This document shows positions 1-64,000 of a stretch of DNA of 64,000 nt, piece by piece. The position numbers and the translations under genes are program-made. This DNA comes from Paludibacter sp. GTDB lineage: Bacteria > Bacteroidota > Bacteroidia > Bacteroidales > Paludibacteraceae. Location: positions 124,001 through 188,000 of the forward strand of contig JAQTTH010000006.1 of NCBI GenBank assembly GCA_028710895.1, given 5' to 3'. Position 1 is the stretch's first letter, and each line of letters opens with the position of its first letter. The notes below the pieces were generated by a model. That model was given only the letters and a program-made list of their open reading frames with translations, had not been told where the DNA came from and made no database searches.

Positions 1-327
1 CGTGAAGAATATTATGCTAAAATCAAAGAATTTCAGGATAAACAAGCTACTATGCCTGAAAGTATCAAACAAGCTCGTCAAAGCGAAATTGCTGAAATAG
101 AGCAACGTATTACAACTTTCAACCAAACTGCCAGCACAGACTTGCAAAAGAAACAACAAGAGCTTTTTGCACCGGTTATTGACAAAGTAAAGAAAGCTAT
201 CACTGAAGTTGGAACGGAAGGTAATTATGTGTATATATTTGATTTAAGCACACAAAGTATTATTTACCAATCTCCTAAATCTAACGACGTTACTGCAGCG
301 GTTAAGAAAAAACTAGGTTTAAAATAA
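1..327 (+). CDS. ompH: OmpH/Skp family periplasmic chaperone, C-terminal part
   Basis: The reading frame is open from the first base, so this is the 3' part of a gene whose start lies to the left; the first internal ATG at 52 is not the real start. The visible 108 residues are charged and helical with many Lys, Glu and Gln, then end in a short strand-rich segment (YVYIFDLS, then a Lys-rich tail ending GLK). That is the usual layout of Skp/OmpH: a long coiled-coil arm followed by part of the trimerisation body. Members of the family are periplasmic holdases that keep outer-membrane proteins soluble on the way to the BAM complex. In Bacteroidota, ompH copies usually follow bamA; that neighbour would lie outside the window. 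A strong terminator follows directly. Confidence 0.8.
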   Translation, partial: REEYYAKIKEFQDKQATMPESIKQARQSEIAEIEQRITTFNQTASTDLQKKQQELFAPVIDKVKKAITEVGTEGNYVYIFDLSTQSIIYQSPKSNDVTAAVKKKLGLK

Positions 328-335
328 TACAAGCC

Positions 336-393
336 CTATCTTATAAAAAAAGACATTGAAGGAAATTCTTCAATGTCTTTTTTTATAAGATAG
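336..393. terminator. Long bidirectional terminator hairpin
   Basis: A near-perfect inverted repeat with arms of about 25 bases (left arm starts CTATCTTATAAAAAAAGAC) and a short loop near 360. It has A/T runs on both sides, so it can stop transcription from the OmpH gene on the plus strand and the phosphatase gene on the minus strand, which converge here. Confidence 0.85.
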
Positions 394-413
394 TATAGGA
401 GAAACGATGATAT

Positions 414-1484
414 TTATTTTTTAAGCTTCAAAAGCTTTTCCAACTTAGATTTAAAACTTACATTTTCCATAAAGCCGCTAAAATTTTCGGCTCCGGGCCC
501 AAAAGCAAATACCGGAACAGGAATTCCGGAATGTCCCTTCGTAGTAAATACTGCTTTCATTTGATCCGACCCAAATTTCCCGTCTATAATCGCCATTCCA
601 CCGGTTTCATGATCGGCAGTAATAACGACCAGAGTATTACCATCCTTCTTAGCAAAATCAAGCGCTTTACCTATAGTTTCATCGAAATCAAGCATTTCTT
701 TTATTACCTGCACTGAATTGTTATCGTGACAAGCCCAATCGATTTGAGAGCCCTCAACCATTAGAAAAAAACCCTTGGTGTTGTCATGTAGCATATTGAT
801 GGCAGATTCAGTTGCCTCAGGAAGCATATTCCCACGTTCAGGCATATTAGGATTTTGATCATCGTAGAGTAAACCAACTAGTTTACCTGACTTTATTGCC
901 TTCACTGAATCCAATTTATACGCAATCTGATAATTCTTGGCTTTCAACTCTGAAGTCAAATTCCGACCATCAGTTCGATCTTCAAAGTACTTACGACCTC
1001 CACCTATAAAAACATCGATATCTGTCTTTAAATAATCAGCAGCAATTTCCTCATACATATTACGATTAACCTGATGAGCTACATACGATGCCGGAGTGGC
1101 ATGCGTTACAGCACAAGCCACAACAATGCCAGTAGCTAGTTTATTTTGGGAGGCAAGCTCCAGAATGGATTGAACAGCAACTGAATCAGAGCTCATACCA
1201 ATCATTCCATTGTTTGTTTTCACACCACATGCCAATGCGGTTCCACCAGCACCAGAATCAGTCGTAAAGTTATTTGCGGAATATGTCTTAGAGAAACCAC
1301 TATAAGTACAGCGTTCCAGGTTTAGCTTATTACCATTTGCCACCATTCCGGCATAGATCTGCGATAGGCCCATACCATCTCCAATTAGAAAAATTACATT
1401 TTTAGGATTTTTTTGTGCGGAAACATGCTGTATTGGAATACACTGCAAACAAATAGTCAGGCAGAAGAAGAGTGTTTTTCTCAT
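414..1484 (-). CDS. Alkaline phosphatase family protein, exported
   Basis: Phosphomonoesterase of the PhoA superfamily, predicted to be exported. A signal peptide covers about residues 1-24 (hydrophobic core, cleavage near VSA-Q). Visible active-site pieces are IGDGMG (Asp36, metal ligand), TDSGAG (Ser77, the phosphorylated nucleophile), TADHETGG (metal-binding Asp/His) and TKGHSG near the C-terminus. At 356 residues it is shorter than E. coli PhoA (about 450), as is common in Bacteroidota. A GTG six codons upstream (1502) abuts the stop of the preceding gene; I prefer the ATG at 1484 because the signal peptide then begins with the usual MRK. It is the last gene of the minus-strand parA operon, directly after the MerR regulator. 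Substrate and any phosphate control cannot be read from the sequence. Confidence 0.85.
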   Translation of the reverse strand: MRKTLFFCLTICLQCIPIQHVSAQKNPKNVIFLIGDGMGLSQIYAGMVANGNKLNLERCTYSGFSKTYSANNFTTDSGAGGTALACGVKTNNGMIGMSSDSVAVQSILELASQNKLATGIVVACAVTHATPASYVAHQVNRNMYEEIAADYLKTDIDVFIGGGRKYFEDRTDGRNLTSELKAKNYQIAYKLDSVKAIKSGKLVGLLYDDQNPNMPERGNMLPEATESAINMLHDNTKGFFLMVEGSQIDWACHDNNSVQVIKEMLDFDETIGKALDFAKKDGNTLVVITADHETGGMAIIDGKFGSDQMKAVFTTKGHSGIPVPVFAFGPGAENFSGFMENVSFKSKLEKLLKLKK

Positions 1485-1502
1485 TTGTTCTAATAGGTTC
1501 AC

Positions 1503-1820
1503 TTATGAGAGGGCATTTGAGATACCCAGCAATTCAGTTCTGATTTTTTTGAGCCGTTCTACGACCTCCTGCTGCTTGGCAACAGCATCTTTTTTCTGGC
1601 TTAATTTCCTTCTTGCACCATCAAGTGTAAGCTTCTGCTCATTCACCAGGTATATTATCTGCTTAATTATTTGAATATCCTCCGGCGAATAGAAGCGCGT
1701 ACCTTTAGCATTACGTTTGGGCGTCAACTGTTTAAATTCTTTCTCCCAAAAACGCAGATTTGATTGATTAACATCAAACATATCTGCCACCTCGGATATG
1801 GAGTAAAAAAGTTTTTCCAT
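1503..1820 (-). CDS. MerR family transcriptional regulator
   Basis: A short DNA-binding protein (105 residues from the ATG at 1820; an ATG at 1844 would add eight residues). Residues 1-70 form a MerR winged helix-turn-helix: YSISEVADMFDVNQSNLRFW, then the wing and RFYSPEDIQII. The rest is a charged helix that would form the dimer coiled coil. No cysteine-based metal site or ligand-binding domain follows, so this is a minimal MerR. Such proteins are common beside the lytic transglycosylase and phosphatase genes in Bacteroidota. Its targets are unknown. The stop codon touches the alternative GTG start of the phosphatase, pointing to co-transcription. Confidence 0.85.
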   Translation of the reverse strand: MEKLFYSISEVADMFDVNQSNLRFWEKEFKQLTPKRNAKGTRFYSPEDIQIIKQIIYLVNEQKLTLDGARRKLSQKKDAVAKQQEVVERLKKIRTELLGISNALS

Positions 1821-1885
1821 AAGAATTAAATTAGCTTTTATCAATTTCTGATACTAACAGAACAACTCGAAGAAAACAGGTTCTA

Positions 1886-3160
1886 TTATTTAATTATTTT
1901 GAGGCGTTGACCCTTCTGAATTTTACTGCCTTTTATATGATTCCATTTCTTTAATTTTGAAGCTGGAATTCCATACCTGGCTGCAATTTCACTGATTGTC
2001 TCACCCGGTCTTACTTTGTGAAAACTGACTCTTTCAGTACCACCTAACGAAATTGGTGCTACCTGAGGTACTTCAATTTCAGCTCTACGATTATTTACCA
2101 ATGAATCTGCCTTATAAGCAACAATTTGGTCGAATTTATCAATAAATGAATTCGCATAATTCAATGGTAAACACAAAGAATAAGGCTTGATATTGCCCGG
2201 AATAATATCTTTCCGATATTGGGCATTCAGTAAGCGGACTTCTTCTATTGGCAAATTCAACACATTAGCAACTTGCTCTAAATGAATTCGTTGATGAACC
2301 ATAATTGTATCGGTCAAAGCCGGCATATTTACAACTGCAGGGCATAAATTATGCTCAGTTGCATAATGAATAGAATAATTTGCTGCAATAAAAATAGGGA
2401 CATAACCACGGGTCTCACGAGGTAAATAGGGATATATTGCCCAATAATCGCGCTTCCCACCTGCTCTGCGTATGGCTTTGTTTACATTTCCCGGACCGCA
2501 GTTATACGCCGCAATAACCAAGTGCCAATCGCCATAAATCGAATAAAGATCTCTCAGAAAATGGGCTGCTGCATTGGAGGCTTTAACCGGCGATAGCCGT
2601 TCATCAACCAAACTGTTGATTTCCAAGCCATACATTCGACCTGTTCCTATCATTAATTGCCATAAACCGGCAGCACCCATCCGGGAAACAATGGTTGTAT
2701 TAAGAGCTGACTCAATGATAGATAAATATTTTAGTTCAAGGGGCAAATTATTTGCCCCCAGAACCTGTTCGAAAAGAGGAAAATAGTATTCACTCATCCC
2801 CAACATATATTCAACTTGCCGACGTTTGCGAACTGTATATAAATCGATAAATGAACGAACAGTAGAATTATAGGGCATTTCCATTAAACAAGGCATTTTC
2901 GATAGCCTCTGCTTACAGATAGAATCAGAAACAGGTACATCCTCACTCGATCTACAATTTGATGATTTTGCACGTTGAATTATCCATGAATGAGTCATAT
3001 AATCCAATGTGTTGTCAAATTCTTTTGGAATAGAAACCATTGAATCAACTTCAAGCTCATCGTACGATGATCGTGAAACTGTTCGAGCATTTTGAGAAAA
3101 CGCATCAGTTCCGGAAAACACAAGAAATAAACCTATATAAATGAGGGTTTTAAAATTCAT
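1886..3160 (-). CDS. mltD: MltD-like membrane-associated lytic murein transglycosylase with LysM
   Basis: Peptidoglycan lytic transglycosylase (cleaves MurNAc-GlcNAc bonds to 1,6-anhydro ends). An N-terminal signal peptide (residues 1-23, ending SGTDAFS-Q) is followed by a family-1 SLT domain at about 105-270. The catalytic Glu150 lies in LSIIESALN, followed by GAAGLWQLM and, later, AAYNCGPGNVNKA. One LysM peptidoglycan-binding repeat occupies the last ~45 residues (VRPGETISEIAARYGI). At 424 residues it is typical for Bacteroidota MltD proteins, with one LysM rather than the two or three of enterobacterial MltD. It lies 22 bases after the DUF5683 gene in the parA-parB operon, so cell-wall turnover is genetically coupled to chromosome segregation. 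Confidence 0.9.
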   Translation of the reverse strand: MNFKTLIYIGLFLVFSGTDAFSQNARTVSRSSYDELEVDSMVSIPKEFDNTLDYMTHSWIIQRAKSSNCRSSEDVPVSDSICKQRLSKMPCLMEMPYNSTVRSFIDLYTVRKRRQVEYMLGMSEYYFPLFEQVLGANNLPLELKYLSIIESALNTTIVSRMGAAGLWQLMIGTGRMYGLEINSLVDERLSPVKASNAAAHFLRDLYSIYGDWHLVIAAYNCGPGNVNKAIRRAGGKRDYWAIYPYLPRETRGYVPIFIAANYSIHYATEHNLCPAVVNMPALTDTIMVHQRIHLEQVANVLNLPIEEVRLLNAQYRKDIIPGNIKPYSLCLPLNYANSFIDKFDQIVAYKADSLVNNRRAEIEVPQVAPISLGGTERVSFHKVRPGETISEIAARYGIPASKLKKWNHIKGSKIQKGQRLKIIK

Positions 3161-3182
3161 TACAAAAAAATGTTTTTCAATT

Positions 3183-3881
3183 CTATTTTAAACTAAGGCA
3201 ACACTGCATACCCAACGTATTCTTCACACCAAAACTATTTTCCATTAAAGTCGGCTGTAACCGCAATGACAAATCAGGACTAATATCAAAATCATAAAGT
3301 TGTGCATCAACATAAGCATCAACAATCGTCAAAGCATAATATGCCACCGAAACAATAATACTCAAATCACGATAACGCCTGTAGTTATCTTGTTTATTCT
3401 TTAATATAACTTTATAATTCGCTTCACCACCTATATAAGGACTATCGATTGATGTAATTCCTTTGGGTAGAATATCCAGGAAACTGTTTGTACTGGGGTC
3501 ATTGTCAATAATATCCCTATATGCCGTTTTATACGACTCATAAATAGTTGAATTCCAGGAAACGGCATAAGCACAACCCAAAAAGCCACCATACACAATA
3601 GGCAATTTCCAGTATTTTTTATTCATAATCTGCCCGTACCCGGGAATAATTGCTCCCATCCAAACCACCTTCAACGGATCGGGTTTAAATGGTTTCAAGG
3701 TCAGCGAATCATGAATTTGTTCAGCTTCATTTACAATTTCTTTAATCCGGACTGCTTTCAAAGAGCTGATTTTTAAAGTGTCAGACATCTTTGTACTGTC
3801 AGCGAATGTCGTCCCGGCATAAGCACTATACGACACAAAAAACAATAAGACTAAAACTATGTAAGAATGTATTTTCACCAA
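3183..3881 (-). CDS. DUF5683 domain protein, exported/membrane
   Basis: A 232-residue protein with an N-terminal signal sequence (hydrophobic residues 7-22, then AYAG) and two or three further hydrophobic stretches (AIIPGYGQIMNKKYWKLPIV; LSIIVSVAYYALTIVDAYVD). The motif PGYGQIMNKKYWK is characteristic of DUF5683, a Bacteroidota family normally encoded between parB and the lytic transglycosylase, exactly as here. The function is unknown; location and company suggest an envelope role. It starts 8 bases after parB stops. Confidence 0.8.
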   Translation of the reverse strand: MVKIHSYIVLVLLFFVSYSAYAGTTFADSTKMSDTLKISSLKAVRIKEIVNEAEQIHDSLTLKPFKPDPLKVVWMGAIIPGYGQIMNKKYWKLPIVYGGFLGCAYAVSWNSTIYESYKTAYRDIIDNDPSTNSFLDILPKGITSIDSPYIGGEANYKVILKNKQDNYRRYRDLSIIVSVAYYALTIVDAYVDAQLYDFDISPDLSLRLQPTLMENSFGVKNTLGMQCCLSLK

Positions 3882-3889
3882 TCAGGTTG

Positions 3890-4771
3890 TTATATTTTAT
3901 CGAACAATTCCATGATACGGGCTAATTCTTCATCATTCGAAAATGGAATTGAAATTTTACCTTTTCCATCGGGGTTGCAGGAAAACTGTACGTTTGTTCC
4001 AAACACATTTTTCAATTGAACCTGCAGGTCTTCAAACTCCTGAAGTTTTTTTACCGGATTCGGCGTAGTCTTTCCTTTTAATTCCCAATCGCCTGTCTCT
4101 GTATATTGACGTACAAGTTCTTCAACCTTACGAACAGTAAAATCATTCTTTAAAATCGACTCATATAAATGTAACTGTGCTGCCGGATCATTCACACCTA
4201 AAATTGCACGGGCATGTCCCATATCAATTTTCTTATCCTTAATACCCATTTGAATTTCGGCAGGTAAACGAAGTAAACGCAAATAATTGGCTATTGTTGC
4301 CCGTTTTTTACCCACACGTTCGCTCAAGCGTTCCTGAGTCAATTTATATTCTTCCATCAACCGATAAAAAGTCAATGCAATTTCAATGGCATTTAAATCT
4401 TCACGCTGAATATTTTCAATCAGCGCCATCTCCATTACCTGTTCATCAGCAGCCGTTTTCACATAAGCAGGAATACTTTTAAGTCCAACTAACTTCGAAG
4501 CCCTAAAACGACGTTCACCTGCAATAATCAGATAAGTTCCATCATCATTCTTGCGCAAAGTAATCGGTGAAATCACACCCAATTCGCGAATTGAGGTTGC
4601 CAGCTCAGTCAGTGCATCCTCATCAAAATATGACCGGGGTTGATTGGGATTCGCAACTATTAAACTCATTTCCACTTCACTAATAGATGAAGAGCCGCTT
4701 GTTGTGATATTGTCAGTATCAATCAAAGCGCCCAATCCTCTGCCCAATCCTGTAAATTGATTCTTTGCCAT
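3890..4771 (-). CDS. parB: ParB/Spo0J chromosome partitioning protein
   Basis: Chromosome-segregation CTPase/clamp that loads at parS sites and spreads. The N-terminus carries a short ParA-activating peptide (residues 1-16, GLGRGLGALI). The ParB/Srx domain follows at about 35-125, with GERRFRASKLVGLKSIPAYV as the CTP-binding box. A helix-turn-helix DNA-binding region lies at about 130-190 (LTQERLSERVGKKRATIANY), and the C-terminus forms the dimerisation domain. Length (293) is normal. It is transcribed with parA, which ends 49 bases upstream. I found no perfect parS palindrome (TGTTTCACGTGAAACA type) in the window. Confidence 0.95.
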   Translation of the reverse strand: MAKNQFTGLGRGLGALIDTDNITTSGSSSISEVEMSLIVANPNQPRSYFDEDALTELATSIRELGVISPITLRKNDDGTYLIIAGERRFRASKLVGLKSIPAYVKTAADEQVMEMALIENIQREDLNAIEIALTFYRLMEEYKLTQERLSERVGKKRATIANYLRLLRLPAEIQMGIKDKKIDMGHARAILGVNDPAAQLHLYESILKNDFTVRKVEELVRQYTETGDWELKGKTTPNPVKKLQEFEDLQVQLKNVFGTNVQFSCNPDGKGKISIPFSNDEELARIMELFDKI

Positions 4772-4820
4772 AATATATTTTGAAATAATGATGCTTAAAA
4801 CGTTATTCTCTTCGAATAAA

Positions 4821-5588
4821 TCAATCCTGATTCTTTTCGATCAATTCTTTTGCTAAATCCATGTAATTGCTTGATCCTTTTGATTCCGGATCGTAAAGCA
4901 ATACAGGTTTTCCATGACTTGGTGCTTCACTTAAACGAACATTACGAGTAATAACCGATTCGAAAACCATACCCTGAAAATGTTTTTTCACTTCAGCAAA
5001 CACCTGATTTGCTAAACGTAAACGATTGTCGTACATTGTAAGCAAGAAGCCTTCTATTTCAAGTGTTGTATTTAATTTGCTTTTAATAATCTTGATTGTA
5101 TTCAACAACTTACTAATCCCTTCGAGTGCAAAATACTCGCATTGAACCGGAATAATTACCGAGTCAGAAGCAGTAAGAGCATTAACAGTAATAAGCCCCA
5201 ATGAAGGTGAGCAGTCAATCAAAATATAGTCATAATCAGTTTTCAAAGGTGTAAGCAAATTTTGCATCACACGTTCACGATTATCCATGTTCAACATTTC
5301 AATTTCAGCACCTACAAGGTCGATATGAGATGGAAGAATATACAAATTCTCAACGTCGGTTGGATGAATCGCCTGCTTTGATGGGACATTATCAATCAAA
5401 CATTCGTAAATTGTAAATTCCAGCGTTCGAATATCAATACCTAATCCCGACGAAGCATTTGCCTGAGGATCAGCATCAATCAATAATATTTTCTTTCCTA
5501 ACGATGCCAATGATGCAGCTAAATTTATGGCTGTTGTAGTTTTTCCAACACCCCCTTTTTGATTAGCTAATGAAATTATTTTACCCAT
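4821..5588 (-). CDS. parA: ParA/Soj chromosome partitioning ATPase
   Basis: Deviant Walker-A ATPase of the ParA/MinD class, 255 residues. The P-loop QKGGVGKTTTAINLA (Lys11 and Lys16) and DADPQANAS (Walker A') are at the N-terminus; LIDCSPSLGLITVNAL is Walker B. The protein dimerises on ATP, binds DNA non-specifically and moves ParB-parS complexes. The start at 5588 leaves the usual MGKIISLANQKGG. It heads the minus-strand operon; a good promoter lies about 155 bases upstream, back to back with the gldG promoter. Confidence 0.95.
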   Translation of the reverse strand: MGKIISLANQKGGVGKTTTAINLAASLASLGKKILLIDADPQANASSGLGIDIRTLEFTIYECLIDNVPSKQAIHPTDVENLYILPSHIDLVGAEIEMLNMDNRERVMQNLLTPLKTDYDYILIDCSPSLGLITVNALTASDSVIIPVQCEYFALEGISKLLNTIKIIKSKLNTTLEIEGFLLTMYDNRLRLANQVFAEVKKHFQGMVFESVITRNVRLSEAPSHGKPVLLYDPESKGSSNYMDLAKELIEKNQD

Positions 5589-5743
5589 TTTGTAAGGTTT
5601 TTATAAAAAATATATGACTAAATTATACTTTCACGTATTTCGATAAAAATTTGCGCACAACAGTTAAACAAACATTATTATACACACAAATGGCTGAAAG
5701 CTAAATTTGTTTAGCAATCGAACCATTTTCCGTTACCGTTTGG

Positions 5744-5751
5744 CAAAGATA
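5744..5751 (-). promoter_or_regulatory. Promoter -7 box for parA operon
   Basis: The minus strand reads TATCTTTG followed by CC, matching the Bacteroidota sigma-ABfr -7 consensus TAnnTTTG. It leaves a leader of about 150 bases before parA. Confidence 0.6.
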
Positions 5752-5991
5752 AGAAAATAAATCCACCCACTCAACAGACAAATAGCCCCTGAAATATAAA
5801 TAAGCTTTTTTAATGCTATAAAACATATTGAGAGTTTCAACCAAATAAAACACATCTTCAAGCAAGAACATTAAACTCTAATTTACAGACAATTAATCAT
5901 CACAAACAAGAAATGAAACTTTACATTAATCTGTCATATCTTGATAAAGCTTAATATCCTCATTTGGAAATTAAGCTAAGACTAAAATGCT

Positions 5992-5999
5992 TATCTTTG
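5992..5999 (+). promoter_or_regulatory. Promoter -7 box for gldG
   Basis: TATCTTTGC on the plus strand, about 75 bases before the gldG start. The 470-base gap from 5589 to 6058 holds only this promoter and the divergent parA promoter. It is AT-rich, and I see no gene or long repeat in it. Confidence 0.6.
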
Positions 6000-6076
6000 C
6001 ATACCGTAAGTTGAGTTTGAATTTAAAATATCAACTTAATTTGAACATAAAAACGTAATTGAATTATCTCTGTTAT

Positions 6077-7759
6077 ATGAAAATTCGAAATCATCGAAAC
6101 CTCATCTTGTTGATTTGCCTTGTAGTGTTGGTTGTCATTTCTATTTTTTATTTTTTTCGCATCGATCTAACTTCCGACAAGCGTTACAGCATTGCAGAAC
6201 AAACTAAAAATTTAATGGGCCAGGTCACTGAGCCACTCGACATAACTATCTACCTCGATGGTGATTTAAATCCTGCATTTTTGCGATTGAAAAAATCAAC
6301 CGCAGAATTGATTGATGAACTATCAGTATATTCGGGAAAAACAATACAGGTTCATTACGTAAATCCATCATTGGCTGACAATTCGAATGAGAGAGAAAAA
6401 AAATATGCTGAATTAGAATCACGGGGACTCAAAGCAACAGCTGTTTACGAACGGGACAAAGAAGGAAAATCCATACAAAAGGTGATTTTCCCATGGATTG
6501 AGCTTAGCTACAAAGGGCGGAAAATTCCGGTTTGTCTGTTGAAAAACATTTTAGGGAACTCGGGGGAAGAAAACCTCAATATATCCATCGAAAATCTGGA
6601 ATTTGAAATCACAGATGGTATCCGTCAGTTAGTAAATACCGATGTAAAAAAAATAGCATTTATCGAAGGGCATGGCGAACTGAATGAAGCCGAAACATAC
6701 GATATAAGTAAGTCACTTAGTCGCTATTTTCAGGTCGACCGGGGCGTATTAGGTTCGAATGCAGCCATTTTGAATGCCTATAAAGCCATAATCATTGCCA
6801 AACCAACACAGCCTTTCAGCGAAACTGACAAATTCATTATCGATCAATACATTATGAATGGAGGGAATGTTCTTTGGCTGCTGGATGGCGTGCGAATAGC
6901 CAAAGAAAACTTATCAACCATCGGCATTTCACCTGCAATGGAGTTAGATTTAAACCTAAACGACCAACTATTCCGGTATGGCGTCCGCATCAACCCGGTT
7001 TTACTTCAGGACGTTCAATGCGCTTCAGTTCCGGTGAATATTGCACCAGCAAAAGAGACTCCACAGTTTGAAGCTACGCCCTGGTTTTATGCTCCACTTC
7101 TGCTTACATCGCCTCAACATCCGGTGACAAGAAATATCACCGAAGTACGTTCAGAGTTTTGTTCTGGAATTGATTTAGTGGGTGACAATAAACAGGTAAA
7201 GAGTCAGTTGTTATTGGCAACTTCTGATAACACACATATTGTTGGAACTCCCACAACTATTGACTTGAGCCAGTCGCCAAAAACAACTGATAAGGCCTAT
7301 TTCAATGTGGGTTATGTACCTGTGGCAGTAGCCCTGGAAGGTAACTTCGATTCGGACTTTGCAAACAGAATGATTCCCAAAGGGTTGACAAATACGCGAC
7401 CTATTTTGGCAAAAAGCTTCAAGGCAAGGCAAATTGTTGTGGCCGATGGAGATATTATTCGGAATGAAACAACTGGCGTAGCAAGCGATTCCACCATTGC
7501 ACCACTTGGGTTCGACCGTTACATGAATCAGCAATTTGGGAACAAAGATTTTATTCAGAATGCTGTTTTATATCTGACGGATAACGATGGTTGGATGCAG
7601 TTACGCTCAAGAACATTAAAAATGAGGCTGTTGAACAAGAAAATAACGAACAATGACCGAATTGTCTGGCAGTTAGCAAATACACTTGTTCCTATCGTTT
7701 TACTTATCATTTTTGGCATTGGATATCAAATCATCCGAAAGAGAAAATATACGAGATAG
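6077..7759 (+). CDS. gldG: GldG-type ABC transporter auxiliary component
   Basis: Membrane-anchored extracytoplasmic component of the GldFG-type ABC system (gliding motility-associated ABC transporter substrate-binding family). One transmembrane helix lies near residues 11-31 (LILLICLVVLVVISIFYFF) and one near the C-terminus (LVPIVLLIIFGIGYQII) before a basic tail. The large domain between them begins RYSIAEQTKNLM and contains IAFIEGHGELNEAE, typical of GldG/IftA-like ABC_transp_aux proteins. I use the ATG at 6077 rather than the codon at 6059, since MKIRN then leads straight into the helix. In gliding Bacteroidota gldF lies just upstream of gldG; here the upstream gene is the divergent parA, and no gldF or gldA is visible. 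The partner must be encoded elsewhere or the protein serves another role. Confidence 0.8.
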   Translation: MKIRNHRNLILLICLVVLVVISIFYFFRIDLTSDKRYSIAEQTKNLMGQVTEPLDITIYLDGDLNPAFLRLKKSTAELIDELSVYSGKTIQVHYVNPSLADNSNEREKKYAELESRGLKATAVYERDKEGKSIQKVIFPWIELSYKGRKIPVCLLKNILGNSGEENLNISIENLEFEITDGIRQLVNTDVKKIAFIEGHGELNEAETYDISKSLSRYFQVDRGVLGSNAAILNAYKAIIIAKPTQPFSETDKFIIDQYIMNGGNVLWLLDGVRIAKENLSTIGISPAMELDLNLNDQLFRYGVRINPVLLQDVQCASVPVNIAPAKETPQFEATPWFYAPLLLTSPQHPVTRNITEVRSEFCSGIDLVGDNKQVKSQLLLATSDNTHIVGTPTTIDLSQSPKTTDKAYFNVGYVPVAVALEGNFDSDFANRMIPKGLTNTRPILAKSFKARQIVVADGDIIRNETTGVASDSTIAPLGFDRYMNQQFGNKDFIQNAVLYLTDNDGWMQLRSRTLKMRLLNKKITNNDRIVWQLANTLVPIVLLIIFGIGYQIIRKRKYTR

Positions 7760-7766
7760 TTCGATT

Positions 7767-7925
7767 TTATTTAGTCTTATAATTTGAATCCTCTTTCAAA
7801 TCACATCCACTGCACACACTACAATTGCCCGTAGAATCAGGTTTAGTGCCAACTGATTTGTATAGTTTCCAAACCACATAACCAAATGTGACAGAAGCGA
7901 TGAAGAATACAATCAGATCCTGCAT
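7767..7925 (-). CDS. FeoB-associated Cys-rich membrane protein
   Basis: A 52-residue gene. It begins MQDLIVFFIASVTFGYVVWK, one transmembrane helix, and continues with a cytosolic-type tail containing CSVCSGCDLK (three Cys in CxxCxxC spacing). This layout is the FeoB-associated Cys-rich membrane protein family of Bacteroidota, thought to assist ferrous iron uptake. Its ATG is only three bases after the feoB stop on the same strand, so it is surely co-transcribed with feoB. The Cys cluster could bind iron or sense redox state; that is inference. Confidence 0.85.
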   Translation of the reverse strand: MQDLIVFFIASVTFGYVVWKLYKSVGTKPDSTGNCSVCSGCDLKEDSNYKTK

Positions 7926-7928
7926 AAG

Positions 7929-10445
7929 CTATCCGACTATCTGAAATACAGCAAAAGCCATTAACCAAGCCAGAACAAGACTGTAGGTTGAAGCAAATAA
8001 GGCCCAGCCCCAATTCCCTGTTTCATTTTTTATAGCCACAAAAGTCGCCAGACAGGGGAAATAAATAAGTACAAAAACCATAAGTGCCAACGCCACACCA
8101 GGTGTGAATCCGGGATCACCATTTGCACGAACCTCTGAACCCAGACGCACAGAAAGTGGTTCGTTGGGATTATTATGATTCCCTGTATACAACACACTCA
8201 ACGTACTAACTACAATTTCTTTTGCAGCAACACCCGACAACAGGGAGACACCGATTTTCCAATCGAAACCAAGCGGCTCAATTACAGGTTCAATAGCATG
8301 TCCAATTTGTCCGATATATGAATGCTCCTGCTGTTTCATATGTTCTATGGGAGTCAGATTTCCTATTTTTTCTGGTCGTGGATAATAACCAAGAAACCAA
8401 ATAATAATGGAACCTATTAGAATAACCGTACCCATTTTTTTCAGATACTGACCACCTTTTTCCCAGGTATGAACAAACATTGATTTAGCAGTTGGAACAC
8501 GATAAGGCGGTAATTCCATCACAAATGGAGTTTCGTCTTTTGTAAACAGGAATCGTTTAAACAATCGTGCAATAATTACGGCCAGACCAATCCCCAACGA
8601 ATATATTCCAAACAGGATTAATCCGGCATGATTAGGAAAGAAAGCACCTGCAATCAATAAATAAACAGGCAGGCGAGCACTACAGGACATCAACGGGTTT
8701 ACCAAAATGGTTATCATACGGCTATTTCGATTCTCGATTGTTCGTGTAGCCAAAATAGCAGGGACATTACAACCAAACCCCATAATGAGTGGAATAAATG
8801 ATTTACCGTGAAGTCCCATTTTATGCATGATTTTATCCATAATAAAAGCTGCACGAGCCATATAACCGGAATCTTCCATCAATGATATAAAGAAATATAG
8901 AATCAAAATATTGGGCAGGAATACAATGACGCCACCTACTCCACCAATAATTCCATTCACCAGCAAATCGCGTAATGAACCCTCAGCCATAGAGTTTTGA
9001 ACCAATTCGCTCAACCACCTCACACCCATACCAATCCAACTCATTGGATATTGCCCCAGCGAAAAAGTGCTTTGGAACATGATATAAATAAACAGAAGAA
9101 AGATAGGATATCCCCAATATTTATGAGTCACCAACGAATCAATTTTCGTTGTGCGTTTGTGTTTGTGCTTCTTTTTACCATTCACCCAGGTTTCGGTAAG
9201 TGCCCCGGCGATAAAGCCATATTTTGCATCGGTAATTGCTGATTCGGAATCTTCGCCTAATACAATTTTAATTCGCTTGATTTCTGCATCGCGTAAATGC
9301 ATTATCTCATCAGCATTCTTCAACTCTTTGACGATGTCTTCAATTTCTTTATCATTTTCCAACAGTTTAATTGCCAGATAGCGGGTTGAATAGACATCGC
9401 GCAACGACGAATTTACTGCAATTGCCGTTTTCAGGACATTTATACTGTGTTCAATTTCATTACCATGATTGATATGGATATGCCGAACCGTTTCATGAAT
9501 TCTATGTCGCCCCTCCAAGTCGGACACACTTTGCGATTTATCATGATGGTGATGAATCTCAATCTGGTGGAGATATTCATCAATCAAACTATCATCTTTT
9601 ACCGACGGAATAAGCACACCCTCGGCATCAACAATTTCACTTCCCTCATACACTTTTATCACCATGCGGAAAAGCTCGTCAATACCTATCTTCCGACGCG
9701 CAACAGTGGGCACAAACGGTATACCCAATAATTTTCCGAGTGTTTTATAATCAAGCTTATCGCCACTTTTTTCCAGTTCATCATACATGTTCAATGCCAC
9801 TACGGTGCGCACATTCATGTCGATAAGTTGGGTCGTCAGATACAGATTTCGCTCCAGGTTGGTACTATCCACAACGTTTACAATCACATCCGGCAGCTTC
9901 TCGGTAATATATCCGCGAACATATTTTTCCTCGGGCGAATAAGCCGAAATGGAATACGTTCCCGGCAAATCAACCAACGTAAAGCTATAACCCTGAAACT
10001 CAAAATTTCCTTCGTGCGCTTCAACCGTTACACCACTGTAGTTTCCAACATGCTCATGACCCCCTGCAGCAAAATTAAACAAAGTCGTTTTTCCACAATT
10101 CGGATTCCCAACCAATGCAACACGAATATGTTTGCGCTGCTTCAACGCTATTTTCCGAACTTCTTCCTCATCAATAAAACCACAACGATTTTCGTCAACA
10201 ACCTTTAATTTTAAAGCTTCATCCTCACTTACAACTTCAATAAGTGCCGCCTCGCTTCTCCGAAGTGATACTTCATAACCCATTACACTGTATTTAATCG
10301 GGTCATTCAGCGGGGCGTTCAGTATTGACTTCACCACTTTTCCTTTCACAAAGCCCATTTCTACAATGCGCTTGCGAAAGCCTCCATGACCCATTACTTT
10401 TACAATGGATGCCTTTTCACCTGTTTTAAGTTCGGATAATTTCAC
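7929..10445 (-). CDS. feoB: Ferrous iron transporter, FeoA-FeoB fusion
   Basis: Inner-membrane Fe(II) transporter with an N-terminal FeoA-like SH3 domain (about residues 1-75, MKLSELKTGEKASIVKV) fused to FeoB, a fusion normal in Bacteroidota. The G domain has G1 GNPNCGKT (113-120), G3 DLPGT (159-163) and G4 NMYDE (219-223). The membrane domain has the two Gate motifs with CNVPAI and SCSARLPVY, and eight or so helices up to residue 838. Between G domain and membrane is a histidine-rich stretch (residues 293-333, 11 His) not present in most FeoB proteins. The downstream small Cys-rich gene completes the operon. The promoter TACCTTTG lies 25-32 bases upstream; I do not see a clear Fur box. Confidence 0.95.
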   Translation of the reverse strand: MKLSELKTGEKASIVKVMGHGGFRKRIVEMGFVKGKVVKSILNAPLNDPIKYSVMGYEVSLRRSEAALIEVVSEDEALKLKVVDENRCGFIDEEEVRKIALKQRKHIRVALVGNPNCGKTTLFNFAAGGHEHVGNYSGVTVEAHEGNFEFQGYSFTLVDLPGTYSISAYSPEEKYVRGYITEKLPDVIVNVVDSTNLERNLYLTTQLIDMNVRTVVALNMYDELEKSGDKLDYKTLGKLLGIPFVPTVARRKIGIDELFRMVIKVYEGSEIVDAEGVLIPSVKDDSLIDEYLHQIEIHHHHDKSQSVSDLEGRHRIHETVRHIHINHGNEIEHSINVLKTAIAVNSSLRDVYSTRYLAIKLLENDKEIEDIVKELKNADEIMHLRDAEIKRIKIVLGEDSESAITDAKYGFIAGALTETWVNGKKKHKHKRTTKIDSLVTHKYWGYPIFLLFIYIMFQSTFSLGQYPMSWIGMGVRWLSELVQNSMAEGSLRDLLVNGIIGGVGGVIVFLPNILILYFFISLMEDSGYMARAAFIMDKIMHKMGLHGKSFIPLIMGFGCNVPAILATRTIENRNSRMITILVNPLMSCSARLPVYLLIAGAFFPNHAGLILFGIYSLGIGLAVIIARLFKRFLFTKDETPFVMELPPYRVPTAKSMFVHTWEKGGQYLKKMGTVILIGSIIIWFLGYYPRPEKIGNLTPIEHMKQQEHSYIGQIGHAIEPVIEPLGFDWKIGVSLLSGVAAKEIVVSTLSVLYTGNHNNPNEPLSVRLGSEVRANGDPGFTPGVALALMVFVLIYFPCLATFVAIKNETGNWGWALFASTYSLVLAWLMAFAVFQIVG

Positions 10446-10469
10446 AGAATACTTATTTTATTTTGCCAA

Positions 10470-10477
10470 CAAAGGTA
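10470..10477 (-). promoter_or_regulatory. Promoter -7 box for feoB
   Basis: TACCTTTG on the minus strand, about 25 bases before the FeoAB start codon; matches TAnnTTTG. Confidence 0.55.
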
Positions 10478-10555
10478 GCTATTTAGATTGATTCTAAAGA
10501 CTTATGAAATAAAAAAATCCCAACGGATTCTGACTTAGAGTTTCCTTTTCAACAA

Positions 10556-10591
10556 CAGAGCGGCTGAATCAAATTTGATTCAGCCGCTCTG
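10556..10591. terminator. Perfect 36-base palindrome, terminator
   Basis: Arms of 18 bases (CAGAGCGGCTGAATCAAA and its complement) without a loop, just after the stop of the DUF3467 gene on the minus strand. It is flanked by T-rich sequence on both sides. It probably ends that gene and isolates it from feoB. Confidence 0.75.
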
Positions 10592-10606
10592 TTTATTTAC
10601 AAGTGA

Positions 10607-10915
10607 TTATGCCTCACCTCCACCAAAACCCATTGGTACCGGTGGCACAAAACCATTATCGGAAAGTTTGATTTTTCCATTTTGTTGCTCGTATTTTGTT
10701 ACGTTTTCCTGCAAAGCAAAAAGCAAGCGTTTTGCATGTTCGGGGGTAAGAATTATGCGCGATTTTACGTTTGCTTTCGGTGTTCCCGGCATGATGCGAA
10801 TAAAATCGACTACAAACTCAGAGGTTGAATGCGAAATGATAGCTAAATTTGAATAGGTGCCTTCAGCAATTTCTGCCGACAATTCAATGTTTAATTGGTT
10901 ATCCTGGTTTTCCAT
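10607..10915 (-). CDS. DUF3467 protein
   Basis: A 102-residue cytosolic protein beginning MENQDNQLNIELSAEIAEG and containing YSNLAIISHSTSEFVVDFI and the segment LTPEHAKRLLFALQENV. These are hallmarks of DUF3467, a small Bacteroidota family of unknown role with an immunity-protein-like beta fold. The tail is Gly/Pro-rich (VPPVPMGFGGGEA). The frame is open to 10990, but a promoter box sits at 10988-10995, so the ATG at 10915 with a roughly 70-base leader is the better start. Confidence 0.8.
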   Translation of the reverse strand: MENQDNQLNIELSAEIAEGTYSNLAIISHSTSEFVVDFIRIMPGTPKANVKSRIILTPEHAKRLLFALQENVTKYEQQNGKIKLSDNGFVPPVPMGFGGGEA

Positions 10916-10987
10916 GTGATAAATGATGATGAATATTATAGTGTAAGTTGAATAATCTGTTTCGGAAACTATTGCTTTTGGCGAATA

Positions 10988-10995
10988 CAAAGATA
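10988..10995 (-). promoter_or_regulatory. Promoter -7 box for DUF3467 gene
   Basis: The minus strand reads TATCTTTG. It overlaps the far end of the open frame, which argues for the shorter DUF3467 protein. Confidence 0.6.
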
Positions 10996-11163
10996 CAGTT
11001 TTTATCGTAAGAACAAATGAAGACCAGACGCATTATTATTCAGAATAATCATGCGCCCGAATTTGAATATTTATTACCTTTACCTGATTTTTGGCATGAA
11101 ATTCGTAATATCCACACTTGTTTGAATTTATAACTACAATTCCACTTTAAACACATTACAATC

Positions 11164-12348
11164 ATGAAAAAGAGCAGCTTAATTCTCGGATTAGTATTTC
11201 TCACCAGTACTTTTCAGCTTATTGCACAAAATTCTTCTTCTCCAAAACCGGAATCCATTGTATACACCATCGGATACAACAAAGTACCCGACAAATGCAA
11301 TATTCCTCTGATCGGTTTTATCAATGTTGCCAAGGGAAGCTACACAGGCTTACAAATTGGGTTTGCCAATACAACAGCTTCAAATTTCAACGGACTGGGA
11401 ATTGGATTTGCCAACACCATTGGCAGCAACAAAACCGGCGCTTTGATTGGATTTTTCAATACAATAGGTTCTTCGTCCAAAGGATTGGATGTTGGATTCT
11501 TCAACACAATCGGGAACAGTGGGTCTGGAATTGAAGTCGGCTTTTTCAACACACTTGGAAGTTCATTTCATGGTATTCAGACCGGATTCTTCAATACACT
11601 TGGCAGTTCGGCAAATGGTGCTCAAATCGGTTTTTTCAACACACTCGGAAGTTCTATGCATGGATTACAAGTCGGGTTTTTCAATACACTCGGTAAAGAA
11701 GCCGATGGCATACAAGTAGGATTCTCAAACATTCTTGGAGGTTCGATGAAAGGAATTCAAATCGGATTTTCGAATATCGATGGGAAAGAAGCTAAAGGCA
11801 TTCAACTTGGATTCTTCAACCGGACACCTGAATTATCGGGTATCGGTATTGGATTTTTAAACGTTGTAGATACAGTAAAAACCGGTGTTCCAATCGGATT
11901 TCTGTCATTCGTAAAAAAAGGAGGATATCAGGCACTGGAAATTGGAACAAATGAAATGTTTCCCGTAAACATTGCTTATAAAACCGGAATAAAACAATTT
12001 TACACGTCGTTACTGCTTTCGTACAGCCCCATATCGCACAATCATTACGCCATCGGAATGGGAATTGGGTCGTTCGTTCCGTTGAACAGTAAACTGAGTT
12101 TTAATCCTGAACTATTATCGCAAACAACCTGCACAGTATCGTGGGATCAAATCTACAGCTTGCATCTGAATTTTGACTACAAATTATCCGACAAATTGAG
12201 CATTGCTGCAGGACCAACCGTTGTTTGGAATCATTTACAAAACGGAACAATACTCCATGAACCTGTATTTGCCATCTATCAGAATGAGCTTGATGCAAAC
12301 AATAAATTATTGGTTGGATTGAATGTAGCTTTGCGTTATCAGTTATAG
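11164..12348 (+). CDS. Exported surface-type protein with 15-residue GF-N repeats
   Basis: A 394-residue protein with a signal peptide (1-21, ending LIAQ). About residues 55-250 consist of roughly 13 tandem repeats of 15 residues with the pattern [IVL]-x-[IV]-G-F-[FAS]-N-[TI]-[LI]-G-x-x-x-x-G (for example LQVGFFNTLGKEADG). The last ~130 residues are rich in alternating hydrophobic/polar strands and end in RYQL, as in an outer-membrane barrel. The repeats resemble those of the LA_2272-type surface repeat families and would stack as a beta-solenoid. The gene stands alone between the DUF3467 gene and tRNA-Leu, followed by a terminator. Function unknown; a surface or cell-contact role is inference. 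Confidence 0.75.
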   Translation: MKKSSLILGLVFLTSTFQLIAQNSSSPKPESIVYTIGYNKVPDKCNIPLIGFINVAKGSYTGLQIGFANTTASNFNGLGIGFANTIGSNKTGALIGFFNTIGSSSKGLDVGFFNTIGNSGSGIEVGFFNTLGSSFHGIQTGFFNTLGSSANGAQIGFFNTLGSSMHGLQVGFFNTLGKEADGIQVGFSNILGGSMKGIQIGFSNIDGKEAKGIQLGFFNRTPELSGIGIGFLNVVDTVKTGVPIGFLSFVKKGGYQALEIGTNEMFPVNIAYKTGIKQFYTSLLLSYSPISHNHYAIGMGIGSFVPLNSKLSFNPELLSQTTCTVSWDQIYSLHLNFDYKLSDKLSIAAGPTVVWNHLQNGTILHEPVFAIYQNELDANNKLLVGLNVALRYQL

Positions 12349-12420
12349 AACAAACTCATTGGATCAAACTCTCAAAGGTGCAAAGCCACTCTTTGAGGTT
12401 TAATCGTAAGATTAAAACTA

Positions 12421-12456
12421 AAAAATCCCGACAATCGTTAGATTATCGGGATTTTT
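12421..12456 (+). terminator. Terminator after the repeat protein gene
   Basis: Hairpin with AAAAATCCCGA / TCGGGATTTTT arms ending in a T run. It also lies just past the 3' end of the tRNA-Leu gene on the other strand and may serve both. Confidence 0.75.
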
Positions 12457-12460
12457 ATTG

Positions 12461-12542
12461 TGCGGCTGAAGGGACTCGAACCCCCACGCCTCTCGGCACC
12501 AGATCCTAAGTCTGGCGCGGCTACCAATTACGCCACAGCCGC
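12461..12542 (-). tRNA. tRNA-Leu (anticodon UAG)
   Basis: The minus strand folds as a class II tRNA. The acceptor stem GCGGCTG (12542-12536) pairs with CAGCCGC, with A as discriminator. The anticodon loop CTTAGGA carries TAG, there is a long variable arm (TGCCGAGAGGCG) and a T-loop GGTTCGAGTCC. CCA is not encoded. A promoter box lies 21-28 bases upstream. Confidence 0.95.
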
Positions 12543-12562
12543 ATGCTGCTTGATTGCGGGTG

Positions 12563-12570
12563 CAAAGATA
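12563..12570 (-). promoter_or_regulatory. Promoter -7 box for tRNA-Leu
   Basis: TATCTTTG on the minus strand, about 20 bases before the tRNA 5' end. Confidence 0.6.
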
Positions 12571-12667
12571 CACTCTTTTTTCGTTTTCACAAGCACTGTT
12601 TGAGATTTTTTGCCAGCAAATTGCAGAATTCTTTGCAAAACAATAGAAATCAACCGCTCAGTAAGAT

Positions 12668-13564
12668 TTATTGTCGTAAAGTTTTTGCCAGTCGTTTGGT
12701 TGAACTCACAAATGCCTCATCGAGCAGTGCAACGTGAGAAGCCCGGACAGGGTTGATATCGATACCACCGCGACGGGTGTACATAGCCGCCACCATCAAT
12801 TCTTCGGGTTTGAAAGCGTCCCAAAAGCGCTTGTAAATCATCTCCACCACTTCTTCGTGAAAATGATTTTCCTTGCGAAACGAAACCAGATAAGCTACAA
12901 TAGATGATAAATCAACAACAGACTTTGTACGTACTCTTACAAACAAATCTCCCCAATCGGGTTGATTGGTTACGCGGCAGTTGGAGCGCAACAAATCGGA
13001 ACGAAAAGCATATTCGTGTATCGTATCGGTAAGTTCCGCTTTGAGCAGATCGGGTGATTCCAGAAAGTGCGAAAATTCAATCTGCTCAAGCTTTTCCTCC
13101 GGCACTAAATCGGTCAACTGCTTATCGGCTATATCCTGAAAAGGAATCAATTCTACACTTTGATCTGCAAAAAGAATAGCCTGTACTTCAGCTTCCAACA
13201 AATTGCTCAAATCAGTCGACACGCTCTCAACAAAGTTTTTTTCAGCCAACAGAACCGACCGCCCCAGTTTTTCCATGTTGAAGGAGTTCAGGTAAAGTTT
13301 CAGGGACTTTGACTCAACCAGAAACTCACTCTCGCAGGAATAAATAAGCTTCATCATGCGGGAAACAGGCAAGCCATTATCGGTCATAAAGGAAACTTCG
13401 TAGCAATTCCACACATCCACACCCACAAAAGGTAACCGTCCGGCTTCGAGACCGTAATGCTCCCTATTTTCGGAACGGGGAATGCGGAACAAAAGCGAAG
13501 CATCGTATTTCTCGGGAGTGAATGCGTCTTTGCCTAAGAGCGAATCGTTTAAATTGAAATCCAT
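12668..13564 (-). CDS. queF: NADPH-dependent 7-cyano-7-deazaguanine reductase (QueF)
   Basis: Reduces preQ0 to preQ1 in queuosine biosynthesis, cytosolic. At 298 residues it is the long, unimodular (E. coli-type) QueF made of two tandem T-fold domains. The QueF substrate motif ESKSLKLYLNSF lies near residue 100. The catalytic Cys is in LRSNCRVTNQPDWGDL near 200, where the Cys forms a thioimide with the nitrile and Asp acts as general acid. It is transcribed on the minus strand after the aminopeptidase P gene, but a 64-base palindrome separates the two, so it is probably a separate unit. Confidence 0.95.
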   Translation of the reverse strand: MDFNLNDSLLGKDAFTPEKYDASLLFRIPRSENREHYGLEAGRLPFVGVDVWNCYEVSFMTDNGLPVSRMMKLIYSCESEFLVESKSLKLYLNSFNMEKLGRSVLLAEKNFVESVSTDLSNLLEAEVQAILFADQSVELIPFQDIADKQLTDLVPEEKLEQIEFSHFLESPDLLKAELTDTIHEYAFRSDLLRSNCRVTNQPDWGDLFVRVRTKSVVDLSSIVAYLVSFRKENHFHEEVVEMIYKRFWDAFKPEELMVAAMYTRRGGIDINPVRASHVALLDEAFVSSTKRLAKTLRQ

Positions 13565-13620
13565 TTTTATAGTTACAAGGGAATAGTTACGAGTTACAAG
13601 TTGGGGAAATATAAATGAAA

Positions 13621-13684
13621 GCGGGTTTCGCGATTTTTAATCGCGTTCTGATGAACAACCGCGATTAAAAATCGCGAAACCCGC
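13621..13684. repeat. Perfect 25-base inverted repeat with 14-base loop
   Basis: The left arm begins GCGGGTTTCGCGATTTTTAA and the right arm is its exact reverse complement. It begins six bases after the aminopeptidase P stop (minus strand) and is followed by T-rich sequence. It may act as terminator; its perfect arms and nested GC/AT blocks also suit a dispersed palindromic repeat. Confidence 0.8.
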
Positions 13685-13690
13685 CTAAGA

Positions 13691-15475
13691 TTATCTTTTT
13701 AATTTGGCACATTTGCGACTTAGCCACTCGCGCTCGTCGGCTTCCAGGTTAGGCGCCACCGAGTCGTACACCTTTTTGTGGTAGTTGTTCAGCCATTCAA
13801 TTTCTTCGTCACTCATCAAATCCACATCAATCAGCAGTTGGTCGATATAGCAAAGCGTAACGGTTTCGAATTTGAGGAACTGTCCAAATTCCGTTTTCTG
13901 AGCGGGAACAATGTGAATGAGGTTTTCGGTACGAATACCATACTCGTTGGTTCGGTACAAGCCCGGCTCGTTCGACATAAACATACCCACCTGCAAGACA
14001 ACGGGGTTTTCTTCGGCACGAATGCTTTGCGGACCTTCGTGTACATTCAGAAAATGTCCGACACCGTGACCGGTTCCGTGTCCGTAGTTGAGGCCCAAAT
14101 CCCACATGGCTTTACGAGCCAGAACGTCCAACTGCGAACCACGGGTTCCTGTTGGGAAAATGGCCATCGACAAGGCAATGTGACCTTTCAGCACCAGGGT
14201 AAAGTCGATTTTTTGCTGAACGGTTGGTGTTCCGAGGGCAATTGTGCGTGTAATATCGGTGGTGCCGTCGAGGTACTGACCGCCCGAATCGAGCAAAAAG
14301 ATACCATCGGGTTTGAGCGTCGAAGCACTTTCGGGGGTAGCACTGTAGTGTACAATAGCCCCATGAGGACCGTATCCGGCAATCGTACCAAAGCTTTCGC
14401 CCATGAAACCCGCTTGCTGACTGCGGAATTCGTATAATTTTCTATCAATAGTCACTTCGGTGTGTTTGCCACCCTTCAGGTTTTCTTCCAACCACTTGAA
14501 AAAACGAGTGAGTGCCACACCATCTTTCACCATTGCCCGACGGTAACCAGCCATTTCCACGTCGTTTTTAATACTTTTCAGTTTGAAAACAGGCGACATG
14601 GTATTGCGGATAGCACAACTTGCAGGAATGGCTTCGAACAAGGATTGGTTGAGTTTTGCACCATCAACCAACACCGCCTTATCAGCCTCAACAACTTTCA
14701 AAGCATCGTAAACACCCAAATATGGAGCCACTGTTACTCCTTCGGCCTGCAAATAGGCAGAAGTTTCGGCGGTGAGTTTTTCGGGAGATATGAACAAAGT
14801 TGCTTTGTCGGCAGCAACTAGCGCGTAGGCAATAACCACAGGATTGTAGTCCACATCATTGCCACGGATATTAAACAACCATGCTATATCGTCCAATGCC
14901 GACATCACAAACACATCGGCACGGGCTTTTTTCAACTCGGCACGTAGTTCGGTCAGTTTATCGGAAGCCGACTTACCGGCATATTTCGTATCGAAAACAA
15001 AAAACGGTTTCAGAGGCAGTGAAGGTCTGTCGGTCCATGCTTGAGCCATGAGATCGATTGACACCAACTCAATGCCACTCATCTTCAGGTCGGCTTTCAT
15101 AGCCGCAAACCCATTCACCGAGAACATTTGTGCATTCACTCCTACCCGCTCGCCGGTTTTCAGTTCGGTGCCCAGCCAGGAAATCATATCCAGTGTTTCG
15201 GGCTGTCCCATTTTCATGAGTTCAATGCCAGTTCCCGCCAGTTGCTCCGCTCCCTGCAAAAAATAGCGTGAATCGGTCCACAATCCTGCCTTGTCCAGCG
15301 TTACAACCGCTGTTCCGGCTGAGCCGTTGAAGCCCGAAATCCATACACGTTCTTTCCAGTATTCCGCTATATATTCGCTTGCGTGTGGGTCGGTTCCGGG
15401 GATTATGCAGGCCGACACTCCGGCCTTTATCATGGCCTTACGAAGTTTCGCAAGGCGGGTTATTATTTGCTCCAT
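13691..15475 (-). CDS. pepP: Xaa-Pro aminopeptidase (aminopeptidase P, M24B)
   Basis: A cytosolic metallopeptidase of 594 residues that removes N-terminal residues preceding proline. The length and three-domain layout match eukaryotic-type XPNPEP1: two creatinase-like N-terminal domains (about 1-300) and a pita-bread catalytic domain (about 300-540). Metal ligands are visible in LLDSGGQYLDGTTDITRT (two Asp), GHGTGHGVGHFLNVHEGP (His), MSNEPGLY (Glu) and GIRTENL (Glu). The start MEQIITRLAKLRKAM is normal. A promoter box sits about 40 bases upstream. Confidence 0.95.
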   Translation of the reverse strand: MEQIITRLAKLRKAMIKAGVSACIIPGTDPHASEYIAEYWKERVWISGFNGSAGTAVVTLDKAGLWTDSRYFLQGAEQLAGTGIELMKMGQPETLDMISWLGTELKTGERVGVNAQMFSVNGFAAMKADLKMSGIELVSIDLMAQAWTDRPSLPLKPFFVFDTKYAGKSASDKLTELRAELKKARADVFVMSALDDIAWLFNIRGNDVDYNPVVIAYALVAADKATLFISPEKLTAETSAYLQAEGVTVAPYLGVYDALKVVEADKAVLVDGAKLNQSLFEAIPASCAIRNTMSPVFKLKSIKNDVEMAGYRRAMVKDGVALTRFFKWLEENLKGGKHTEVTIDRKLYEFRSQQAGFMGESFGTIAGYGPHGAIVHYSATPESASTLKPDGIFLLDSGGQYLDGTTDITRTIALGTPTVQQKIDFTLVLKGHIALSMAIFPTGTRGSQLDVLARKAMWDLGLNYGHGTGHGVGHFLNVHEGPQSIRAEENPVVLQVGMFMSNEPGLYRTNEYGIRTENLIHIVPAQKTEFGQFLKFETVTLCYIDQLLIDVDLMSDEEIEWLNNYHKKVYDSVAPNLEADEREWLSRKCAKLKR

Positions 15476-15513
15476 TGTATATTTAATTTATGATTATTCA
15501 AATTTTTGTAGTG

Positions 15514-15521
15514 CAAAGATA
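15514..15521 (-). promoter_or_regulatory. Promoter -7 box for aminopeptidase P
   Basis: TATCTTTGC on the minus strand, about 39 bases before the start codon. Confidence 0.6.
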
Positions 15522-15756
15522 AAAAAATAAGAAAAGAAATGCAACCGAAAACAAGATATAATTGTTCTGTCAATCTATTCGGAACGCCATTTATAGAGTA
15601 TAAACAAATAAACTGATTGAATTTCAAGGATTGTTTAAACACAAGAAAATAGAAAACCTGCTTGCCAACTGTAGATTGCCACCTATTAAACTCAATCGTT
15701 TAACGTCATCTACGCCAACGTTGCAGGCAACTTACTACTTCGTATTAACCAGAATA

Positions 15757-16107
15757 CACCGCCGTATTGCCTAATGTACCTGGTCGTATTGCCTAATTGA
15801 CACCTCCGTACAGTCTAATGTACACCTTCATACTGAATAATGTACACCCTCATACTGCATAATGCACACCTTCGTACTGCCTAATGCACCCAACCGTACT
15901 GAATATAACACACCACCGTACTAAACATAGTACACCTCCCTACAGATAAAGAACACTATCGTACCAAACATAGCATACCTCCGTATCAGACATAGCTCAC
16001 TACCGTACAAGACATAGCGCACCTTAATACAAGGCATACAACATAACCATACTAAACATAGAAAACTACCGTATTGGATATTGAATACCGCCGGACAAGA
16101 CATATGA
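15757..16107. repeat. Degenerate 22-bp tandem repeat, about 16 units
   Basis: A CGTA-like core (CGTA, CATA, CCTA, AATA or CGGA) recurs at 15763, 15785, 15807, 15829, 15851, 15873, 15895, 15917, 15939, 15960, 15982, 16004, 16026, 16048, 16070 and 16092. The spacing is 22 every time, with one of 21. The early units read about CACCTCCGTACTGCCTAATG; the later ones switch to CCGTACTAAACATAG. No long open frame is conserved across it. It fills the gap between pepP and an AT-rich gene pair. It is not a CRISPR, because there are no unique spacers. Confidence 0.9.
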
Positions 16108-16211
16108 ATCGGTAGTATTAAAGAGAAGAAATCAGAGTATAACAGAAAACATGAGAAAAAACAGAATATTTATTTGGTTCGCATCAGTTAGGTTAATTTA
16201 GAAATAGTATA

Positions 16212-16219
16212 TATCTTTG
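16212..16219 (+). promoter_or_regulatory. Possible promoter upstream of the AT-rich gene pair
   Basis: TATCTTTG on the plus strand, some 250 bases before the 16469 gene. Its match to TAnnTTTG is good but the long leader makes the assignment uncertain. Confidence 0.35.
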
Positions 16220-16257
16220 GAGAAGAAAAATCCGGATGGGGATTCAATGTAATTAGC

Positions 16258-16354
16258 CATAGGTGAAACCTGTGATTGTAAATGAAACCATGAACGTATT
16301 CCCGCAGGGGTTGAATATGAATCATTAATAATCGCCATGCATTTTATACATGGC
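16258..16354. repeat. Palindrome-rich segment, possible dispersed repeat
   Basis: It contains AGGTGAAACCT, then CCCGCAGGGGTTGAATATGA, and a hairpin GCCATG...CATGGC at 16334-16354. Together these look like a dispersed Bacteroidota intergenic repeat rather than a gene. The family assignment is from memory of similar sequences and is tentative. Confidence 0.35.
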
Positions 16355-16468
16355 TGACATTAAAGTGAAAAGTTCATTTATTTGTGATCGAAGTATTCTA
16401 TGTAACTTGATGTAAACAATCCACCGAATGTAAACTTATAGCAAATGGTGGAATAAATTTGAATAAAA

Positions 16469-17113
16469 ATGGAAATATCTGACATTATATATTTTAAAAT
16501 CGTATATGACTTATTTGATCAATACTATAGAATCGAGACAAATAACAATATGACTTTTGATGATCAAGAATTATGTGCAGAGGCAAAAAAAAGAATTATG
16601 CAGCTAGAACATTTACTTAATCTTGTGAAAATAATTGATTCGAAACGTGCACAACAATTTAAGGAAGTATGGGAATCTATAAAAGAGTTTGGGGAAATTA
16701 ATGGAGAAAACACCAAAATTCCTATTGAGGTTTATAAAGGCAACACTAAAGCACAAATAACCAATCAACTGTTCTTAATTGAATTACACGCTGAAAGCTT
16801 TTATTATATTGCATTTAGATTACGAAATATAATAAGACATTTGCCAAATCTCGGAAAGAAATTTGAGTCTGAAGGTATAAGAAATGTAAGGAATTTGATT
16901 ATTGAGCACCCTCAAACACAAAAAATTTATTCAAATGGATTTAGTTGTGGCAACAAAGAAATAGGTCCATGTTTAAAATCAATAAGACTTGTTGGTGATA
17001 ACTCTTACCATGACAAAGGATTATATCATAATGCTGAAGAGTTTAAGAATAATCTTGAAAACATGTTAAACAACTATTTATGCAACAATAATGGGTTATT
17101 GACAGATAATTGA
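16469..17113 (+). CDS. Hypothetical protein, possible HEPN-like helical domain
   Basis: A 214-residue cytosolic, mostly helical protein. I do not recognise the family. It contains RNVRNLIIEHP, giving Arg141-Asn142-x4-His147, which fits the R-x4-6-H motif of HEPN RNases, in a helical context (FYYIAFRLRNIIRHLPNLGK before it). Conserved-looking GFSCGNKEIGPCLKS and HDKGLYHNAEEF follow. The gene is much more AT-rich than its neighbours and lies next to the tandem repeat and a two-helix membrane protein gene, an accessory setting that fits a defence or toxin role. The HEPN reading is an inference from one motif. Confidence 0.5.
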   Translation: MEISDIIYFKIVYDLFDQYYRIETNNNMTFDDQELCAEAKKRIMQLEHLLNLVKIIDSKRAQQFKEVWESIKEFGEINGENTKIPIEVYKGNTKAQITNQLFLIELHAESFYYIAFRLRNIIRHLPNLGKKFESEGIRNVRNLIIEHPQTQKIYSNGFSCGNKEIGPCLKSIRLVGDNSYHDKGLYHNAEEFKNNLENMLNNYLCNNNGLLTDN

Positions 17114-17212
17114 TGTAACTTATTGCGCTCAAATTTAAACTCTGTAGTAGTTGAAAACATGGAATAATTCTGGAGTTTCTTAAACAAAGTATCTTAGAGA
17201 AAAAACTGACTA

Positions 17213-18040
17213 ATGAAAAAAACAATACAATTAATAGCAATAATAATCTTTGTGTCTGGTTTATTCGGAACTGGATTACTATTATATGTAAATAAATTCT
17301 TTGTTGATTTTAAATCTCAAACGTTTAACGAGGTAATTACTCCAATTGCGACTATTTTCGCTGCAATTATTTACCTGTACACTCTGTTTGAGATCAGAAG
17401 ACAAAGTAATATTTCAAATAATAATTTTCAGTTCAGTTTTTTTAAAGAGAAAATTGAGAAAGAAAAACTTAAATTAGCAAATTGGAAGTTGAGAAATCAA
17501 CCAATTGGCGTATTAAAAGAATTCTCTGAATTAATTATTGAATCTAATGGGCTTAAATATTATCAATTATACAATGCAATATATTTTAAAATTATAGAAT
17601 CAAAAGAATACCAATCTGATTTCGAAAATGGAGTGGTAATAACTCAATCAGATAATAGAGAATATGTTAGATTGATTCATTCACTATTCAGCATTAATTT
17701 TCAGTTATATTTGAACAACTGTAGTATAGAACAATTATTGAAGGAAATAAATGGAACTAAACTATCTGATTTCCAAAAAAAATCTTTAAATGAATTAATT
17801 ATTATTGAATTACTTAATGACTACATGTTGATATTTCAAGACTATCACACTTTATCAAAGTCTAGAAAAAAGATCCATGAGAAATGGATTGAATTTTCAT
17901 ATAATGAAATATTGTATAGAACTGATATCGCAGTTCCAGAATCAATTGTAGATAAAGAATTTGAACTGTGCTCTAGCTTGAAAGAAGCTCAGTTTGACAG
18001 ATTAAGTAATTACATCTCTACAAATAAATTATGGAAATAA
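17213..18040 (+). CDS. Hypothetical two-helix membrane protein, Abi-like layout
   Basis: 275 residues with two N-terminal transmembrane helices (about 5-25 and 42-62, the second VITPIATIFAAIIYLYTLFE). The long cytosolic helical region that follows begins RRQSNISNNNFQFSFFKEKIEKEK. This two-helix plus soluble tail layout resembles putative phage abortive-infection proteins (putAbiC-like), but I cannot confirm the family. It lies 99 bases after the HEPN-like gene, shares its AT-rich composition and is followed by a terminator, so the two probably form one cassette. Confidence 0.5.
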   Translation: MKKTIQLIAIIIFVSGLFGTGLLLYVNKFFVDFKSQTFNEVITPIATIFAAIIYLYTLFEIRRQSNISNNNFQFSFFKEKIEKEKLKLANWKLRNQPIGVLKEFSELIIESNGLKYYQLYNAIYFKIIESKEYQSDFENGVVITQSDNREYVRLIHSLFSINFQLYLNNCSIEQLLKEINGTKLSDFQKKSLNELIIIELLNDYMLIFQDYHTLSKSRKKIHEKWIEFSYNEILYRTDIAVPESIVDKEFELCSSLKEAQFDRLSNYISTNKLWK

Positions 18041-18105
18041 ATGAGTCATTTCCAGCCCAAGTCTCCGTTACACTCAGACTTGAGCTACTCACAAATGCAT
18101 AATCA

Positions 18106-18146
18106 AATCGGCTTTACCCTAATTTCAAATTAGGATAAAGCCGATT
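18106..18146. terminator. Bidirectional terminator
   Basis: Inverted repeat AATCGGCTTTA.CCTAATTT / AAATTAGG.ATAAAGCCGATT between two convergent genes, with a T run on the plus side. Confidence 0.8.
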
Positions 18147-18178
18147 CTTTATTTGTAGATGCTGATTCCGACAGTCTT

Positions 18179-20230
18179 CTACCAAATCTTCACCCTCAGG
18201 CTATCGGGGCGCCACATGGCGTCGCCCTGCTTCACGCCAAAGGCAGCGTAGAACTCCGGTATATTGGATAGCGGACCGAGCACACGCCATTTTGCAGGCG
18301 AATGTTCGTTGCTTTTTACCTGGTTTGCCATGGCTTCGGGGCGCATATTAATCATCCAGCCCTGTGCAAAACCGAGGAAGTAGCGTTGTTTCGGGTTGAG
18401 TCCGGCAATGAGTTCATTCTCCTTGTATTGCTTTGTCTTTTTGAAAGCTTCATATCCCATAACTGCCCCACCCAGGTCGGCAATGTTTTCGCCCTGTGTT
18501 AGCGAACCGTTTATGTGCAGCTTGTCGACCGCCACATAATCGTCGAATTGTTTCACAATCATTTTTGTTTTCCGGTTGAACCGGATGCTGTCCTCGCTTG
18601 TCCACCAGTTGCTCAGGTTGCCCAGTTCGTTGTATTTGCACCCCTGGTCGTCGAAGCCGTGGGTAATTTCGTGCCCGATGGTGCTACCGCCAATGATAGA
18701 ATACAGTATGGCGTCATCGGCCATTCGGCTTTCGTAGCCCGGCACAATGATATTACAGCCCGGAATTACGATTTCGTTGTTCGATGGATTGTAGTAGGCA
18801 TTGTAGGTTTGAGGCTGCATGCCCCACTCCAACCGATCGACGGGTTTACCGTATTTCTGTATCATGTAGTTGAATCCCCATTTGTTGGCATTGATAACGT
18901 TGCGCACATACGAGTTCCGGCTCACCTGCATATTACTCAAATCCTTCCATTTGTCGGGATAGCCTACTTTCATAATGATGGCGTTGAGTTTTGTCAATGC
19001 CTTTTCTTTGGTTGGAGCACTCATCCAGTCGAGCGTTTTAATGCGTTCGGCAAAAACAGTTTTGATAGCATTGCCTATTTCCACCAATTTCTCTTTGGTA
19101 CCCTTTGGTAAATATTCCGCCACATACACCTGCCCGATGAGTTCGCCCAGCGAGCCATCAGTTTGTTCCACCACGCGCTTCCAGCGGGGTTTAGGTTCCT
19201 TCACACCTGTAAGCGTAGCCGTATAAAAACTAAAGTCCTCCATAAAGGTTTTATCGTCCATATAGGCAGCCAGTCCGTTGAGCAATTGAAATTTCAGGTA
19301 ATTCTTCCAGTCGTTCAGCGAATATTTTGTCAGGTAACCGTTCAAAGCCGTAAGAAACTCGGGCTGCCCCACTACCACGCTATCCACTTTTGTGAGTCCG
19401 GCGGTATTCATAAACACAGTCCAGTCGAGATTCGGTGTCAGTGCTTTGAGTGCGGTAAATGTTATTTTGTGATAGTTGGCAATCGGGTCGCGGGTATCTT
19501 CGCGTTTGCGTGCTGCCTTTGCCAGTGCTGTTTCCATTTCCATCAACTTAGCTGCAGCCTGTTTTGACTTTGCAGCATCATATCCCATAATCTGAAACAT
19601 CTTATCCACATGCACAACAAACTTTTCGCGGATAGTTTTGGCTCTGGGGTCGGTGTCGAAATAGAAATTACGATCGGGCAGACTTAATCCTCCCTGACTA
19701 ATATACACCTGATATTTGGTGCTGTTTCTATCATCCTGAGCGATATAGAAACTGAACAAAGGAGAGGCCGAAACGGAATGTATATAGGCAGCCAAACGGA
19801 GAAGTCCCTTCATATCCTTTCGTTGATCGATAGCGGCAAACTCATTTTTCAGGTCGCTTATTCCTTTTTTATTCAACGAAATACTATCCATGCCCGAATA
19901 AAAGAAATCGCCGATTTTCTGCTTATTACTGCCCTGTTCCACGTGCTGTATCGCTGCCGACGATTCACATATTTTGCGTATCTGGGCGTTGATAGTATCC
20001 TGAATCAACTGAAAAATACCATTGCTCTGCTCACTTGCCGGGATGGGGTGCTGTTTAAACCATAGTCCGTTTGCATACTGAAAAAAATCGTCACCGGCTT
20101 TTGTTGTTGTATCAATGTGGGTAGCCAAAGGGTCCGGTGAGTTATCTACTGACGATTTCGGCTTGCAGGATGTCATAGCAGAAAGTAGAACGAAACTACT
20201 GACAAGGGCTTTGTAATAAATCTTTTTCAT
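18179..20230 (-). CDS. pepO: M13 family metallopeptidase (neprilysin/PepO), lipoprotein
   Basis: Zinc endopeptidase of the neprilysin family, 683 residues from the ATG at 20230 (four residues shorter than the longest frame). The N-terminus is a lipoprotein signal with lipobox LLSAMTSC at about residues 15-22, so the enzyme should be anchored in the envelope. The M13_N helical domain covers about 45-420. The catalytic domain carries IGHEITHGFDDQG (HExxH zinc ligands and catalytic Glu) and NIADLGGAVMGYEAF (ENIADLGG, the third zinc ligand Glu). The C-terminus RVKIW matches the conserved C-terminal tryptophan of the family. It is a single-gene unit on the minus strand. The codon usage and higher GC contrast sharply with the AT-rich pair beside it. 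Confidence 0.95.
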   Translation of the reverse strand: MKKIYYKALVSSFVLLSAMTSCKPKSSVDNSPDPLATHIDTTTKAGDDFFQYANGLWFKQHPIPASEQSNGIFQLIQDTINAQIRKICESSAAIQHVEQGSNKQKIGDFFYSGMDSISLNKKGISDLKNEFAAIDQRKDMKGLLRLAAYIHSVSASPLFSFYIAQDDRNSTKYQVYISQGGLSLPDRNFYFDTDPRAKTIREKFVVHVDKMFQIMGYDAAKSKQAAAKLMEMETALAKAARKREDTRDPIANYHKITFTALKALTPNLDWTVFMNTAGLTKVDSVVVGQPEFLTALNGYLTKYSLNDWKNYLKFQLLNGLAAYMDDKTFMEDFSFYTATLTGVKEPKPRWKRVVEQTDGSLGELIGQVYVAEYLPKGTKEKLVEIGNAIKTVFAERIKTLDWMSAPTKEKALTKLNAIIMKVGYPDKWKDLSNMQVSRNSYVRNVINANKWGFNYMIQKYGKPVDRLEWGMQPQTYNAYYNPSNNEIVIPGCNIIVPGYESRMADDAILYSIIGGSTIGHEITHGFDDQGCKYNELGNLSNWWTSEDSIRFNRKTKMIVKQFDDYVAVDKLHINGSLTQGENIADLGGAVMGYEAFKKTKQYKENELIAGLNPKQRYFLGFAQGWMINMRPEAMANQVKSNEHSPAKWRVLGPLSNIPEFYAAFGVKQGDAMWRPDSLRVKIW

Positions 20231-20377
20231 ATGCGGGGACATTAAATAAATAAATGAAAATGCTAATTCTTAAGGACTGTAAATGTAATTATTTTAGCAT
20301 GAATATGCAAATAGTGGTGATTTGAATTCGAGTATATGCAAAACGATCTACAACCCTGACATCAAAATTCTATCGGA

Positions 20378-20492
20378 AGTAGCGCACAAATCGTCTTAAA
20401 AAAGAGTATAACATTGTAAAAACTTTCTTATCTTTGGCACTAATTAATGTTTCGATTCCTTCTAATCTAATTTTTTCAGTAGCGCACAAGTC
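20378..20492. repeat. 15-base direct repeats exactly 100 bp apart
   Basis: AGTAGCGCACAAATC at 20378-20392 and AGTAGCGCACAAGTC at 20478-20492 (14 of 15 identical) flank the promoter of the sensor kinase gene. They could be regulator sites. The rest of the gap from 20243 to 20555 shows no gene. Confidence 0.6.
20429..20436 (+). promoter_or_regulatory. Promoter -7 box for the sensor kinase
   Basis: TATCTTTGGC about 120 bases before the kinase start; good match to TAnnTTTG. Confidence 0.5.
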
Positions 20493-20555
20493 ATTTATCG
20501 GCTATACTGCAACTGCTCAGATTAAAACGACACCTTAGATTTAAAATACTATACT

Positions 20556-23021
20556 ATGAACAGTCAAAACAAAACCAATGAACAACCCGAAAAGGAGTTG
20601 CAGCAATTAAAGCAGGAGAATAAGGAAAGTTCGTCCATCTTTAAAAGACACAATACTGATTTTTGGCTAAACACCGTTGTGCTTGTTTGTGCTAGCATTA
20701 CAGTATTTATGGGATTATTTGTGTTGCTTAGCTGGGCTTTGGGGTTCAATGATGTAAGCAGTTTTGGCAAAAAGTTCATCCCAATGGCCGAAGAATCGGC
20801 TTTATTGTTTTTAGTTACTGGTATTGCGCTAATATTAATATTGCTAAGATCAAAAAACAGACTGTTACAATACCTCATAATCGGTTCAACTATTTTTATT
20901 AGTGTTATTGCACTGCTCACACTTATTGACTCTGCCACAGCCTACAGGTGGAATATTAGTGATATCCTGGGGGAAACAAATACCGTCAAAGTTGGTATTG
21001 TAACCGGAAAAATGTCGTGGATCACTGCTTTATGTTTCATTTTGGTAAGTTTTGCTCTTGTATTACTCACCAGCAAAGCAAAGAAATATTCGGTTATTTT
21101 CAGCTCGCTGATACTTTTTATCGCATATATAATTGTTGTTGGTTACTCATATGGTGTGCCCCTACTCTATGGAGGAACATCCATACCCATGGCCTGGCCT
21201 ACTGCAATTGCCTTTATTTTTTCGGCCACAGGTCTGATATTTGCAGCCGGTAAGGACGCAGCACCCATCAGCTATTTTACAGAAGATTCAACCCGGGCAC
21301 GACTGCTTCGAAATATCTTGCCATTGGTTTACCTGATAACTGTACTGCATGATTTTGCCGATGCATTAACCAACAAAGCTTATAACACCGTCAATTCAGT
21401 AACAAACAGTATTATTGATGTTATTGTATTGATTATAGTTGGAATCATTATTTCGGTAAAGTCGAAATCTATTGGGAATTCAATTGACAAAAACATTTCA
21501 GAGCGCAAGCAAGCAGAAGAAGCCTTGCGTGCAAATGAAGAAAACCTTTTTACAACGCTCCATTCAATTGGCGATGGCGTAATATCTACCGATAACAATG
21601 GTTTGATAGTGCGTATGAATCCTGTTGCCGAAAAGCTGTGTGGCTGGCTGTTGGCCGAAGCTGCGGGCATGCCATTATCCGAGGTTTTCAATATTGTCAA
21701 TGCAGAAACCCGTGAAACAGTTGCTAATCCCGTGAAAAAAGTATTGGAAAACGGTGAAATAGTAGGGCTTGCAAACCATACAGTTTTAATTTCGCGCAAT
21801 GGGGACGAACACCAAATTGCCGACAGCGCTGCTCCTATCAAAACCAAAGAGGGTGAAATTAATGGGGTCGTTCTGGTATTCTCCGATGTTACTGAGAATT
21901 ATGCTGCCCAAAAGCTCATTGAAGAAAACGAAGATCGATTTCGCAGTTTGCTGGAGAATCTGGAGGCCGGTATTATCGTTCATGCACCGGATACTTCTGT
22001 CACGATTATCAATAACAAAGGAGCTGAACTATTGGGGTTAAACAAAGACAGGCCGAAAAATCAACCCATCGATGCCTCCATCTGGAAACTGGTAACTGAA
22101 AATAATGAGCCCTTAGGCGTTGAAGACTATCCGGTTAATCAGATTGCAAATACTAAAAAGCCGATAAAAAACAGGGTACTTGGTATCCAACACCCTGATA
22201 ATAGAATTGTATGGGTGGCAATTAATGGCTTTCCTGCACTGAATAGCGCAGGCGACATCACCGAAATAGTAATCAGTTTAATTGATATTACCGATCGCAA
22301 ACTGACCGAGAAAGCATTAAAAGATTCAAAAGAGCAATTGGCAAACTTTGCATCCAATCTTCAAAATATAAGCGAAGAAGAAAGAATAAATTTAGCCCGC
22401 GAAATACACGATAGTCTTGCTCAACTACTGGTGGCATTAAAAATAGATATGGGTTTATACAAGAAAAAAGTATCAGGTAAAATCCAGCCTATCGATTCCG
22501 AAGAAGTAATATCGGAAATTGAACGCTTTATTACTCAGGTAGAAAATACAAATAAATCGGCGCGCAGGATAATGAATGGCTTAAGACCCGAACAACTTGA
22601 GCTTCTCGGCTTTATTGAAGCAGCAGAAGTGCATATCAATGACTTTAAGGAAACACATCACATAAACTGTATTTTTACAAATGAAATTCAGGAGCTAATT
22701 ATTGACCGGGAGCCAGCCCTGGCGCTTTTCCGTATACTTCAGGAATCGCTAAACAATATTCTTAAACACTCAATGGCCAATCTGATAACTGTGAGATTAG
22801 CAAATATGAGTGGAAAATTATTGATGGAAATTGTAGATAACGGAATTGGATTTGATGAAAATCATAAAGGTCGGGTAGATTCTTACGGTATTGTTGGCAT
22901 GAAAGAGCGTGTAAAATTGTTGGGTGGTAATTTTGAAATTACGAGTAAAGTTGGTGAAGGGACACGGGTGCGGGTCGAAATAGTATGCCCCAGCAGTATA
23001 TCTAACTCCAAAGAAATGTAG
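20556..23021 (+). CDS. Membrane PAS sensor histidine kinase, NarL/DesK type
   Basis: An 821-residue inner-membrane sensor kinase. Residues about 35-310 hold some eight hydrophobic helices, like a MASE-type membrane sensor. A PAS domain follows at about 325-445 (IGDGVISTDNNGLIVRMNPV), a second at about 458-580 (FRSLLENLEAGIIVHA), then HisKA_3 (LAREIHDSLAQLLVALK, phospho-acceptor His618) and a HATPase domain (EIVDNGIGFDE near 758; GIVGMKERVKLLGG). HisKA_3 kinases pair with LuxR/NarL-type response regulators. None is encoded next to it, since uvrA follows, so it is an orphan kinase in this window. The signal sensed is unknown. Confidence 0.9.
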   Translation: MNSQNKTNEQPEKELQQLKQENKESSSIFKRHNTDFWLNTVVLVCASITVFMGLFVLLSWALGFNDVSSFGKKFIPMAEESALLFLVTGIALILILLRSKNRLLQYLIIGSTIFISVIALLTLIDSATAYRWNISDILGETNTVKVGIVTGKMSWITALCFILVSFALVLLTSKAKKYSVIFSSLILFIAYIIVVGYSYGVPLLYGGTSIPMAWPTAIAFIFSATGLIFAAGKDAAPISYFTEDSTRARLLRNILPLVYLITVLHDFADALTNKAYNTVNSVTNSIIDVIVLIIVGIIISVKSKSIGNSIDKNISERKQAEEALRANEENLFTTLHSIGDGVISTDNNGLIVRMNPVAEKLCGWLLAEAAGMPLSEVFNIVNAETRETVANPVKKVLENGEIVGLANHTVLISRNGDEHQIADSAAPIKTKEGEINGVVLVFSDVTENYAAQKLIEENEDRFRSLLENLEAGIIVHAPDTSVTIINNKGAELLGLNKDRPKNQPIDASIWKLVTENNEPLGVEDYPVNQIANTKKPIKNRVLGIQHPDNRIVWVAINGFPALNSAGDITEIVISLIDITDRKLTEKALKDSKEQLANFASNLQNISEEERINLAREIHDSLAQLLVALKIDMGLYKKKVSGKIQPIDSEEVISEIERFITQVENTNKSARRIMNGLRPEQLELLGFIEAAEVHINDFKETHHINCIFTNEIQELIIDREPALALFRILQESLNNILKHSMANLITVRLANMSGKLLMEIVDNGIGFDENHKGRVDSYGIVGMKERVKLLGGNFEITSKVGEGTRVRVEIVCPSSISNSKEM

Positions 23022-23086
23022 AAATGGATTTCCGTTTTTTGTGTATTATACGAACCATTTCAGTTGCCTGCACGTTTAGAATTTCG

Positions 23087-23094
23087 TATCTTTG
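23087..23094 (+). promoter_or_regulatory. Promoter for uvrA
   Basis: TATCTTTGC with a TTG twenty bases upstream (23064-23066), a good Bacteroidota -33/-7 pair. It lies inside the upstream extension of the uvrA frame and therefore argues for a start downstream of it. Confidence 0.65.
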
Positions 23095-23117
23095 CAAGTT
23101 CTAAAAAATTATCCGTT

Positions 23118-25979
23118 TTGACAACAAATTCCGACATACAACCCACCGATGCTACAGAGTATGTAGAAGTGATCGGGGCGAGGGTTCACAATCTCAAAAA
23201 TATCGATGTTTCCATTCCGCGCGACGCTTTGACGGTAATTACCGGACTGAGTGGAAGCGGGAAATCATCGCTGGCATTCGATACTATTTTCGCCGAAGGA
23301 CAACGTCGCTACATTGAAACGTTTTCGGCTTATGCCCGCAGTTTCCTTGGCAACATGGAGCGTCCGGATGTAGATAAAATTACCGGATTGAGTCCGGTAA
23401 TCTCCATCGAACAAAAAACCACCAACAAAAATCCACGTTCAACAGTAGGTACAACTACCGAAATTTACGATTTTCTGCGTTTGCTTTATGCTCGTGCAGG
23501 CGAGGCCTTTTCGTATGTTACAGGAGAGAAAATGGTGAAATATTCCGAAGATCAGATTGTGGATTTGATTTTGAAAGAATATGAAGGCAAGAAAACATTC
23601 CTGCTCTCTCCACTTGTTCGTGGGCGTAAGGGACATTACAAAGAATTATTCGAACAGATACGTAAAAAAGGCTATCTGCATGTGCGCATCGACGGAGAAG
23701 TCCGCGAAGCCACACATGGTCTAAAGCTTGACCGCTACAAAAATCACGACATCGAAGTGGTGATTGACAAGCTGTTGGTTACCGAAAAAGACCGTAAACG
23801 GTTGAAAGAATCGATGCAAAAAGCCATGCAACAAGGCAACGGCATTGTGATGATTCTGGAAAAAGACAAAGAAGAGGCCCGCTATTTCAGCAAAATGCTG
23901 ATGTGCCCCACCAGTGGTATTTCGTACGACGAGCCTGCACCGCATAATTTCTCGTTCAACTCACCTCATGGAGCCTGCCATCATTGCAAAGGCCTGGGCT
24001 ACGTGAACCAGATTGATATGGATAAAATTGTGCCGGATAAGAAGCTGAGCATCTACAACGGAGCCATAACGCCATTGGGCAAACATAAACCGACTACTAT
24101 TTTCTGGCAAATTGAAGCCATACTCGAAAAATACGATTGTACGCTGAAAACACCCGTGAGCGATGTCCCTGACGAAGCCATGGATGAAATTATGAACGGT
24201 ACCGAGGAGCGTTTGCACATCAAAAACCAATCTATCGGTACCAACTACTTCCTGAGCTACGACGGCATTCTGAAGTACATCGAAATGCAGGCTGAAACAG
24301 GCGCATCGGCTACCGAGCAGAAATGGGCCAACCAATTCTCCAAATCCATTGTTTGCCCCGATTGTAACGGTGCCAAACTGCGTAAAGAATCATTGCATTT
24401 CAGAATTCACGATAAAAATATAGCTCAGTTATCGGCTATGGATATTTCTGAATTATCGGAATGGTTGCAAAGTGTCGACCCCTTTTTATCCGAAAAACAA
24501 AAAACAATTGCGGCAGAAATTCTGAAAGAAATTCGCACACGCTTACAGTTTCTACTCGATGTAGGACTGAATTACCTGTCGCTTAACCGCAGCTCTCAAT
24601 CACTTTCGGGTGGTGAAAGTCAACGAATCCGGTTGGCCACGCAAATTGGCTCGCAATTGGTAAACGTACTTTATATACTCGACGAACCAAGTATCGGACT
24701 TCACCAACGGGATAACCAACGACTGATTCGCTCGTTGAAACAATTGCGCGATACCGGAAACTCGGTGATTGTGGTGGAACATGACAAGGATATGATGATG
24801 GCTGCCGACTATGTTGTCGACCTGGGACCTCATGCCGGACGACACGGTGGCGAAGTGGTTTTTGCAGGCACTCCGCAAGAAATGCTTGAAGCGGATACGC
24901 TGACCTCGGCCTATCTGAATGGAAAGAAATGCATTGAAATCCCAACTGAACTTCGTCCCGGAAACGGCAAGTTTATAAGCATCAAAGGCGCAAAGGGCAA
25001 CAACCTGAAAAATGTGAATGTAACTTTCCCATTGGGAAAAATGATTTGCATAACCGGAGTTTCGGGAAGCGGGAAATCAACGCTTATCAACGAAACACTG
25101 CAACCGATTCTTAGTCAGTATTTCTATCGTTCGCTTCAGGATCCTTTACCTTACGATAGTTTTGAAGGAATAGATAATATCGATAAAGTGGTGGAAGTGG
25201 ATCAATCACCGATTGGTCGTACACCGCGTTCCAACCCGGCAACTTACACAGGTGTATTTTCGGATATCCGGAATGTGTTTGTGACCTTACCCGAAGCAAA
25301 AATCCGTGGTTATAAACCGGGACGATTCTCCTTCAATACAGCCGGTGGCCGATGCGAGGTATGTGGTGGAAATGGCTACAAAACCATTGAAATGAATTTC
25401 CTACCCGACGTGTATGTTCCCTGCGAAAGTTGCGACGGAAAACGGTACAACAAAGAAACACTGGAAGTGCGTTTTAAAGGCAAATCGATTGCCGATGTAC
25501 TGAGCATGACCATCAATCAGGCTGTTGAGTTTTTCGAGAATCAACCGTCTATCCTGAATAAAATCAAAACATTGCAGGATGTAGGTTTGGGTTATATCAA
25601 ACTCGGACAATCGAGCACAACACTTTCAGGCGGTGAGAGCCAGCGCGTAAAACTTGCTACCGAACTATCCAAACGTGATACGGGACAAACTTTGTATATT
25701 CTGGATGAACCAACAACCGGATTGCATTTCGAAGATATACGAGTGTTGCTGGGCGTACTAAACCGTTTGGTAAACAAAGGAAATACGGTCATCATTATCG
25801 AACACAATATGGACGTTATCAAAGTTGCCGATCATATTATCGATATTGGCCCTGAAGGCGGTGCTGCCGGAGGAAAAGTGATTTGTGTGGGAACACCGGA
25901 CGAAGTTGCGAAAAACAAGAACAGTGAAACGGGTAGGTTCCTGAAAGAAGAACTGAAACAAAAGTCCTGTAAAGAATAA
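23118..25979 (+). CDS. uvrA: Excinuclease ABC subunit A
   Basis: DNA-damage sensor ATPase of nucleotide excision repair, about 953 residues. Two ABC ATPase halves are clear: P-loops [20 protein letters not shown] and [15 protein letters not shown], signatures [12 protein letters not shown] and [12 protein letters not shown], and Walker [11 protein letters not shown] and [10 protein letters not shown]. The C-terminal zinc module [10 protein letters not shown]...CESC is intact. The first module keeps CHHC but has CPTSG where E. coli has CPxCG. The open frame starts at a TTG at 23064, which is the -33 element of the promoter. I choose the TTG at 23118 (then [17 protein letters not shown]), just after the predicted transcription start. 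The gene is followed by a strong terminator. Confidence 0.95.
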
Positions 25980-26006
25980 AAATCGCAAAACCCAATACAT
26001 GGAAAT

Positions 26007-26038
26007 AAAAAAGTCGGCTAAATCCAGCCGACTTTTTT
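26007..26038 (+). terminator. Terminator after uvrA
   Basis: Hairpin AAAAAAGTCGGCT / AGCCGACTTTTTT; symmetrical A and T runs also let it end galM transcripts from the other strand. Confidence 0.85.
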
Positions 26039-26043
26039 ATTGA

Positions 26044-27186
26044 TTATTTCTGAACAGTGAATTTAAAAATACATCTGCTGTTGTAAGTTTTTCCCGGTTC
26101 CAGAATTACTGAAGGCCAGTTTGGTTTGTTCGGACTATCCGGATAATGTTGAGTTTCCAGACAAACAGCTGCACGTTGTTTATAAACAATGCCTTTTTTA
26201 CCTTTTACAGTTCCGTTCAGGAAGTTACCTGTGTAAACCTGAATACCTGGCTCAGTTGTATACACTTCAACTGAAATACCGCTTGCAGGAGAAGTTACTT
26301 TAGTAGCTAATTTTGTAATATCACCTGCAGTTGCCAACACCCAGTTGTGGTCGTATCCGTTACCGTTTTTCAATTGAACGAAATCGTATTTGGTAATGTC
26401 AGCTCCGATAAGTTTAGGAGTTGAAAAATCCATTGGAGTACCTTTTACAGGAAGGATTTCGCCGGTTGTCATAAATGTGCTGTCAACAGGAGTATATTCG
26501 GTTGAATTGATATACAACGAATCACCTGTGATTGGTTGATTTGCATCGCCCGACAAATTGAAATACGAGTGGTTAGTCATATTGATAACCGTTTTCTTAT
26601 CGGTTGTTGCAGAATAACTGATATCAATAGCGTTATCGTCGGTCAGTTTAAATGTAACCTTTGCAGTTACTTTTCCCGGGAAGTTAGAGTCTCCATCAGG
26701 TGAAACGTGTGTAATCTCTAGAGTTTTATCATCAATTTTGTTTACAGTTTCGTAAACCTGATATTGCCATCCTTTAGGACCGCCGTGCAAACAGTGACCA
26801 AAATTATTTTGTGGCAACTGAGTAGTCACGCCATCAATGGTGATTTTGCCATCTTTAATGCGGTTTGCATAACGACCGATTGATGCTCCAAAGTCACTTG
26901 GAACATTAATATAGTCACCTACACTATCGAATCCAAGAACTACATCCTGAAGCTTTCCTGTTTTGTCAGGAACCATAATAGAAACAATTCTACCGCCGAA
27001 GTTGGTAATACAAACTTCCATTCCGGCTGCATTTTTAAGCGTATAAAGATCTGTTTTCTGACCGTTCACTACTTTTTGGAAGTTCACAGGATTTAAGCCC
27101 GAAGCCGTTAATTCTACTTTCGATTTATTGGTGCATGCACAGAAAGCCAGTGCTGCAAAACCAACCAATAACCAGGATTTTTTCAT
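26044..27186 (-). CDS. galM: Galactose mutarotase (aldose 1-epimerase), lipoprotein
   Basis: Interconverts alpha- and beta-anomers of aldoses. The 380-residue protein starts with a lipoprotein signal peptide (lipobox ALAFCAC at about 12-18), so it acts in the periplasm or outer membrane rather than the cytosol. Family motifs are GRYANRI, NNFGHCLHGG, MTNHSYFNLSG, the catalytic His region GNGYDHNWVL, and the general-base Glu region VCLETQHYPDSPN. It lies 107 bases after a GH43 glycosidase gene on the same strand. Together they would release and isomerise sugars from a plant-type arabinan or xylan; the polysaccharide is inference. Confidence 0.93.
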   Translation of the reverse strand: MKKSWLLVGFAALAFCACTNKSKVELTASGLNPVNFQKVVNGQKTDLYTLKNAAGMEVCITNFGGRIVSIMVPDKTGKLQDVVLGFDSVGDYINVPSDFGASIGRYANRIKDGKITIDGVTTQLPQNNFGHCLHGGPKGWQYQVYETVNKIDDKTLEITHVSPDGDSNFPGKVTAKVTFKLTDDNAIDISYSATTDKKTVINMTNHSYFNLSGDANQPITGDSLYINSTEYTPVDSTFMTTGEILPVKGTPMDFSTPKLIGADITKYDFVQLKNGNGYDHNWVLATAGDITKLATKVTSPASGISVEVYTTEPGIQVYTGNFLNGTVKGKKGIVYKQRAAVCLETQHYPDSPNKPNWPSVILEPGKTYNSRCIFKFTVQK

Positions 27187-27293
27187 TGTCTGAATTTTGT
27201 TTGAATGATTAATATTTAATTATTTCTAATGTTGAAGTTCCAAAAGCGAACATATTCTAACGGAGAAAAATTCACTTTAGCATATTTCAATTG

Positions 27294-28265
27294 TTATTTA
27301 TTTAATTTTTCTACTCCTTCGGTGGTCATTTGAACCCGCTTCATAGTTCCATCTGCGTTATAGTACAATTTATCTATGCAAACCGAACGGCGGAAGCTTC
27401 CACCATCGTTGTTGATTGACCCATTGTGATAAATGAACAACCATTGACCTTTAAATTGTACAATTGCCTGATGGTTTGTATTTGAATTACCCGCAACTTC
27501 ATTCAGGATGCCTTTATATTCCCACGGTCCGGTGATTTTTTTGCTCATGGCATAGCATATTTTCTCAGGAAATTCCGAAGCATATGACAGGTAATACCAA
27601 TTGCCGGCTTTGTGAATCCAGGGAGCTTCGGTGTAACGAGGTAATGAAACCGGAACAATTGGGCCATCCAGTTCTATCATATTCCGTTTAAGTTTAGCAT
27701 AATAACATTGGGTATTTCCCCAGAAAAGGTAGGCTTGCCCATCGTTGTCAATAAAAACGGTTGGATCAATATCGTCCCAACTGATTTTGGTGTACTGAGT
27801 TGTCATATCATTGGTAATAATGGCACTGCCACGGGCATCTTTAAATGGTCCGGTTGGAGAATCGGAAACAGCTACACCAATTGCTTTTCCATGAATATCT
27901 TTGTGTTGTACAGCTACATACCAATAGAATTTTCCATCGCGCTCGATCACCTGACTAGCCCATGCGTCGCCATTCGCCCAACTAAAATCGGAAACCTTCA
28001 TAGGTGTGGGATGTTCGGTCCATGTTTTCATGTCGGTAGTCGAAAACAAACACCAATCGTTCATCACATAGCGTTGCTGAGGAGCCGGACAAACATCGTG
28101 ACCGGTATAAACATACAATCTGTCTTTATAAACAAATCCCGCTGGATCGGCTGTGTATTTGTATTTTACAATGGGATTACCGGTGGCAACAAAAGTAGTA
28201 TCCGTTTGCGAGGCAAAACTGAGATTGGTAGTAAATAATGCAATGAATAAAAGAAACTTGTTCAT
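27294..28265 (-). CDS. Glycoside hydrolase family 43, exported
   Basis: 323 residues with a signal peptide (1-18, NLSFASQ). A five-bladed beta-propeller of the GH43 type follows. YTADPAGFVYKDRLYVYTGHD carries the catalytic-base Asp of blade 1, DDIDPTVFIDNDGQAYLFWG the pKa-modulating Asp, and TEAPWIHKAGNWYYLSYAS the catalytic acid Glu. Family members are alpha-L-arabinofuranosidases or beta-xylosidases; I cannot choose from the sequence alone. There is no carbohydrate-binding module. A promoter box lies 50 bases upstream, and galM follows in the same unit. No SusC/SusD pair is in the window. Confidence 0.9.
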   Translation of the reverse strand: MNKFLLFIALFTTNLSFASQTDTTFVATGNPIVKYKYTADPAGFVYKDRLYVYTGHDVCPAPQQRYVMNDWCLFSTTDMKTWTEHPTPMKVSDFSWANGDAWASQVIERDGKFYWYVAVQHKDIHGKAIGVAVSDSPTGPFKDARGSAIITNDMTTQYTKISWDDIDPTVFIDNDGQAYLFWGNTQCYYAKLKRNMIELDGPIVPVSLPRYTEAPWIHKAGNWYYLSYASEFPEKICYAMSKKITGPWEYKGILNEVAGNSNTNHQAIVQFKGQWLFIYHNGSINNDGGSFRRSVCIDKLYYNADGTMKRVQMTTEGVEKLNK

Positions 28266-28314
28266 CCCTGTGTACGTGTTTTTAATGAGTTTAGAATAGA
28301 AAAATTAATCAGCA

Positions 28315-28322
28315 CAAAGATA
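28315..28322 (-). promoter_or_regulatory. Promoter -7 box for the GH43-galM unit
   Basis: TATCTTTG on the minus strand, 50 bases before the GH43 start. Confidence 0.55.
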
Positions 28323-28410
28323 AAATAATTTCAATGAATCACGGGTTGAGAATTATTCATTTTGGTAGACGAAATAGTATATAGCTTGGATTTATTTCTA
28401 TTAAAACCAA

Positions 28411-29058
28411 TTAAATCTTAATGTTCCAAATGGCAATTATGTGACAAATACTACCACCCAAAACAAACAAATGCCAAATGGCGTGGGTGTACTGAATTTT
28501 TTTGAACGAATACAGCACTGCACCAACAGTATAAAAGAAGCCACCACCTATAAGCCAGTATAACGACGATATTGAATTTGTAGCTACAAGAGAATCAATA
28601 AGTGGTTTAAATGCGATTACAACCACCCAACCCATGGCTACATAGCAGATGGTTTCGAACTTGCTGCCATTTTTCAGCTTCAAAAAACTGAGCGAAATGC
28701 CCACAACAGCCGCAGCCCAAATCACGCCAAACAAGGTCCAACCCCAGGCACCGTTTTCGCGCAAAACAATTAATGTAAACGGGGTATAACTTCCGGCAAT
28801 CTGCGCATAGATAGCTGCGTGATCAAATTTCCGGCGAAGTGGTTTGATTTTTTCATCTTTCTCGGCATGATAGAGTGTAGACGAAAGAAACATGGTAGCC
28901 ATAAAAATACTGAAAACTATTTCGCTTGTAATAGCCCATACATTATGCGATGCAAAAGCTTTTTGTATCAACAATGCGCCTGCAATAACAGCAATAACGA
29001 CACCAATGGCATGCGAGTACGTGTTTGCTTTTTCTTCTCTGGCAGAATATCTTGGCAT
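28411..29058 (-). CDS. Hemolysin III / PAQR family membrane protein
   Basis: 215 residues with seven predicted transmembrane helices. The PAQR/HlyIII conserved metal-site residues are visible: SSTLYHAE (Ser and His), FDHAAIYAQIAGSYTPF (Asp-His) and HAIWHLFVLGGSICH (two His near the C-terminus). Bacterial members are zinc-dependent hydrolase-like membrane proteins linked to membrane lipid balance; the hemolysin name is historical. It begins MPRYSAREEKANTYSHAIG, the usual start. Its gene begins nine bases after recX ends, so the two are co-transcribed with recX first. Confidence 0.9.
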   Translation of the reverse strand: MPRYSAREEKANTYSHAIGVVIAVIAGALLIQKAFASHNVWAITSEIVFSIFMATMFLSSTLYHAEKDEKIKPLRRKFDHAAIYAQIAGSYTPFTLIVLRENGAWGWTLFGVIWAAAVVGISLSFLKLKNGSKFETICYVAMGWVVVIAFKPLIDSLVATNSISSLYWLIGGGFFYTVGAVLYSFKKIQYTHAIWHLFVLGGSICHIIAIWNIKI

Positions 29059-29067
29059 ATTTTTCAG

Positions 29068-29529
29068 TTATAAGGTGCGTATAACGCGGTTTATCACACT
29101 ACTTTCGAAACCACGACTTTGTGCAAAATTGAAGAGTTTTCCCTGCTTTTCGTACTCGAACTCATATTTCAATCCTTTGAGCTTGGTTTTCAGAATTGAA
29201 GCAAGCATTTCTTCGTATTCACCATCATCGATAGTTTTTAAGGCTGAGTTTATGAGACTCTCACCAAGCCCTTTTTGTTTCAGAGCATACGAAATTTTAA
29301 TTTTACCCCATTTATTGAAACGGAACTTATCCTTTACAAAGAAAACACAAAAACGTTTTTCGTTGATGAAATCTTCGGCTAACAAACGCTCTATAATCTT
29401 CGATTTATCATCACATTCAACACACCACGCATTCAATTTCTCCTCTACTTCAGAAACACAATGTTCCGAAATAGAACAATACGATGCAGCTTTATGCAGC
29501 AATTCGTCCAATGTATACTCTTTTTTCAT
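29068..29529 (-). CDS. recX: Regulatory protein RecX
   Basis: 153 residues, all helical, with three RecX repeats: LHKAASYCSISEHCVSEVEEKL, then IIERLLAEDFINEKRFCVFFV, then WGKIKISYALKQKGL. RecX binds RecA filaments and limits strand exchange. recA is not adjacent. Length and motifs are typical of Bacteroidota RecX. Confidence 0.9.
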   Translation of the reverse strand: MKKEYTLDELLHKAASYCSISEHCVSEVEEKLNAWCVECDDKSKIIERLLAEDFINEKRFCVFFVKDKFRFNKWGKIKISYALKQKGLGESLINSALKTIDDGEYEEMLASILKTKLKGLKYEFEYEKQGKLFNFAQSRGFESSVINRVIRTL

Positions 29530-29652
29530 TTCGAATAATAGAATGAAGGTAAACGCTAATAAAATAGACTCACAAATGTAGTTATTTTTATTGTTTCGAA
29601 ATGGAATAAACAGCGCTAAAATATATTTTCAATCAAAACAAAAAAAATCAGG

Positions 29653-29668
29653 TAACAAAATATTGTTA
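29653..29668. promoter_or_regulatory. Candidate TetR operator
   Basis: Palindrome TAACAA-AATA-TTGTTA overlapping the -33 TTG of the tetR promoter. This is the expected place for autorepression by the TetR protein encoded next. Confidence 0.5.
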
Positions 29669-29683
29669 TATGAATATAAAATG

Positions 29684-29691
29684 TAACTTTG
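29684..29691 (+). promoter_or_regulatory. Promoter -7 box for the TetR-led operon
   Basis: TAACTTTG with TTG eighteen bases upstream (29663-29665), a good Bacteroidota promoter 25 bases before the tetR start. Confidence 0.65.
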
Positions 29692-29716
29692 CAACGTTAT
29701 TGTTTACTACACAACT

Positions 29717-30307
29717 ATGAAACTGACTAAAAAAGAACAGATAGAACAAAAAGCCAAAGAGCTTTTCTGGAAGCACGGCTTTAAAAAGGTAACGATTGAC
29801 GAAATCTGCAAAAAGGCAAATGTCAGCCGCAAGACTTTTTATACGTTCTTCGAAAATAAAACAGCACTGGTGATTTATCTTATGCGAAAGCTAACCGATG
29901 AGGCTTTTGAGGAGTCGCGGCAAATAATGGAGAGTGATTGCTCTTTTGCCGAAAAACTGGAAAAATCACTTCAGGTAAAATTACAACGCAATAAAGAAAT
30001 GTCGATAGAGTTTGTGGCCGATTTCTACAACCCCGATGCCACTGAGATATTAGCTTGTTTTCAGGAAATAATGAAAAAATCGATGGCCATGCTGGTCGAC
30101 TTTTTGCAAAAAGCCCAGCAGAAAGGTGAAATGAATCCGGAATTGAATCTGAATTATGTGCTTTGGCTGCTGCAAAAACAGGTGGAATTTTGCAGTTCGC
30201 CGGATTTGATGCACATGTTTCCTGACGTAGATACGCTTACCAAACAGCTTACGCAGACTTTGATTTACGGTATCATGCCGTTGAATAAGACAACAGAGCC
30301 AAGATAA
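29717..30307 (+). CDS. TetR family transcriptional regulator
   Basis: 196 residues. The N-terminal helix-turn-helix is clear (KELFWKHGFKKVTIDEICKK and ANVSRKTFYTFFENKTALV, about residues 10-55). The helical ligand-binding and dimer domain is family-typical but not assignable to a ligand. It starts an operon with an outer-membrane protein, a LolD/FtsX-type ABC transporter and a LolA-like protein (gap to the next gene 12 bases). It probably represses that operon and itself through the palindrome at 29653. Such operons often respond to membrane stress or antimicrobial compounds; that is inference. Confidence 0.9.
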   Translation: MKLTKKEQIEQKAKELFWKHGFKKVTIDEICKKANVSRKTFYTFFENKTALVIYLMRKLTDEAFEESRQIMESDCSFAEKLEKSLQVKLQRNKEMSIEFVADFYNPDATEILACFQEIMKKSMAMLVDFLQKAQQKGEMNPELNLNYVLWLLQKQVEFCSSPDLMHMFPDVDTLTKQLTQTLIYGIMPLNKTTEPR

Positions 30308-30319
30308 AAGAACCAGGAC

Positions 30320-31480
30320 ATGAAACTAAAACTAATTGTTCTACTTATTTTGTTTATTTTTCTGAGCGATTTGTCAGCACAGAAAGACTCAATACATATA
30401 ACCTTCAATGGGAAGGTTACAGCCTGGGGAATTGCTCAGGTGAAAGATCCTGCTCCAGTGCAGTTTAGAGGACGATTTGTGCCAACTGTTCTGGGAGATT
30501 TCAAAGTATCCCCAAACTCGAAACTTGATTTTGAAGCCTCGCTCAATATAAACGGAACTGCTGATTTTACCGGGTTACACTACGATACAGTTATGGGACA
30601 GTTCAAACCGTACCGGGTTTGGGCGCGCTATTCGGGACAGAACTGGGAAGTACGTGCGGGCTTGCAAAAAATAAATTTCGGCTCTGCCAAAATGTTTCGT
30701 CCATTGATGTGGTTCGACGGCATGGATGTACGTGACCCACTTCAATTAACTGACGGTGTTTATGGACTTTTGGGAAAATACTTCTTTGAGAACAATGCCA
30801 ATTTGTGGGCGTGGGGATTAATCGGGAATAAAAATCCGAAAGGATATGAGTTGTGGGGCACGGCCCAATGGAAACCTGAAATTGGTGGACGTTTTCAAAT
30901 GCCTGCAGGCCCCGGAGAAATTGCAATAAGCACACATCATCGCAAGATTCAATATCAAAAGTTGTTTTCAAGTACGTATAACCTGTACGAAACGAATGAA
31001 TCAAGAATTGGACTTGATGGGAAATGGGATCTAGGAGTTGGATTGTGGTTCGAATCAAGTGTGACAATGACTGATACTCAAAATAATAATTTCCCATTGC
31101 TGAATAAGGTTCAGGACATGTGGAGTCTGGGAGTTGATTACACTTTCCCGGTTGGAAATGGAATTGGTGCAACAGTTGAATACTTTCGCTACCATGCAGG
31201 TGATCAGTTCATTGTCAATGGAAACGCTAGAAATGTGTTGGGCACAATGTTAAGCTATCCGATATCGATGCTTGATAATCTTTCTGGTATGGTTTTCTAC
31301 CTGCCTGGGCAAAATAAATTCATGAATTATTTGAGTTGGAGTAGAACCTACGACAATTTCAATATTTATGGTATCGGGTACTGGAATCCGGAAAATGTGC
31401 AGTTAATGGCAGCTCAATCGCAAAACCGAAATATGTTTGCTGGCAAAGGAATACAAATTATGGTAAGTTATAATTTTTGA
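30320..31480 (+). CDS. Outer-membrane beta-barrel protein, exported
   Basis: 386 residues with a signal peptide (1-20, LSDLSAQ). The mature part is rich in aromatic, amphipathic strands (WARYSGQNWEVRAGLQKINF, NFNIYGIGYWNP) and ends in MVSYNF, a C-terminal Phe typical of outer-membrane barrels. It resembles porin-like or alginate-export-like barrels, but I cannot name the family. It lies 12 bases after tetR and 11 before the ABC ATPase gene, so it could be the outer-membrane exit or the client of that transporter. Confidence 0.75.
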   Translation: MKLKLIVLLILFIFLSDLSAQKDSIHITFNGKVTAWGIAQVKDPAPVQFRGRFVPTVLGDFKVSPNSKLDFEASLNINGTADFTGLHYDTVMGQFKPYRVWARYSGQNWEVRAGLQKINFGSAKMFRPLMWFDGMDVRDPLQLTDGVYGLLGKYFFENNANLWAWGLIGNKNPKGYELWGTAQWKPEIGGRFQMPAGPGEIAISTHHRKIQYQKLFSSTYNLYETNESRIGLDGKWDLGVGLWFESSVTMTDTQNNNFPLLNKVQDMWSLGVDYTFPVGNGIGATVEYFRYHAGDQFIVNGNARNVLGTMLSYPISMLDNLSGMVFYLPGQNKFMNYLSWSRTYDNFNIYGIGYWNPENVQLMAAQSQNRNMFAGKGIQIMVSYNF

Positions 31481-31491
31481 AATAGTACTAT

Positions 31492-32181
31492 ATGAAAGCA
31501 ATTGTAGAAGTAAAGAAATTGGTCAAGAAGTTCCCTGTTGGCTCAGGGTTCTTTACGGCACTTGATGGTATCAATCTTGAGTTCTCGGAAGGTGAATTTA
31601 CCGGATTGGTTGGTCCAAGTGGTTCGGGGAAAACCACCTTGTTGAATATTATCGGCTCGCTGGACATCCCCAGTGACGGCGAAGTGGTAGTTTTGAGTAA
31701 TTCGGTGGGAAAATTGTCGCCGAAGCAAGCTGCCAAACTCCGCAAAGAAGAACTTGGATTTATTTTTCAGCATTATAATCTTTTGCCTGTTTATACGGTA
31801 TTTGAAAATGTTGAATTTCCACTGCTGTTGCTCGATATTAGTGCTGATGAACGCAAAAAGCGTGTAATGGAAACGCTGGCCTGGGTGGGTTTGACCGATA
31901 AAGTAAAATCACGCCCCGCTCAACTTTCGGGTGGCGAGTGTCAGCGCGTGGCCATTGCCCGTGCTATGGTAAAACGCCCTAAACTGGTACTTGCCGATGA
32001 GCCAACGGCCAACCTGGATTCGGCCAATTCGCACAACATTCTCCAAACTATGGTAAAGCTGAACGAAGAATTGAAAACCAGTTTCATTTTTGCCACACAC
32101 GACGAAAAAGTGATTGGTTATCTGCGCAGAATCATTCGTTTGCAGGATGGTAAAGTGGTTGAGGATAAGATAATAAGTTGA
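31492..32181 (+). CDS. ABC transporter ATPase, LolD/MacB type
   Basis: 229 residues of the LolD/FtsE/MacB ATPase group. Walker A is GPSGSGKTTLLN, the Q-loop QHYNLLP, the signature LSGGECQRVAIARA, Walker B LVLADEPTAN, and the H-loop FATHDEKV. It powers the two FtsX-type permeases that follow. The group moves lipoproteins or substrates across the periplasm by mechanotransmission rather than classical transport. The signature has Cys in place of the usual Gln (GGECQ), a minor variant. Confidence 0.93.
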   Translation: MKAIVEVKKLVKKFPVGSGFFTALDGINLEFSEGEFTGLVGPSGSGKTTLLNIIGSLDIPSDGEVVVLSNSVGKLSPKQAAKLRKEELGFIFQHYNLLPVYTVFENVEFPLLLLDISADERKKRVMETLAWVGLTDKVKSRPAQLSGGECQRVAIARAMVKRPKLVLADEPTANLDSANSHNILQTMVKLNEELKTSFIFATHDEKVIGYLRRIIRLQDGKVVEDKIIS

Positions 32182-32291
32182 TTGGTTTACTGGTTAATTG
32201 GTTTCCAGTTTTGAAATTCCAAACCAGTTTAACTAATTTATCATTGAAACTCAACTAATCAACAAGTTAACTAATTTACTATTCAACTAAG

Positions 32292-33461
32292 ATGAAACTA
32301 TTCAAAACAGCTTTCAGAAGCTTAATTGGCAACGGTCTGAAAACATGGCTTAATGTTTTTGTCCTTTCAATTTCCTTTGTGCTGATAATTCTGCTACAGG
32401 GAATTTTAAAAGGCTGGAGCTCACAGGCCGTTGACGATACTGTGAAATGGGAAATTGCCGACGGACAATACTGGCAATCAAAATACGATCCGTTTGATCC
32501 GTTCACGTTCGATTCGAGTACGGTGGAAATTCCAACAGTGTTCAAAAAGGATGTGGACAGTCATCGGATTGAACCAATTCTAATAACACAGGGAAGTATT
32601 TATCCTCAGGGTCGCATGCAAGGCGTGTTGCTAAAAGGAATCCGACCAAACCAGAAATTACTGAAAATCCCTACCGAAAAACTAAATGAAAACTCAGCCG
32701 AAATACCTGTGGTACTGGGTGCCTTCATGGCCAAACAAACCAAACTGCACTTGAATGATGTGGTTACTTTGCGTTGGCGTGACAAAAACGGAACATTCGA
32801 GGCGGCTGACATACGGGTTGCAGGGATTTTCAAAACCTCCATTCCCACTGTCGATAATGGCATTTTGTGGATTCCGCTGGACCGCTTGCAACAAATGACC
32901 ATGAACACGAACTGTGCGAATCTGCTGATAAAATCACCTGAAGTAAAAGCAGTCAGCCTTCCCGGATGGACATTTAAGGATGTGACAAAACTGACTGAAT
33001 CTACCATGTTGTTGGTAAAAACCAAATCGATAGGCACCAGTTTTATGTATATTATCTTTTTATTACTGGCCATGCTCGCTATTTTTGATACGCAAACGCT
33101 ATCTATTTTCCGCCGTCAGCGCGAGATAGGCACATTGGTAGCATTGGGAATGACTCAGCGCGAAGTAGTTTGGCATTTCACACTGGAAGGCACTATTAAT
33201 GCTGTGCTGGCTTTTGCTGTGGGCACAGTTTGGGGAGCATCCATTTTATATTATATGGCCACAAAAGGCTATTCGTTCAATATGGATGCCAGCGAAATAG
33301 GTGTGCCAATGGCTGATACAATGTATGCTACCATTACACTGGGTCTGGTTATTAATACAATGATTTTCATTCTGATAGTGACGGCTGTTGTGAGTTATAT
33401 TCCGGCACGGAAAATTGCCAAAATGAATCCGACGGATGCTATCAGAGGTAAAGTACAATAG
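32292..33461 (+). CDS. FtsX/MacB-type ABC permease (first)
   Basis: 389 residues with the four-helix FtsX/LolC layout. One helix lies near 15-38 (FVLSISFVLIILLQGILKGW), then a periplasmic domain of about 220 residues, then three helices at the C-terminus (MYIIFLLLAMLAIFDTQTLS; an Ala-rich one; IFILIVTAVVSYIPARKIAK). The cytosolic coupling segment RRQREIGTLVALGMTQREV and the tail PTDAIRGK are characteristic. It is separated from the ATPase by a 110-base AT-rich spacer with imperfect inverted repeats. Confidence 0.9.
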   Translation: MKLFKTAFRSLIGNGLKTWLNVFVLSISFVLIILLQGILKGWSSQAVDDTVKWEIADGQYWQSKYDPFDPFTFDSSTVEIPTVFKKDVDSHRIEPILITQGSIYPQGRMQGVLLKGIRPNQKLLKIPTEKLNENSAEIPVVLGAFMAKQTKLHLNDVVTLRWRDKNGTFEAADIRVAGIFKTSIPTVDNGILWIPLDRLQQMTMNTNCANLLIKSPEVKAVSLPGWTFKDVTKLTESTMLLVKTKSIGTSFMYIIFLLLAMLAIFDTQTLSIFRRQREIGTLVALGMTQREVVWHFTLEGTINAVLAFAVGTVWGASILYYMATKGYSFNMDASEIGVPMADTMYATITLGLVINTMIFILIVTAVVSYIPARKIAKMNPTDAIRGKVQ

Positions 33462-33550
33462 TTGAATGGGTTTATTAGTTAATTAGTTTAAGAGCCAATT
33501 AACTGATAAACAAATCAACCAATTAACCACTAACTAATCAACCTACAAAA

Positions 33551-34822
33551 ATGATTAAATTCTTATTAAACGGACTCTTGCGCGACAAAAGTCGCAGTCT
33601 GTTACCGATAATCGTTGTTTCGCTGGGTGTGATGATTACAGTATTTCTGCAATCGTACATGGGCGGTATGTTTAACGACAGCATTGAAACAACGGCTAAG
33701 TTTTCGTCCGGTCATGTGAAAGTGATGACGGTAGCCTACAAAGAGAACCTGACACAAATGCCCAACGATTATGCCATGTTGGATGTAAATACCGTAATGG
33801 CAAAGCTGAAAAAGACCTATCCTGATATGACCTGGACAGATCGCATTCAGTTTGGTGGACTACTCGATGCACCCGATGCTACCGGAAAAACACGTTCGCA
33901 AGGCAATGTAATGGGTATGGGCATTCATTTACTCGGCAATCAGGACGAGATAAACCGCATGGATTTAAAGTCCAAGTTGTTCGCGGGGCGTTTCCCTGTG
34001 AAACCGGGTGAAATAATGATTACCAACGAGCTGTTCAAAAAGATGAGTCTGAAGCTTGGCGACCGTGTGACACTTATTTCCAACACCATGTACGGCGATA
34101 TGGCTATGTATAACTTTACCGTGTGCGGGACCATTCATTTTGGCACACAAGTGCTTGATAAAGGCATGGTGGTGGCCGATATTGACGATGTGCGGGTGGC
34201 ATTGAATATGGAAAATGCGGCCGGTGAAGTACTCGGATTCTTTACCGACTCCAACTACGATAACTCCCGGGCAAAAGAACTGGCAGTCGGATTCAATAAT
34301 GACAACACCAAAAAAGGCGATCAGTTCTCATTGACCATGGCACCTATGAGCGGTATTGGTGGCATGGATTTTATGATTGCATACTCCGAAAATGCACAGT
34401 ATATCATTATCTTTATTTTCGTTTTTGCCATGTCGATCGTACTTTGGAATGCCGGGCTGGTAGGTGGTTTGCGCCGCTACGGTGAGTTTGGACTTCGGTT
34501 GGCCATTGGTGAAAACAAGCACGAAATTTACCGCTCACTGGTAGGTGAAGCTTTGTTGGTGGGCCTTATTGGTTCGCTCATTGGAACGGCTATCGGACTA
34601 CTCTGTGCATGGCCTTTGCAGGTCTACGGCATTGATGCCCGTAACATGATGCGCAATTCGAACATGATGATGCCGAGCATTATTCGTGCACAAATTAGCA
34701 CCACCACCTACTTTATCGGTTTTATTCCCGGAGTGCTTTCCACTGTTATCGGAGCTATGTTGGCCGGAATAGGCGTTTATAAACGACAAACGGCGAATCT
34801 GTTTAAAGAGTTGGAAGGATAA
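33551..34822 (+). CDS. FtsX/MacB-type ABC permease (second)
   Basis: 423 residues with the same topology as the preceding permease: an N-terminal helix (SLLPIIVVSLGVMITVFLQS), a periplasmic MacB-like domain (GMGIHLLGNQDEINRMDL) and three C-terminal helices. The coupling segment is RRYGEFGLRLAIGENKHEI. It would pair with the first permease as a LolC/LolE-like heterodimer. A 24-base inverted-repeat arm begins five bases after its stop. Confidence 0.9.
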   Translation: MIKFLLNGLLRDKSRSLLPIIVVSLGVMITVFLQSYMGGMFNDSIETTAKFSSGHVKVMTVAYKENLTQMPNDYAMLDVNTVMAKLKKTYPDMTWTDRIQFGGLLDAPDATGKTRSQGNVMGMGIHLLGNQDEINRMDLKSKLFAGRFPVKPGEIMITNELFKKMSLKLGDRVTLISNTMYGDMAMYNFTVCGTIHFGTQVLDKGMVVADIDDVRVALNMENAAGEVLGFFTDSNYDNSRAKELAVGFNNDNTKKGDQFSLTMAPMSGIGGMDFMIAYSENAQYIIIFIFVFAMSIVLWNAGLVGGLRRYGEFGLRLAIGENKHEIYRSLVGEALLVGLIGSLIGTAIGLLCAWPLQVYGIDARNMMRNSNMMMPSIIRAQISTTTYFIGFIPGVLSTVIGAMLAGIGVYKRQTANLFKELEG

Positions 34823-34827
34823 GACTG

Positions 34828-34934
34828 CCCCCAACCCCTAAAGGGGAACTATAATAGTATTATCTAATTTAAAATTACATATATGAATACTTTAAAAATA
34901 CGAACTAACTTAGTTCCCCTTCAGGGGCTAGGGG
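34828..34934. repeat. Inverted pair of CCCC-type palindromic repeats around a start codon
   Basis: The left arm at 34828-34851 (CCCCCAACCCCTAAAGGGGA, then ACTA) matches the reverse complement of the right arm at 34911-34934 in 21 of 24 positions. Each arm is itself a small palindrome (CCCCT..AGGGG). The start codon of the next gene lies in the loop, and the right arm is translated as part of its signal peptide. This resembles REP/BIME pairs. Confidence 0.8.
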
Positions 34935-35656
34935 TTCTTTTCCTTTTATTTTTATCACTTAGTGCTTTTGCTCAAAACTATCCTTCGGGGAAATCCATTC
35001 TGGATAAAGTGGACAATAATATGTCGGCAAAATCGCGCATTCTGACAGCCCGAATGGAGATTAATTCGGCACGCGGCACACGTACCATGGAATCTAAATC
35101 GTGGTCGTCGGGCACTGAGAAATCATTTACCGAATACCTTGCTCCGGCGCGCGAAAAAGGCACCAAGATGCTGAAGCTTGCAAACCAGTTGTGGATTTAT
35201 TCTCCTTCGACCGACCGGGTTATTCAAATTTCGGGGCATATGTTGCGCCAATCGGTAATGGGCAGCGATATGTCGTACGAAGACATGATGACCGACCGAC
35301 CTTTGCTGGAGCAATACAAAGCTGACGTAAGTGGCGAAGAAGTAGTGGATGGTCGCAAGTGCTGGGTGGTGAATCTCACAGCCATTGCGACGGATGTGAA
35401 TTATGCTTCGCAAAAAATGTGGGTGGACGAGGAACGATATGTGCCGCTGAAAGTGGAAATGTTTGCCAAAGGTGGAAAACTGCTGAAACGCATTACGTTT
35501 AGCGACGTACAACGCGTTCAGAATCGTTGGTATCCCAAAACATTTGTGTATAAAGATGTGCTGAAAGATGGCAAAGGAACTAAAATGGTTATTGAAGAAA
35601 TGCAATTGGATGCAACTATTCCGGCAAGCGTGTTTAATTTGGGGAATTTGAAATAA
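34883..35656 (+). CDS. LolA-like outer-membrane lipoprotein-sorting protein
   Basis: 257 residues, periplasmic. Residues 1-31 form a signal peptide ending AFAQ, unusually long because codons 10-18 (LVPLQGLGV) are encoded by one arm of the palindromic repeat. The mature domain is a LolA/LolB-like half barrel of the 'outer membrane lipoprotein-sorting protein' family: ILTARMEINSARGTRTMESK, LWIYSPSTDRVIQI, MTDRPLLEQYKADV, KMWVDEERYVPLKVE. It follows the ABC permeases and would accept or deliver a lipid or lipoprotein substrate. A terminator ends the operon. Confidence 0.85.
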   Translation: MNTLKIRTNLVPLQGLGVLFLLFLSLSAFAQNYPSGKSILDKVDNNMSAKSRILTARMEINSARGTRTMESKSWSSGTEKSFTEYLAPAREKGTKMLKLANQLWIYSPSTDRVIQISGHMLRQSVMGSDMSYEDMMTDRPLLEQYKADVSGEEVVDGRKCWVVNLTAIATDVNYASQKMWVDEERYVPLKVEMFAKGGKLLKRITFSDVQRVQNRWYPKTFVYKDVLKDGKGTKMVIEEMQLDATIPASVFNLGNLK

Positions 35657-35663
35657 AAAAAGG

Positions 35664-35696
35664 TAGGGACAATTCGCAACTTGTCCCTATCTTTTT
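35664..35696 (+). terminator. Terminator of the TetR-led operon
   Basis: Hairpin TAGGGACAA / TTGTCCCTA with an eight-base loop and a CTTTTT run. Confidence 0.85.
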
Positions 35697-35727
35697 ATTA
35701 AGTGATGTATCTATTCTTTTTGTTTCC

Positions 35728-35967
35728 GTGCTTTTGTTCAATTGTATTTTATGCATTCGAATTTACTTTTCAGCCTGGATTTCGTCCTACGACATCTTCC
35801 CTATTTCGGCCATGAACGAAAAGAAAATACTCCTTGACGAAGCTGCCGAAAAGAACCAGATTCTGATGTTTGAACACGACGCCTATACCGAATGCTGCAC
35901 CGTGGTGGCACAATACAAAAAACACAAGGTGGACAAAACAATGACGTTTGAGGAAATACTCAACTAA
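35728..35967 (+). pseudogene. Remnant C-terminus of an MBL-fold metallo-hydrolase
   Basis: A 79-residue frame whose last ~60 residues (SYDIFPISAMNEKK, LLDEAAEKN, ILMFEHDAYTECCTVV) look like the final helix-strand-helix of Bacteroidota metallo-beta-lactamase-fold hydrolases. There the EHD motif carries a late, conserved acidic-His pair. The metal-binding HxHxDH part is absent, and the first residues (MLLFNCILCIRIYFS) do not belong to the family. I see no other part of the gene upstream, where an operon terminator ends at 35696. I read it as the leftover of a deletion. Confidence 0.5.
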
Positions 35968-35970
35968 AAA

Positions 35971-36006
35971 AACAGCGGAAACTTGTAAGTACAAATTTCC
36001 GCTGTT
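35971..36006. terminator. Bidirectional terminator
   Basis: AACAGCGGAAA / TTTCCGCTGTT hairpin between the remnant and the convergent ABC genes. Confidence 0.75.
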
Positions 36007-36017
36007 CATTTTGATAT

Positions 36018-36713
36018 TTACACCGCAAAATAGGCTTCCAGTTCATTCAGGGTATCATCGCCTGTTTGGAGGTCTTTCACCACATTTCCTTTTTCGAGCA
36101 CCACGATGCGCTTACACACTTCGGTAATATGATTCAGGTCGTGGCTAGAGATGAGCATTGTCATATTAAAGCGGGTTTGTAAATCGGTGAGGAAGCGTTT
36201 CAAACGGATTTGCGACGAAGGGTCGAGCGCCGTAAAGGGTTCGTCGAGAATCAGTATTTTGGGGTCACCAATAAGCGCGGCAGCAATACCAATTTTCTTT
36301 TGGTTTCCTTTCGAAAAATCGCGGATCAGTTTTTTTGAACCCAGTATTTCGTCGTTGAAAAAGTCCTTCATCGAATCCAGGAAAAGAGCAATGTCGCCAT
36401 CGGTTTTGTTGTGCAGTTTTCCCACAAATTTGAAGTATTCTTCCGTTGTAAGAAAGTCAATCAAAAAGCCTTCGTCGAGGAACGAACCTGTTGAAGTTTT
36501 CCAGGCATCGTTGCGCATAACCAGTTGGTCGTCAATTTTCACTTCGCCCTGCGTTGGTTCAATCAGGTCGAGAATCAGGCGGAAAAAAGTTGTTTTTCCG
36601 GCACCGTTATTTCCCACCAATCCGAAACTTTCGCCTTGTGGAATCGTCATATCAGGTATATTCAGCACAGTAACACCGTTGTAAGCTTTCTGCAAATTCG
36701 ATACTTGTATCAT
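36018..36713 (-). CDS. ABC transporter ATPase
   Basis: 231 residues of the CcmA/drug-exporter ATPase group. Walker A is GNNGAGKTTFFRL, Walker B ILILDEPFTALDP, and the H-loop MLISSHDLNH. The signature is RDFSKGNQKKIGIAAAL, where FSKGNQ replaces the canonical LSGGQ as in many Bacteroidota exporters. It lies 44 bases after a DUF5687 permease gene and would power it. Confidence 0.9.
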   Translation of the reverse strand: MIQVSNLQKAYNGVTVLNIPDMTIPQGESFGLVGNNGAGKTTFFRLILDLIEPTQGEVKIDDQLVMRNDAWKTSTGSFLDEGFLIDFLTTEEYFKFVGKLHNKTDGDIALFLDSMKDFFNDEILGSKKLIRDFSKGNQKKIGIAAALIGDPKILILDEPFTALDPSSQIRLKRFLTDLQTRFNMTMLISSHDLNHITEVCKRIVVLEKGNVVKDLQTGDDTLNELEAYFAV

Positions 36714-36757
36714 ACTCTTTTCAATTATGAATTATGAATTGTAAATTATGAATTAAT

Positions 36758-38242
36758 TTACTCCCCTTCGCGGAAGCCTTCGGCCATAATGTATTTACGG
36801 CGGTTAAACTGATTGACACAAAGCGTTATCAGCTGATTGCGGAACAAAATGCCAAGCGCCCCCAAAGTAGCAAGCGTCCACAAAGCAACAGCTATGGAGG
36901 CCAGACTTGTAAGCACCCCCACAATGATCATGGGCAAAAACATAAGCGGAAGCACAATCAGGAAGTTTTTATAGGTAGTTCCCTGGTAGTTCATGGCCGA
37001 CGATTTGCTCAGGTCGAGCTTGCGGGTATTGTAGGTGGCAAAGAACAGGAGCAGGAAAATATTTACTCCGGCATTGAAAATAAAAGCCGTCAAATGCATG
37101 TACACAATCTTCATCCCAAAAAAGAAATAGGGAGTAGTGAGCACAAAACAAATAACGTTGAATGCCAGCAACAAATAATAGTTGGCGTTCAGGTACGTGC
37201 GGATAGGAATATTCTTTGTCATCAGGCTATCGAAATGTGAGCTATCCCAGCTGATAATCCACTGACCGAACATCAGCATAAGTAACCCGGTCATAAACAT
37301 AGCCACAAAAAACAACATACCGCTGTTGTGCGCGTAGGCTTTGTTGGTGTAAAACAGCAGTCCGTAGAACAGGAAGAAACCCGACATATACAGAATACTT
37401 TTTGTCCGTTTATGACGCAGAATCAGTTTCAATTCCAGCCCGATAAGTTCACCTATCACCCCGAAACGATTGAGGAAAGACAGGTCGCGGGTAACTGTTT
37501 TATCGCTTTTTATTTTGCTGTTGAATTTTTCGGGGTAGAAGTTCTGTGAGAAAAACCATTTATTGAGCATAAACGCCACAGCAACCATTAGCAATGCCAC
37601 CAGCAATCCGTAAGGGTTTAGCACTATAAAGCCGTAGAATGATTTGGAGATATTGAAAAGCGAGAAAACTTTAAAATATTCCAACGCAACAATACCTGCA
37701 AAAGCCAGTATAATAAGCAGAAACGAAAGCAGACTTGAGCCGTATTTGCGTTTAATATAGGCTCCTGTAAGTGAATTGAACCAGATAAGAAACACAAAAC
37801 TAAGCACAAACCGCAAAGCCACCCCGACACTGTAATAACCCACTACCGACTTTATGGCAAAAGGCACAACCACCAGCAACAAAAAGTAATTGATGGGATT
37901 GGTGAGCGGTTTCAGCAACAGGAAATTGATAAGCAACGAACGCTTTATGGGCAACACCTGATAAGGAGGCAGGTTAAACGTGTTCAACTGCTGCATGGCA
38001 AACCGGATAATCAAGCCCATTAGCATAATATACAGCATTGCACCATTGAACAACTCCATGGGATTAAGTGTATTATCGGCCTTTTCAAGTATTTCGTTGA
38101 GCGAAAAACCGATAAATAACAAAATGGCCGCCATATACAGTGTAAAAAATCCCAACAACAAACTAACAGCGAGATTTTTATAAAATCCCTGCGCCCGATA
38201 GCTCTTCTTCCATTCTTGTACCACCAAATCCAGTATCAACAT
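36758..38242 (-). CDS. DUF5687 ABC-type permease
   Basis: 494 residues with about 11-12 transmembrane helices and no large soluble domain. The start (VVQEWKKSYRAQGFYKNLAV) and the internal LKLILRHKRTKSILYMS are typical of DUF5687, a Bacteroidota family always coupled with an ABC ATPase, as here. The substrate is unknown. A possible promoter TAATTTTG lies at 38271-38278. Confidence 0.85.
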   Translation of the reverse strand: MLILDLVVQEWKKSYRAQGFYKNLAVSLLLGFFTLYMAAILLFIGFSLNEILEKADNTLNPMELFNGAMLYIMLMGLIIRFAMQQLNTFNLPPYQVLPIKRSLLINFLLLKPLTNPINYFLLLVVVPFAIKSVVGYYSVGVALRFVLSFVFLIWFNSLTGAYIKRKYGSSLLSFLLIILAFAGIVALEYFKVFSLFNISKSFYGFIVLNPYGLLVALLMVAVAFMLNKWFFSQNFYPEKFNSKIKSDKTVTRDLSFLNRFGVIGELIGLELKLILRHKRTKSILYMSGFFLFYGLLFYTNKAYAHNSGMLFFVAMFMTGLLMLMFGQWIISWDSSHFDSLMTKNIPIRTYLNANYYLLLAFNVICFVLTTPYFFFGMKIVYMHLTAFIFNAGVNIFLLLFFATYNTRKLDLSKSSAMNYQGTTYKNFLIVLPLMFLPMIIVGVLTSLASIAVALWTLATLGALGILFRNQLITLCVNQFNRRKYIMAEGFREGE

Positions 38243-38374
38243 AATATTCAGTTTTTACATTTAACAGGCACAAAATTAATAAAAAACATGTGAGAATAAA
38301 ATTATTCAACCATAATTTTACGCTCACATGCAATTATTTCGACAAAACCCGATGCCGACCACTAAATACAGTTA

Positions 38375-38914
38375 TTATTCGGTTTCCGCTTTCTCGTCTT
38401 CTTCCATAAACCAACCGGCATACATGGCATATTGATGCGCAATTTTGCGGTTCATTTCGTTGCTTTGCTCCGGGGCAACAGCTTTTACCATTTTAGCCGG
38501 AACACCTGCCCAAAGCGTAAAAGGAGGAATCTTTGTATTGCTGAGCACCAATGCCCCAGCAGCAACAATAGCCCCCTCACCCACTTCGGCATAATCAAGC
38601 AAAGTAGCTCCCATACCTATCAGAGCATAGTTATCGATTTTAGCCCCATGCACAGTCACATTATGACCGATTGAAACATAGTCGCCAATTTCAACGGTCG
38701 ATTTTTCGTACAATGTGTGCAACACCGAACCGTCCTGTATATTCACGTGATTGCCGATTCTTATCGAGTTTACATCGCCACGCAACACGGCGTTGAACCA
38801 CACACTGCAACCATCACCCATAATAACATCGCCTACCACAGTGGCGTTTTCGGCCAGATAACAATTCTCGCCCATTTGCGGAGTAAAGCCCCGCACCGAT
38901 TTTATTAATGCCAT
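38375..38914 (-). CDS. Gamma carbonic anhydrase family hexapeptide-repeat protein
   Basis: 179 residues forming a left-handed beta-helix of hexapeptide repeats (ENATVVGDVIMGDGCSVWFN and on). The three zinc-ligand histidines of gamma carbonic anhydrases are present: His66 (SVLH), His84 (IGHN) and His89 (TVHG). Many YrdA/PaaY-like members have weak or no CO2 hydration activity, so the name is structural. It forms trimers. It is a single gene with its own promoter. Confidence 0.88.
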   Translation of the reverse strand: MALIKSVRGFTPQMGENCYLAENATVVGDVIMGDGCSVWFNAVLRGDVNSIRIGNHVNIQDGSVLHTLYEKSTVEIGDYVSIGHNVTVHGAKIDNYALIGMGATLLDYAEVGEGAIVAAGALVLSNTKIPPFTLWAGVPAKMVKAVAPEQSNEMNRKIAHQYAMYAGWFMEEDEKAETE

Positions 38915-38992
38915 GCTATATTTTTAATTCATAATTTCTAATGCATAATTCATAATTAGAAGCCTCCTCACTTTGGGGTCTAACTGAAGCTG

Positions 38993-39000
38993 CAAAGATA
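38993..39000 (-). promoter_or_regulatory. Promoter -7 box for the gamma carbonic anhydrase gene
   Basis: TATCTTTGC on the minus strand, about 80 bases before the start codon. Confidence 0.55.
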
Positions 39001-39064
39001 CGGGACTTGACAGAAAATAGAAAACAGAAAAGGGATTTATTTTCAGTCCCGTTGAAAGTGAAAC

Positions 39065-39101
39065 AAAAAGACCGTTTCGAAAATTCGAAGCGGTCTTTTT
39101 T
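39065..39101 (-). terminator. Terminator of sdhCAB
   Basis: AAAAAGACCG(C/T)TTCGAA / TTCGAAGCGGTCTTTTT hairpin just after the sdhB stop. Confidence 0.85.
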
Positions 39102-39121
39102 ATTTAGTTTAAATCAAACGA

Positions 39122-39877
39122 TTAGTCTTTGAATTTTGCACTCAGGAACTCACGGTTCAAGCGGGCAATGTGCGAGATAGAAACGTTTTTAGGACATTCA
39201 GCTTCGCAGGCTCCTGTATTCGTACAGTTACCGAAACCAAGTTCATCCATTTTAGCCACCATTACTTTAGCACGGTGAGCAGCTTCTACTTTTCCTTGTG
39301 GAAGTAATGCCAACTGGCTTACTTTTGCCGCAACGAACAACATAGCCGAACCATTTTTACAAGCAGCCGCACAAGCACCGCAACCGATACATGAAGCAGC
39401 GTCCATAGCCTCGTCAGCAATGTTTTTTCCAATAGCAATGGCGTTACCATCAGGAACACCACCGGTATTTACCGAAACATATCCACCAGCCTGAATAATT
39501 TTGTCGTAAGCACCACGATCCACCATCAAATCTTTGATAATAGGGAATGCAGCCGAACGCCATGGCTCAACAGTGATTGTTTGTCCATCGTGGAAGTTAC
39601 GCATGTGCAACTGACAAGTGGTAATTTCACCGTCCGGTCCGTGAGGATGTCCGTTGATATACAAGCTACACATACCACAAATTCCTTCGCGACAGTCGTG
39701 ATCGAATACGATTGGCTCTTTGCGTTGTTTGATTAATGATTCGTTTAAAACGTCTAACATTTCAAGAAATGAACTGTCAGTAGATACGTTATCCACTTTA
39801 TAGGTCTCGAATTCGCCTTTAACTTTCGGACCGGCTTGACGCCAAACTTTTAGCGTTAAATTTATACTTTTTTCCAT
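39122..39877 (-). CDS. sdhB: Succinate dehydrogenase/fumarate reductase iron-sulfur subunit
   Basis: 251 residues. The [2Fe-2S] ligands are Cys62, Cys67 and Cys70 ([10 protein letters not shown]) and Cys88. The [4Fe-4S] motif is [11 protein letters not shown], and the [3Fe-4S] set includes [15 protein letters not shown]. It passes electrons between the flavin subunit and the diheme cytochrome b. It is the last gene of sdhCAB, 26 bases after sdhA. Confidence 0.95.
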
Positions 39878-39903
39878 TGGTTATATTAGTTACGAATTAC
39901 TGA

Positions 39904-41880
39904 TTAAGATTTATAATTACGTTGTTGACGGTGGATAAATTCGTAATCCAATGCTTCTTTAAGCAATTCGGGTTCTTTACCTTCGCCGGTAAATTTCCAG
40001 CAAGAAGCAAATGAGAATTCTTCATCGTTACGTAATGCTTCACCTTCGGGAGTTTGGTACTCTTCGCGGAAGTGACCACCACATGATTCTTCGCGCATCA
40101 ACGCGTCACGTGCCATCAATTCACCAATTTCAATAAAATCAGCCAAACGAAGTGCTTTTTCAAGTTCCACGTTCATATCGGCACTAACACCCGGAACATA
40201 TACTTTGGTCCAGAATTCGTGACGCACAGCTTTGATTTTTTCCAATGCTGTTTCCAATCCGGCTTTGTTACGACCCATACCTACAAAATCCCACATAATC
40301 AATCCCAATTCGCGGTGGATAGAATCAACTGATTTATCTCCCTGAATCTTCATGATCTTTTCGATTTTAGCATGAATATCTTTTTCAGCTTGTTCAAATT
40401 CAGGTAACTCGGTGCTCATGCGTGGAGTTTGAATCTGATCGGCCAGGTAATTTTGAATAGTATATGGCAATACGAAATATCCGTCGGCCAAACCTTGCAT
40501 CAATGCCGAAGCACCCAAGCGGTTAGCACCGTGATCAGAGAAGTTAGCTTCACCAATACAGAACAATCCTTTTACAGAAGTTTGTAGTTCATAATCAACC
40601 CAGATACCACCCATGGTGTAGTGAATAGCCGGATAAATCATCATCGGAGTGTTGTATGGATTATCATCAACAATCTTTTCGTACATCTGGAAAAGGTTAC
40701 CGTAACGGGCGCGAACAACGTTTTCACCTAAACGTTCGATTGCAGCGGAGAAATCAAGATAAACAGCCAATCCTGTATTACCAACACCGTAACCGGCATC
40801 GCAACGTTCTTTAGCAGCACGTGAAGCCACATCGCGGGGAACAAGGTTACCGAAAGCAGGGTAACGACGTTCAAGATAATAATCGCGTTCGTCTTCGCTC
40901 AGGTCAGTTGCTTTTTTCTTTCCGGCACGAATAGCCTCAGCATCTTCTTTTTTCTTTGGAACCCAGATACGACCGTCGTTACGCAACGATTCAGACATCA
41001 AAGTCAGTTTCGATTGGTATTCGCCGTGAACAGGGATACAGGTTGGGTGAATTTGCGCATAAGCAGGGTTAGCAAAATAAGCTCCTTTTTTATACATCTG
41101 GATAGCAGCCGATCCGTTCGAAGCCATTGCATTGGTAGAAAGGAAGAAAGTATTTCCATAGCCACCGGTTCCAACAACCACTGCGTGAGCGAAGAAACGT
41201 TCGATTTTACCCGAAACAAGGTTGCGGGCAATGATTCCGCGGGCGCGACCATCAATTACAACCACGTCCAACATTTCGTAGCGTGAATACAATTTCACAG
41301 CACCTTTACCGATCTGACGGCTCAAAGCTGAATAAGCTCCCAGCAACAATTGTTGACCGGTTTGACCTTTTGCGTAGAACGTACGTGAAACCTGTGCTCC
41401 ACCAAACGAACGGTTGTCAAGCAAACCACCGTATTCGCGGGCAAAAGGTACACCCTGAGCCACACATTGGTCGATAATGCTATTCGAAACCTCTGCCAAA
41501 CGATATACGTTAGCTTCACGGGCACGGTAGTCACCACCTTTGATAGTATCGTAGAAAAGACGGTAAACAGAGTCACCATCATTTTGATAGTTTTTTGCAG
41601 CATTGATACCACCTTGTGCAGCAATTGAGTGCGCACGACGTGGTGAATCCTGAATACAGAAGTTCAATACATTAAAGCCCATTTCAGCCATTGAAGCAGC
41701 AGCTGATGCTCCGGCCAACCCTGTTCCAACAACGATAATATCCAAACGACGTTTGTTCGATGGATTTACAAGTTTTTGGTGCGCTTTATAATTGCTCCAT
41801 TTTTCGGCCAACGGTCCTTCAGGAATGCGGGCATCTATTTTAGTTGCATCTACCGCAGTAGATTGTTCTTTCTTTGCCAT
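39904..41880 (-). CDS. sdhA: Succinate dehydrogenase/fumarate reductase flavoprotein subunit
   Basis: 658 residues. The FAD dinucleotide fold is at residues 48-75 ([20 protein letters not shown]) and the covalent-FAD histidine segment is [15 protein letters not shown]. Substrate-site residues appear in [14 protein letters not shown] and [12 protein letters not shown]. The length and the start ([15 protein letters not shown]) match the Bacteroidota B-type enzymes, which work as fumarate reductase in anaerobes and as succinate dehydrogenase otherwise. Direction cannot be told from sequence. Confidence 0.96.
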
Positions 41881-41919
41881 ATTCTTATTTACTATTTTTT
41901 TTATTTACAACTTACCATT

Positions 41920-42597
41920 TTAAATGCAAGAACCGCATCCGAATAGATAATACACAGGAATTGACATAAACATTAAAATCACAATCGTAGAAATAATGTT
42001 TGAAATAACTTTTACACGTGGTAACCATGTTTTGTTATTTAAGCCGGTCGTTTGTAATGCACTCCAAACACCGTGAGTCAGGTGAAGCCAAAGTGCAGCA
42101 AGCCATACAATGTAAATTCCACAATACACTTTATTGCTGAACAACTCTTTCACATATTCAGCACCTTTTGAAGGTTCGAAATTACCTGTGTGAATACCAG
42201 ACAACTCAGCAAACTGCATTTTGAACCAAAAGTTGTACATGTGTAAGGCTAAAAATCCAAACACAACCGCTCCAAGAATCAACATATTGCGTGAAGCCCA
42301 CGAAACACCTTTTTGATTTTTTGTCACAGCATAACGTTCAGGACCACGAGCACGTAAATTTTGATACGATAAAACCAGAGCGTACAAAATATGAATTACG
42401 AAACCGGCTGCCAATACGCTTGTTCCAGCAACAGCATACCAGTTAGCTCCTAAAAATGCACAGATTGCATTGTAAGCTTCGGGCGAAATAATCACCACAA
42501 TGTTCATACAACTGTGAAAAAGCAAAAACAACACGAGGAAAGCCCCCGTGATACTCATAATAAGCTTTCGCCCAATAGAGGAATCAATTAACCACAT
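41920..42597 (-). CDS. sdhC: Succinate dehydrogenase/fumarate reductase cytochrome b558 subunit
   Basis: 225 residues, five transmembrane helices, the single large b558-type anchor of B-type complex II. Heme-ligand histidines lie in LLFHSCMNIVV, AGFVIHILYAL, LALHMYNFW and LHLTHGVWSAL. It is the first gene of the operon. The promoter box is about 175 bases upstream. Confidence 0.93.
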   Translation of the reverse strand: MWLIDSSIGRKLIMSITGAFLVLFLLFHSCMNIVVIISPEAYNAICAFLGANWYAVAGTSVLAAGFVIHILYALVLSYQNLRARGPERYAVTKNQKGVSWASRNMLILGAVVFGFLALHMYNFWFKMQFAELSGIHTGNFEPSKGAEYVKELFSNKVYCGIYIVWLAALWLHLTHGVWSALQTTGLNNKTWLPRVKVISNIISTIVILMFMSIPVYYLFGCGSCI

Positions 42598-42772
42598 AGA
42601 TTTTTGTTTTAGTTTGTAATATATATAGAAGTTTTGAAGTAACAGAAGCTATAAAAGTAATTGAAATAATCCTATCTACTCAAACAGCACAAGTTAATAA
42701 TACTGCATTAAAAATGCAAACCACAGCAATTCAACGCCTTATAAAAATAATAGCTATTCTTTAAATTTAGCG

Positions 42773-42780
42773 CAAAAGTA
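42773..42780 (-). promoter_or_regulatory. Promoter -7 box for sdhCAB
   Basis: TACTTTTGC on the minus strand. The 293-base gap to miaB holds nothing else I can identify. Confidence 0.5.
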
Positions 42781-42890
42781 GTGCATTGCATTCAATACTG
42801 CAAGCAATTACGGAAAAAATTCTTTAATCATTTTGTAATATTGATTAACTTTCAAAATGTCAAGAACATAAGAAAGATAATCGGTAAAAA

Positions 42891-44267
42891 TTAGTTCTCT
42901 ACCACGTCACCAAAAAGCGTTGCTGATGACGCACTTGTTACTTTCACCCGGATAGTTTCACCAATGTGGCGACCCAGACGCGGGAAAATAATCACTTTAT
43001 TCTGCGATGTACGACCAAAAAGCTGTTCTTTAGACCGTTTTGAAAAACCTTCAACCAGCACTTCGAAAGTTTTACCGATATCATTCTGATTACTTTCCAG
43101 TGCCACCTCGTTCTGAAGTGCAATGATTTCGGCCAGTCGGCGAAGTTTAGTTTCTTCAGGCACATTGTCGGGCATACGCTTGGCAGCTACTGTACCCGGG
43201 CGCTCCGAATACTTGAACATAAATGCCATATCGAATTTTACTTCGCGCATCAACGACAAGGATTCCTGATGGTCTTCTTCCGTTTCGTCGTGGAAACCAC
43301 AGAAAATGTCAGTACCAATTGATACGTCAGGAATAATGCGTCGCATAGCCTCAACCCGACCCAAATACCATTCCCGGGTATATTTACGGTTCATCAGTTG
43401 AAGTATTTTATTGCTTCCCGACTGCACAGGTAAGTGTATGAATCGACAAATATTCGGATATTTGGCAATCACTTCAAGCGTTTCGTCAGTCATATCCTTT
43501 GGATGTGGCGATGTGAATCGGATGCGCATATCAGGCACCATTTCGGCAATAATACTCAGCAATTCGGGAAACTCAATAACGGTTCCGTCTTCGTTCTCGT
43601 AGCGATAGGAGTTCACAGTCTGGCCAAGCAACGTAACTTCTTTGTAGTTTTTTGCCTGCAAATCGCGAATCTCGTTCAAAATGCTTTCAACTTCGCGGCT
43701 TCTTTCTCGTCCTCGTGTGTAAGGTACAATGCAATAGGTACAGAATTTGTCGCAGCCACGCATAATCGACACGAAACCCGAAATAGCCTGACCGATACGG
43801 GTTGGCAGAACATCTTTATAGGTTTCGGTTTTCGACAACTCCACATTAATTGCCTTGTTACCATTTTCTACCGAATTAATCAGATTAGGGATGTCTAGAT
43901 ACGCATCAGGACCAACCACGATATTTACACCATGATCGGTTATCAACTCATCTTTCACACGTTCGGCCATACAGCCAATTACTCCAACTATCAACCCTTT
44001 GTTTTTTCGCTTCAGGGACTGAAAGTATTTTAAACGCTGAACAACCCTTTGTTCTGCATTATCACGCACAGAGCAGGTATTCACAAAAATTGCATTGGCA
44101 TCGGTAATTTTATCGGTCATTTCAAAACCATCCATTTCCATTATCGATGCAACGACTTCGCTATCGGCCACATTCATCTGGCAACCGTAAGTCTCGATAA
44201 ATAGTTTCTTGTCGTTCAAAACGGATTTAGAGTCCGTCGAAACAACAGTTTTTTCGTTTGTATCCAT
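42891..44267 (-). CDS. miaB: tRNA-2-methylthio-N6-dimethylallyladenosine synthase MiaB
   Basis: 458-residue radical-SAM methylthiotransferase that adds the ms2 group to i6A37 of tRNAs. The UPF0004 domain carries Cys29 (ETYGCQMNVADSE), NTCSVRDNAEQR and GCMAERVK, which bind the auxiliary cluster. The radical SAM motif is CDKFCTYCIVPYTRGRERS, and a C-terminal TRAM domain follows. The MiaB branch (rather than MtaB or RimO) is supported by CQMNVADSE. Promoter TATCTTTG lies 26 bases upstream. Confidence 0.94.
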   Translation of the reverse strand: MDTNEKTVVSTDSKSVLNDKKLFIETYGCQMNVADSEVVASIMEMDGFEMTDKITDANAIFVNTCSVRDNAEQRVVQRLKYFQSLKRKNKGLIVGVIGCMAERVKDELITDHGVNIVVGPDAYLDIPNLINSVENGNKAINVELSKTETYKDVLPTRIGQAISGFVSIMRGCDKFCTYCIVPYTRGRERSREVESILNEIRDLQAKNYKEVTLLGQTVNSYRYENEDGTVIEFPELLSIIAEMVPDMRIRFTSPHPKDMTDETLEVIAKYPNICRFIHLPVQSGSNKILQLMNRKYTREWYLGRVEAMRRIIPDVSIGTDIFCGFHDETEEDHQESLSLMREVKFDMAFMFKYSERPGTVAAKRMPDNVPEETKLRRLAEIIALQNEVALESNQNDIGKTFEVLVEGFSKRSKEQLFGRTSQNKVIIFPRLGRHIGETIRVKVTSASSATLFGDVVEN

Positions 44268-44292
44268 TATTATTTAAGTATATTTTGTTCTA

Positions 44293-44300
44293 CAAAGATA
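44293..44300 (-). promoter_or_regulatory. Promoter -7 box for miaB
   Basis: TATCTTTG on the minus strand, 26 bases before the miaB start. Confidence 0.6.
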
Positions 44301-44484
44301 CATCAACTAATCAAAATATGAAAGAAGTGTGCTTTTTACATTTTTTAACTCACTTATTGTACATTACACACTTTCCTAATAATGAATAAATTACGAATAA
44401 AACGTGCTTATTTGAAAAAAATATTTGATTTTTTTTATTCAAACCTCTTGCACGTTTAAAAAATTATTCTCACTTTTGCAAGTG

Positions 44485-44566
44485 TAAACAAACAGATAAA
44501 TTTTTCATAGTTAAGGTTTAGGTTAAAATGTGCAATGGGTGGCTGTGAAGTTACCCATTGTTTTTT
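44485..44566 (+). ncRNA. Candidate small RNA upstream of greA
   Basis: The 506-base gap between miaB and greA contains a complete intrinsic terminator, CAATGGGT / ACCCATTG followed by TTTTTT (44533-44566). It is preceded by a promoter-like TTGCACG...TCACTTTTGC near 44449-44480 and no reading frame. Together they could make an RNA of about 80 bases. No known family recognised. Confidence 0.3.
44533..44566 (+). terminator. Intrinsic terminator in the miaB-greA gap
   Basis: Eight-base stem, 12-base loop, six Ts; no annotated gene precedes it on this strand. Confidence 0.7.
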
Positions 44567-44664
44567 CTATAAAGTCGGGTGAGAGCAAAACGACAAATAA
44601 ATTCCTAAACAAAAAAAATGCTTTTAAACACAAATGAAATAGCTTATATCTAAAAAAAAGCTTG

Positions 44665-44672
44665 TATATTTG
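44665..44672 (+). promoter_or_regulatory. Promoter -7 box for greA
   Basis: TATATTTG about 100 bases before the greA start; fits TAnnTTTG. Confidence 0.5.
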
Positions 44673-44703
44673 TCAATCATAAAAAATATCACTTTAGAAT
44701 CAG

Positions 44704-44735
44704 AGTTCCGGCGAATATTGTCGGAATTCTTTTTG
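44704..44735 (+). terminator. Terminator-like hairpin in the greA leader
   Basis: AGTTCCGGCGA / TGTCGGAATT stem with G-U pairs followed by CTTTTTG, lying between the greA promoter and its ribosome site (AAGGGAGA at 44758). It may attenuate greA, for instance through GreA's own effect on paused polymerase. Confidence 0.45.
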
Positions 44736-44773
44736 TTATATACTTCTAAAAACCTAACAAGGGAGACAAGACT

Positions 44774-45244
44774 ATGGCAGTAAATTACATGACCGCAGAT
44801 GGTTACAAAAAAATGGTAGAGGAATTGAATGAGTTGGAAAGAGTACAACGTCCTGCTATTTCAAAACAAATTGGTGAAGCGCGTGATAAAGGCGATTTAT
44901 CGGAAAATGCTGAATATGATGCAGCCAAAGAAGCTCAGGGCATGCTCGAAATGAAGATTTCTTTATTGAAAGAAACCATCGCTTCGGCGCGTATGATTGA
45001 TGAGTCGAAAATAAGCACCAAAGAAGTTCAGATTCTGACCCGTGTAAAAATAAAAAACACGAAAACTGACCAGATTATGTCGTATATGATTGTTTCGGAA
45101 AGTGAAGCCAACCTGAAAGAAGGCAAACTATCCGTTACCACTCCTATTGCAAAAGGGCTACTTGGCAAGAAAGTAGGTCAGAAAGCATCCGTTGCCGTCC
45201 CTTCGGGCGTTATGGAGTTTGAAATTATTGAGATTTCTCTGTAA
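44774..45244 (+). CDS. greA: Transcription elongation factor GreA
   Basis: 156 residues. The N-terminal coiled coil that enters the RNA polymerase secondary channel is complete, with the acidic tip in ARDKGDLSENAEYDAAKEAQ. The C-terminal FKBP-like domain ends KVGQKASVAVPSGVMEFEI. It rescues backtracked polymerase by stimulating RNA cleavage. An unusually good ribosome site for Bacteroidota precedes it, and the HIT gene follows 38 bases later in the same unit. Confidence 0.95.
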   Translation: MAVNYMTADGYKKMVEELNELERVQRPAISKQIGEARDKGDLSENAEYDAAKEAQGMLEMKISLLKETIASARMIDESKISTKEVQILTRVKIKNTKTDQIMSYMIVSESEANLKEGKLSVTTPIAKGLLGKKVGQKASVAVPSGVMEFEIIEISL

Positions 45245-45282
45245 CAACCAAATAGCTATGAGTAACTTAAAACCGCATTACT

Positions 45283-45678
45283 ATGGCAACTATTTTTTCG
45301 AGAATTGTAAACGGCGAAATTCCCTGTTACAAGGTAGCTGAAGACGAAAAGTTCTTTGCTTTTCTGGATATAAATCCAATGTCAAAAGGCCACACGCTCG
45401 TTATCCCCAAAGTGGAAGAAGATTATATCTTTAACCTGGACGATGACACCCTGAGCGGAATGACCCTCTTTGCAAAGAAGATTGCAAAAGCCATTGAAAA
45501 AGCCGTACCTTGTGTACGAATAGGAGTAGCTGTTATCGGACTTGAAGTTCCTCATGCTCACATACACCTGATACCAATCAATCAGGAATCGGATATGAAC
45601 TTTAAAAATCCAAAACTAAAGCTCAGTCCCGAAGAAATGAATGAAATTGCACTGAAGATACAGGAAAACCTAATATAA
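45283..45678 (+). CDS. HIT family nucleotide-binding protein (Hint-like)
   Basis: 131 residues with the histidine-triad motif HAHIHLIP near residue 95 and the N-terminal IFSRIVNGEIPCYKVAED of the Hint branch. It should hydrolyse AMP- or GMP-linked phosphoramidates. It shares a transcription unit with greA, a common pairing in Bacteroidales. Confidence 0.92.
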   Translation: MATIFSRIVNGEIPCYKVAEDEKFFAFLDINPMSKGHTLVIPKVEEDYIFNLDDDTLSGMTLFAKKIAKAIEKAVPCVRIGVAVIGLEVPHAHIHLIPINQESDMNFKNPKLKLSPEEMNEIALKIQENLI

Positions 45679-45679
45679 A

Positions 45680-45720
45680 ATAATGGCTGTTGCAAATTTA
45701 CTGCAACAGCCATTATTTTT
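45680..45720 (+). terminator. Terminator of greA-HIT
   Basis: AATAATGGCTGTTGCA / TGCAACAGCCATTATT hairpin, symmetric and T-rich on both sides, also able to end prmC transcripts. Confidence 0.85.
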
Positions 45721-45739
45721 ATCCTGTTCAATTTAGTGC

Positions 45740-46582
45740 CTACGGTCTTATTGCCCTTACCATCCTGTCGTTCCCCGATATATCTTTACGAAGTTCAACA
45801 TCGACAAATCCTAAATCATTAAGCATTTGAGTGCAAGTTCGCCCTGCCGACCTGTGAATCTCAAAATAAAGCTTTCCTCCGAATTTCAACTGTGTCAAAG
45901 CCATATTGGCAATCTTACGATAGAACAACAAAGGATCGTTATCCGGAACAAACAAGGCCAGATGCGGTTCATAATCCAATACGTTGGGAAGTATTTCAGC
46001 CTTTTCAAGCTCCGGAATATAGGGCGGGTTACTTATAATGATATCCCATCGTCTTGAAAATTCAATCGTAGTCAGAATATCAACTTTCGAGAAATTTACA
46101 GCCAGATTATTTCTTTCAGCATTTCCGGCAGCAGTTTTCAGAGCTTCGTCCGATATATCAAACGCATCAACTTCCGAATGTGTGAATTCATGCTTCAGGC
46201 TGATAGCAATACAACCGCTACCGGTACCAATATCCAGCAGATTCAAATGGGCTGCACGGTCATTCTCTGTCCGTATCCAGTCAACCAACTCTTCGGTCTC
46301 AGGTCGGGGAATCAAAACCGATTCATTCACCGTAAACATTAAGCCATAAAACTCCGTTTCACCTAATATATACTGAATTGGAACATTTTTTTTCAGTTTC
46401 TCTAAAAAAGAATCTATTTCCTTACGGTGTAAATCAAAAATTTGAGTATTTTTGTTAAGGATTATTTGAGTTCGGGATAAACCTGTAAGCTTTTCAATAA
46501 TCAGCAGGCTAAAACTCCTGATTTCTGATTCAGGATAAATTCCCTGAAGTTCTGTTTGTATATGTGCGAAGGTTGATTGCAT
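45740..46582 (-). CDS. prmC: Peptide chain release factor N5-glutamine methyltransferase
   Basis: 280 residues. It methylates the Gln of the GGQ motif of RF1/RF2. The N-terminal helical domain (1-75) is followed by a SAM-dependent fold with LLDIGTGSGCIAISL and the catalytic NPPYIPELE. The promoter box TATCTTTGC ends three bases before the start codon, so the mRNA may be leaderless. It is divergent from ribD. Confidence 0.94.
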   Translation of the reverse strand: MQSTFAHIQTELQGIYPESEIRSFSLLIIEKLTGLSRTQIILNKNTQIFDLHRKEIDSFLEKLKKNVPIQYILGETEFYGLMFTVNESVLIPRPETEELVDWIRTENDRAAHLNLLDIGTGSGCIAISLKHEFTHSEVDAFDISDEALKTAAGNAERNNLAVNFSKVDILTTIEFSRRWDIIISNPPYIPELEKAEILPNVLDYEPHLALFVPDNDPLLFYRKIANMALTQLKFGGKLYFEIHRSAGRTCTQMLNDLGFVDVELRKDISGNDRMVRAIRP

Positions 46583-46584
46583 AA

Positions 46585-46592
46585 CGCAAAGA
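46585..46592 (-). promoter_or_regulatory. Promoter -7 box immediately before prmC
   Basis: TATCTTTG on the minus strand, with the ATG only three to five bases further, implying a leaderless or nearly leaderless transcript. Confidence 0.5.
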
Positions 46593-46660
46593 TAGAAAAA
46601 TTAGTTGCTAGTAACAAAGTCGCAACATTTGAATCAATTAAAAATCACTCTCAGTTCGCT

Positions 46661-47713
46661 ATGGATACTGATATAAAGTATATGTCCCGCTGCCTTCAAC
46701 TGGCCGAACAAGGTGCCGGTTATGTTGCACCTAACCCTATGGTTGGTTGCGTAGTTGTTTGCGACGATGTAATTATTGGCGAAGGATATCATCACCGGTA
46801 TGGCGAAGCGCATGCCGAACCCAATGCTATAAATTCCGTAAAGAACAAAGAGCTACTCGCGAAATCGACACTTTATGTCAGCCTGGAGCCTTGCTCCCAT
46901 TATGGCAAAACACCTCCTTGCGCCAACCTCATTGTTACAAGTGGAATTCCGCGCGTTATTATCGGAACACTTGATCCAAACCCAAAAGTGGCCGGTCGCG
47001 GAGTAGAGATTCTTCGCAAAGCGGGTATAGAAGTGGAAATCGGCTTCATGGAAAAAGAATGCCGGGAGCTAAACAAACGATTTTTTATTTATCAGGAACA
47101 AAAACGTCCATACATTTTGCTCAAATGGGCTCAGACTCAGGATGGATTTATCGACCGCCTGCGAACTACAGTCGATGAACAACCTCTGATTATTTCAAAC
47201 AACATCACCCGTCAGCTGACTCACAAGATGCGTTCGGAGAATCAGGCTATCATGGTAAGCACGAACACCGTTATATTGGACAACCCTTCACTTACAGTTC
47301 GTTTTTGGTCAGGTAAATCGCCCATACGCATAGCCATCGACCGACAAGGACGCATACCAGCCGACTACAAAATATTCGATGGTAGCTTTCCGACGATTAT
47401 ATTCAGTGAAAATCACAGACCAATTGATCACCCTAATGTCGAATTTATTACGCTCGACTTTGAAAAGGATAGTTTGCAACTGATTTTACAGAAAATTTAC
47501 GAACGAAATATTCATTCGGTACTCATTGAAGGTGGTTCTCAACTTTTAAACAGCTTTTTGGCTGCCGGTTTGTGGGATGATGCCAATGTGGAAATTTCCC
47601 CGGTAAGCATCACCGAGGGTATACCTGCACCTAAATTATCGTTACAACCTTATTCCCGGAAAACGTTTGAAGGGCATGAATGGATTAGTTTTAAAAGAAA
47701 AGGCTCCTATTAA
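46661..47713 (+). CDS. ribD: Bifunctional riboflavin biosynthesis deaminase/reductase RibD
   Basis: 350 residues. The N-terminal deaminase has the zinc site HAEPNAI (His, Glu) and PCSHYGKTPPCANL (two Cys). The C-terminal reductase (about 150-345) begins RPYILLKWAQTQDGFI and includes VLIEGGSQLLNSFL. It converts the pyrimidine intermediate after GTP cyclohydrolase II to the ribitylamino form. The frame is open to 46577, which would overlap the prmC start; the ATG at 46661 gives the standard MDTDIKYMSRCLQLAEQG. Confidence 0.94.
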   Translation: MDTDIKYMSRCLQLAEQGAGYVAPNPMVGCVVVCDDVIIGEGYHHRYGEAHAEPNAINSVKNKELLAKSTLYVSLEPCSHYGKTPPCANLIVTSGIPRVIIGTLDPNPKVAGRGVEILRKAGIEVEIGFMEKECRELNKRFFIYQEQKRPYILLKWAQTQDGFIDRLRTTVDEQPLIISNNITRQLTHKMRSENQAIMVSTNTVILDNPSLTVRFWSGKSPIRIAIDRQGRIPADYKIFDGSFPTIIFSENHRPIDHPNVEFITLDFEKDSLQLILQKIYERNIHSVLIEGGSQLLNSFLAAGLWDDANVEISPVSITEGIPAPKLSLQPYSRKTFEGHEWISFKRKGSY

Positions 47714-47748
47714 ACTCACTCGTTTTTCAACCTGTTGAGTTCGTTTTT
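47713..47748 (+). terminator. Probable terminator after ribD
   Basis: AACTCA / TGAGTT stem with a T-rich loop and a CGTTTTT tail. The stem is only six pairs. Confidence 0.45.
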
Positions 47749-47800
47749 GATATCCAGAAGACTCTAATTGCTCATTTTTAATTATAAAATAATTACCGGA

Positions 47801-49228
47801 ATGACAAGTATTTTAGCATCCTTCTTCCTTTTATTGTATATCTACACAACGATAAGTATCATATCGGTGCTTTTGTTGGAGAATCGTAACCCGGTGAAAT
47901 CGCTTTCCTGGTTATTGGTACTTGTTTTTCTTCCCATTTTGGGCATGTTCTTCTACCTGTTATTCGGACAGGATTACCGCAAAAAGAAAATTATCTCAAA
48001 AAAAAGCATTCGTCGGGTTATTGACAGGCCTGTAGCATCCTTTGACATCGACAAACTCGAAACTCTTATACAAAACGAGAGTCACCTAAAGCTGATCAAC
48101 TTACTTTATAAGAATAATGAATCGGCTTGTTATGCTAACAATAAAATTGATATCTATTCCACCGGAGAGAGTACATTTGAAGCACTCTTCGAAGCCATTC
48201 GAAATGCAAAAGACCACATACACATACAATTTTTCATTTTCGACGATGACAAAATATCTAACCAACTGCGTGAGTTGTTGATACAAAAAGCCAGGGAAGG
48301 AGTATCTGTACGAATGATTTACGACTATTGGGGAAGCTTCAATCTCTCGAAGGAATATATGAAATCGTTGCACGATGCCGGAGTTGCCACCGGGCCTTTC
48401 CTGCCTTTTCGGTGGAAAATTTCGATGAGCAACAAAATCAACTACCGCAATCACCGAAAACTTGTTATTGTAGATGGTAAAATCGGATTTACCGGTGGTT
48501 TGAATGTAGCCGACAGGTATATGTATGGAAATAACCTGGGTATCTGGCGCGACACTTTTGTGAAGTTCGAAGGCTCAGCCGCACATGGGTTGCAACTATT
48601 ATTTATGATTGATTGGTTTTTTGTAGACCAGAACCTACTTGAAGGTGCAAATTATTTCCCCGAACCTCCAAAATTCGGGAATAATCTCGTTCAGATCGTC
48701 AGCAGCGGTCCCGACACCGACTGGGAATCCATCATGCAGGGCATTGCCGCTGCTATTATGTCGGCCACCAAAAGCATATACATCCATTCACCTTATTATA
48801 TGCCTACCGAACTTATTACAGGTTGCATCGAAATGGCGGCATTGAGCGGCGTCGATGTTCGGTTAATGATTCCAATGAAATCGGACTCAAGGCTGTCGGA
48901 TGCCAGCACTTTTAGCTATCTGGGCAAGTCGCTCGAAGCAGGTGTGCGGGTTTTCCGATACAAAACAGGCTTCCTCCACAGCAAAGCCATTGTGATTGAC
49001 GATTATATTTCCATTATCGGCTCTACAAACCTCGACGAACGAAGTTTTGACCAGAATTTTGAAGCCAATGCATTTATTTACGACTCCGAAACGGCTCCTA
49101 CACTCAAGAAGCTATTCGTGCAAGACATGGAAAACAGTGAAGAATTGAGCCTTGAATCGTGGTCGAACCGCAGGCGGAGGCAAAAACTCAAAGAATCATT
49201 CGCACGTCTCTTCAGTCCGTTGATGTAA
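47801..49228 (+). CDS. cls: Cardiolipin synthase (phospholipase D family)
   Basis: 475 residues. It joins two phosphatidylglycerol molecules into cardiolipin at the inner membrane. Two N-terminal helices (SILASFFLLLYIYTTISII and LSWLLVLVFLPILGMFFYL) form a PLDc_N anchor. Two HKD motifs follow: NHRKLVIVDGKIGFTGG and HSKAIVIDDYISIIGSTN. A frame extension to a TTG at 47768 exists; the ATG at 47801 gives the standard start. Basic C-terminus RRRRQKLKESFARLF. Confidence 0.93.
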   Translation: MTSILASFFLLLYIYTTISIISVLLLENRNPVKSLSWLLVLVFLPILGMFFYLLFGQDYRKKKIISKKSIRRVIDRPVASFDIDKLETLIQNESHLKLINLLYKNNESACYANNKIDIYSTGESTFEALFEAIRNAKDHIHIQFFIFDDDKISNQLRELLIQKAREGVSVRMIYDYWGSFNLSKEYMKSLHDAGVATGPFLPFRWKISMSNKINYRNHRKLVIVDGKIGFTGGLNVADRYMYGNNLGIWRDTFVKFEGSAAHGLQLLFMIDWFFVDQNLLEGANYFPEPPKFGNNLVQIVSSGPDTDWESIMQGIAAAIMSATKSIYIHSPYYMPTELITGCIEMAALSGVDVRLMIPMKSDSRLSDASTFSYLGKSLEAGVRVFRYKTGFLHSKAIVIDDYISIIGSTNLDERSFDQNFEANAFIYDSETAPTLKKLFVQDMENSEELSLESWSNRRRRQKLKESFARLFSPLM

Positions 49229-49325
49229 TTTTCAACCCGAAAGTGTCAACTTTAAGAGAAAATCAACGCCCAAACACTTTTCAAAATTGATTCTTTTTAT
49301 TACTTTTGTGTCACTAAAAAATCAA

Positions 49326-49401
49326 CGGGATGTAGCTCAGCCCGGTTTAGAGTACTGGTCTGGGGGACCAGTGGTCGCAAGTTCGAATCTTGTCATCCCG
49401 A
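49326..49401 (+). tRNA. tRNA-Pro (anticodon GGG)
   Basis: Acceptor CGGGATG pairs with CATCCCG, discriminator A. The anticodon loop CTGGGGG carries GGG, and the T-arm is GCAAGTTCGAATCTTGT. CCA is not encoded. The gene marks the boundary between core genes and the accessory block to its right, but no integrase or duplicated 3' end is visible. Confidence 0.95.
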
Positions 49402-49413
49402 CCGTTGAAAATG

Positions 49414-49445
49414 AAAGACTTACATTAATTTGTAGGTCTTTTTTA
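49414..49445 (+). terminator. Terminator after tRNA-Pro
   Basis: AAAGACTTACA / TGTAGGTCTTTTTT hairpin with a T run. Confidence 0.75.
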
Positions 49446-49608
49446 TTTTCAAACATTACACAAACATTACACAAAATAGATATTTAATTACAAAAAAATA
49501 TAATTTGATATTAGTGTGATTGATTTCATGCCTACGCTTTTAAATGAATAACTTCCTTGTTATTCGAAATACTCCATCCATCTTTCTGAATCTCAATAAG
49601 CATTTTGT

Positions 49609-49645
49609 GAGCCCTAGTGATTTCATCACTAGGGCTTGTTTTATA
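49609..49645 (+). terminator. Hairpin terminator before the lysis-type cassette
   Basis: AGCCCTAGTGAT / ATCACTAGGGCT hairpin followed by TGTTTTA. It lies about 200 bases after tRNA-Pro with no gene between, so it may end an untranslated transcript or insulate the following cassette. Confidence 0.6.
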
Positions 49646-49720
49646 GCATCAAAAAGCATCGTTTAGCGTTGTTCATGTATTTATTACACAGTTGATTGAC
49701 TTGTACATTTACAAGAAAAA
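49645..49720 (+). repeat. Leader/promoter repeat, copy 1
   Basis: Begins AGCATCAAAAAGCATCGTTT and continues to TACATTTACAAGAAAA just before the holin-like gene. Copy 2 is at 51026-51102. Both contain a TAnATTTA -7-like box (49704-49711 here). Confidence 0.75.
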
Positions 49721-49729
49721 ATCAACTGT

Positions 49730-49957
49730 ATGAAAAAAGTATTATTCAAACTGCCTGATTGGTGGAAAGCTGAAACTCCTGTTTTGGCTCGTTTCTTTCA
49801 ACTTATCTCCAGTGCCATTGCTGCACTTCCATTGTATTACGCTGCGTTGCCAGCGGAGTTTAAAACAGCTATTCCGGACAGCTATCTGAAGTACATTGCT
49901 ATTGCCGGTGGCGTGTGTGCATTTATCCTCCAATTCTTCAACAAGAAACAATCATGA
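49730..49957 (+). CDS. Small membrane protein, holin-like
   Basis: 75 residues with two hydrophobic segments (PVLARFFQLISSAIAALPLYY and YLKYIAIAGGVCAFILQFF), a short charged C-terminus and no signal peptide. It overlaps by four bases (ATGA) an M15 peptidase gene. Position before an endolysin-like gene and size suggest a phage holin; I cannot assign a holin family. Confidence 0.55.
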   Translation: MKKVLFKLPDWWKAETPVLARFFQLISSAIAALPLYYAALPAEFKTAIPDSYLKYIAIAGGVCAFILQFFNKKQS

Positions 49958-50382
49958 ACAAACTAGGAAAATACTTCTCACTGGAAGAATTGACAGTAAC
50001 CCATGAGAACCTGGACAACACCCCCGGGCCGGTACAAATTCAAAAGCTGAAAGAACTAGTCAAAAATATTTTGGATCCACTCAGGGAAATGATTGACGAG
50101 CCGATAGCCGTGAACTCAGGTTTCAGAACATTAGCAGTAAACAAAGCCATTGGCGGGGCTCAAAAGCCCATTAGCCAACATACCAAAGGCGAAGCTGCGG
50201 ACATAGAATGTTTTGATAATGCAAAGCTATTTCAAACTATTCGTGACCACTTTCAGTTCGACCAGTTGATTTGGGAGAAAGGAAATGACCGCCAACCCGA
50301 CTGGGTACATGTAAGCCTAAAAAGCAAAGGAAACCGCAACCAGATACTCAAATATAAAAATGGAGAATATATACAATTATGA
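49954..50382 (+). CDS. M15 family D-Ala-D-Ala carboxypeptidase/endolysin
   Basis: 142 residues from the ATG at 49954, which overlaps the previous stop. Peptidase M15A fold: NSGFRTLAVNKAIGGA, QHTKGEAADI (metal-binding His and Asp), then WVHVSLK with the last metal His. It lacks a signal peptide, as phage endolysins do, and would cut peptide cross-links of peptidoglycan once let through by a holin. Its stop overlaps the next start by four bases. Confidence 0.85.
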   Translation: MNKLGKYFSLEELTVTHENLDNTPGPVQIQKLKELVKNILDPLREMIDEPIAVNSGFRTLAVNKAIGGAQKPISQHTKGEAADIECFDNAKLFQTIRDHFQFDQLIWEKGNDRQPDWVHVSLKSKGNRNQILKYKNGEYIQL

Positions 50383-51005
50383 AAAATTCAAACAGCCTTT
50401 TTAAAATCATAGCGGTATTTCTGACACTGATCATCTATTCAGTGTTTGTATTTCAGAAATGCGATTATAAGCAAGAAACACCGCAACCCGCAACAATTGA
50501 CCAGCGAGACAGAAACGAGTCAAAAGAAGATAGTTTAAACACTGCCAGAGCCACTGTTTTGCTTTGTCAGAAAGATAGTACTATTCAAACACTAAAGCCA
50601 AAACTTGCGAAAGAAAAAGCCAATACAGCTACTCAAAAAGCTGAAGCCAACAAACAACATGTTCTAAACGACACACTCCAATCCCGATTTGAAAGAGGTA
50701 AGGACCTGAGCACTTGCGAAGATCTTATCCGGGGTTTAAAGTTTGAAATAGTTGAAAAGGATAGTGTTATTGAAAGTCTCGATTCTGAGATAGAAAACTA
50801 CTCCTGCGAAGTGAAAGAACTGGAGGAGAAAGTGGATATTCAAAAGGGTGTTATCGACAGCAAACAAAACCTGATTGCCTGCAAAGATTCAACCATAAAC
50901 TTTTACAAGGTTCAAAAGAAAGAAACTGACTTGTGGAATAAGGTAAGAATCAAAGTTGCTGGAGTAATCATATTAATTGAAACTATAGGATTGATTTTGA
51001 AATAG
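50379..51005 (+). CDS. Coiled-coil membrane protein, spanin-like
   Basis: 208 residues: an N-terminal transmembrane helix (IIAVFLTLIIYSVFVFQKC), a long charged coiled coil (about 40-185) and a C-terminal helix (VAGVIILIETIGLILK). An Rz-type spanin has the first two parts, and its place right after the endolysin fits. The second helix is unusual for Rz. I do not recognise a family. Confidence 0.45.
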   Translation: MKNSNSLFKIIAVFLTLIIYSVFVFQKCDYKQETPQPATIDQRDRNESKEDSLNTARATVLLCQKDSTIQTLKPKLAKEKANTATQKAEANKQHVLNDTLQSRFERGKDLSTCEDLIRGLKFEIVEKDSVIESLDSEIENYSCEVKELEEKVDIQKGVIDSKQNLIACKDSTINFYKVQKKETDLWNKVRIKVAGVIILIETIGLILK

Positions 51006-51025
51006 ATTTATTGTATTGGCTGAAT

Positions 51026-51102
51026 AGCATCAAAAAGCATCGTTTAGCATTATTTATATATTTATAACACAGTGGTTTGTCGCTGTAAATTTACAACAAA
51101 AT
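51026..51102 (+). repeat. Leader/promoter repeat, copy 2
   Basis: AGCATCAAAAAGCATCGTTTAGC again, then a conserved ~75-base stretch ending TAAATTTACAACAAAA before the 51134 gene. The two copies differ mainly at scattered single bases, as expected of a duplicated promoter. Confidence 0.75.
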
Positions 51103-51133
51103 TATTAGTACAAACATTTAAAGACTTACAACT

Positions 51134-51940
51134 ATGGCCAGACAATTAGGACATGTAAAGTACAAAGGTACAATCGGCGAGATTCGCCATTTCAAGATTA
51201 AAGGTATGACTGGCAACTTTGCCGGATTAAAGGGTGGTGCAACTGGTGAGCAAATCAAGAATGATCCCGGGTTTGTCAGAACCCGAGAAAACATGAATGA
51301 GTTTGCTGCTTGTGCTATTGCGGGTAAATCTGTTCGCGTTGGGTTAAACATGCTCATGAAACAAATGAGCGATGCTCAGCTGACTGGTCGATTGACTGGT
51401 ATCATGAAAAAAATCAATCTGGAAGATCAGACCGAAGCTCGTGGTTACAGGGCAATTTTAGTTTCGACTCAAAACAAGTATTTGATTGGTTTGAATTTCA
51501 ACAGAAACTTCAGCTTTGATAGTTCGTTCATTGCTCCGTTTGAATTAACTGCCAATGTTGACCGCAACAGTTCAACCTTGACAGTTCCGGCATTTAGTCC
51601 GGCAAAATCAGTGATTGCCCCTGCCGGTGCCACTCACTTCCGATTGATTAATGCTGTGTCTGTGATTTCAGATTTTGCATTCAATGCTACAACCGGAATT
51701 TATGAACCCATCCAGCCGGAACTGAATGAAGTATCAAATGTAGCCTACTCGGCATACCTTGATATTAAACTGGACATTGCAGCTCCGACAGTCATTGCCA
51801 GTGCTCTTCCGGGAGCTCCTGAAATGAATGACGATGTAACAGTGTTGAACTCGGTTGGTATTGAATTCTATCAAAAAGCCGGTAACGATTACTACCTGTT
51901 GAATGCAGGTCACGCATTGAAGATTCAAAGCACATTCTAA
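51134..51940 (+). CDS. Hypothetical protein, Bacteroidota cassette type
   Basis: 268 residues, no signal peptide or transmembrane helix. A basic glycine-rich start (YKGTIGEIRHFKIKGM) is followed by a helical stretch with GKSVRVGLNMLMKQ and a strand-rich C-terminal half (alternating FELTANVDRNSSTLTVPAF, SAYLDIKLDI). The layout recalls the DUF6266-type proteins, which share a short G-x-x-G/basic N-terminus, but I cannot confirm membership. It has its own leader copy and terminator, and it is probably expressed in parallel with the lysis-like genes. A virion-like or DNA-bound structural role is possible; unknown. Confidence 0.6.
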   Translation: MARQLGHVKYKGTIGEIRHFKIKGMTGNFAGLKGGATGEQIKNDPGFVRTRENMNEFAACAIAGKSVRVGLNMLMKQMSDAQLTGRLTGIMKKINLEDQTEARGYRAILVSTQNKYLIGLNFNRNFSFDSSFIAPFELTANVDRNSSTLTVPAFSPAKSVIAPAGATHFRLINAVSVISDFAFNATTGIYEPIQPELNEVSNVAYSAYLDIKLDIAAPTVIASALPGAPEMNDDVTVLNSVGIEFYQKAGNDYYLLNAGHALKIQSTF

Positions 51941-51964
51941 AACCAGTACCTGGTATTAATTAGC

Positions 51965-51995
51965 GAAAGGGCGTTCCGAATGGATCGCCCTTTTT
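51965..51995 (+). terminator. Terminator after the 51134 gene
   Basis: AAAGGGCG / CGCCCTTTTT hairpin with T run. Confidence 0.85.
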
Positions 51996-52121
51996 CATTT
52001 CTGGGAATTAAGGTGGACTTATAGCTGAAACATCATGAGTGCACTTATGTAGCCTTTATGTAGGGATTTTGTATGACTTATCCATTACTTGAGTATCGTT
52101 TGATTATTTGCACACATCACT

Positions 52122-52188
52122 CGGAAAACGGGCAATAACTTTTTGGGCCGTCCCACCGAGCCCGAAAAAAGTTATTCTCGTTTTTCCG
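52122..52188. other. 67-nt imperfect hairpin
   Basis: The outer arms are CGGAAAACG / CGTTTTTCCG. The inner arms are AATAACTTTTTGGGC / GCCCGAAAAAAGTTATT, with an 11-base loop (CGTCCCACCGA) and small internal bulges. It lies just past the 3' end of the minus-strand 52219 gene. It is longer and more structured than a normal terminator and could be a recombination, replication or RNA element. Confidence 0.7.
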
Positions 52189-52218
52189 CTGAAGCTAACT
52201 AATGCGTGCAAGTAGCAT

Positions 52219-52638
52219 TTAGGGAATGTCCTTGTAGAATAGCATTCGCTTAGCATTGGAGATTAAAAGCAAATTTTGCTTATAATTTTTTTCCAGAGCT
52301 TCCAAACTGCGGAGAGTAGAAACTGCTTTTTTAAACTGAGCCGGATTTCCATTGGCTTTATTTAAACCATCCAAAAGGCAAGACTTTACATCCCGCAACA
52401 CTACAAACGGAATAACCGACCCACGCAAAAACGGATAAAAAGCTTTAGACTGCCACAAGCTATAAGCCAACCAATAAAGCTGCTCCTTTTCAAAATCAGT
52501 TTTGCATTGAATAACAAAGCAATTCGGACAGGGAACAGAAAGCGGTTTTCCGCTATTATTTCCTTTGTTTAAAATGAAGAAATGATGCATTGAATAGACA
52601 ACGCCCTGACGGTGTGATTTGATGTTGAAAGTGCTCAT
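52219..52638 (-). CDS. Hypothetical protein, DUF6943-like
   Basis: 139 residues, soluble. The segment FYPFLRGSVIPFVVLRDVK followed by NGNPAQFKKAVSTLRSLEAL and ISNAKRMLFYKDIP is a pattern I associate with DUF6943, a Bacteroidota family found in mobile or accessory DNA. Function unknown. The gene sits alone between a large hairpin and a gene-poor repeat region, which fits mobile-element cargo. Confidence 0.6.
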   Translation of the reverse strand: MSTFNIKSHRQGVVYSMHHFFILNKGNNSGKPLSVPCPNCFVIQCKTDFEKEQLYWLAYSLWQSKAFYPFLRGSVIPFVVLRDVKSCLLDGLNKANGNPAQFKKAVSTLRSLEALEKNYKQNLLLISNAKRMLFYKDIP

Positions 52639-52639
52639 A

Positions 52640-53034
52640 AACTGGAGGATTAAATGGTAAAAACTAAAAGCAGCTGCTGCGCCCGGAAATAATTTTTACC
52701 CACAGAAAAGAGAAAGAAAAAAAGAAGAAGAAAAAAAAGAAAAATATAGCCATCTCTTCAGGCGGACGGATTGGGCTGTCAAGGTTTTTGGGAAAAATAC
52801 TACCTGAAGCTTGCGTAAGTGTGGAGATTTTTTCTCAAAACACGAAGTGCCTGACCTTTACTGCCCAAAGCGTGGGTCTGTGTTGGCCGCCTTATCTTTG
52901 CTAGATTTTTTATTTTTTTGTCGGTAAATATTACACTCAAAAAGTCCTTGTTGTATTTGTCTTTTTGAAATTTGATTTTTGAATCCTTTTGGAAAAAGAA
53001 ACCATACCAAAATAAAACCAAAAGGATTCTCTCC
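52640..53034. other. Gene-poor region with purine tract
   Basis: No convincing gene. A run of A/G only (AAAGAGAAAGAAAAAAAGAA and on, about 52708-52745) is followed by unique sequence up to the first copy of the ~305-bp element. Minus-strand open frames here are low-complexity and lack plausible starts. Confidence 0.5.
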
Positions 53035-53340
53035 ATTGGGGCTAACTCGACGCAGAAAATAAAACATACCGCTGGAAATGCGTTGGAAAAAGGCTTGGGT
53101 AGCGACTGACTGAATGGAGCTTGCGGAATGGAAAGGAAGGAGACTACCGAAGCTGTGCGGTGCTGAGGTGTGTGCATGAAATAAAAGCGGAATGAAATGT
53201 AAGGGTTCGGAGTGAGGTACGAACGTAGTTCCTGGAATGTAATGGGCTTGAATGAATGCATATACCGCAAGCACATGGTAATTAACTCGATATGTTTTTA
53301 GTTTTCTGCACAACTAATGGGTGGTGGGGAAATATTGAGG
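53035..53340. repeat. ~305-bp direct repeat, copy 1
   Basis: It starts CATTGGGGCTAACTCGACGC and ends in AACTAATGGGTGGTGGGGAA. It shares its whole length, at roughly three-quarters identity by eye, with 53587-53890. Conserved islands include ATGGAGCTTGCG, TGCAAGCACATGG-like and TTTTCTGCACAACTAATGGG. No shared open frame is intact in both. Confidence 0.8.
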
Positions 53341-53586
53341 TCTTAAATCAAACACTTTCACAAAGTATTTTGGTATGGGAATGGGGTTCACCACAACCCC
53401 TGGAGTGCCAAAATGTTTTGTATCCACTGTCCCCATTGGAAAACCTGTTATGGTTTTCATTGCTACCCGAAATTTATCTCAATGAAAACTATAAGTGGTT
53501 TTCGGGGCTTTATTCTCTGGTTGGCGGAACGCACAACAACGCACCGATAAGGTGTAATTACTTCCCGCTCTACCTTTAGGCGATTA
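53341..53586. other. Spacer between the two repeat copies
   Basis: 246 bases without a recognisable gene or structure; it starts where the two copies stop being alike. Confidence 0.5.
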
Positions 53587-53890
53587 ATGGGGCAAACTCG
53601 CCGCAGAAATGAAAAATATACCATTGGAAATGCGTGGGAAAAGGGCTTGGGGAAAACGGAGTGAATGGAGCTTGCGAAATGGAAATGAGTATTTCCCGAA
53701 GCCGCGGGGTGCTGAAGTGTATGATTGGAATGAAAGTGTAATGAAGTATCAGGGGTCAGCGTGAGGAACGAACGCAGCTCCTGGAACGAAATGGAGCGAA
53801 AATGGAAATCATATACTGCAAGCACATGGATAATCAACTCGATATGTTTTTTATTTTCTGCACAACTAATGGGTGGTGGGGAAATCTTGA
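53587..53890. repeat. ~305-bp direct repeat, copy 2
   Basis: Second copy, about 550 bp after the first, same orientation. A short hairpin AGGAACGAACGCAGCTCCT corresponds to AGGTACGAACGTAGTTCCT in copy 1. The stem-forming outer triplets are kept, and a T-T mismatch becomes an A-T pair, so RNA structure may be conserved. Confidence 0.8.
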
Positions 53891-54201
53891 GGCTCTTCGG
53901 GCAACGGAGCGGGGCAAAAGCGTTGATCTTGTGCGGATATTATACATAATGGGGTTATGGGCTTCCCTATTGCTTTGCCTTCAGGCAAGGGAATGACCAT
54001 TAACTACATGTTATGTATAATAGCTTTGAGTTATTTTTTCTGGCGCATTTCAGGCACGGTGGTGGCGGTTGGAGTGCCTGATTTCTTTTTTGCTCTTGTG
54101 GGTTGATTGAAACAGTGGTTTTGAAAAAACAACACTGTGAATGTGTAAGGATTGCAAAAAGTGTGACAGAAAAAAACAACAGCAGAGTGGATTGTGGGGA
54201 G

Positions 54202-54257
54202 GCAGGCAAAAAGACTGTGCAAGCCCAGAGGTACGAGGGGTGAGGATTTTTGCCTGC
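54202..54257. other. Hairpin with perfect 11-base arms
   Basis: GCAGGCAAAAA at 54202-54212 and TTTTTGCCTGC at 54247-54257. The wider context GAGGCAGG...TTGCCTC extends the symmetry. The arms surround a G-rich loop (GAGGTACGAGGGGTGAGG). Not an ordinary terminator for any gene I see. Confidence 0.55.
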
Positions 54258-54270
54258 TGGGGATTGCCTC

Positions 54271-54904
54271 GGCGGAGCTGTCCTTAATGAACTATCAGGT
54301 GAAACCTGACCGCTTCCAACCGAACTTTTTTTCCTTTCGGATTTTATACCTATTTCTCAGACAAACCAGATTTTTACATTTAGATTTCAGAAAATACCCC
54401 TTGGTTGCGGAGTTGCGGTTGCGGAGGGCATCAAATCCTTTACCATAAAGGATCCTATCGATTTTGTCCCGCAACTAAACTGAATTTGTTTTGGATTGTA
54501 ATTTTATTTTTGTTGCGGTGTGTTTCTTCTGAAAACCTTACTAGTAAAGCTTTTTAGCGTATTTTGACCGCAACCAGGCAATTTCCAAGATTTAGTGTTA
54601 ATTCAGTTGAAGTGATTCAAACAAAAGGTTGTGCAAAAAATGGTGCAATTAATCAAGTTTTTTCTTGCGAATGACAAATTTTGTCGCAAATAGATCGAAT
54701 CAGCACAAATATCAGCGCACATAAAGTTATTCGGTCTGTTTTTTCTCATCTTCCAGAGCTTTGTCAAAATCGTCTTTGGACTTTTGACTGAAATGTTTAT
54801 TGCTAAACTGTTTCAGCATATTTTGAACAAAACAAAACAATTTACGTTGTCACTAATGTCGAATTATTTTCAAAAGCAATATTATAAGAAAAAACGAATT
54901 CTAA
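54271..54904. other. AT-rich gap with a tiny minus-strand frame
   Basis: No convincing gene. A minus-strand frame at 54727-54819 reads MLKQFSNKHFSQKSKDDFDK then ALEDEKKQTE (30 residues) with even charge spacing. It could be the tail of a lost gene. GTTGCGGA-like words recur at 54401-54428. Confidence 0.3.
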
Positions 54905-56488
54905 TTACGAGTTTCTAAAGGCCCAATAAATTTTGGGAAAACCTGCAACAATTTTCCTTTTCTCGTCTAAAATTCTTTTATTTGGATGAAGACCTTGTAA
55001 AACCATATGAATATCGTTTATTAATGCCTGTGTACTTGCAAAATATCCATGTCCAAGCAAACCTGTATCTACTTTTGAAGCATCAACTGTATCAATACCA
55101 TCAATTACAATAATATTCTTACCGCCATCTCCAGCTCTTGGATAATTGTATCTAAGTTTTTTTGATGCAAATAAAGCATTGTCTTTCTTCGATGCGTATA
55201 ATGTTAATCTAATGTCGCTTTTTATAGCAGGCATTATCTGATTGACAAACACATCCTTATCAATATCCGGAGCAGCTAATATAATCTGATTAATTATTTT
55301 ATTTGGATAATTACCTTCGATTTTTAATTTTTCTAGAGCCTTAGTTAAAACCACATTTCCCATACTATGAGCAATAATGTGCAGCTTATTTATATCTCCA
55401 TTAGTAAGTAATTTTATAAAATCACATAAATATTGTGATGAGGCGTCTGCAGTAGAGCAATCTGCCTCGTAACCTAAAAGATTCCCAACCGATGGCCAAG
55501 AAAAAGCTGTCACAGCACCTTTAAAGTTTAAATCGAAACCTAACTGCGCTGTTCTCATGAGCGCTTCTTTAAAGTTTACATTAAACCCATGAATAAACAA
55601 CAAGACGTCCTTATCAGTAGAATTAGCTAATTTTCTTTTTAAAATATCAATAAAATTTAATTCAGCTAACTTTTTAGTTTCTAATACTGTAAAATGTTTA
55701 TTTTTACTTTCTTCAAAAAATAAATTAGAAAACCAATCAGGTCTTTCAATTTTACCTGTTTTATGTGAGGATGGTATACTGACTACACTTGAACCTAAAT
55801 GTAATTTAGTGTCTCTTCTATTCGCGAATTGAATTTCATCCAAAACCGATTCTACTATTCTGTTTGTACCAAAAAGGATTTCGTATTTATGATATTTATT
55901 TTCATCTATATTGGAAGAACTACTTTCAAACTCAGATGTTATTAATCCAGATCCATCATAAGAATCTGGTTCTCCAATAGAAAAGTTAACACTATTTAAA
56001 CCACCCTTACTTTTTTCATTTCTAATTACACCACCTTTTTTATTTAAATTGATTCGAGATCCTGAAATATACATTCGAGACAAGCGACTTAAATTTGGGC
56101 TTCTACTTAATTTACTATCTGGCTGGTTTATTATTTCCAAAAATTCATTTACGTCAATATCAATATTTACATTTTTTTCTATTTTAATTATTTTCTCTAA
56201 ATTTAACGGTCCAGATTCGACTTTAATTTTATCAGAACCTAATCTTATAGATGCATAATATCTGGACTTGGGTTTGGTTGACATTTTTCTCTTGTATGAA
56301 AGCGGCTCAATATAACTAGTTGATATTTTGACAACTCGTCCATTTCTACGCAATATTGCTTCATGTCTTTTATTGCTTTCCACTTTTAAATAGATACTCT
56401 CGTATCCGGCATTAATCATCTTTGAATACAACTGTTTAAATGCAACAGTAGTATTTTTTTCATTATTAACCATTACAAGTGCTTTCAT
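54905..56488 (-). CDS. DUF900-type alpha/beta hydrolase, predicted effector
   Basis: 527 residues, no signal peptide or membrane helix. Residues 200-527 are a DUF900 alpha/beta hydrolase: entry segment EILFGTNRIVES and FANRRDTKLHLGSSVVSIP, oxyanion region LLFIHGFNVNF (His300), nucleophile elbow AHSMGN (Ser375), Asp408 in LAAPDID and His480 in LLGHGYF. Residues 1-195 are a separate region I do not recognise, with a strand-helix-rich first part and a Ser/Asn-rich linker. It is the last gene of the GTPase operon, 25 bases after the trypsin-like gene, where effectors usually sit. Likely an esterase or lipase; target (membrane lipid, or other) is unknown. Confidence 0.85.
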   Translation of the reverse strand: MKALVMVNNEKNTTVAFKQLYSKMINAGYESIYLKVESNKRHEAILRRNGRVVKISTSYIEPLSYKRKMSTKPKSRYYASIRLGSDKIKVESGPLNLEKIIKIEKNVNIDIDVNEFLEIINQPDSKLSRSPNLSRLSRMYISGSRINLNKKGGVIRNEKSKGGLNSVNFSIGEPDSYDGSGLITSEFESSSSNIDENKYHKYEILFGTNRIVESVLDEIQFANRRDTKLHLGSSVVSIPSSHKTGKIERPDWFSNLFFEESKNKHFTVLETKKLAELNFIDILKRKLANSTDKDVLLFIHGFNVNFKEALMRTAQLGFDLNFKGAVTAFSWPSVGNLLGYEADCSTADASSQYLCDFIKLLTNGDINKLHIIAHSMGNVVLTKALEKLKIEGNYPNKIINQIILAAPDIDKDVFVNQIMPAIKSDIRLTLYASKKDNALFASKKLRYNYPRAGDGGKNIIVIDGIDTVDASKVDTGLLGHGYFASTQALINDIHMVLQGLHPNKRILDEKRKIVAGFPKIYWAFRNS

Positions 56489-56513
56489 ATAATGTTTTTG
56501 ATTACAGATTAAA

Positions 56514-57533
56514 CTAGATAACTTTACTTGTTATAAACTCAATTATTTTGTTAATATCAATTCCTTCATTTCTATACTTGGAGTCAGTTATAATAGGCTC
56601 ATCTGTTTTACGAACTCCTCCACTGTGATGAAGAGCAACAACCTCCCATTGCGAATTAAAGACAGGCGAACCTGATGACCCAGGCATAGTATCTGTTAGA
56701 TATTGAACTGTTCTATTGGTTGTATTAGTTACAATATTATGATATAATGCAAGTTTTTTAAATTGGCCTGCGGGATGCTGAATTATATTGACAAAGTCAT
56801 TTCTCTGTACATTTACTTTATCCAATTGAATATAGCCATATTGATCAATTTCTTCTGAATGAATCAATTTAAAAATTGTAACATCAAGATCTGCAACAGG
56901 AGAAGTGTACCAAGGTCCTTTGATATCAATATTGAAACTCTTTGAAGCTTTACTATTACCGTAAATATCTTCTTCGTAATCAAAAATTATTTTTGTAAAG
57001 TTTATATCACTCTTATCGCTTATAACATGATGATTAGTCATGAAAAACAATTCAAATTGTCCTTTTATTTTGAACAGGAATCCAGTACCAACTTTACTTG
57101 ATGGACCCTTTTTTATTTCGACTTTACCCACAGAGCGACTACTTACGATCCCTTTTTCTAGAAAACTAATAGGCAATAGTGAGTCATTTTTATATGTAAG
57201 AACTTCAAGCGTTTCTGCACTAATCTTCTCCCACTTGCTAATTTCATCTAGTTTAGGGCTTAATAAGTATTCAATATCAGAATGATTTAAAGCTGTTTTA
57301 AGAAATGGACTATCTGGATACTTAATCAGAACTGCATTAATCAAATCATCTACTTTAGAGCATTTTCTAGCTTCATTAATAACGCTATTCCAAATATCTA
57401 ATGCATTTCCATTGAAATTTATCATTTGAGTTCGTAAGCCAGCTGCATTTACGAACTTTGAAATACCGTCATGATGTGGTACTAAATCACTCAATACATC
57501 ATTTAGCTGAGTAAGTCTTGGCGTCCATTCCAT
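56514..57533 (-). CDS. EAD1-trypsin-like serine protease fusion
   Basis: 339 residues. Residues 1-88 match the helical effector-associated domain EAD1 (MEWTPRLTQLNDVLSDLVPH, AAGLRTQMINF, IWNSVINEARK, LINAVLIKYPDSPFL). Residues about 125-330 are a trypsin-like protease with triad His169 (FMTNHHVIS), Asp217 (VADLDVTIF) and Ser287 (MPGSSGSPVF). In conflict systems EAD1-trypsin proteins are recruited by a matching EAD partner and then cleave a target or an effector. The gene lies six bases after the 57540 gene, which ends in a similar small helical domain. Confidence 0.88.
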   Translation of the reverse strand: MEWTPRLTQLNDVLSDLVPHHDGISKFVNAAGLRTQMINFNGNALDIWNSVINEARKCSKVDDLINAVLIKYPDSPFLKTALNHSDIEYLLSPKLDEISKWEKISAETLEVLTYKNDSLLPISFLEKGIVSSRSVGKVEIKKGPSSKVGTGFLFKIKGQFELFFMTNHHVISDKSDINFTKIIFDYEEDIYGNSKASKSFNIDIKGPWYTSPVADLDVTIFKLIHSEEIDQYGYIQLDKVNVQRNDFVNIIQHPAGQFKKLALYHNIVTNTTNRTVQYLTDTMPGSSGSPVFNSQWEVVALHHSGGVRKTDEPIITDSKYRNEGIDINKIIEFITSKVI

Positions 57534-57539
57534 AATCTA

Positions 57540-58694
57540 TTAGTTTCTAAATATTATTGGGTGTTCTACGATCATTCTATCTATTAGTTCCTCAGTCTTG
57601 TTTTTCTTAATGCATAAATTTATCAGTTGAGCAGACATAGATGCAGCATTATCATCAGCTAGAAATGCAGGGCTAATCCCGATTCTTTGTGACAATGCAG
57701 AAATAGATACACTTGAGTTGTAGTAATATGGCAAAACATGAATTAATTCATCTAATGTTGTATGATTGAAGCTTGTATTTCGAATTCTTTGAAAAATCAA
57801 ATCTAATTTTGCTTTTTCTGAAGGTCTTTGCATATCAGCAGGTGAAATGTACTGAGTTTCAAATGTTGGATTTGTAATGTCAGGGTTAATTAAATAACTT
57901 CCATTTCTATTTTCTTGTTTAGCATAATCATTAAAGAATGTTTCAATTTCTCTTCTTTGATTTTTCACTTTTGAATCAAGGGATAGATATACAAAGTCGT
58001 ATAAAAGAGCATCTTTCGATTGATATTCCATTATTGAAAACGGATGATATAATACTGGAACATTTTCATTACGTGAAATTCTTATTTGATCAATTGAATC
58101 GATTATCAAATATCCTCTAGGAACTCTTTCAGTTGAAGCAAATCTTTTTGCCCATGGGATATCCATCTGTTGCCATTTTGCCTCTTCAATATCTACAACA
58201 TCACCTTGCTTAAGATTTAAAAGATCATAAACTTCAGGAAAAATTAGTATCGGGATACCAACTGAGGCATTACAACTTGATGTTATAGATATCAGTCTTT
58301 TTCCTTCATCATTCGGAGGCAAATGAATTGTTCCAATTCCACCTAAAACTTTCTTTGATTTCCCAGGAGGGTGAAATACAATCCAATCTTTACTTTTAAT
58401 AGCAATATCCTGTTCTGAATGTTTACGAATTTCTGCAGAATATTCAGTCCAGAAAAGTCCAGGAACTCGAGCAACCCAATCACTCACGACAAAATGATAA
58501 AATGAAAATTTCTTATTCCAAAACTCGTTTTGATTGTTCGTAACTTTATACCAGAATTCTTTGTCTTCAATAATATAACTCTCAGAACAAAAATTAGCAT
58601 TATGTTTATCGATCACGAGCTCATTTTTTACAATTGAATAGTTTTCAATTGTTTCAATAATCTTCACTCCTTTATATGCATCTAAATTTAACAT
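57540..58694 (-). CDS. Unrecognised conflict-system protein with C-terminal EAD-like domain
   Basis: 384 residues, soluble. I do not recognise the main body. Residues ~1-130 are aromatic and strand-rich (EFWNKKFSFYHFVVSDWVAR). Residues ~130-175 contain LLNLKQGDVVDIEEAKW, the kind of strand-turn seen in small barrels. Residues ~195-290 continue GYLIIDSIDQIRISRN. The last ~85 residues (LDELIHVLPYYYN, LSQRIGISPAFL, QLINLCIKKN, LIDRMIVEHP) look like an effector-associated/Death-like helical domain, ending like EAD1 (I-x-x-hP). It is 5 bases from GAP1 and 6 from the EAD1-protease, so it could link the GTPase module to the protease. Confidence 0.6.
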   Translation of the reverse strand: MLNLDAYKGVKIIETIENYSIVKNELVIDKHNANFCSESYIIEDKEFWYKVTNNQNEFWNKKFSFYHFVVSDWVARVPGLFWTEYSAEIRKHSEQDIAIKSKDWIVFHPPGKSKKVLGGIGTIHLPPNDEGKRLISITSSCNASVGIPILIFPEVYDLLNLKQGDVVDIEEAKWQQMDIPWAKRFASTERVPRGYLIIDSIDQIRISRNENVPVLYHPFSIMEYQSKDALLYDFVYLSLDSKVKNQRREIETFFNDYAKQENRNGSYLINPDITNPTFETQYISPADMQRPSEKAKLDLIFQRIRNTSFNHTTLDELIHVLPYYYNSSVSISALSQRIGISPAFLADDNAASMSAQLINLCIKKNKTEELIDRMIVEHPIIFRN

Positions 58695-58699
58695 GCGGT

Positions 58700-61246
58700 T
58701 TAGTTTATATAATTTTTTCTAAGGTTGTATATCAATTTAAATCTCTCATTGGAGTCATAATAGTTTTTCTTTATTTCTTTTAATAGTGAATTCATCGTAA
58801 TATCTTTAAAGAAGCCTCTCCTAAGTTTAGTTAGAAGGTCATGCCAAACTTCAACGCCAGTTGAATTGATTAGTAAATCAGATTCCTTACCACCAGCATT
58901 ATTCCAAATCGTTTTGATAGCTTGTCCATTAGGATAAAGATCAACAATTATATCTTCGGTACTTTTCCACCATTCATCGGTTGGTATTTTTACGTTTGCG
59001 ATAATTCCGGAAAAAGCTAATGCTGCTCTGGTTACAAAATCCAGTAGTTGATGACATTCTTCAAGTGCAAATTTCCAATTATTGTATTTGGATGATTTAT
59101 TATAAATAGTTGTGGCTACCGAGTTATATCTTCTTGAATGCACTAATCTTCCTAATTGAACAGCATCTGTTGCATCAATTGATTGTGAATGATTATATAC
59201 GTAATCTTTCAAAATGCGTTCAGGTAATTGGGAGTATTTGGAGAATATAGGTAAAACATATCTGACTTTGTTTCTATTATAATATAAGAATGTCGATATT
59301 CCATTTGAGATTATGTAATCAGATAATATTTTATCATCTGGGACTATATATGTTGAATTTATACTTAATAATTCAAGCAACTTACTCGATGTTTTCTCTA
59401 AGAAACCTTTCTTTGATTTTAAAGATAATTTTTGCCATAAAATATCCCTTCTCTGATAGTCCAAGATATTGCCATATTCTGATTCGCTAATTTTTTCTAT
59501 GAGATCTTTATTATATTCTTTTCCATCAATAATTAAATCGAATAACTGAAAAACCTTTTCTATGGGATTGAGTACACCATCATTCAATTTATTACCTTGA
59601 TTTATAGCACAAACCCAGATTTCTTGCCAATAAAAATTTGAGACATCTATGTTATTTAGAAGGGAATAGTCCTTGTGACAATACTCTCCACACAAATTAA
59701 TTAATCTCTTATCTCCATTGATTATTGTAAAACTAATAATTGAACATGGTGGTATCCCTTCAATAATAATTTTAATACCACCATTAAAATCTTGCTGTTT
59801 GTCAAAAACTAGTTGTTCCTTTAACGCTTTTTCAAATGGATATTCTAAAATCATCAATTTAGCGTGAAACTTGAGCCAATTCCTTTCAATAGCAAAAATA
59901 ATTAAACCCTTAAACTGTGATTTCTTGTATGAGTTAGCTAATTGAGAAACAAAACAATTTTCGGAATCCGTAGATTTATCAATAAAAGTCTCAATAGAGC
60001 CTAATATTGAAAAGTCAAAGCGCAACCAATTAAATATTATAGTTGCTTCTTTGACAGTAATCTTTGATAAAAAGTTTATTAATTGGCTTTGTATGTTACG
60101 ACTCCACCAGCTATCCTTGTTTGAATCATTTATCTTTTCAAATATTGGGAAGAAATTTATTCTTGAAGTTTCAGCTTCTGTAAATAAGTATTTATCTAAC
60201 CATATATTTATCGCTACTCTTAATTGATTCTCACTATTTTCAAAACTTTCTGTTTTAAAGTTTCTTACCAAATTCAATTCCGATATTTCACAAGAAGTAA
60301 TTAATTTGCAAATTTTATCTAATACAATATTCTTAAAACGAATGCCTTTTTGTTTATCCGGAGAGTATTTGGCAATAACCTGAGATAGTGAGTTGATTTT
60401 TTTTATATCAATGATAGAATCAATATTCTCGAAAGTATTTAGCACAATTCCGACTTTATTTATTTCATCTTTGGATAATTTATTTGTTTCAAGTGCTTTC
60501 TCAAATTTATTTATTCTTTGACGAGCATTGGAATCGCCAGCTAACAGTTGTTCATAAATTTCCGTAAGAATATAAGTGTCTGTTTTGCGGATCAAACAGA
60601 ATCCTCCACTAATAAATTTACTTTCAATATTTTCAGGTATAGTAATTAGATTAAGCTTTTCTTTAAGGACTGAATCTAAGTTAAAGTAAATGCCGAAATT
60701 AAGTTTTTCCTTTTCTTCAATTGAAAGAATTTGCCAGTATTTTGAAATTGCTAATTCATAATCCTCATCACCTACCCATATAATGGTATTTCCATAGTTG
60801 AGAATACTTACAAAACCATGAATTACTTTGTTAAACCTGTTTAGAAATGACTTAGAACTATCTTGTTCAACACAGGTTTTACTATCAATTTTGATTATAT
60901 CAATTGAACAATTTTTATTAAGTTTTTTTGGAAGGAAATCGAAAATTGCATATAGGTCAACTACATTTATCAAATTAGCCCTTGATATTGCAAAAACGTG
61001 TGAAAAAACTCTACCAGGCCGTACTTCCAGTGATTTATCCGGAAAAGTTTTCATAATTAGAAAATAGTCTTCACACATAAATCCTCGAACAGTTGGCTTC
61101 CAGTGAAGACCACCTATTTGATCTTGGATGTCGGTGTAAAAAGCAATTCTTTTTGCAAGACCTACATCATTGAATGTTGTTTTTATTAAGCCCCATCCAC
61201 CTTTTTCATCCTCACCACAAAGTATTTGATTAATTTCTATTTCCAC
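58700..61246 (-). CDS. GAP1-like GTPase-associated protein
   Basis: 848 residues, soluble. The N-terminus (about 1-160) is a GAP1-N2 domain: INQILCGEDEKGGWGLIKTT, RIAFYTDIQDQIGGLHWKP, RGFMCEDYFLIMKTF, RPGRVFSHVFAI. The rest is a long helical region (GAP1-M/C-like) ending WHDLLTKLRRGFF. GAP1 proteins always accompany the double GTPases of these systems and are thought to control or be controlled by their GTP cycle. Its start codon overlaps the stop of the upstream GTPase gene by one base. Confidence 0.8.
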   Translation of the reverse strand: MEIEINQILCGEDEKGGWGLIKTTFNDVGLAKRIAFYTDIQDQIGGLHWKPTVRGFMCEDYFLIMKTFPDKSLEVRPGRVFSHVFAISRANLINVVDLYAIFDFLPKKLNKNCSIDIIKIDSKTCVEQDSSKSFLNRFNKVIHGFVSILNYGNTIIWVGDEDYELAISKYWQILSIEEKEKLNFGIYFNLDSVLKEKLNLITIPENIESKFISGGFCLIRKTDTYILTEIYEQLLAGDSNARQRINKFEKALETNKLSKDEINKVGIVLNTFENIDSIIDIKKINSLSQVIAKYSPDKQKGIRFKNIVLDKICKLITSCEISELNLVRNFKTESFENSENQLRVAINIWLDKYLFTEAETSRINFFPIFEKINDSNKDSWWSRNIQSQLINFLSKITVKEATIIFNWLRFDFSILGSIETFIDKSTDSENCFVSQLANSYKKSQFKGLIIFAIERNWLKFHAKLMILEYPFEKALKEQLVFDKQQDFNGGIKIIIEGIPPCSIISFTIINGDKRLINLCGEYCHKDYSLLNNIDVSNFYWQEIWVCAINQGNKLNDGVLNPIEKVFQLFDLIIDGKEYNKDLIEKISESEYGNILDYQRRDILWQKLSLKSKKGFLEKTSSKLLELLSINSTYIVPDDKILSDYIISNGISTFLYYNRNKVRYVLPIFSKYSQLPERILKDYVYNHSQSIDATDAVQLGRLVHSRRYNSVATTIYNKSSKYNNWKFALEECHQLLDFVTRAALAFSGIIANVKIPTDEWWKSTEDIIVDLYPNGQAIKTIWNNAGGKESDLLINSTGVEVWHDLLTKLRRGFFKDITMNSLLKEIKKNYYDSNERFKLIYNLRKNYIN

Positions 61247-62070
61247 TATAATGCCTCTAATATTAGTTCGGTAATATCGTTTGTTTTTTCGCCATCTTCT
61301 TTTATTATATAGCCAAAACTTTCAGGACCTTCAATTTGATATTTCTCCTTGTTCTCTACAGTATTTAAAGGAAATTCCAATGCAGACAAACCAATAAATT
61401 TTAAACACTTATTATCCCAGTTGGTTACAATAAAATTAAGTAATAACGGTAATCTTGATTGCAAAATATCTTTTGGTTTATCATTCGTATTTAACTCATC
61501 CCAACAAGTTAGAACAATAGTAAGTTTAATTTTAGCATTTCTTAAATGATAATTATACCCTTTGTGGTGAAGTAGTAACTGTAAAAGCTCAATTAGCGAT
61601 GATTGATCTGACAAACTATTGTTATCTGTACTTTCTCCTTTTATAATTGGATTTTCTTTTGATATTTCCATGACGCTAATGTCGAAAGAGTGGTTTATCC
61701 CATTCAATCTAATGAAAAAAATCCAGTTATCACTGGTTCTTATTGCATCAGTCCACGTTTTATCAACTTCTCTTGTTTCAACTATATTATTTACTTGCTC
61801 ACCAGCATATTCGGGGCATCTGAGGTCTATTTGAACTCCTTCATTAGTTTGGATAGGCAGATAAAAGTATTCAGATTTTTGAGTGTTAGTAGGTCCTGGC
61901 TCATCACCATTCGCTAATGCTTCACGTGCGCCAGATATCGGAGATAAATCATCAACTGTCTTATATAAAATGAGTTTGCTTTTTTTCTTTTGTAATCTGG
62001 AATAAAATTGTGTAAGAAAAACAGTTTTGGATGAACGTGGTCTTCCTATGATAAGTAGTTGTTTATTCAT
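61246..62070 (-). CDS. Divergent GTPase, DO-GTPase1 type
   Basis: 274 residues. It begins directly with the P-loop LLIIGRPRSSKTVFL (G9-T16). Switch/G3 reads DLRCPEYAGEQV, where the usual DxxG Asp is displaced. The G4-like LTCWDELN has Cys-Trp before Asp rather than NKxD. These features fit the first GTPase of the paired (double-GTPase) conflict systems in the TRAFAC class. It overlaps its neighbours by four bases (GTPase 2 upstream) and one base (GAP1 downstream), so expression is tightly coupled. Confidence 0.75.
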   Translation of the reverse strand: MNKQLLIIGRPRSSKTVFLTQFYSRLQKKKSKLILYKTVDDLSPISGAREALANGDEPGPTNTQKSEYFYLPIQTNEGVQIDLRCPEYAGEQVNNIVETREVDKTWTDAIRTSDNWIFFIRLNGINHSFDISVMEISKENPIIKGESTDNNSLSDQSSLIELLQLLLHHKGYNYHLRNAKIKLTIVLTCWDELNTNDKPKDILQSRLPLLLNFIVTNWDNKCLKFIGLSALEFPLNTVENKEKYQIEGPESFGYIIKEDGEKTNDITELILEAL

Positions 62071-63026
62071 TTTCCTTTATAATTTAAAAAAAAGTCATTC
62101 TCGTAATTATTACTTATTTCTATGTTTTTCTTAGAAGGAAGAATGATTGACGCTAATAGCCAATCAATAACTTTCAAATTATTTTTGTGTACTATTTCGT
62201 CCGGATTTTTAGAAGGAAAGTTACTTATATCAATTTCTGTGTAATTGGAGAAAATTTCCTGCAGTTCCTTTTGAAGTGATTCTTTAATTTTAGGATGAAC
62301 ATCGGCTTTTAAATCTGCTTTTGACCACACAGCAATTACAGGTCTTTCTTTTAAATCATTATTCAGCATTTCTGCAATGTCAATGATTTCTGTTTTTGCA
62401 CTATTTTTTCTTGTGATTAAGTCATCGCAATCAATAAACAATATGAACCCATTCGATCTATCATATATCCACTGTGCATTTTTAGCATTGGCAGCATCTT
62501 TATTTTGAGACCAATTAGTGAACACTTCACCGGATGCATCCGTAAGTAATACATCTTTCAATTGATCCTCATTGTTTCGCAAGGCAAAATGTAATAATCT
62601 CAAATAATTTGTTGGAGTAGGTTCCGGTAAAGACACTTTATTCTCCTTTACTTTCAATTTGTTATACAAATTATCCCAACCAATTATTGTTTTAGTACCT
62701 GCAAAGCCATAATTAGAAAATTCCTGTCCATTTAACAATAGAGTGTAAAGCATTGATAAAAAAGTAGTTTTTCCGGCCTTTGCCTTTCCTGCTAGTCCTA
62801 TAATTATTGGAGTATTGCGATAACTAATTTGGCTAACGTCGTCTATTTTTAAAACATCGCCTGACCAAACTTGACTTGATTTAGAGCTATTTCTTGATAG
62901 TTCTTTTGGAACCTTAGTTTTAAGTGTATTGTTTTTTACCCAATTTGGGCATTCAGTATGATTATCATGTCCGTCATGACATGAAATTGGTGCTGGACAA
63001 TCTGGATTTGAACATTTACCTTCCAT
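62067..63026 (-). CDS. Zinc-ribbon GTPase, DO-GTPase2 type
   Basis: 319 residues. The first ~30 hold a Cys/His cluster (CSNPDCPAPISCHDGHDNHT then EC) that could bind zinc. The GTPase domain starts near 75: P-loop GLAGKAKAGKTTFL (77-90), G3-like LLTDASGEVF (Asp163, Gly166) and G4-like VWSKADLK in place of NKxD. It is the second GTPase of the pair, encoded first. The start is three bases after the GASH-type gene. Confidence 0.8.
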   Translation of the reverse strand: MEGKCSNPDCPAPISCHDGHDNHTECPNWVKNNTLKTKVPKELSRNSSKSSQVWSGDVLKIDDVSQISYRNTPIIIGLAGKAKAGKTTFLSMLYTLLLNGQEFSNYGFAGTKTIIGWDNLYNKLKVKENKVSLPEPTPTNYLRLLHFALRNNEDQLKDVLLTDASGEVFTNWSQNKDAANAKNAQWIYDRSNGFILFIDCDDLITRKNSAKTEIIDIAEMLNNDLKERPVIAVWSKADLKADVHPKIKESLQKELQEIFSNYTEIDISNFPSKNPDEIVHKNNLKVIDWLLASIILPSKKNIEISNNYENDFFLNYKGK

Positions 63027-63029
63027 GAT

Positions 63030-63980
63030 TTATTTTGAATTTATGGAGTTTAATACCTGCAAATCATGAAATAACCAAAGTATAAAGTCAGATAATGAGA
63101 TTTCTATCGTTTCTGAGAGACCTACAACGACCTTAAATTGATTCATTGTAAATTTATCCCAAATATATCCAGAGATAAAATGGAATAAAGAAACTCTTTC
63201 AACATCATATGTTGATTCTTTAATTATTGATTTTAAAATATCTTTAGATGTGTCTATTTGCTTAAGTATTTTTGAGAATGTTAGTATTTCGTCTTTATCA
63301 ACTATTCCCCTATGCGTTTCTTTCAAGAAATAATCTACACTTGAAGGAAATATACAAGGTACAAATGAAACGTAATCCTTTGCCATAATAAGCTGTAATA
63401 AACCTATAGGTTGTCCTCGATAGCTATCCTTAATTGATGGAGAGTAGCAAGATTCTTTCCACCAAAGAAGTTGAGTTCTCATTTCTAATATTTTATTCCG
63501 TTGGATAGTTTGTTCGAATGTTTGTTTAAATATTTTGTCAATAACCTCTTGAATTTTATTTTGAATAATATTTATTTCGTCAGTTTGTTTTTTTAGAGCT
63601 TTATTAATAATTTCTGCTATTCCTCGACTTGCTCTATCAGAAAAGAAGTTAGGCCATATTGCCGCATTATGACTTGGATATTGTGGATTTTCCCCGCCAT
63701 CACCTAAACCCGAATGTATTGATGCTGCTTTTAAGTGATTTTGAAGCTCTACTTTATCTATACTTACTCCTGTAATAGTTTTAATTTCAATTGATAGTTC
63801 CTGAAATTTATAGTCAAGGTGTATTGCCCAGGTTTTAGCAGCATCTTCTTCGATTTCATTTCCTATATTAGTCAAAAAATTTATTATCAATTCTCTTTCT
63901 TTTCCAACTAATTTATAGTATTTCTGAATATTCCTTCCAGTAAGCCAAATCTGATTTGCTATATTTATATCTTTTGACAT
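63030..63980 (-). CDS. GTPase-associated helical protein (GASH type)
   Basis: 316 residues, almost wholly helical, no membrane segment. The central LLWWKESCYSPSIKDSYRG and the flanking LQLIMAKDYVSFVP match GASH (GTPase-associated system helical) proteins that are encoded beside double GTPases. Role unproven; probably a scaffold or sensor for the GTPase pair. Immediately upstream (63986-63988) is an in-line stop codon, so it is not the first gene of the operon. Confidence 0.7.
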   Translation of the reverse strand: MSKDINIANQIWLTGRNIQKYYKLVGKERELIINFLTNIGNEIEEDAAKTWAIHLDYKFQELSIEIKTITGVSIDKVELQNHLKAASIHSGLGDGGENPQYPSHNAAIWPNFFSDRASRGIAEIINKALKKQTDEINIIQNKIQEVIDKIFKQTFEQTIQRNKILEMRTQLLWWKESCYSPSIKDSYRGQPIGLLQLIMAKDYVSFVPCIFPSSVDYFLKETHRGIVDKDEILTFSKILKQIDTSKDILKSIIKESTYDVERVSLFHFISGYIWDKFTMNQFKVVVGLSETIEISLSDFILWLFHDLQVLNSINSK

Positions 63981-63985
63981 AGTAT

Positions 63986-64000
63986 TTAATGCTTCAAGAA
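63986..64000 (-). CDS. End of an upstream gene of the same operon
   Basis: The last bases on the minus strand read FLKH then TAA, five bases before the GASH start. That spacing equals the other gaps in this operon, so a further gene to the right is likely; only its tail is visible. Confidence 0.35.
   Translation of the reverse strand, partial: FLKH

Follow-up and report, generated by a model that had tools for sequence, protein, structure and literature searches.

Why does one stretch of a Paludibacter genome carry the same non-coding unit of about 300 bp twice? By profile boundaries, R1 (53037-53337) and R2 (53588-53889) are diverged tandem direct copies of this unit within the window, the whole stretch of 64,000 nucleotides that was analysed. 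They are offset by 551-552 bp and are 76-94% identical in four ungapped blocks (D1-D4), which bears out the first-pass annotation of an element of about 305 bp, present twice in direct orientation about 550 bp apart with conserved islands. The pair is not a product of chance because it is present at six further places of the same genome (E down to 3e-282) and R was detected in 23 of the 100 relatives searched, all of one genus, which named relatives place among Paludibacter-like Bacteroidales. The surrounding 2.3-kb region had been described as gene-poor. It is poor in genes, but it actually holds a structured module of about 1.5 kb, H-R-S-R-T (52771-54322), whose order is fixed on one strand in profile searches: H at 52771-52902, the R units, and T at 53898-54322. 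The features of the module and the stretch after it are the following.

52771..52902, + strand: H (head), a conserved structured motif AAUACUACC...GGUGGAGAUU followed by a triloop hairpin
52893..52900, + strand: candidate Bacteroidota-type -7 box (TAnnTTTG), TATCTTTG
52982..53029, + strand: 12-bp hairpin directly 5' of R1, GAATCCTTTTGG / CCAAAAGGATTC, seen in the sequence
53037..53337, + strand: R1, predicted structured RNA domain, copy 1 (profile boundary, structure, covariation)
53350..53582, + strand: S, the long form of the spacer between R1 and R2 (about 90 or 12 nt in other arrays)
53588..53889, + strand: R2, predicted structured RNA domain, copy 2 (profile boundary, structure, covariation)
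53898..54322, + strand: T (tail), a strongly structured 3' domain ending in hairpin TCAGGTGAAACCTGA (54295-54309)
54370..54594, + strand: tailC, a stretch of GGTTGCGG repeats common to island left ends

About 40 loci from Paludibacter relatives have one to five R units each, in the order H, R, S or a short spacer, and T. The spacer between R units is the long S of about 235 nt, or about 90 nt, or about 12 nt.

A protein-coding role for R is rejected, as no frame is conserved among 76 units. None of the 76 is open on the + strand. On the - strand the three frames are open in 6, 10 and 15 units respectively, and none is shared by all units. The earlier statement that the two copies share no open frame thus extends to homologous copies and to both strands. 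The gaps in the alignment of units are mostly not multiples of three.

Instead, R has the marks of a folded RNA. Among 54 R sequences the structure has 69 pairs with 90.9% standard-paired cells, a measure favoured by deriving the structure from the alignment that was also used for counting; the telling measure is therefore the double changes, which occur in 34 of the 69 pairs (25.5 in shuffles) and in 277 cells (88 in shuffles). The covariation is 0.258 compared with 0.141 for shuffled alignments and at most 0.09 for slid versions of the structure. In a phylum-wide set of 106 sequences, ranking the covariation of 43,660 column pairs against a tree-based null of our own that is simpler than R-scape places all of the top five, and nine of the top ten, inside the predicted structure. 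Trimming of gap columns is needed, with RNAalifold giving only 12 pairs on the untrimmed alignment. A small hairpin with one compensatory change had been noticed before, and it is real yet understated: the whole of R is structured, with a closing stem that pairs its two ends and inner helices that hold most of the double changes.

The strand can be read from the tolerated mismatches. When helices are selected without the use of G.U pairs, the + strand shows more G.U than A.C in R (158 vs 91; 28 vs 9 by position) and in H (17 vs 4), and in T the numbers (56 vs 41) are not significantly different. One pair in R is distributed as GC 24, GU 17 and AU 11. The excess points to + strand RNA for R and H and does not cover T. 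These sequence comparisons give good support for R as a + strand RNA. The proposal that selection acts on DNA or RNA and not on protein is supported by the covariation and by the excess of G.U over A.C, as is the structured RNA then offered as one candidate. R has a long conserved covarying structure and no conserved frame, as expected of a large non-coding RNA (ncRNA) of mobile elements.

No family in Rfam 15 matches R or the module when positions 49000-56000 of the window and 11 other loci are searched; only tRNAs reach the gathering score, and the weak E-value matches are at chance level to unrelated models. No account of DUF6943, the neighbouring gene family, or of such an RNA was found in the open-access literature, and this large RNA of Bacteroidota islands is apparently undescribed so far. 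GOLLD and ROOL are large, elaborate bacterial RNAs on mobile elements, often near tRNA genes, whose job is not known (PMC12286853). They are the closest in kind, sharing with the present RNA the large structure and the mobile-element setting near tRNA genes. Membership in GOLLD, ROOL or OLE is excluded by the lack of an Rfam covariance-model match at the gathering score. In contrast to GOLLD and ROOL, the present RNA has a core domain in one to five tandem copies, and its setting is Bacteroidota islands with p268 and DUF6943, not phage genomes.

A candidate promoter box follows the head core, and a terminator-like hairpin ends the tail. In 41 of 55 loci (11% in shuffles) a TAnnTTTG box follows the H core at a distance of at most 90 nt, with identical spacing in 24 loci; no clear -33 partner was found for it. 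H may be part of the transcript or may be a separate element upstream of it. H keeps an asymmetric internal loop between covarying stems, and in Flavobacterium it is followed by a T run. At the other end, T is nearly palindromic. Similarity stops sharply just past its terminal hairpin TCAGGYGAARCCTGACCGC, and the DNA beyond is unrelated in most loci.

Some loci depart from this layout. Solo T ends are few and occur in loci L011, L059 and L078. In L011, a hipBA-like pair (4866-2690, - strand) has a full T end on one side and a solo T end on the other, both pointing the same way, as though T had been the site where a segment was gained or duplicated. A T copy on contig C28 (18709-19073, - strand), with no R detected and beside SusC-like fragments, is probably a remnant. 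A second H core (AAUACUACC...GGUGGAGAUU) is found about 0.9-2.6 kb past the first in L086 (8898-9015), L087 (12356-12475), L098 (8046-8143) and L099 (4562-4671). R and T were not detected in these four loci, which possibly encode a different RNA with the same module.

The genes on both sides of the module are as follows.

49326..49403, + strand: tRNA-Pro(ggg), the integration target (ARAGORN)
49453..49475, + strand: 23-bp arm-type repeat ACATTACACAAACATTACACAAA, recurring before attR at the far end
49730..49957, + strand: holin-like protein (DUF7940 / phrog_1356)
49951..50382, + strand: Peptidase M15, endolysin-like (phrog_894)
50379..51005, + strand: protein with a TM segment and coiled coil, no family above the cut-off; by its position, perhaps spanin-like
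51134..51940, + strand: p268, a conserved 268-aa element protein
52219..52638, - strand: DUF6943 protein (Pfam PF22105, E 5e-48)
54905..63980, - strand: cargo reading toward the RNA (DUF900 hydrolase, EAD1-trypsin, GAP1-N1/EAD1, DO-GTPase1, DO-GTPase2, GASH)

A sequence of about 78 bp located 5' of the holin-like gene (49643-49719) recurs 5' of p268 (51024-51101) with 81-85% identity and is probably a shared promoter or leader.

Bacterial genomes yielded at least 427 relatives of p268, the listed ones from Bacteroidota, and p268 has no sequence match in Pfam, PHROG, NCBIfam or PDB. Its AF2 model is confident (pLDDT 89). The N-terminal half is helical, the C-terminal half is a beta sandwich, and no RNA-binding fold could be recognised. 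No clear PDB or viral relative was listed for the model; VIA reaches no more than Z 4.5, with C2 and Ig-like sandwiches. No function is therefore deduced from the model, and a capsid role is rejected. A phage origin is likewise rejected, p268 having no match in viral contigs or phage records and R no exact-pattern match in viral contigs. The phage and plasmid searches gave one weak plasmid match (27%). A third p268-like subfamily (about 120 bits over residues 1-245) is present in many copies per genome, in G005, G009, G024 and others, and some of its carriers lack R. In two Paludibacter bins (L086 and L087) p268 has an identical in-frame stop at codon 157.

For the confident model of DUF6943 (pLDDT 92), the best structural matches are, with few exceptions, recognition domains of HsdS or methylases. 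The model aligns with the target-recognition half of HsdS at VIA Z 8.3 (132 of 139 residues, rmsd 3.7), although by the tool's own note a Z near 8 may mean merely a common arrangement, and the Foldseek E-value is only 1.5e-3. The uniform top matches and the near full-length coverage make a role in DNA recognition plausible, as judged from the model. Unlike HsdS of type I restriction, DUF6943 is a single half-unit with no adjoining HsdM or HsdR and has a fixed place beside the RNA.

The arrangement of these genes is widely conserved. Both in the window and in related loci, the module lies 3' of p268, or of its 250-aa relative p250, and of the divergent DUF6943 gene. The order p268, DUF6943 (- strand), H, R, T is kept in Flavobacterium, Chryseobacterium relatives, Pedobacter, Labilibaculum and other Bacteroidota. 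Iterated Paludibacter profiles found H in 40, R in 27 and T in 50 of 80 p268 loci, many of the loci sampled being fragmented metagenome bins. Within the genus, R occurs together with p268 or p250 in 16 genomes, R alone in 7, p268 or p250 alone in 5 and neither in 20, a clear but imperfect co-occurrence. Among 60 loci scanned, a few of which are the same genome fetched twice, 19 of the 21 tRNAs lie at most 1.5 kb upstream of p268 or p250. In a second group of loci the R module comes directly after the final tra genes of a conjugative element (TraN-like, TraQ; L012). No p268 is found close by there, which means that a local partnership with p268 is not obligatory.

This distribution bears on whether the module is simply a cis-acting leader or insulator, an untranslated, terminator-rich zone separating convergent operons and having no role in trans. 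Its place between a + strand operon and the - strand cargo would suit such a zone, as would the hairpin ending T and the Flavobacterium T run, but a terminator needs far less than a covarying structure of about 1 kb in which 300-nt domains are duplicated, and R arrays are also found behind tra operons. This explanation is therefore considered improbable.

The module is the left end of an island of about 59 kb in tRNA-Pro, with defence genes beside the RNA. The att core of 46 bp (49357-49402), inside tRNA-Pro, is repeated exactly at the far end of the island (right end of contig C3, start of C37). These contigs join there, since they overlap by about 127 bp (C3:232424-232550 and C37:1-127) and the overlap ends inside a partial tRNA-Pro; the att and arm repeats at the joined end give the size of the island. 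Its far end encodes a tyrosine integrase, HTH proteins, DUF3987 and DUF6371, the last being no general partner as it is found in only 1 of 14 other genomes. R had also been suggested as a pair of recombination sites, which is not supported, the att core lying at 49357 and the 23-bp arm repeat at 49453. The suggestion that it forms the ends of a mobile element fails for R itself but comes near the truth, in that the module belongs to the left end of an integrative island.

Two more islands of like layout are present on C8 and C22 of the same genome, where islands reach 43-62 kb and carry three of the four DUF3987 genes. Exact matching gave no att repeats for these two, only arm-type repeats. 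In Pedobacter cryophilus an element of 18.2 kb in tRNA-Val has 47-bp att repeats and 23-bp arm repeats, and contains SNase, p268, DUF6943, HTH, R, T, methylases and other cargo, DUF3987, two HTH genes and an integrase. The integrases of the elements have the domains Arm-DNA-bind_5 and SAM_5. With att repeats of 46 and 47 bp derived from the 3' half of a tRNA and a tyrosine recombinase, these are tRNA-targeting integrative elements. No relaxase or conjugation genes are seen among the ORFs examined in locus L171 and in the C3 island, and no packaging or capsid/terminase gene was recognised in the Pedobacter element. No reverse transcriptase is found among the ORFs inspected around the window array or in the Pedobacter element, and a retron is rejected for this reason.

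The cargo in the window is a GTPase conflict system, with an AbiE pair next to it beyond the window. Defence genes are often found 3' of T and read toward the RNA: Qat (L051), AbiE, methylases, and the GAP1/GASH/double-GTPase genes of the window. The next genes after T are not defence genes in L013, L049, L065, L069 and L078. An integron-like platform, with the T or H ends as recombination sites for inserting defence cassettes, could account for the unrelated DNA that begins abruptly after the T hairpin and for the solo T ends, which in L011 flank the hipBA pair. But these ends are few, cargo is not generally flanked by them, and the island recombinase targets tRNA. Such cassettes are set aside because the att sites, with the arm repeats, were found at the island ends, and this reading is very unlikely. 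Nor are the elements integrons as such, having integrases with Arm-DNA-bind_5 and SAM_5 and residing in tRNA genes.

The repeats of tailC are also found at the other end of the islands. Diverged GGTTGCGG-rich stretches lie beside the far-end DUF3987 gene at C3:227383-227565, C22:319603-319753 and C8:67709-67874, and are a possible origin or binding array. H-R-T itself could be a site at the DNA level, a replication origin or a packaging or transfer site that folds as single-stranded DNA, with R as iteron-like units for the DUF3987 protein carried by the islands. The near-palindromic T with no strand bias, the copy number of R varying from one to five and the GGTTGCGG repeats at both ends are in keeping with this. 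However, tolerance of G.U far above A.C on the + strand in R and H is not favoured by DNA, and the asymmetric internal loop kept between the covarying stems of H and the -7 box 5' of R also speak against it. A DNA-level site ranks second, after a trans-acting scaffold RNA, and is unlikely.

Like tycheposons and like phage satellites such as PICI and PICMI (PMC11389934), the islands integrate into tRNA genes by a tyrosine recombinase and have a replication-type gene and defence cargo, and no full phage or conjugation set is seen among the ORFs inspected. They differ in having no recognised packaging or capsid-redirecting gene, in their size, which reaches 43-62 kb here, and in the markers p268, DUF6943 and the RNA, which are new to such a setting. 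The R arrays that directly follow tra genes, as in L012, resemble Bacteroidota CTn/ICE, whereas the inspected ORFs of the window's island and of the Pedobacter element include no tra genes.

The R repeats are thus probably a tandem domain of a large + strand ncRNA, part of the left-end module of mobile islands integrated in tRNA genes. The best reading is a new family of large structured ncRNA in a little-known family of integrative elements. The locus would comprise H, a -7 promoter box, R(-S-R)n and a structured T with a terminator-like hairpin at its end. The conserved left-end module would consist of the lysis-type genes, p268, DUF6943 and the RNA, and the cargo of the islands includes anti-phage genes. 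As the most likely mechanism, the transcript would fold as a scaffold of several domains and act in trans in the life cycle of the element, much as GOLLD and ROOL accompany phages, with excision, replication or transfer as the favoured steps. p268 is perhaps its partner, extra R copies would add valency, and the divergent promoters may be under the control of DUF6943, whose model is like a DNA-recognition domain. Because p268, DUF6943 and the RNA are constant while cargo and lysis genes change, a role for the RNA in the element as a whole is more likely than one in any single defence system. A bolder version is put forward only tentatively: a new RNA class with duplicated domains, spread over the phylum, would assemble with p268 into an RNP, and excision, packaging or transfer in a new family of defence-carrying integrative elements of Bacteroidota would depend on this RNP.

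To our knowledge, only a small number of large structured RNAs without an assigned function have been described in bacteria, and every one of them brought a surprise; we also know of no transfer mechanism for many Bacteroidota islands. The present RNA is phylum-wide, is tied to islands with anti-phage systems and has one 300-nt domain present one to five times. p268, DUF6943 and H-R-T are ready markers for detecting such islands. An RNA at one end of islands that move among Bacteroidota may help to explain the spread of defence genes, and if it works in the transfer or control of the islands it would give a handle on how defence genes move in this phylum.
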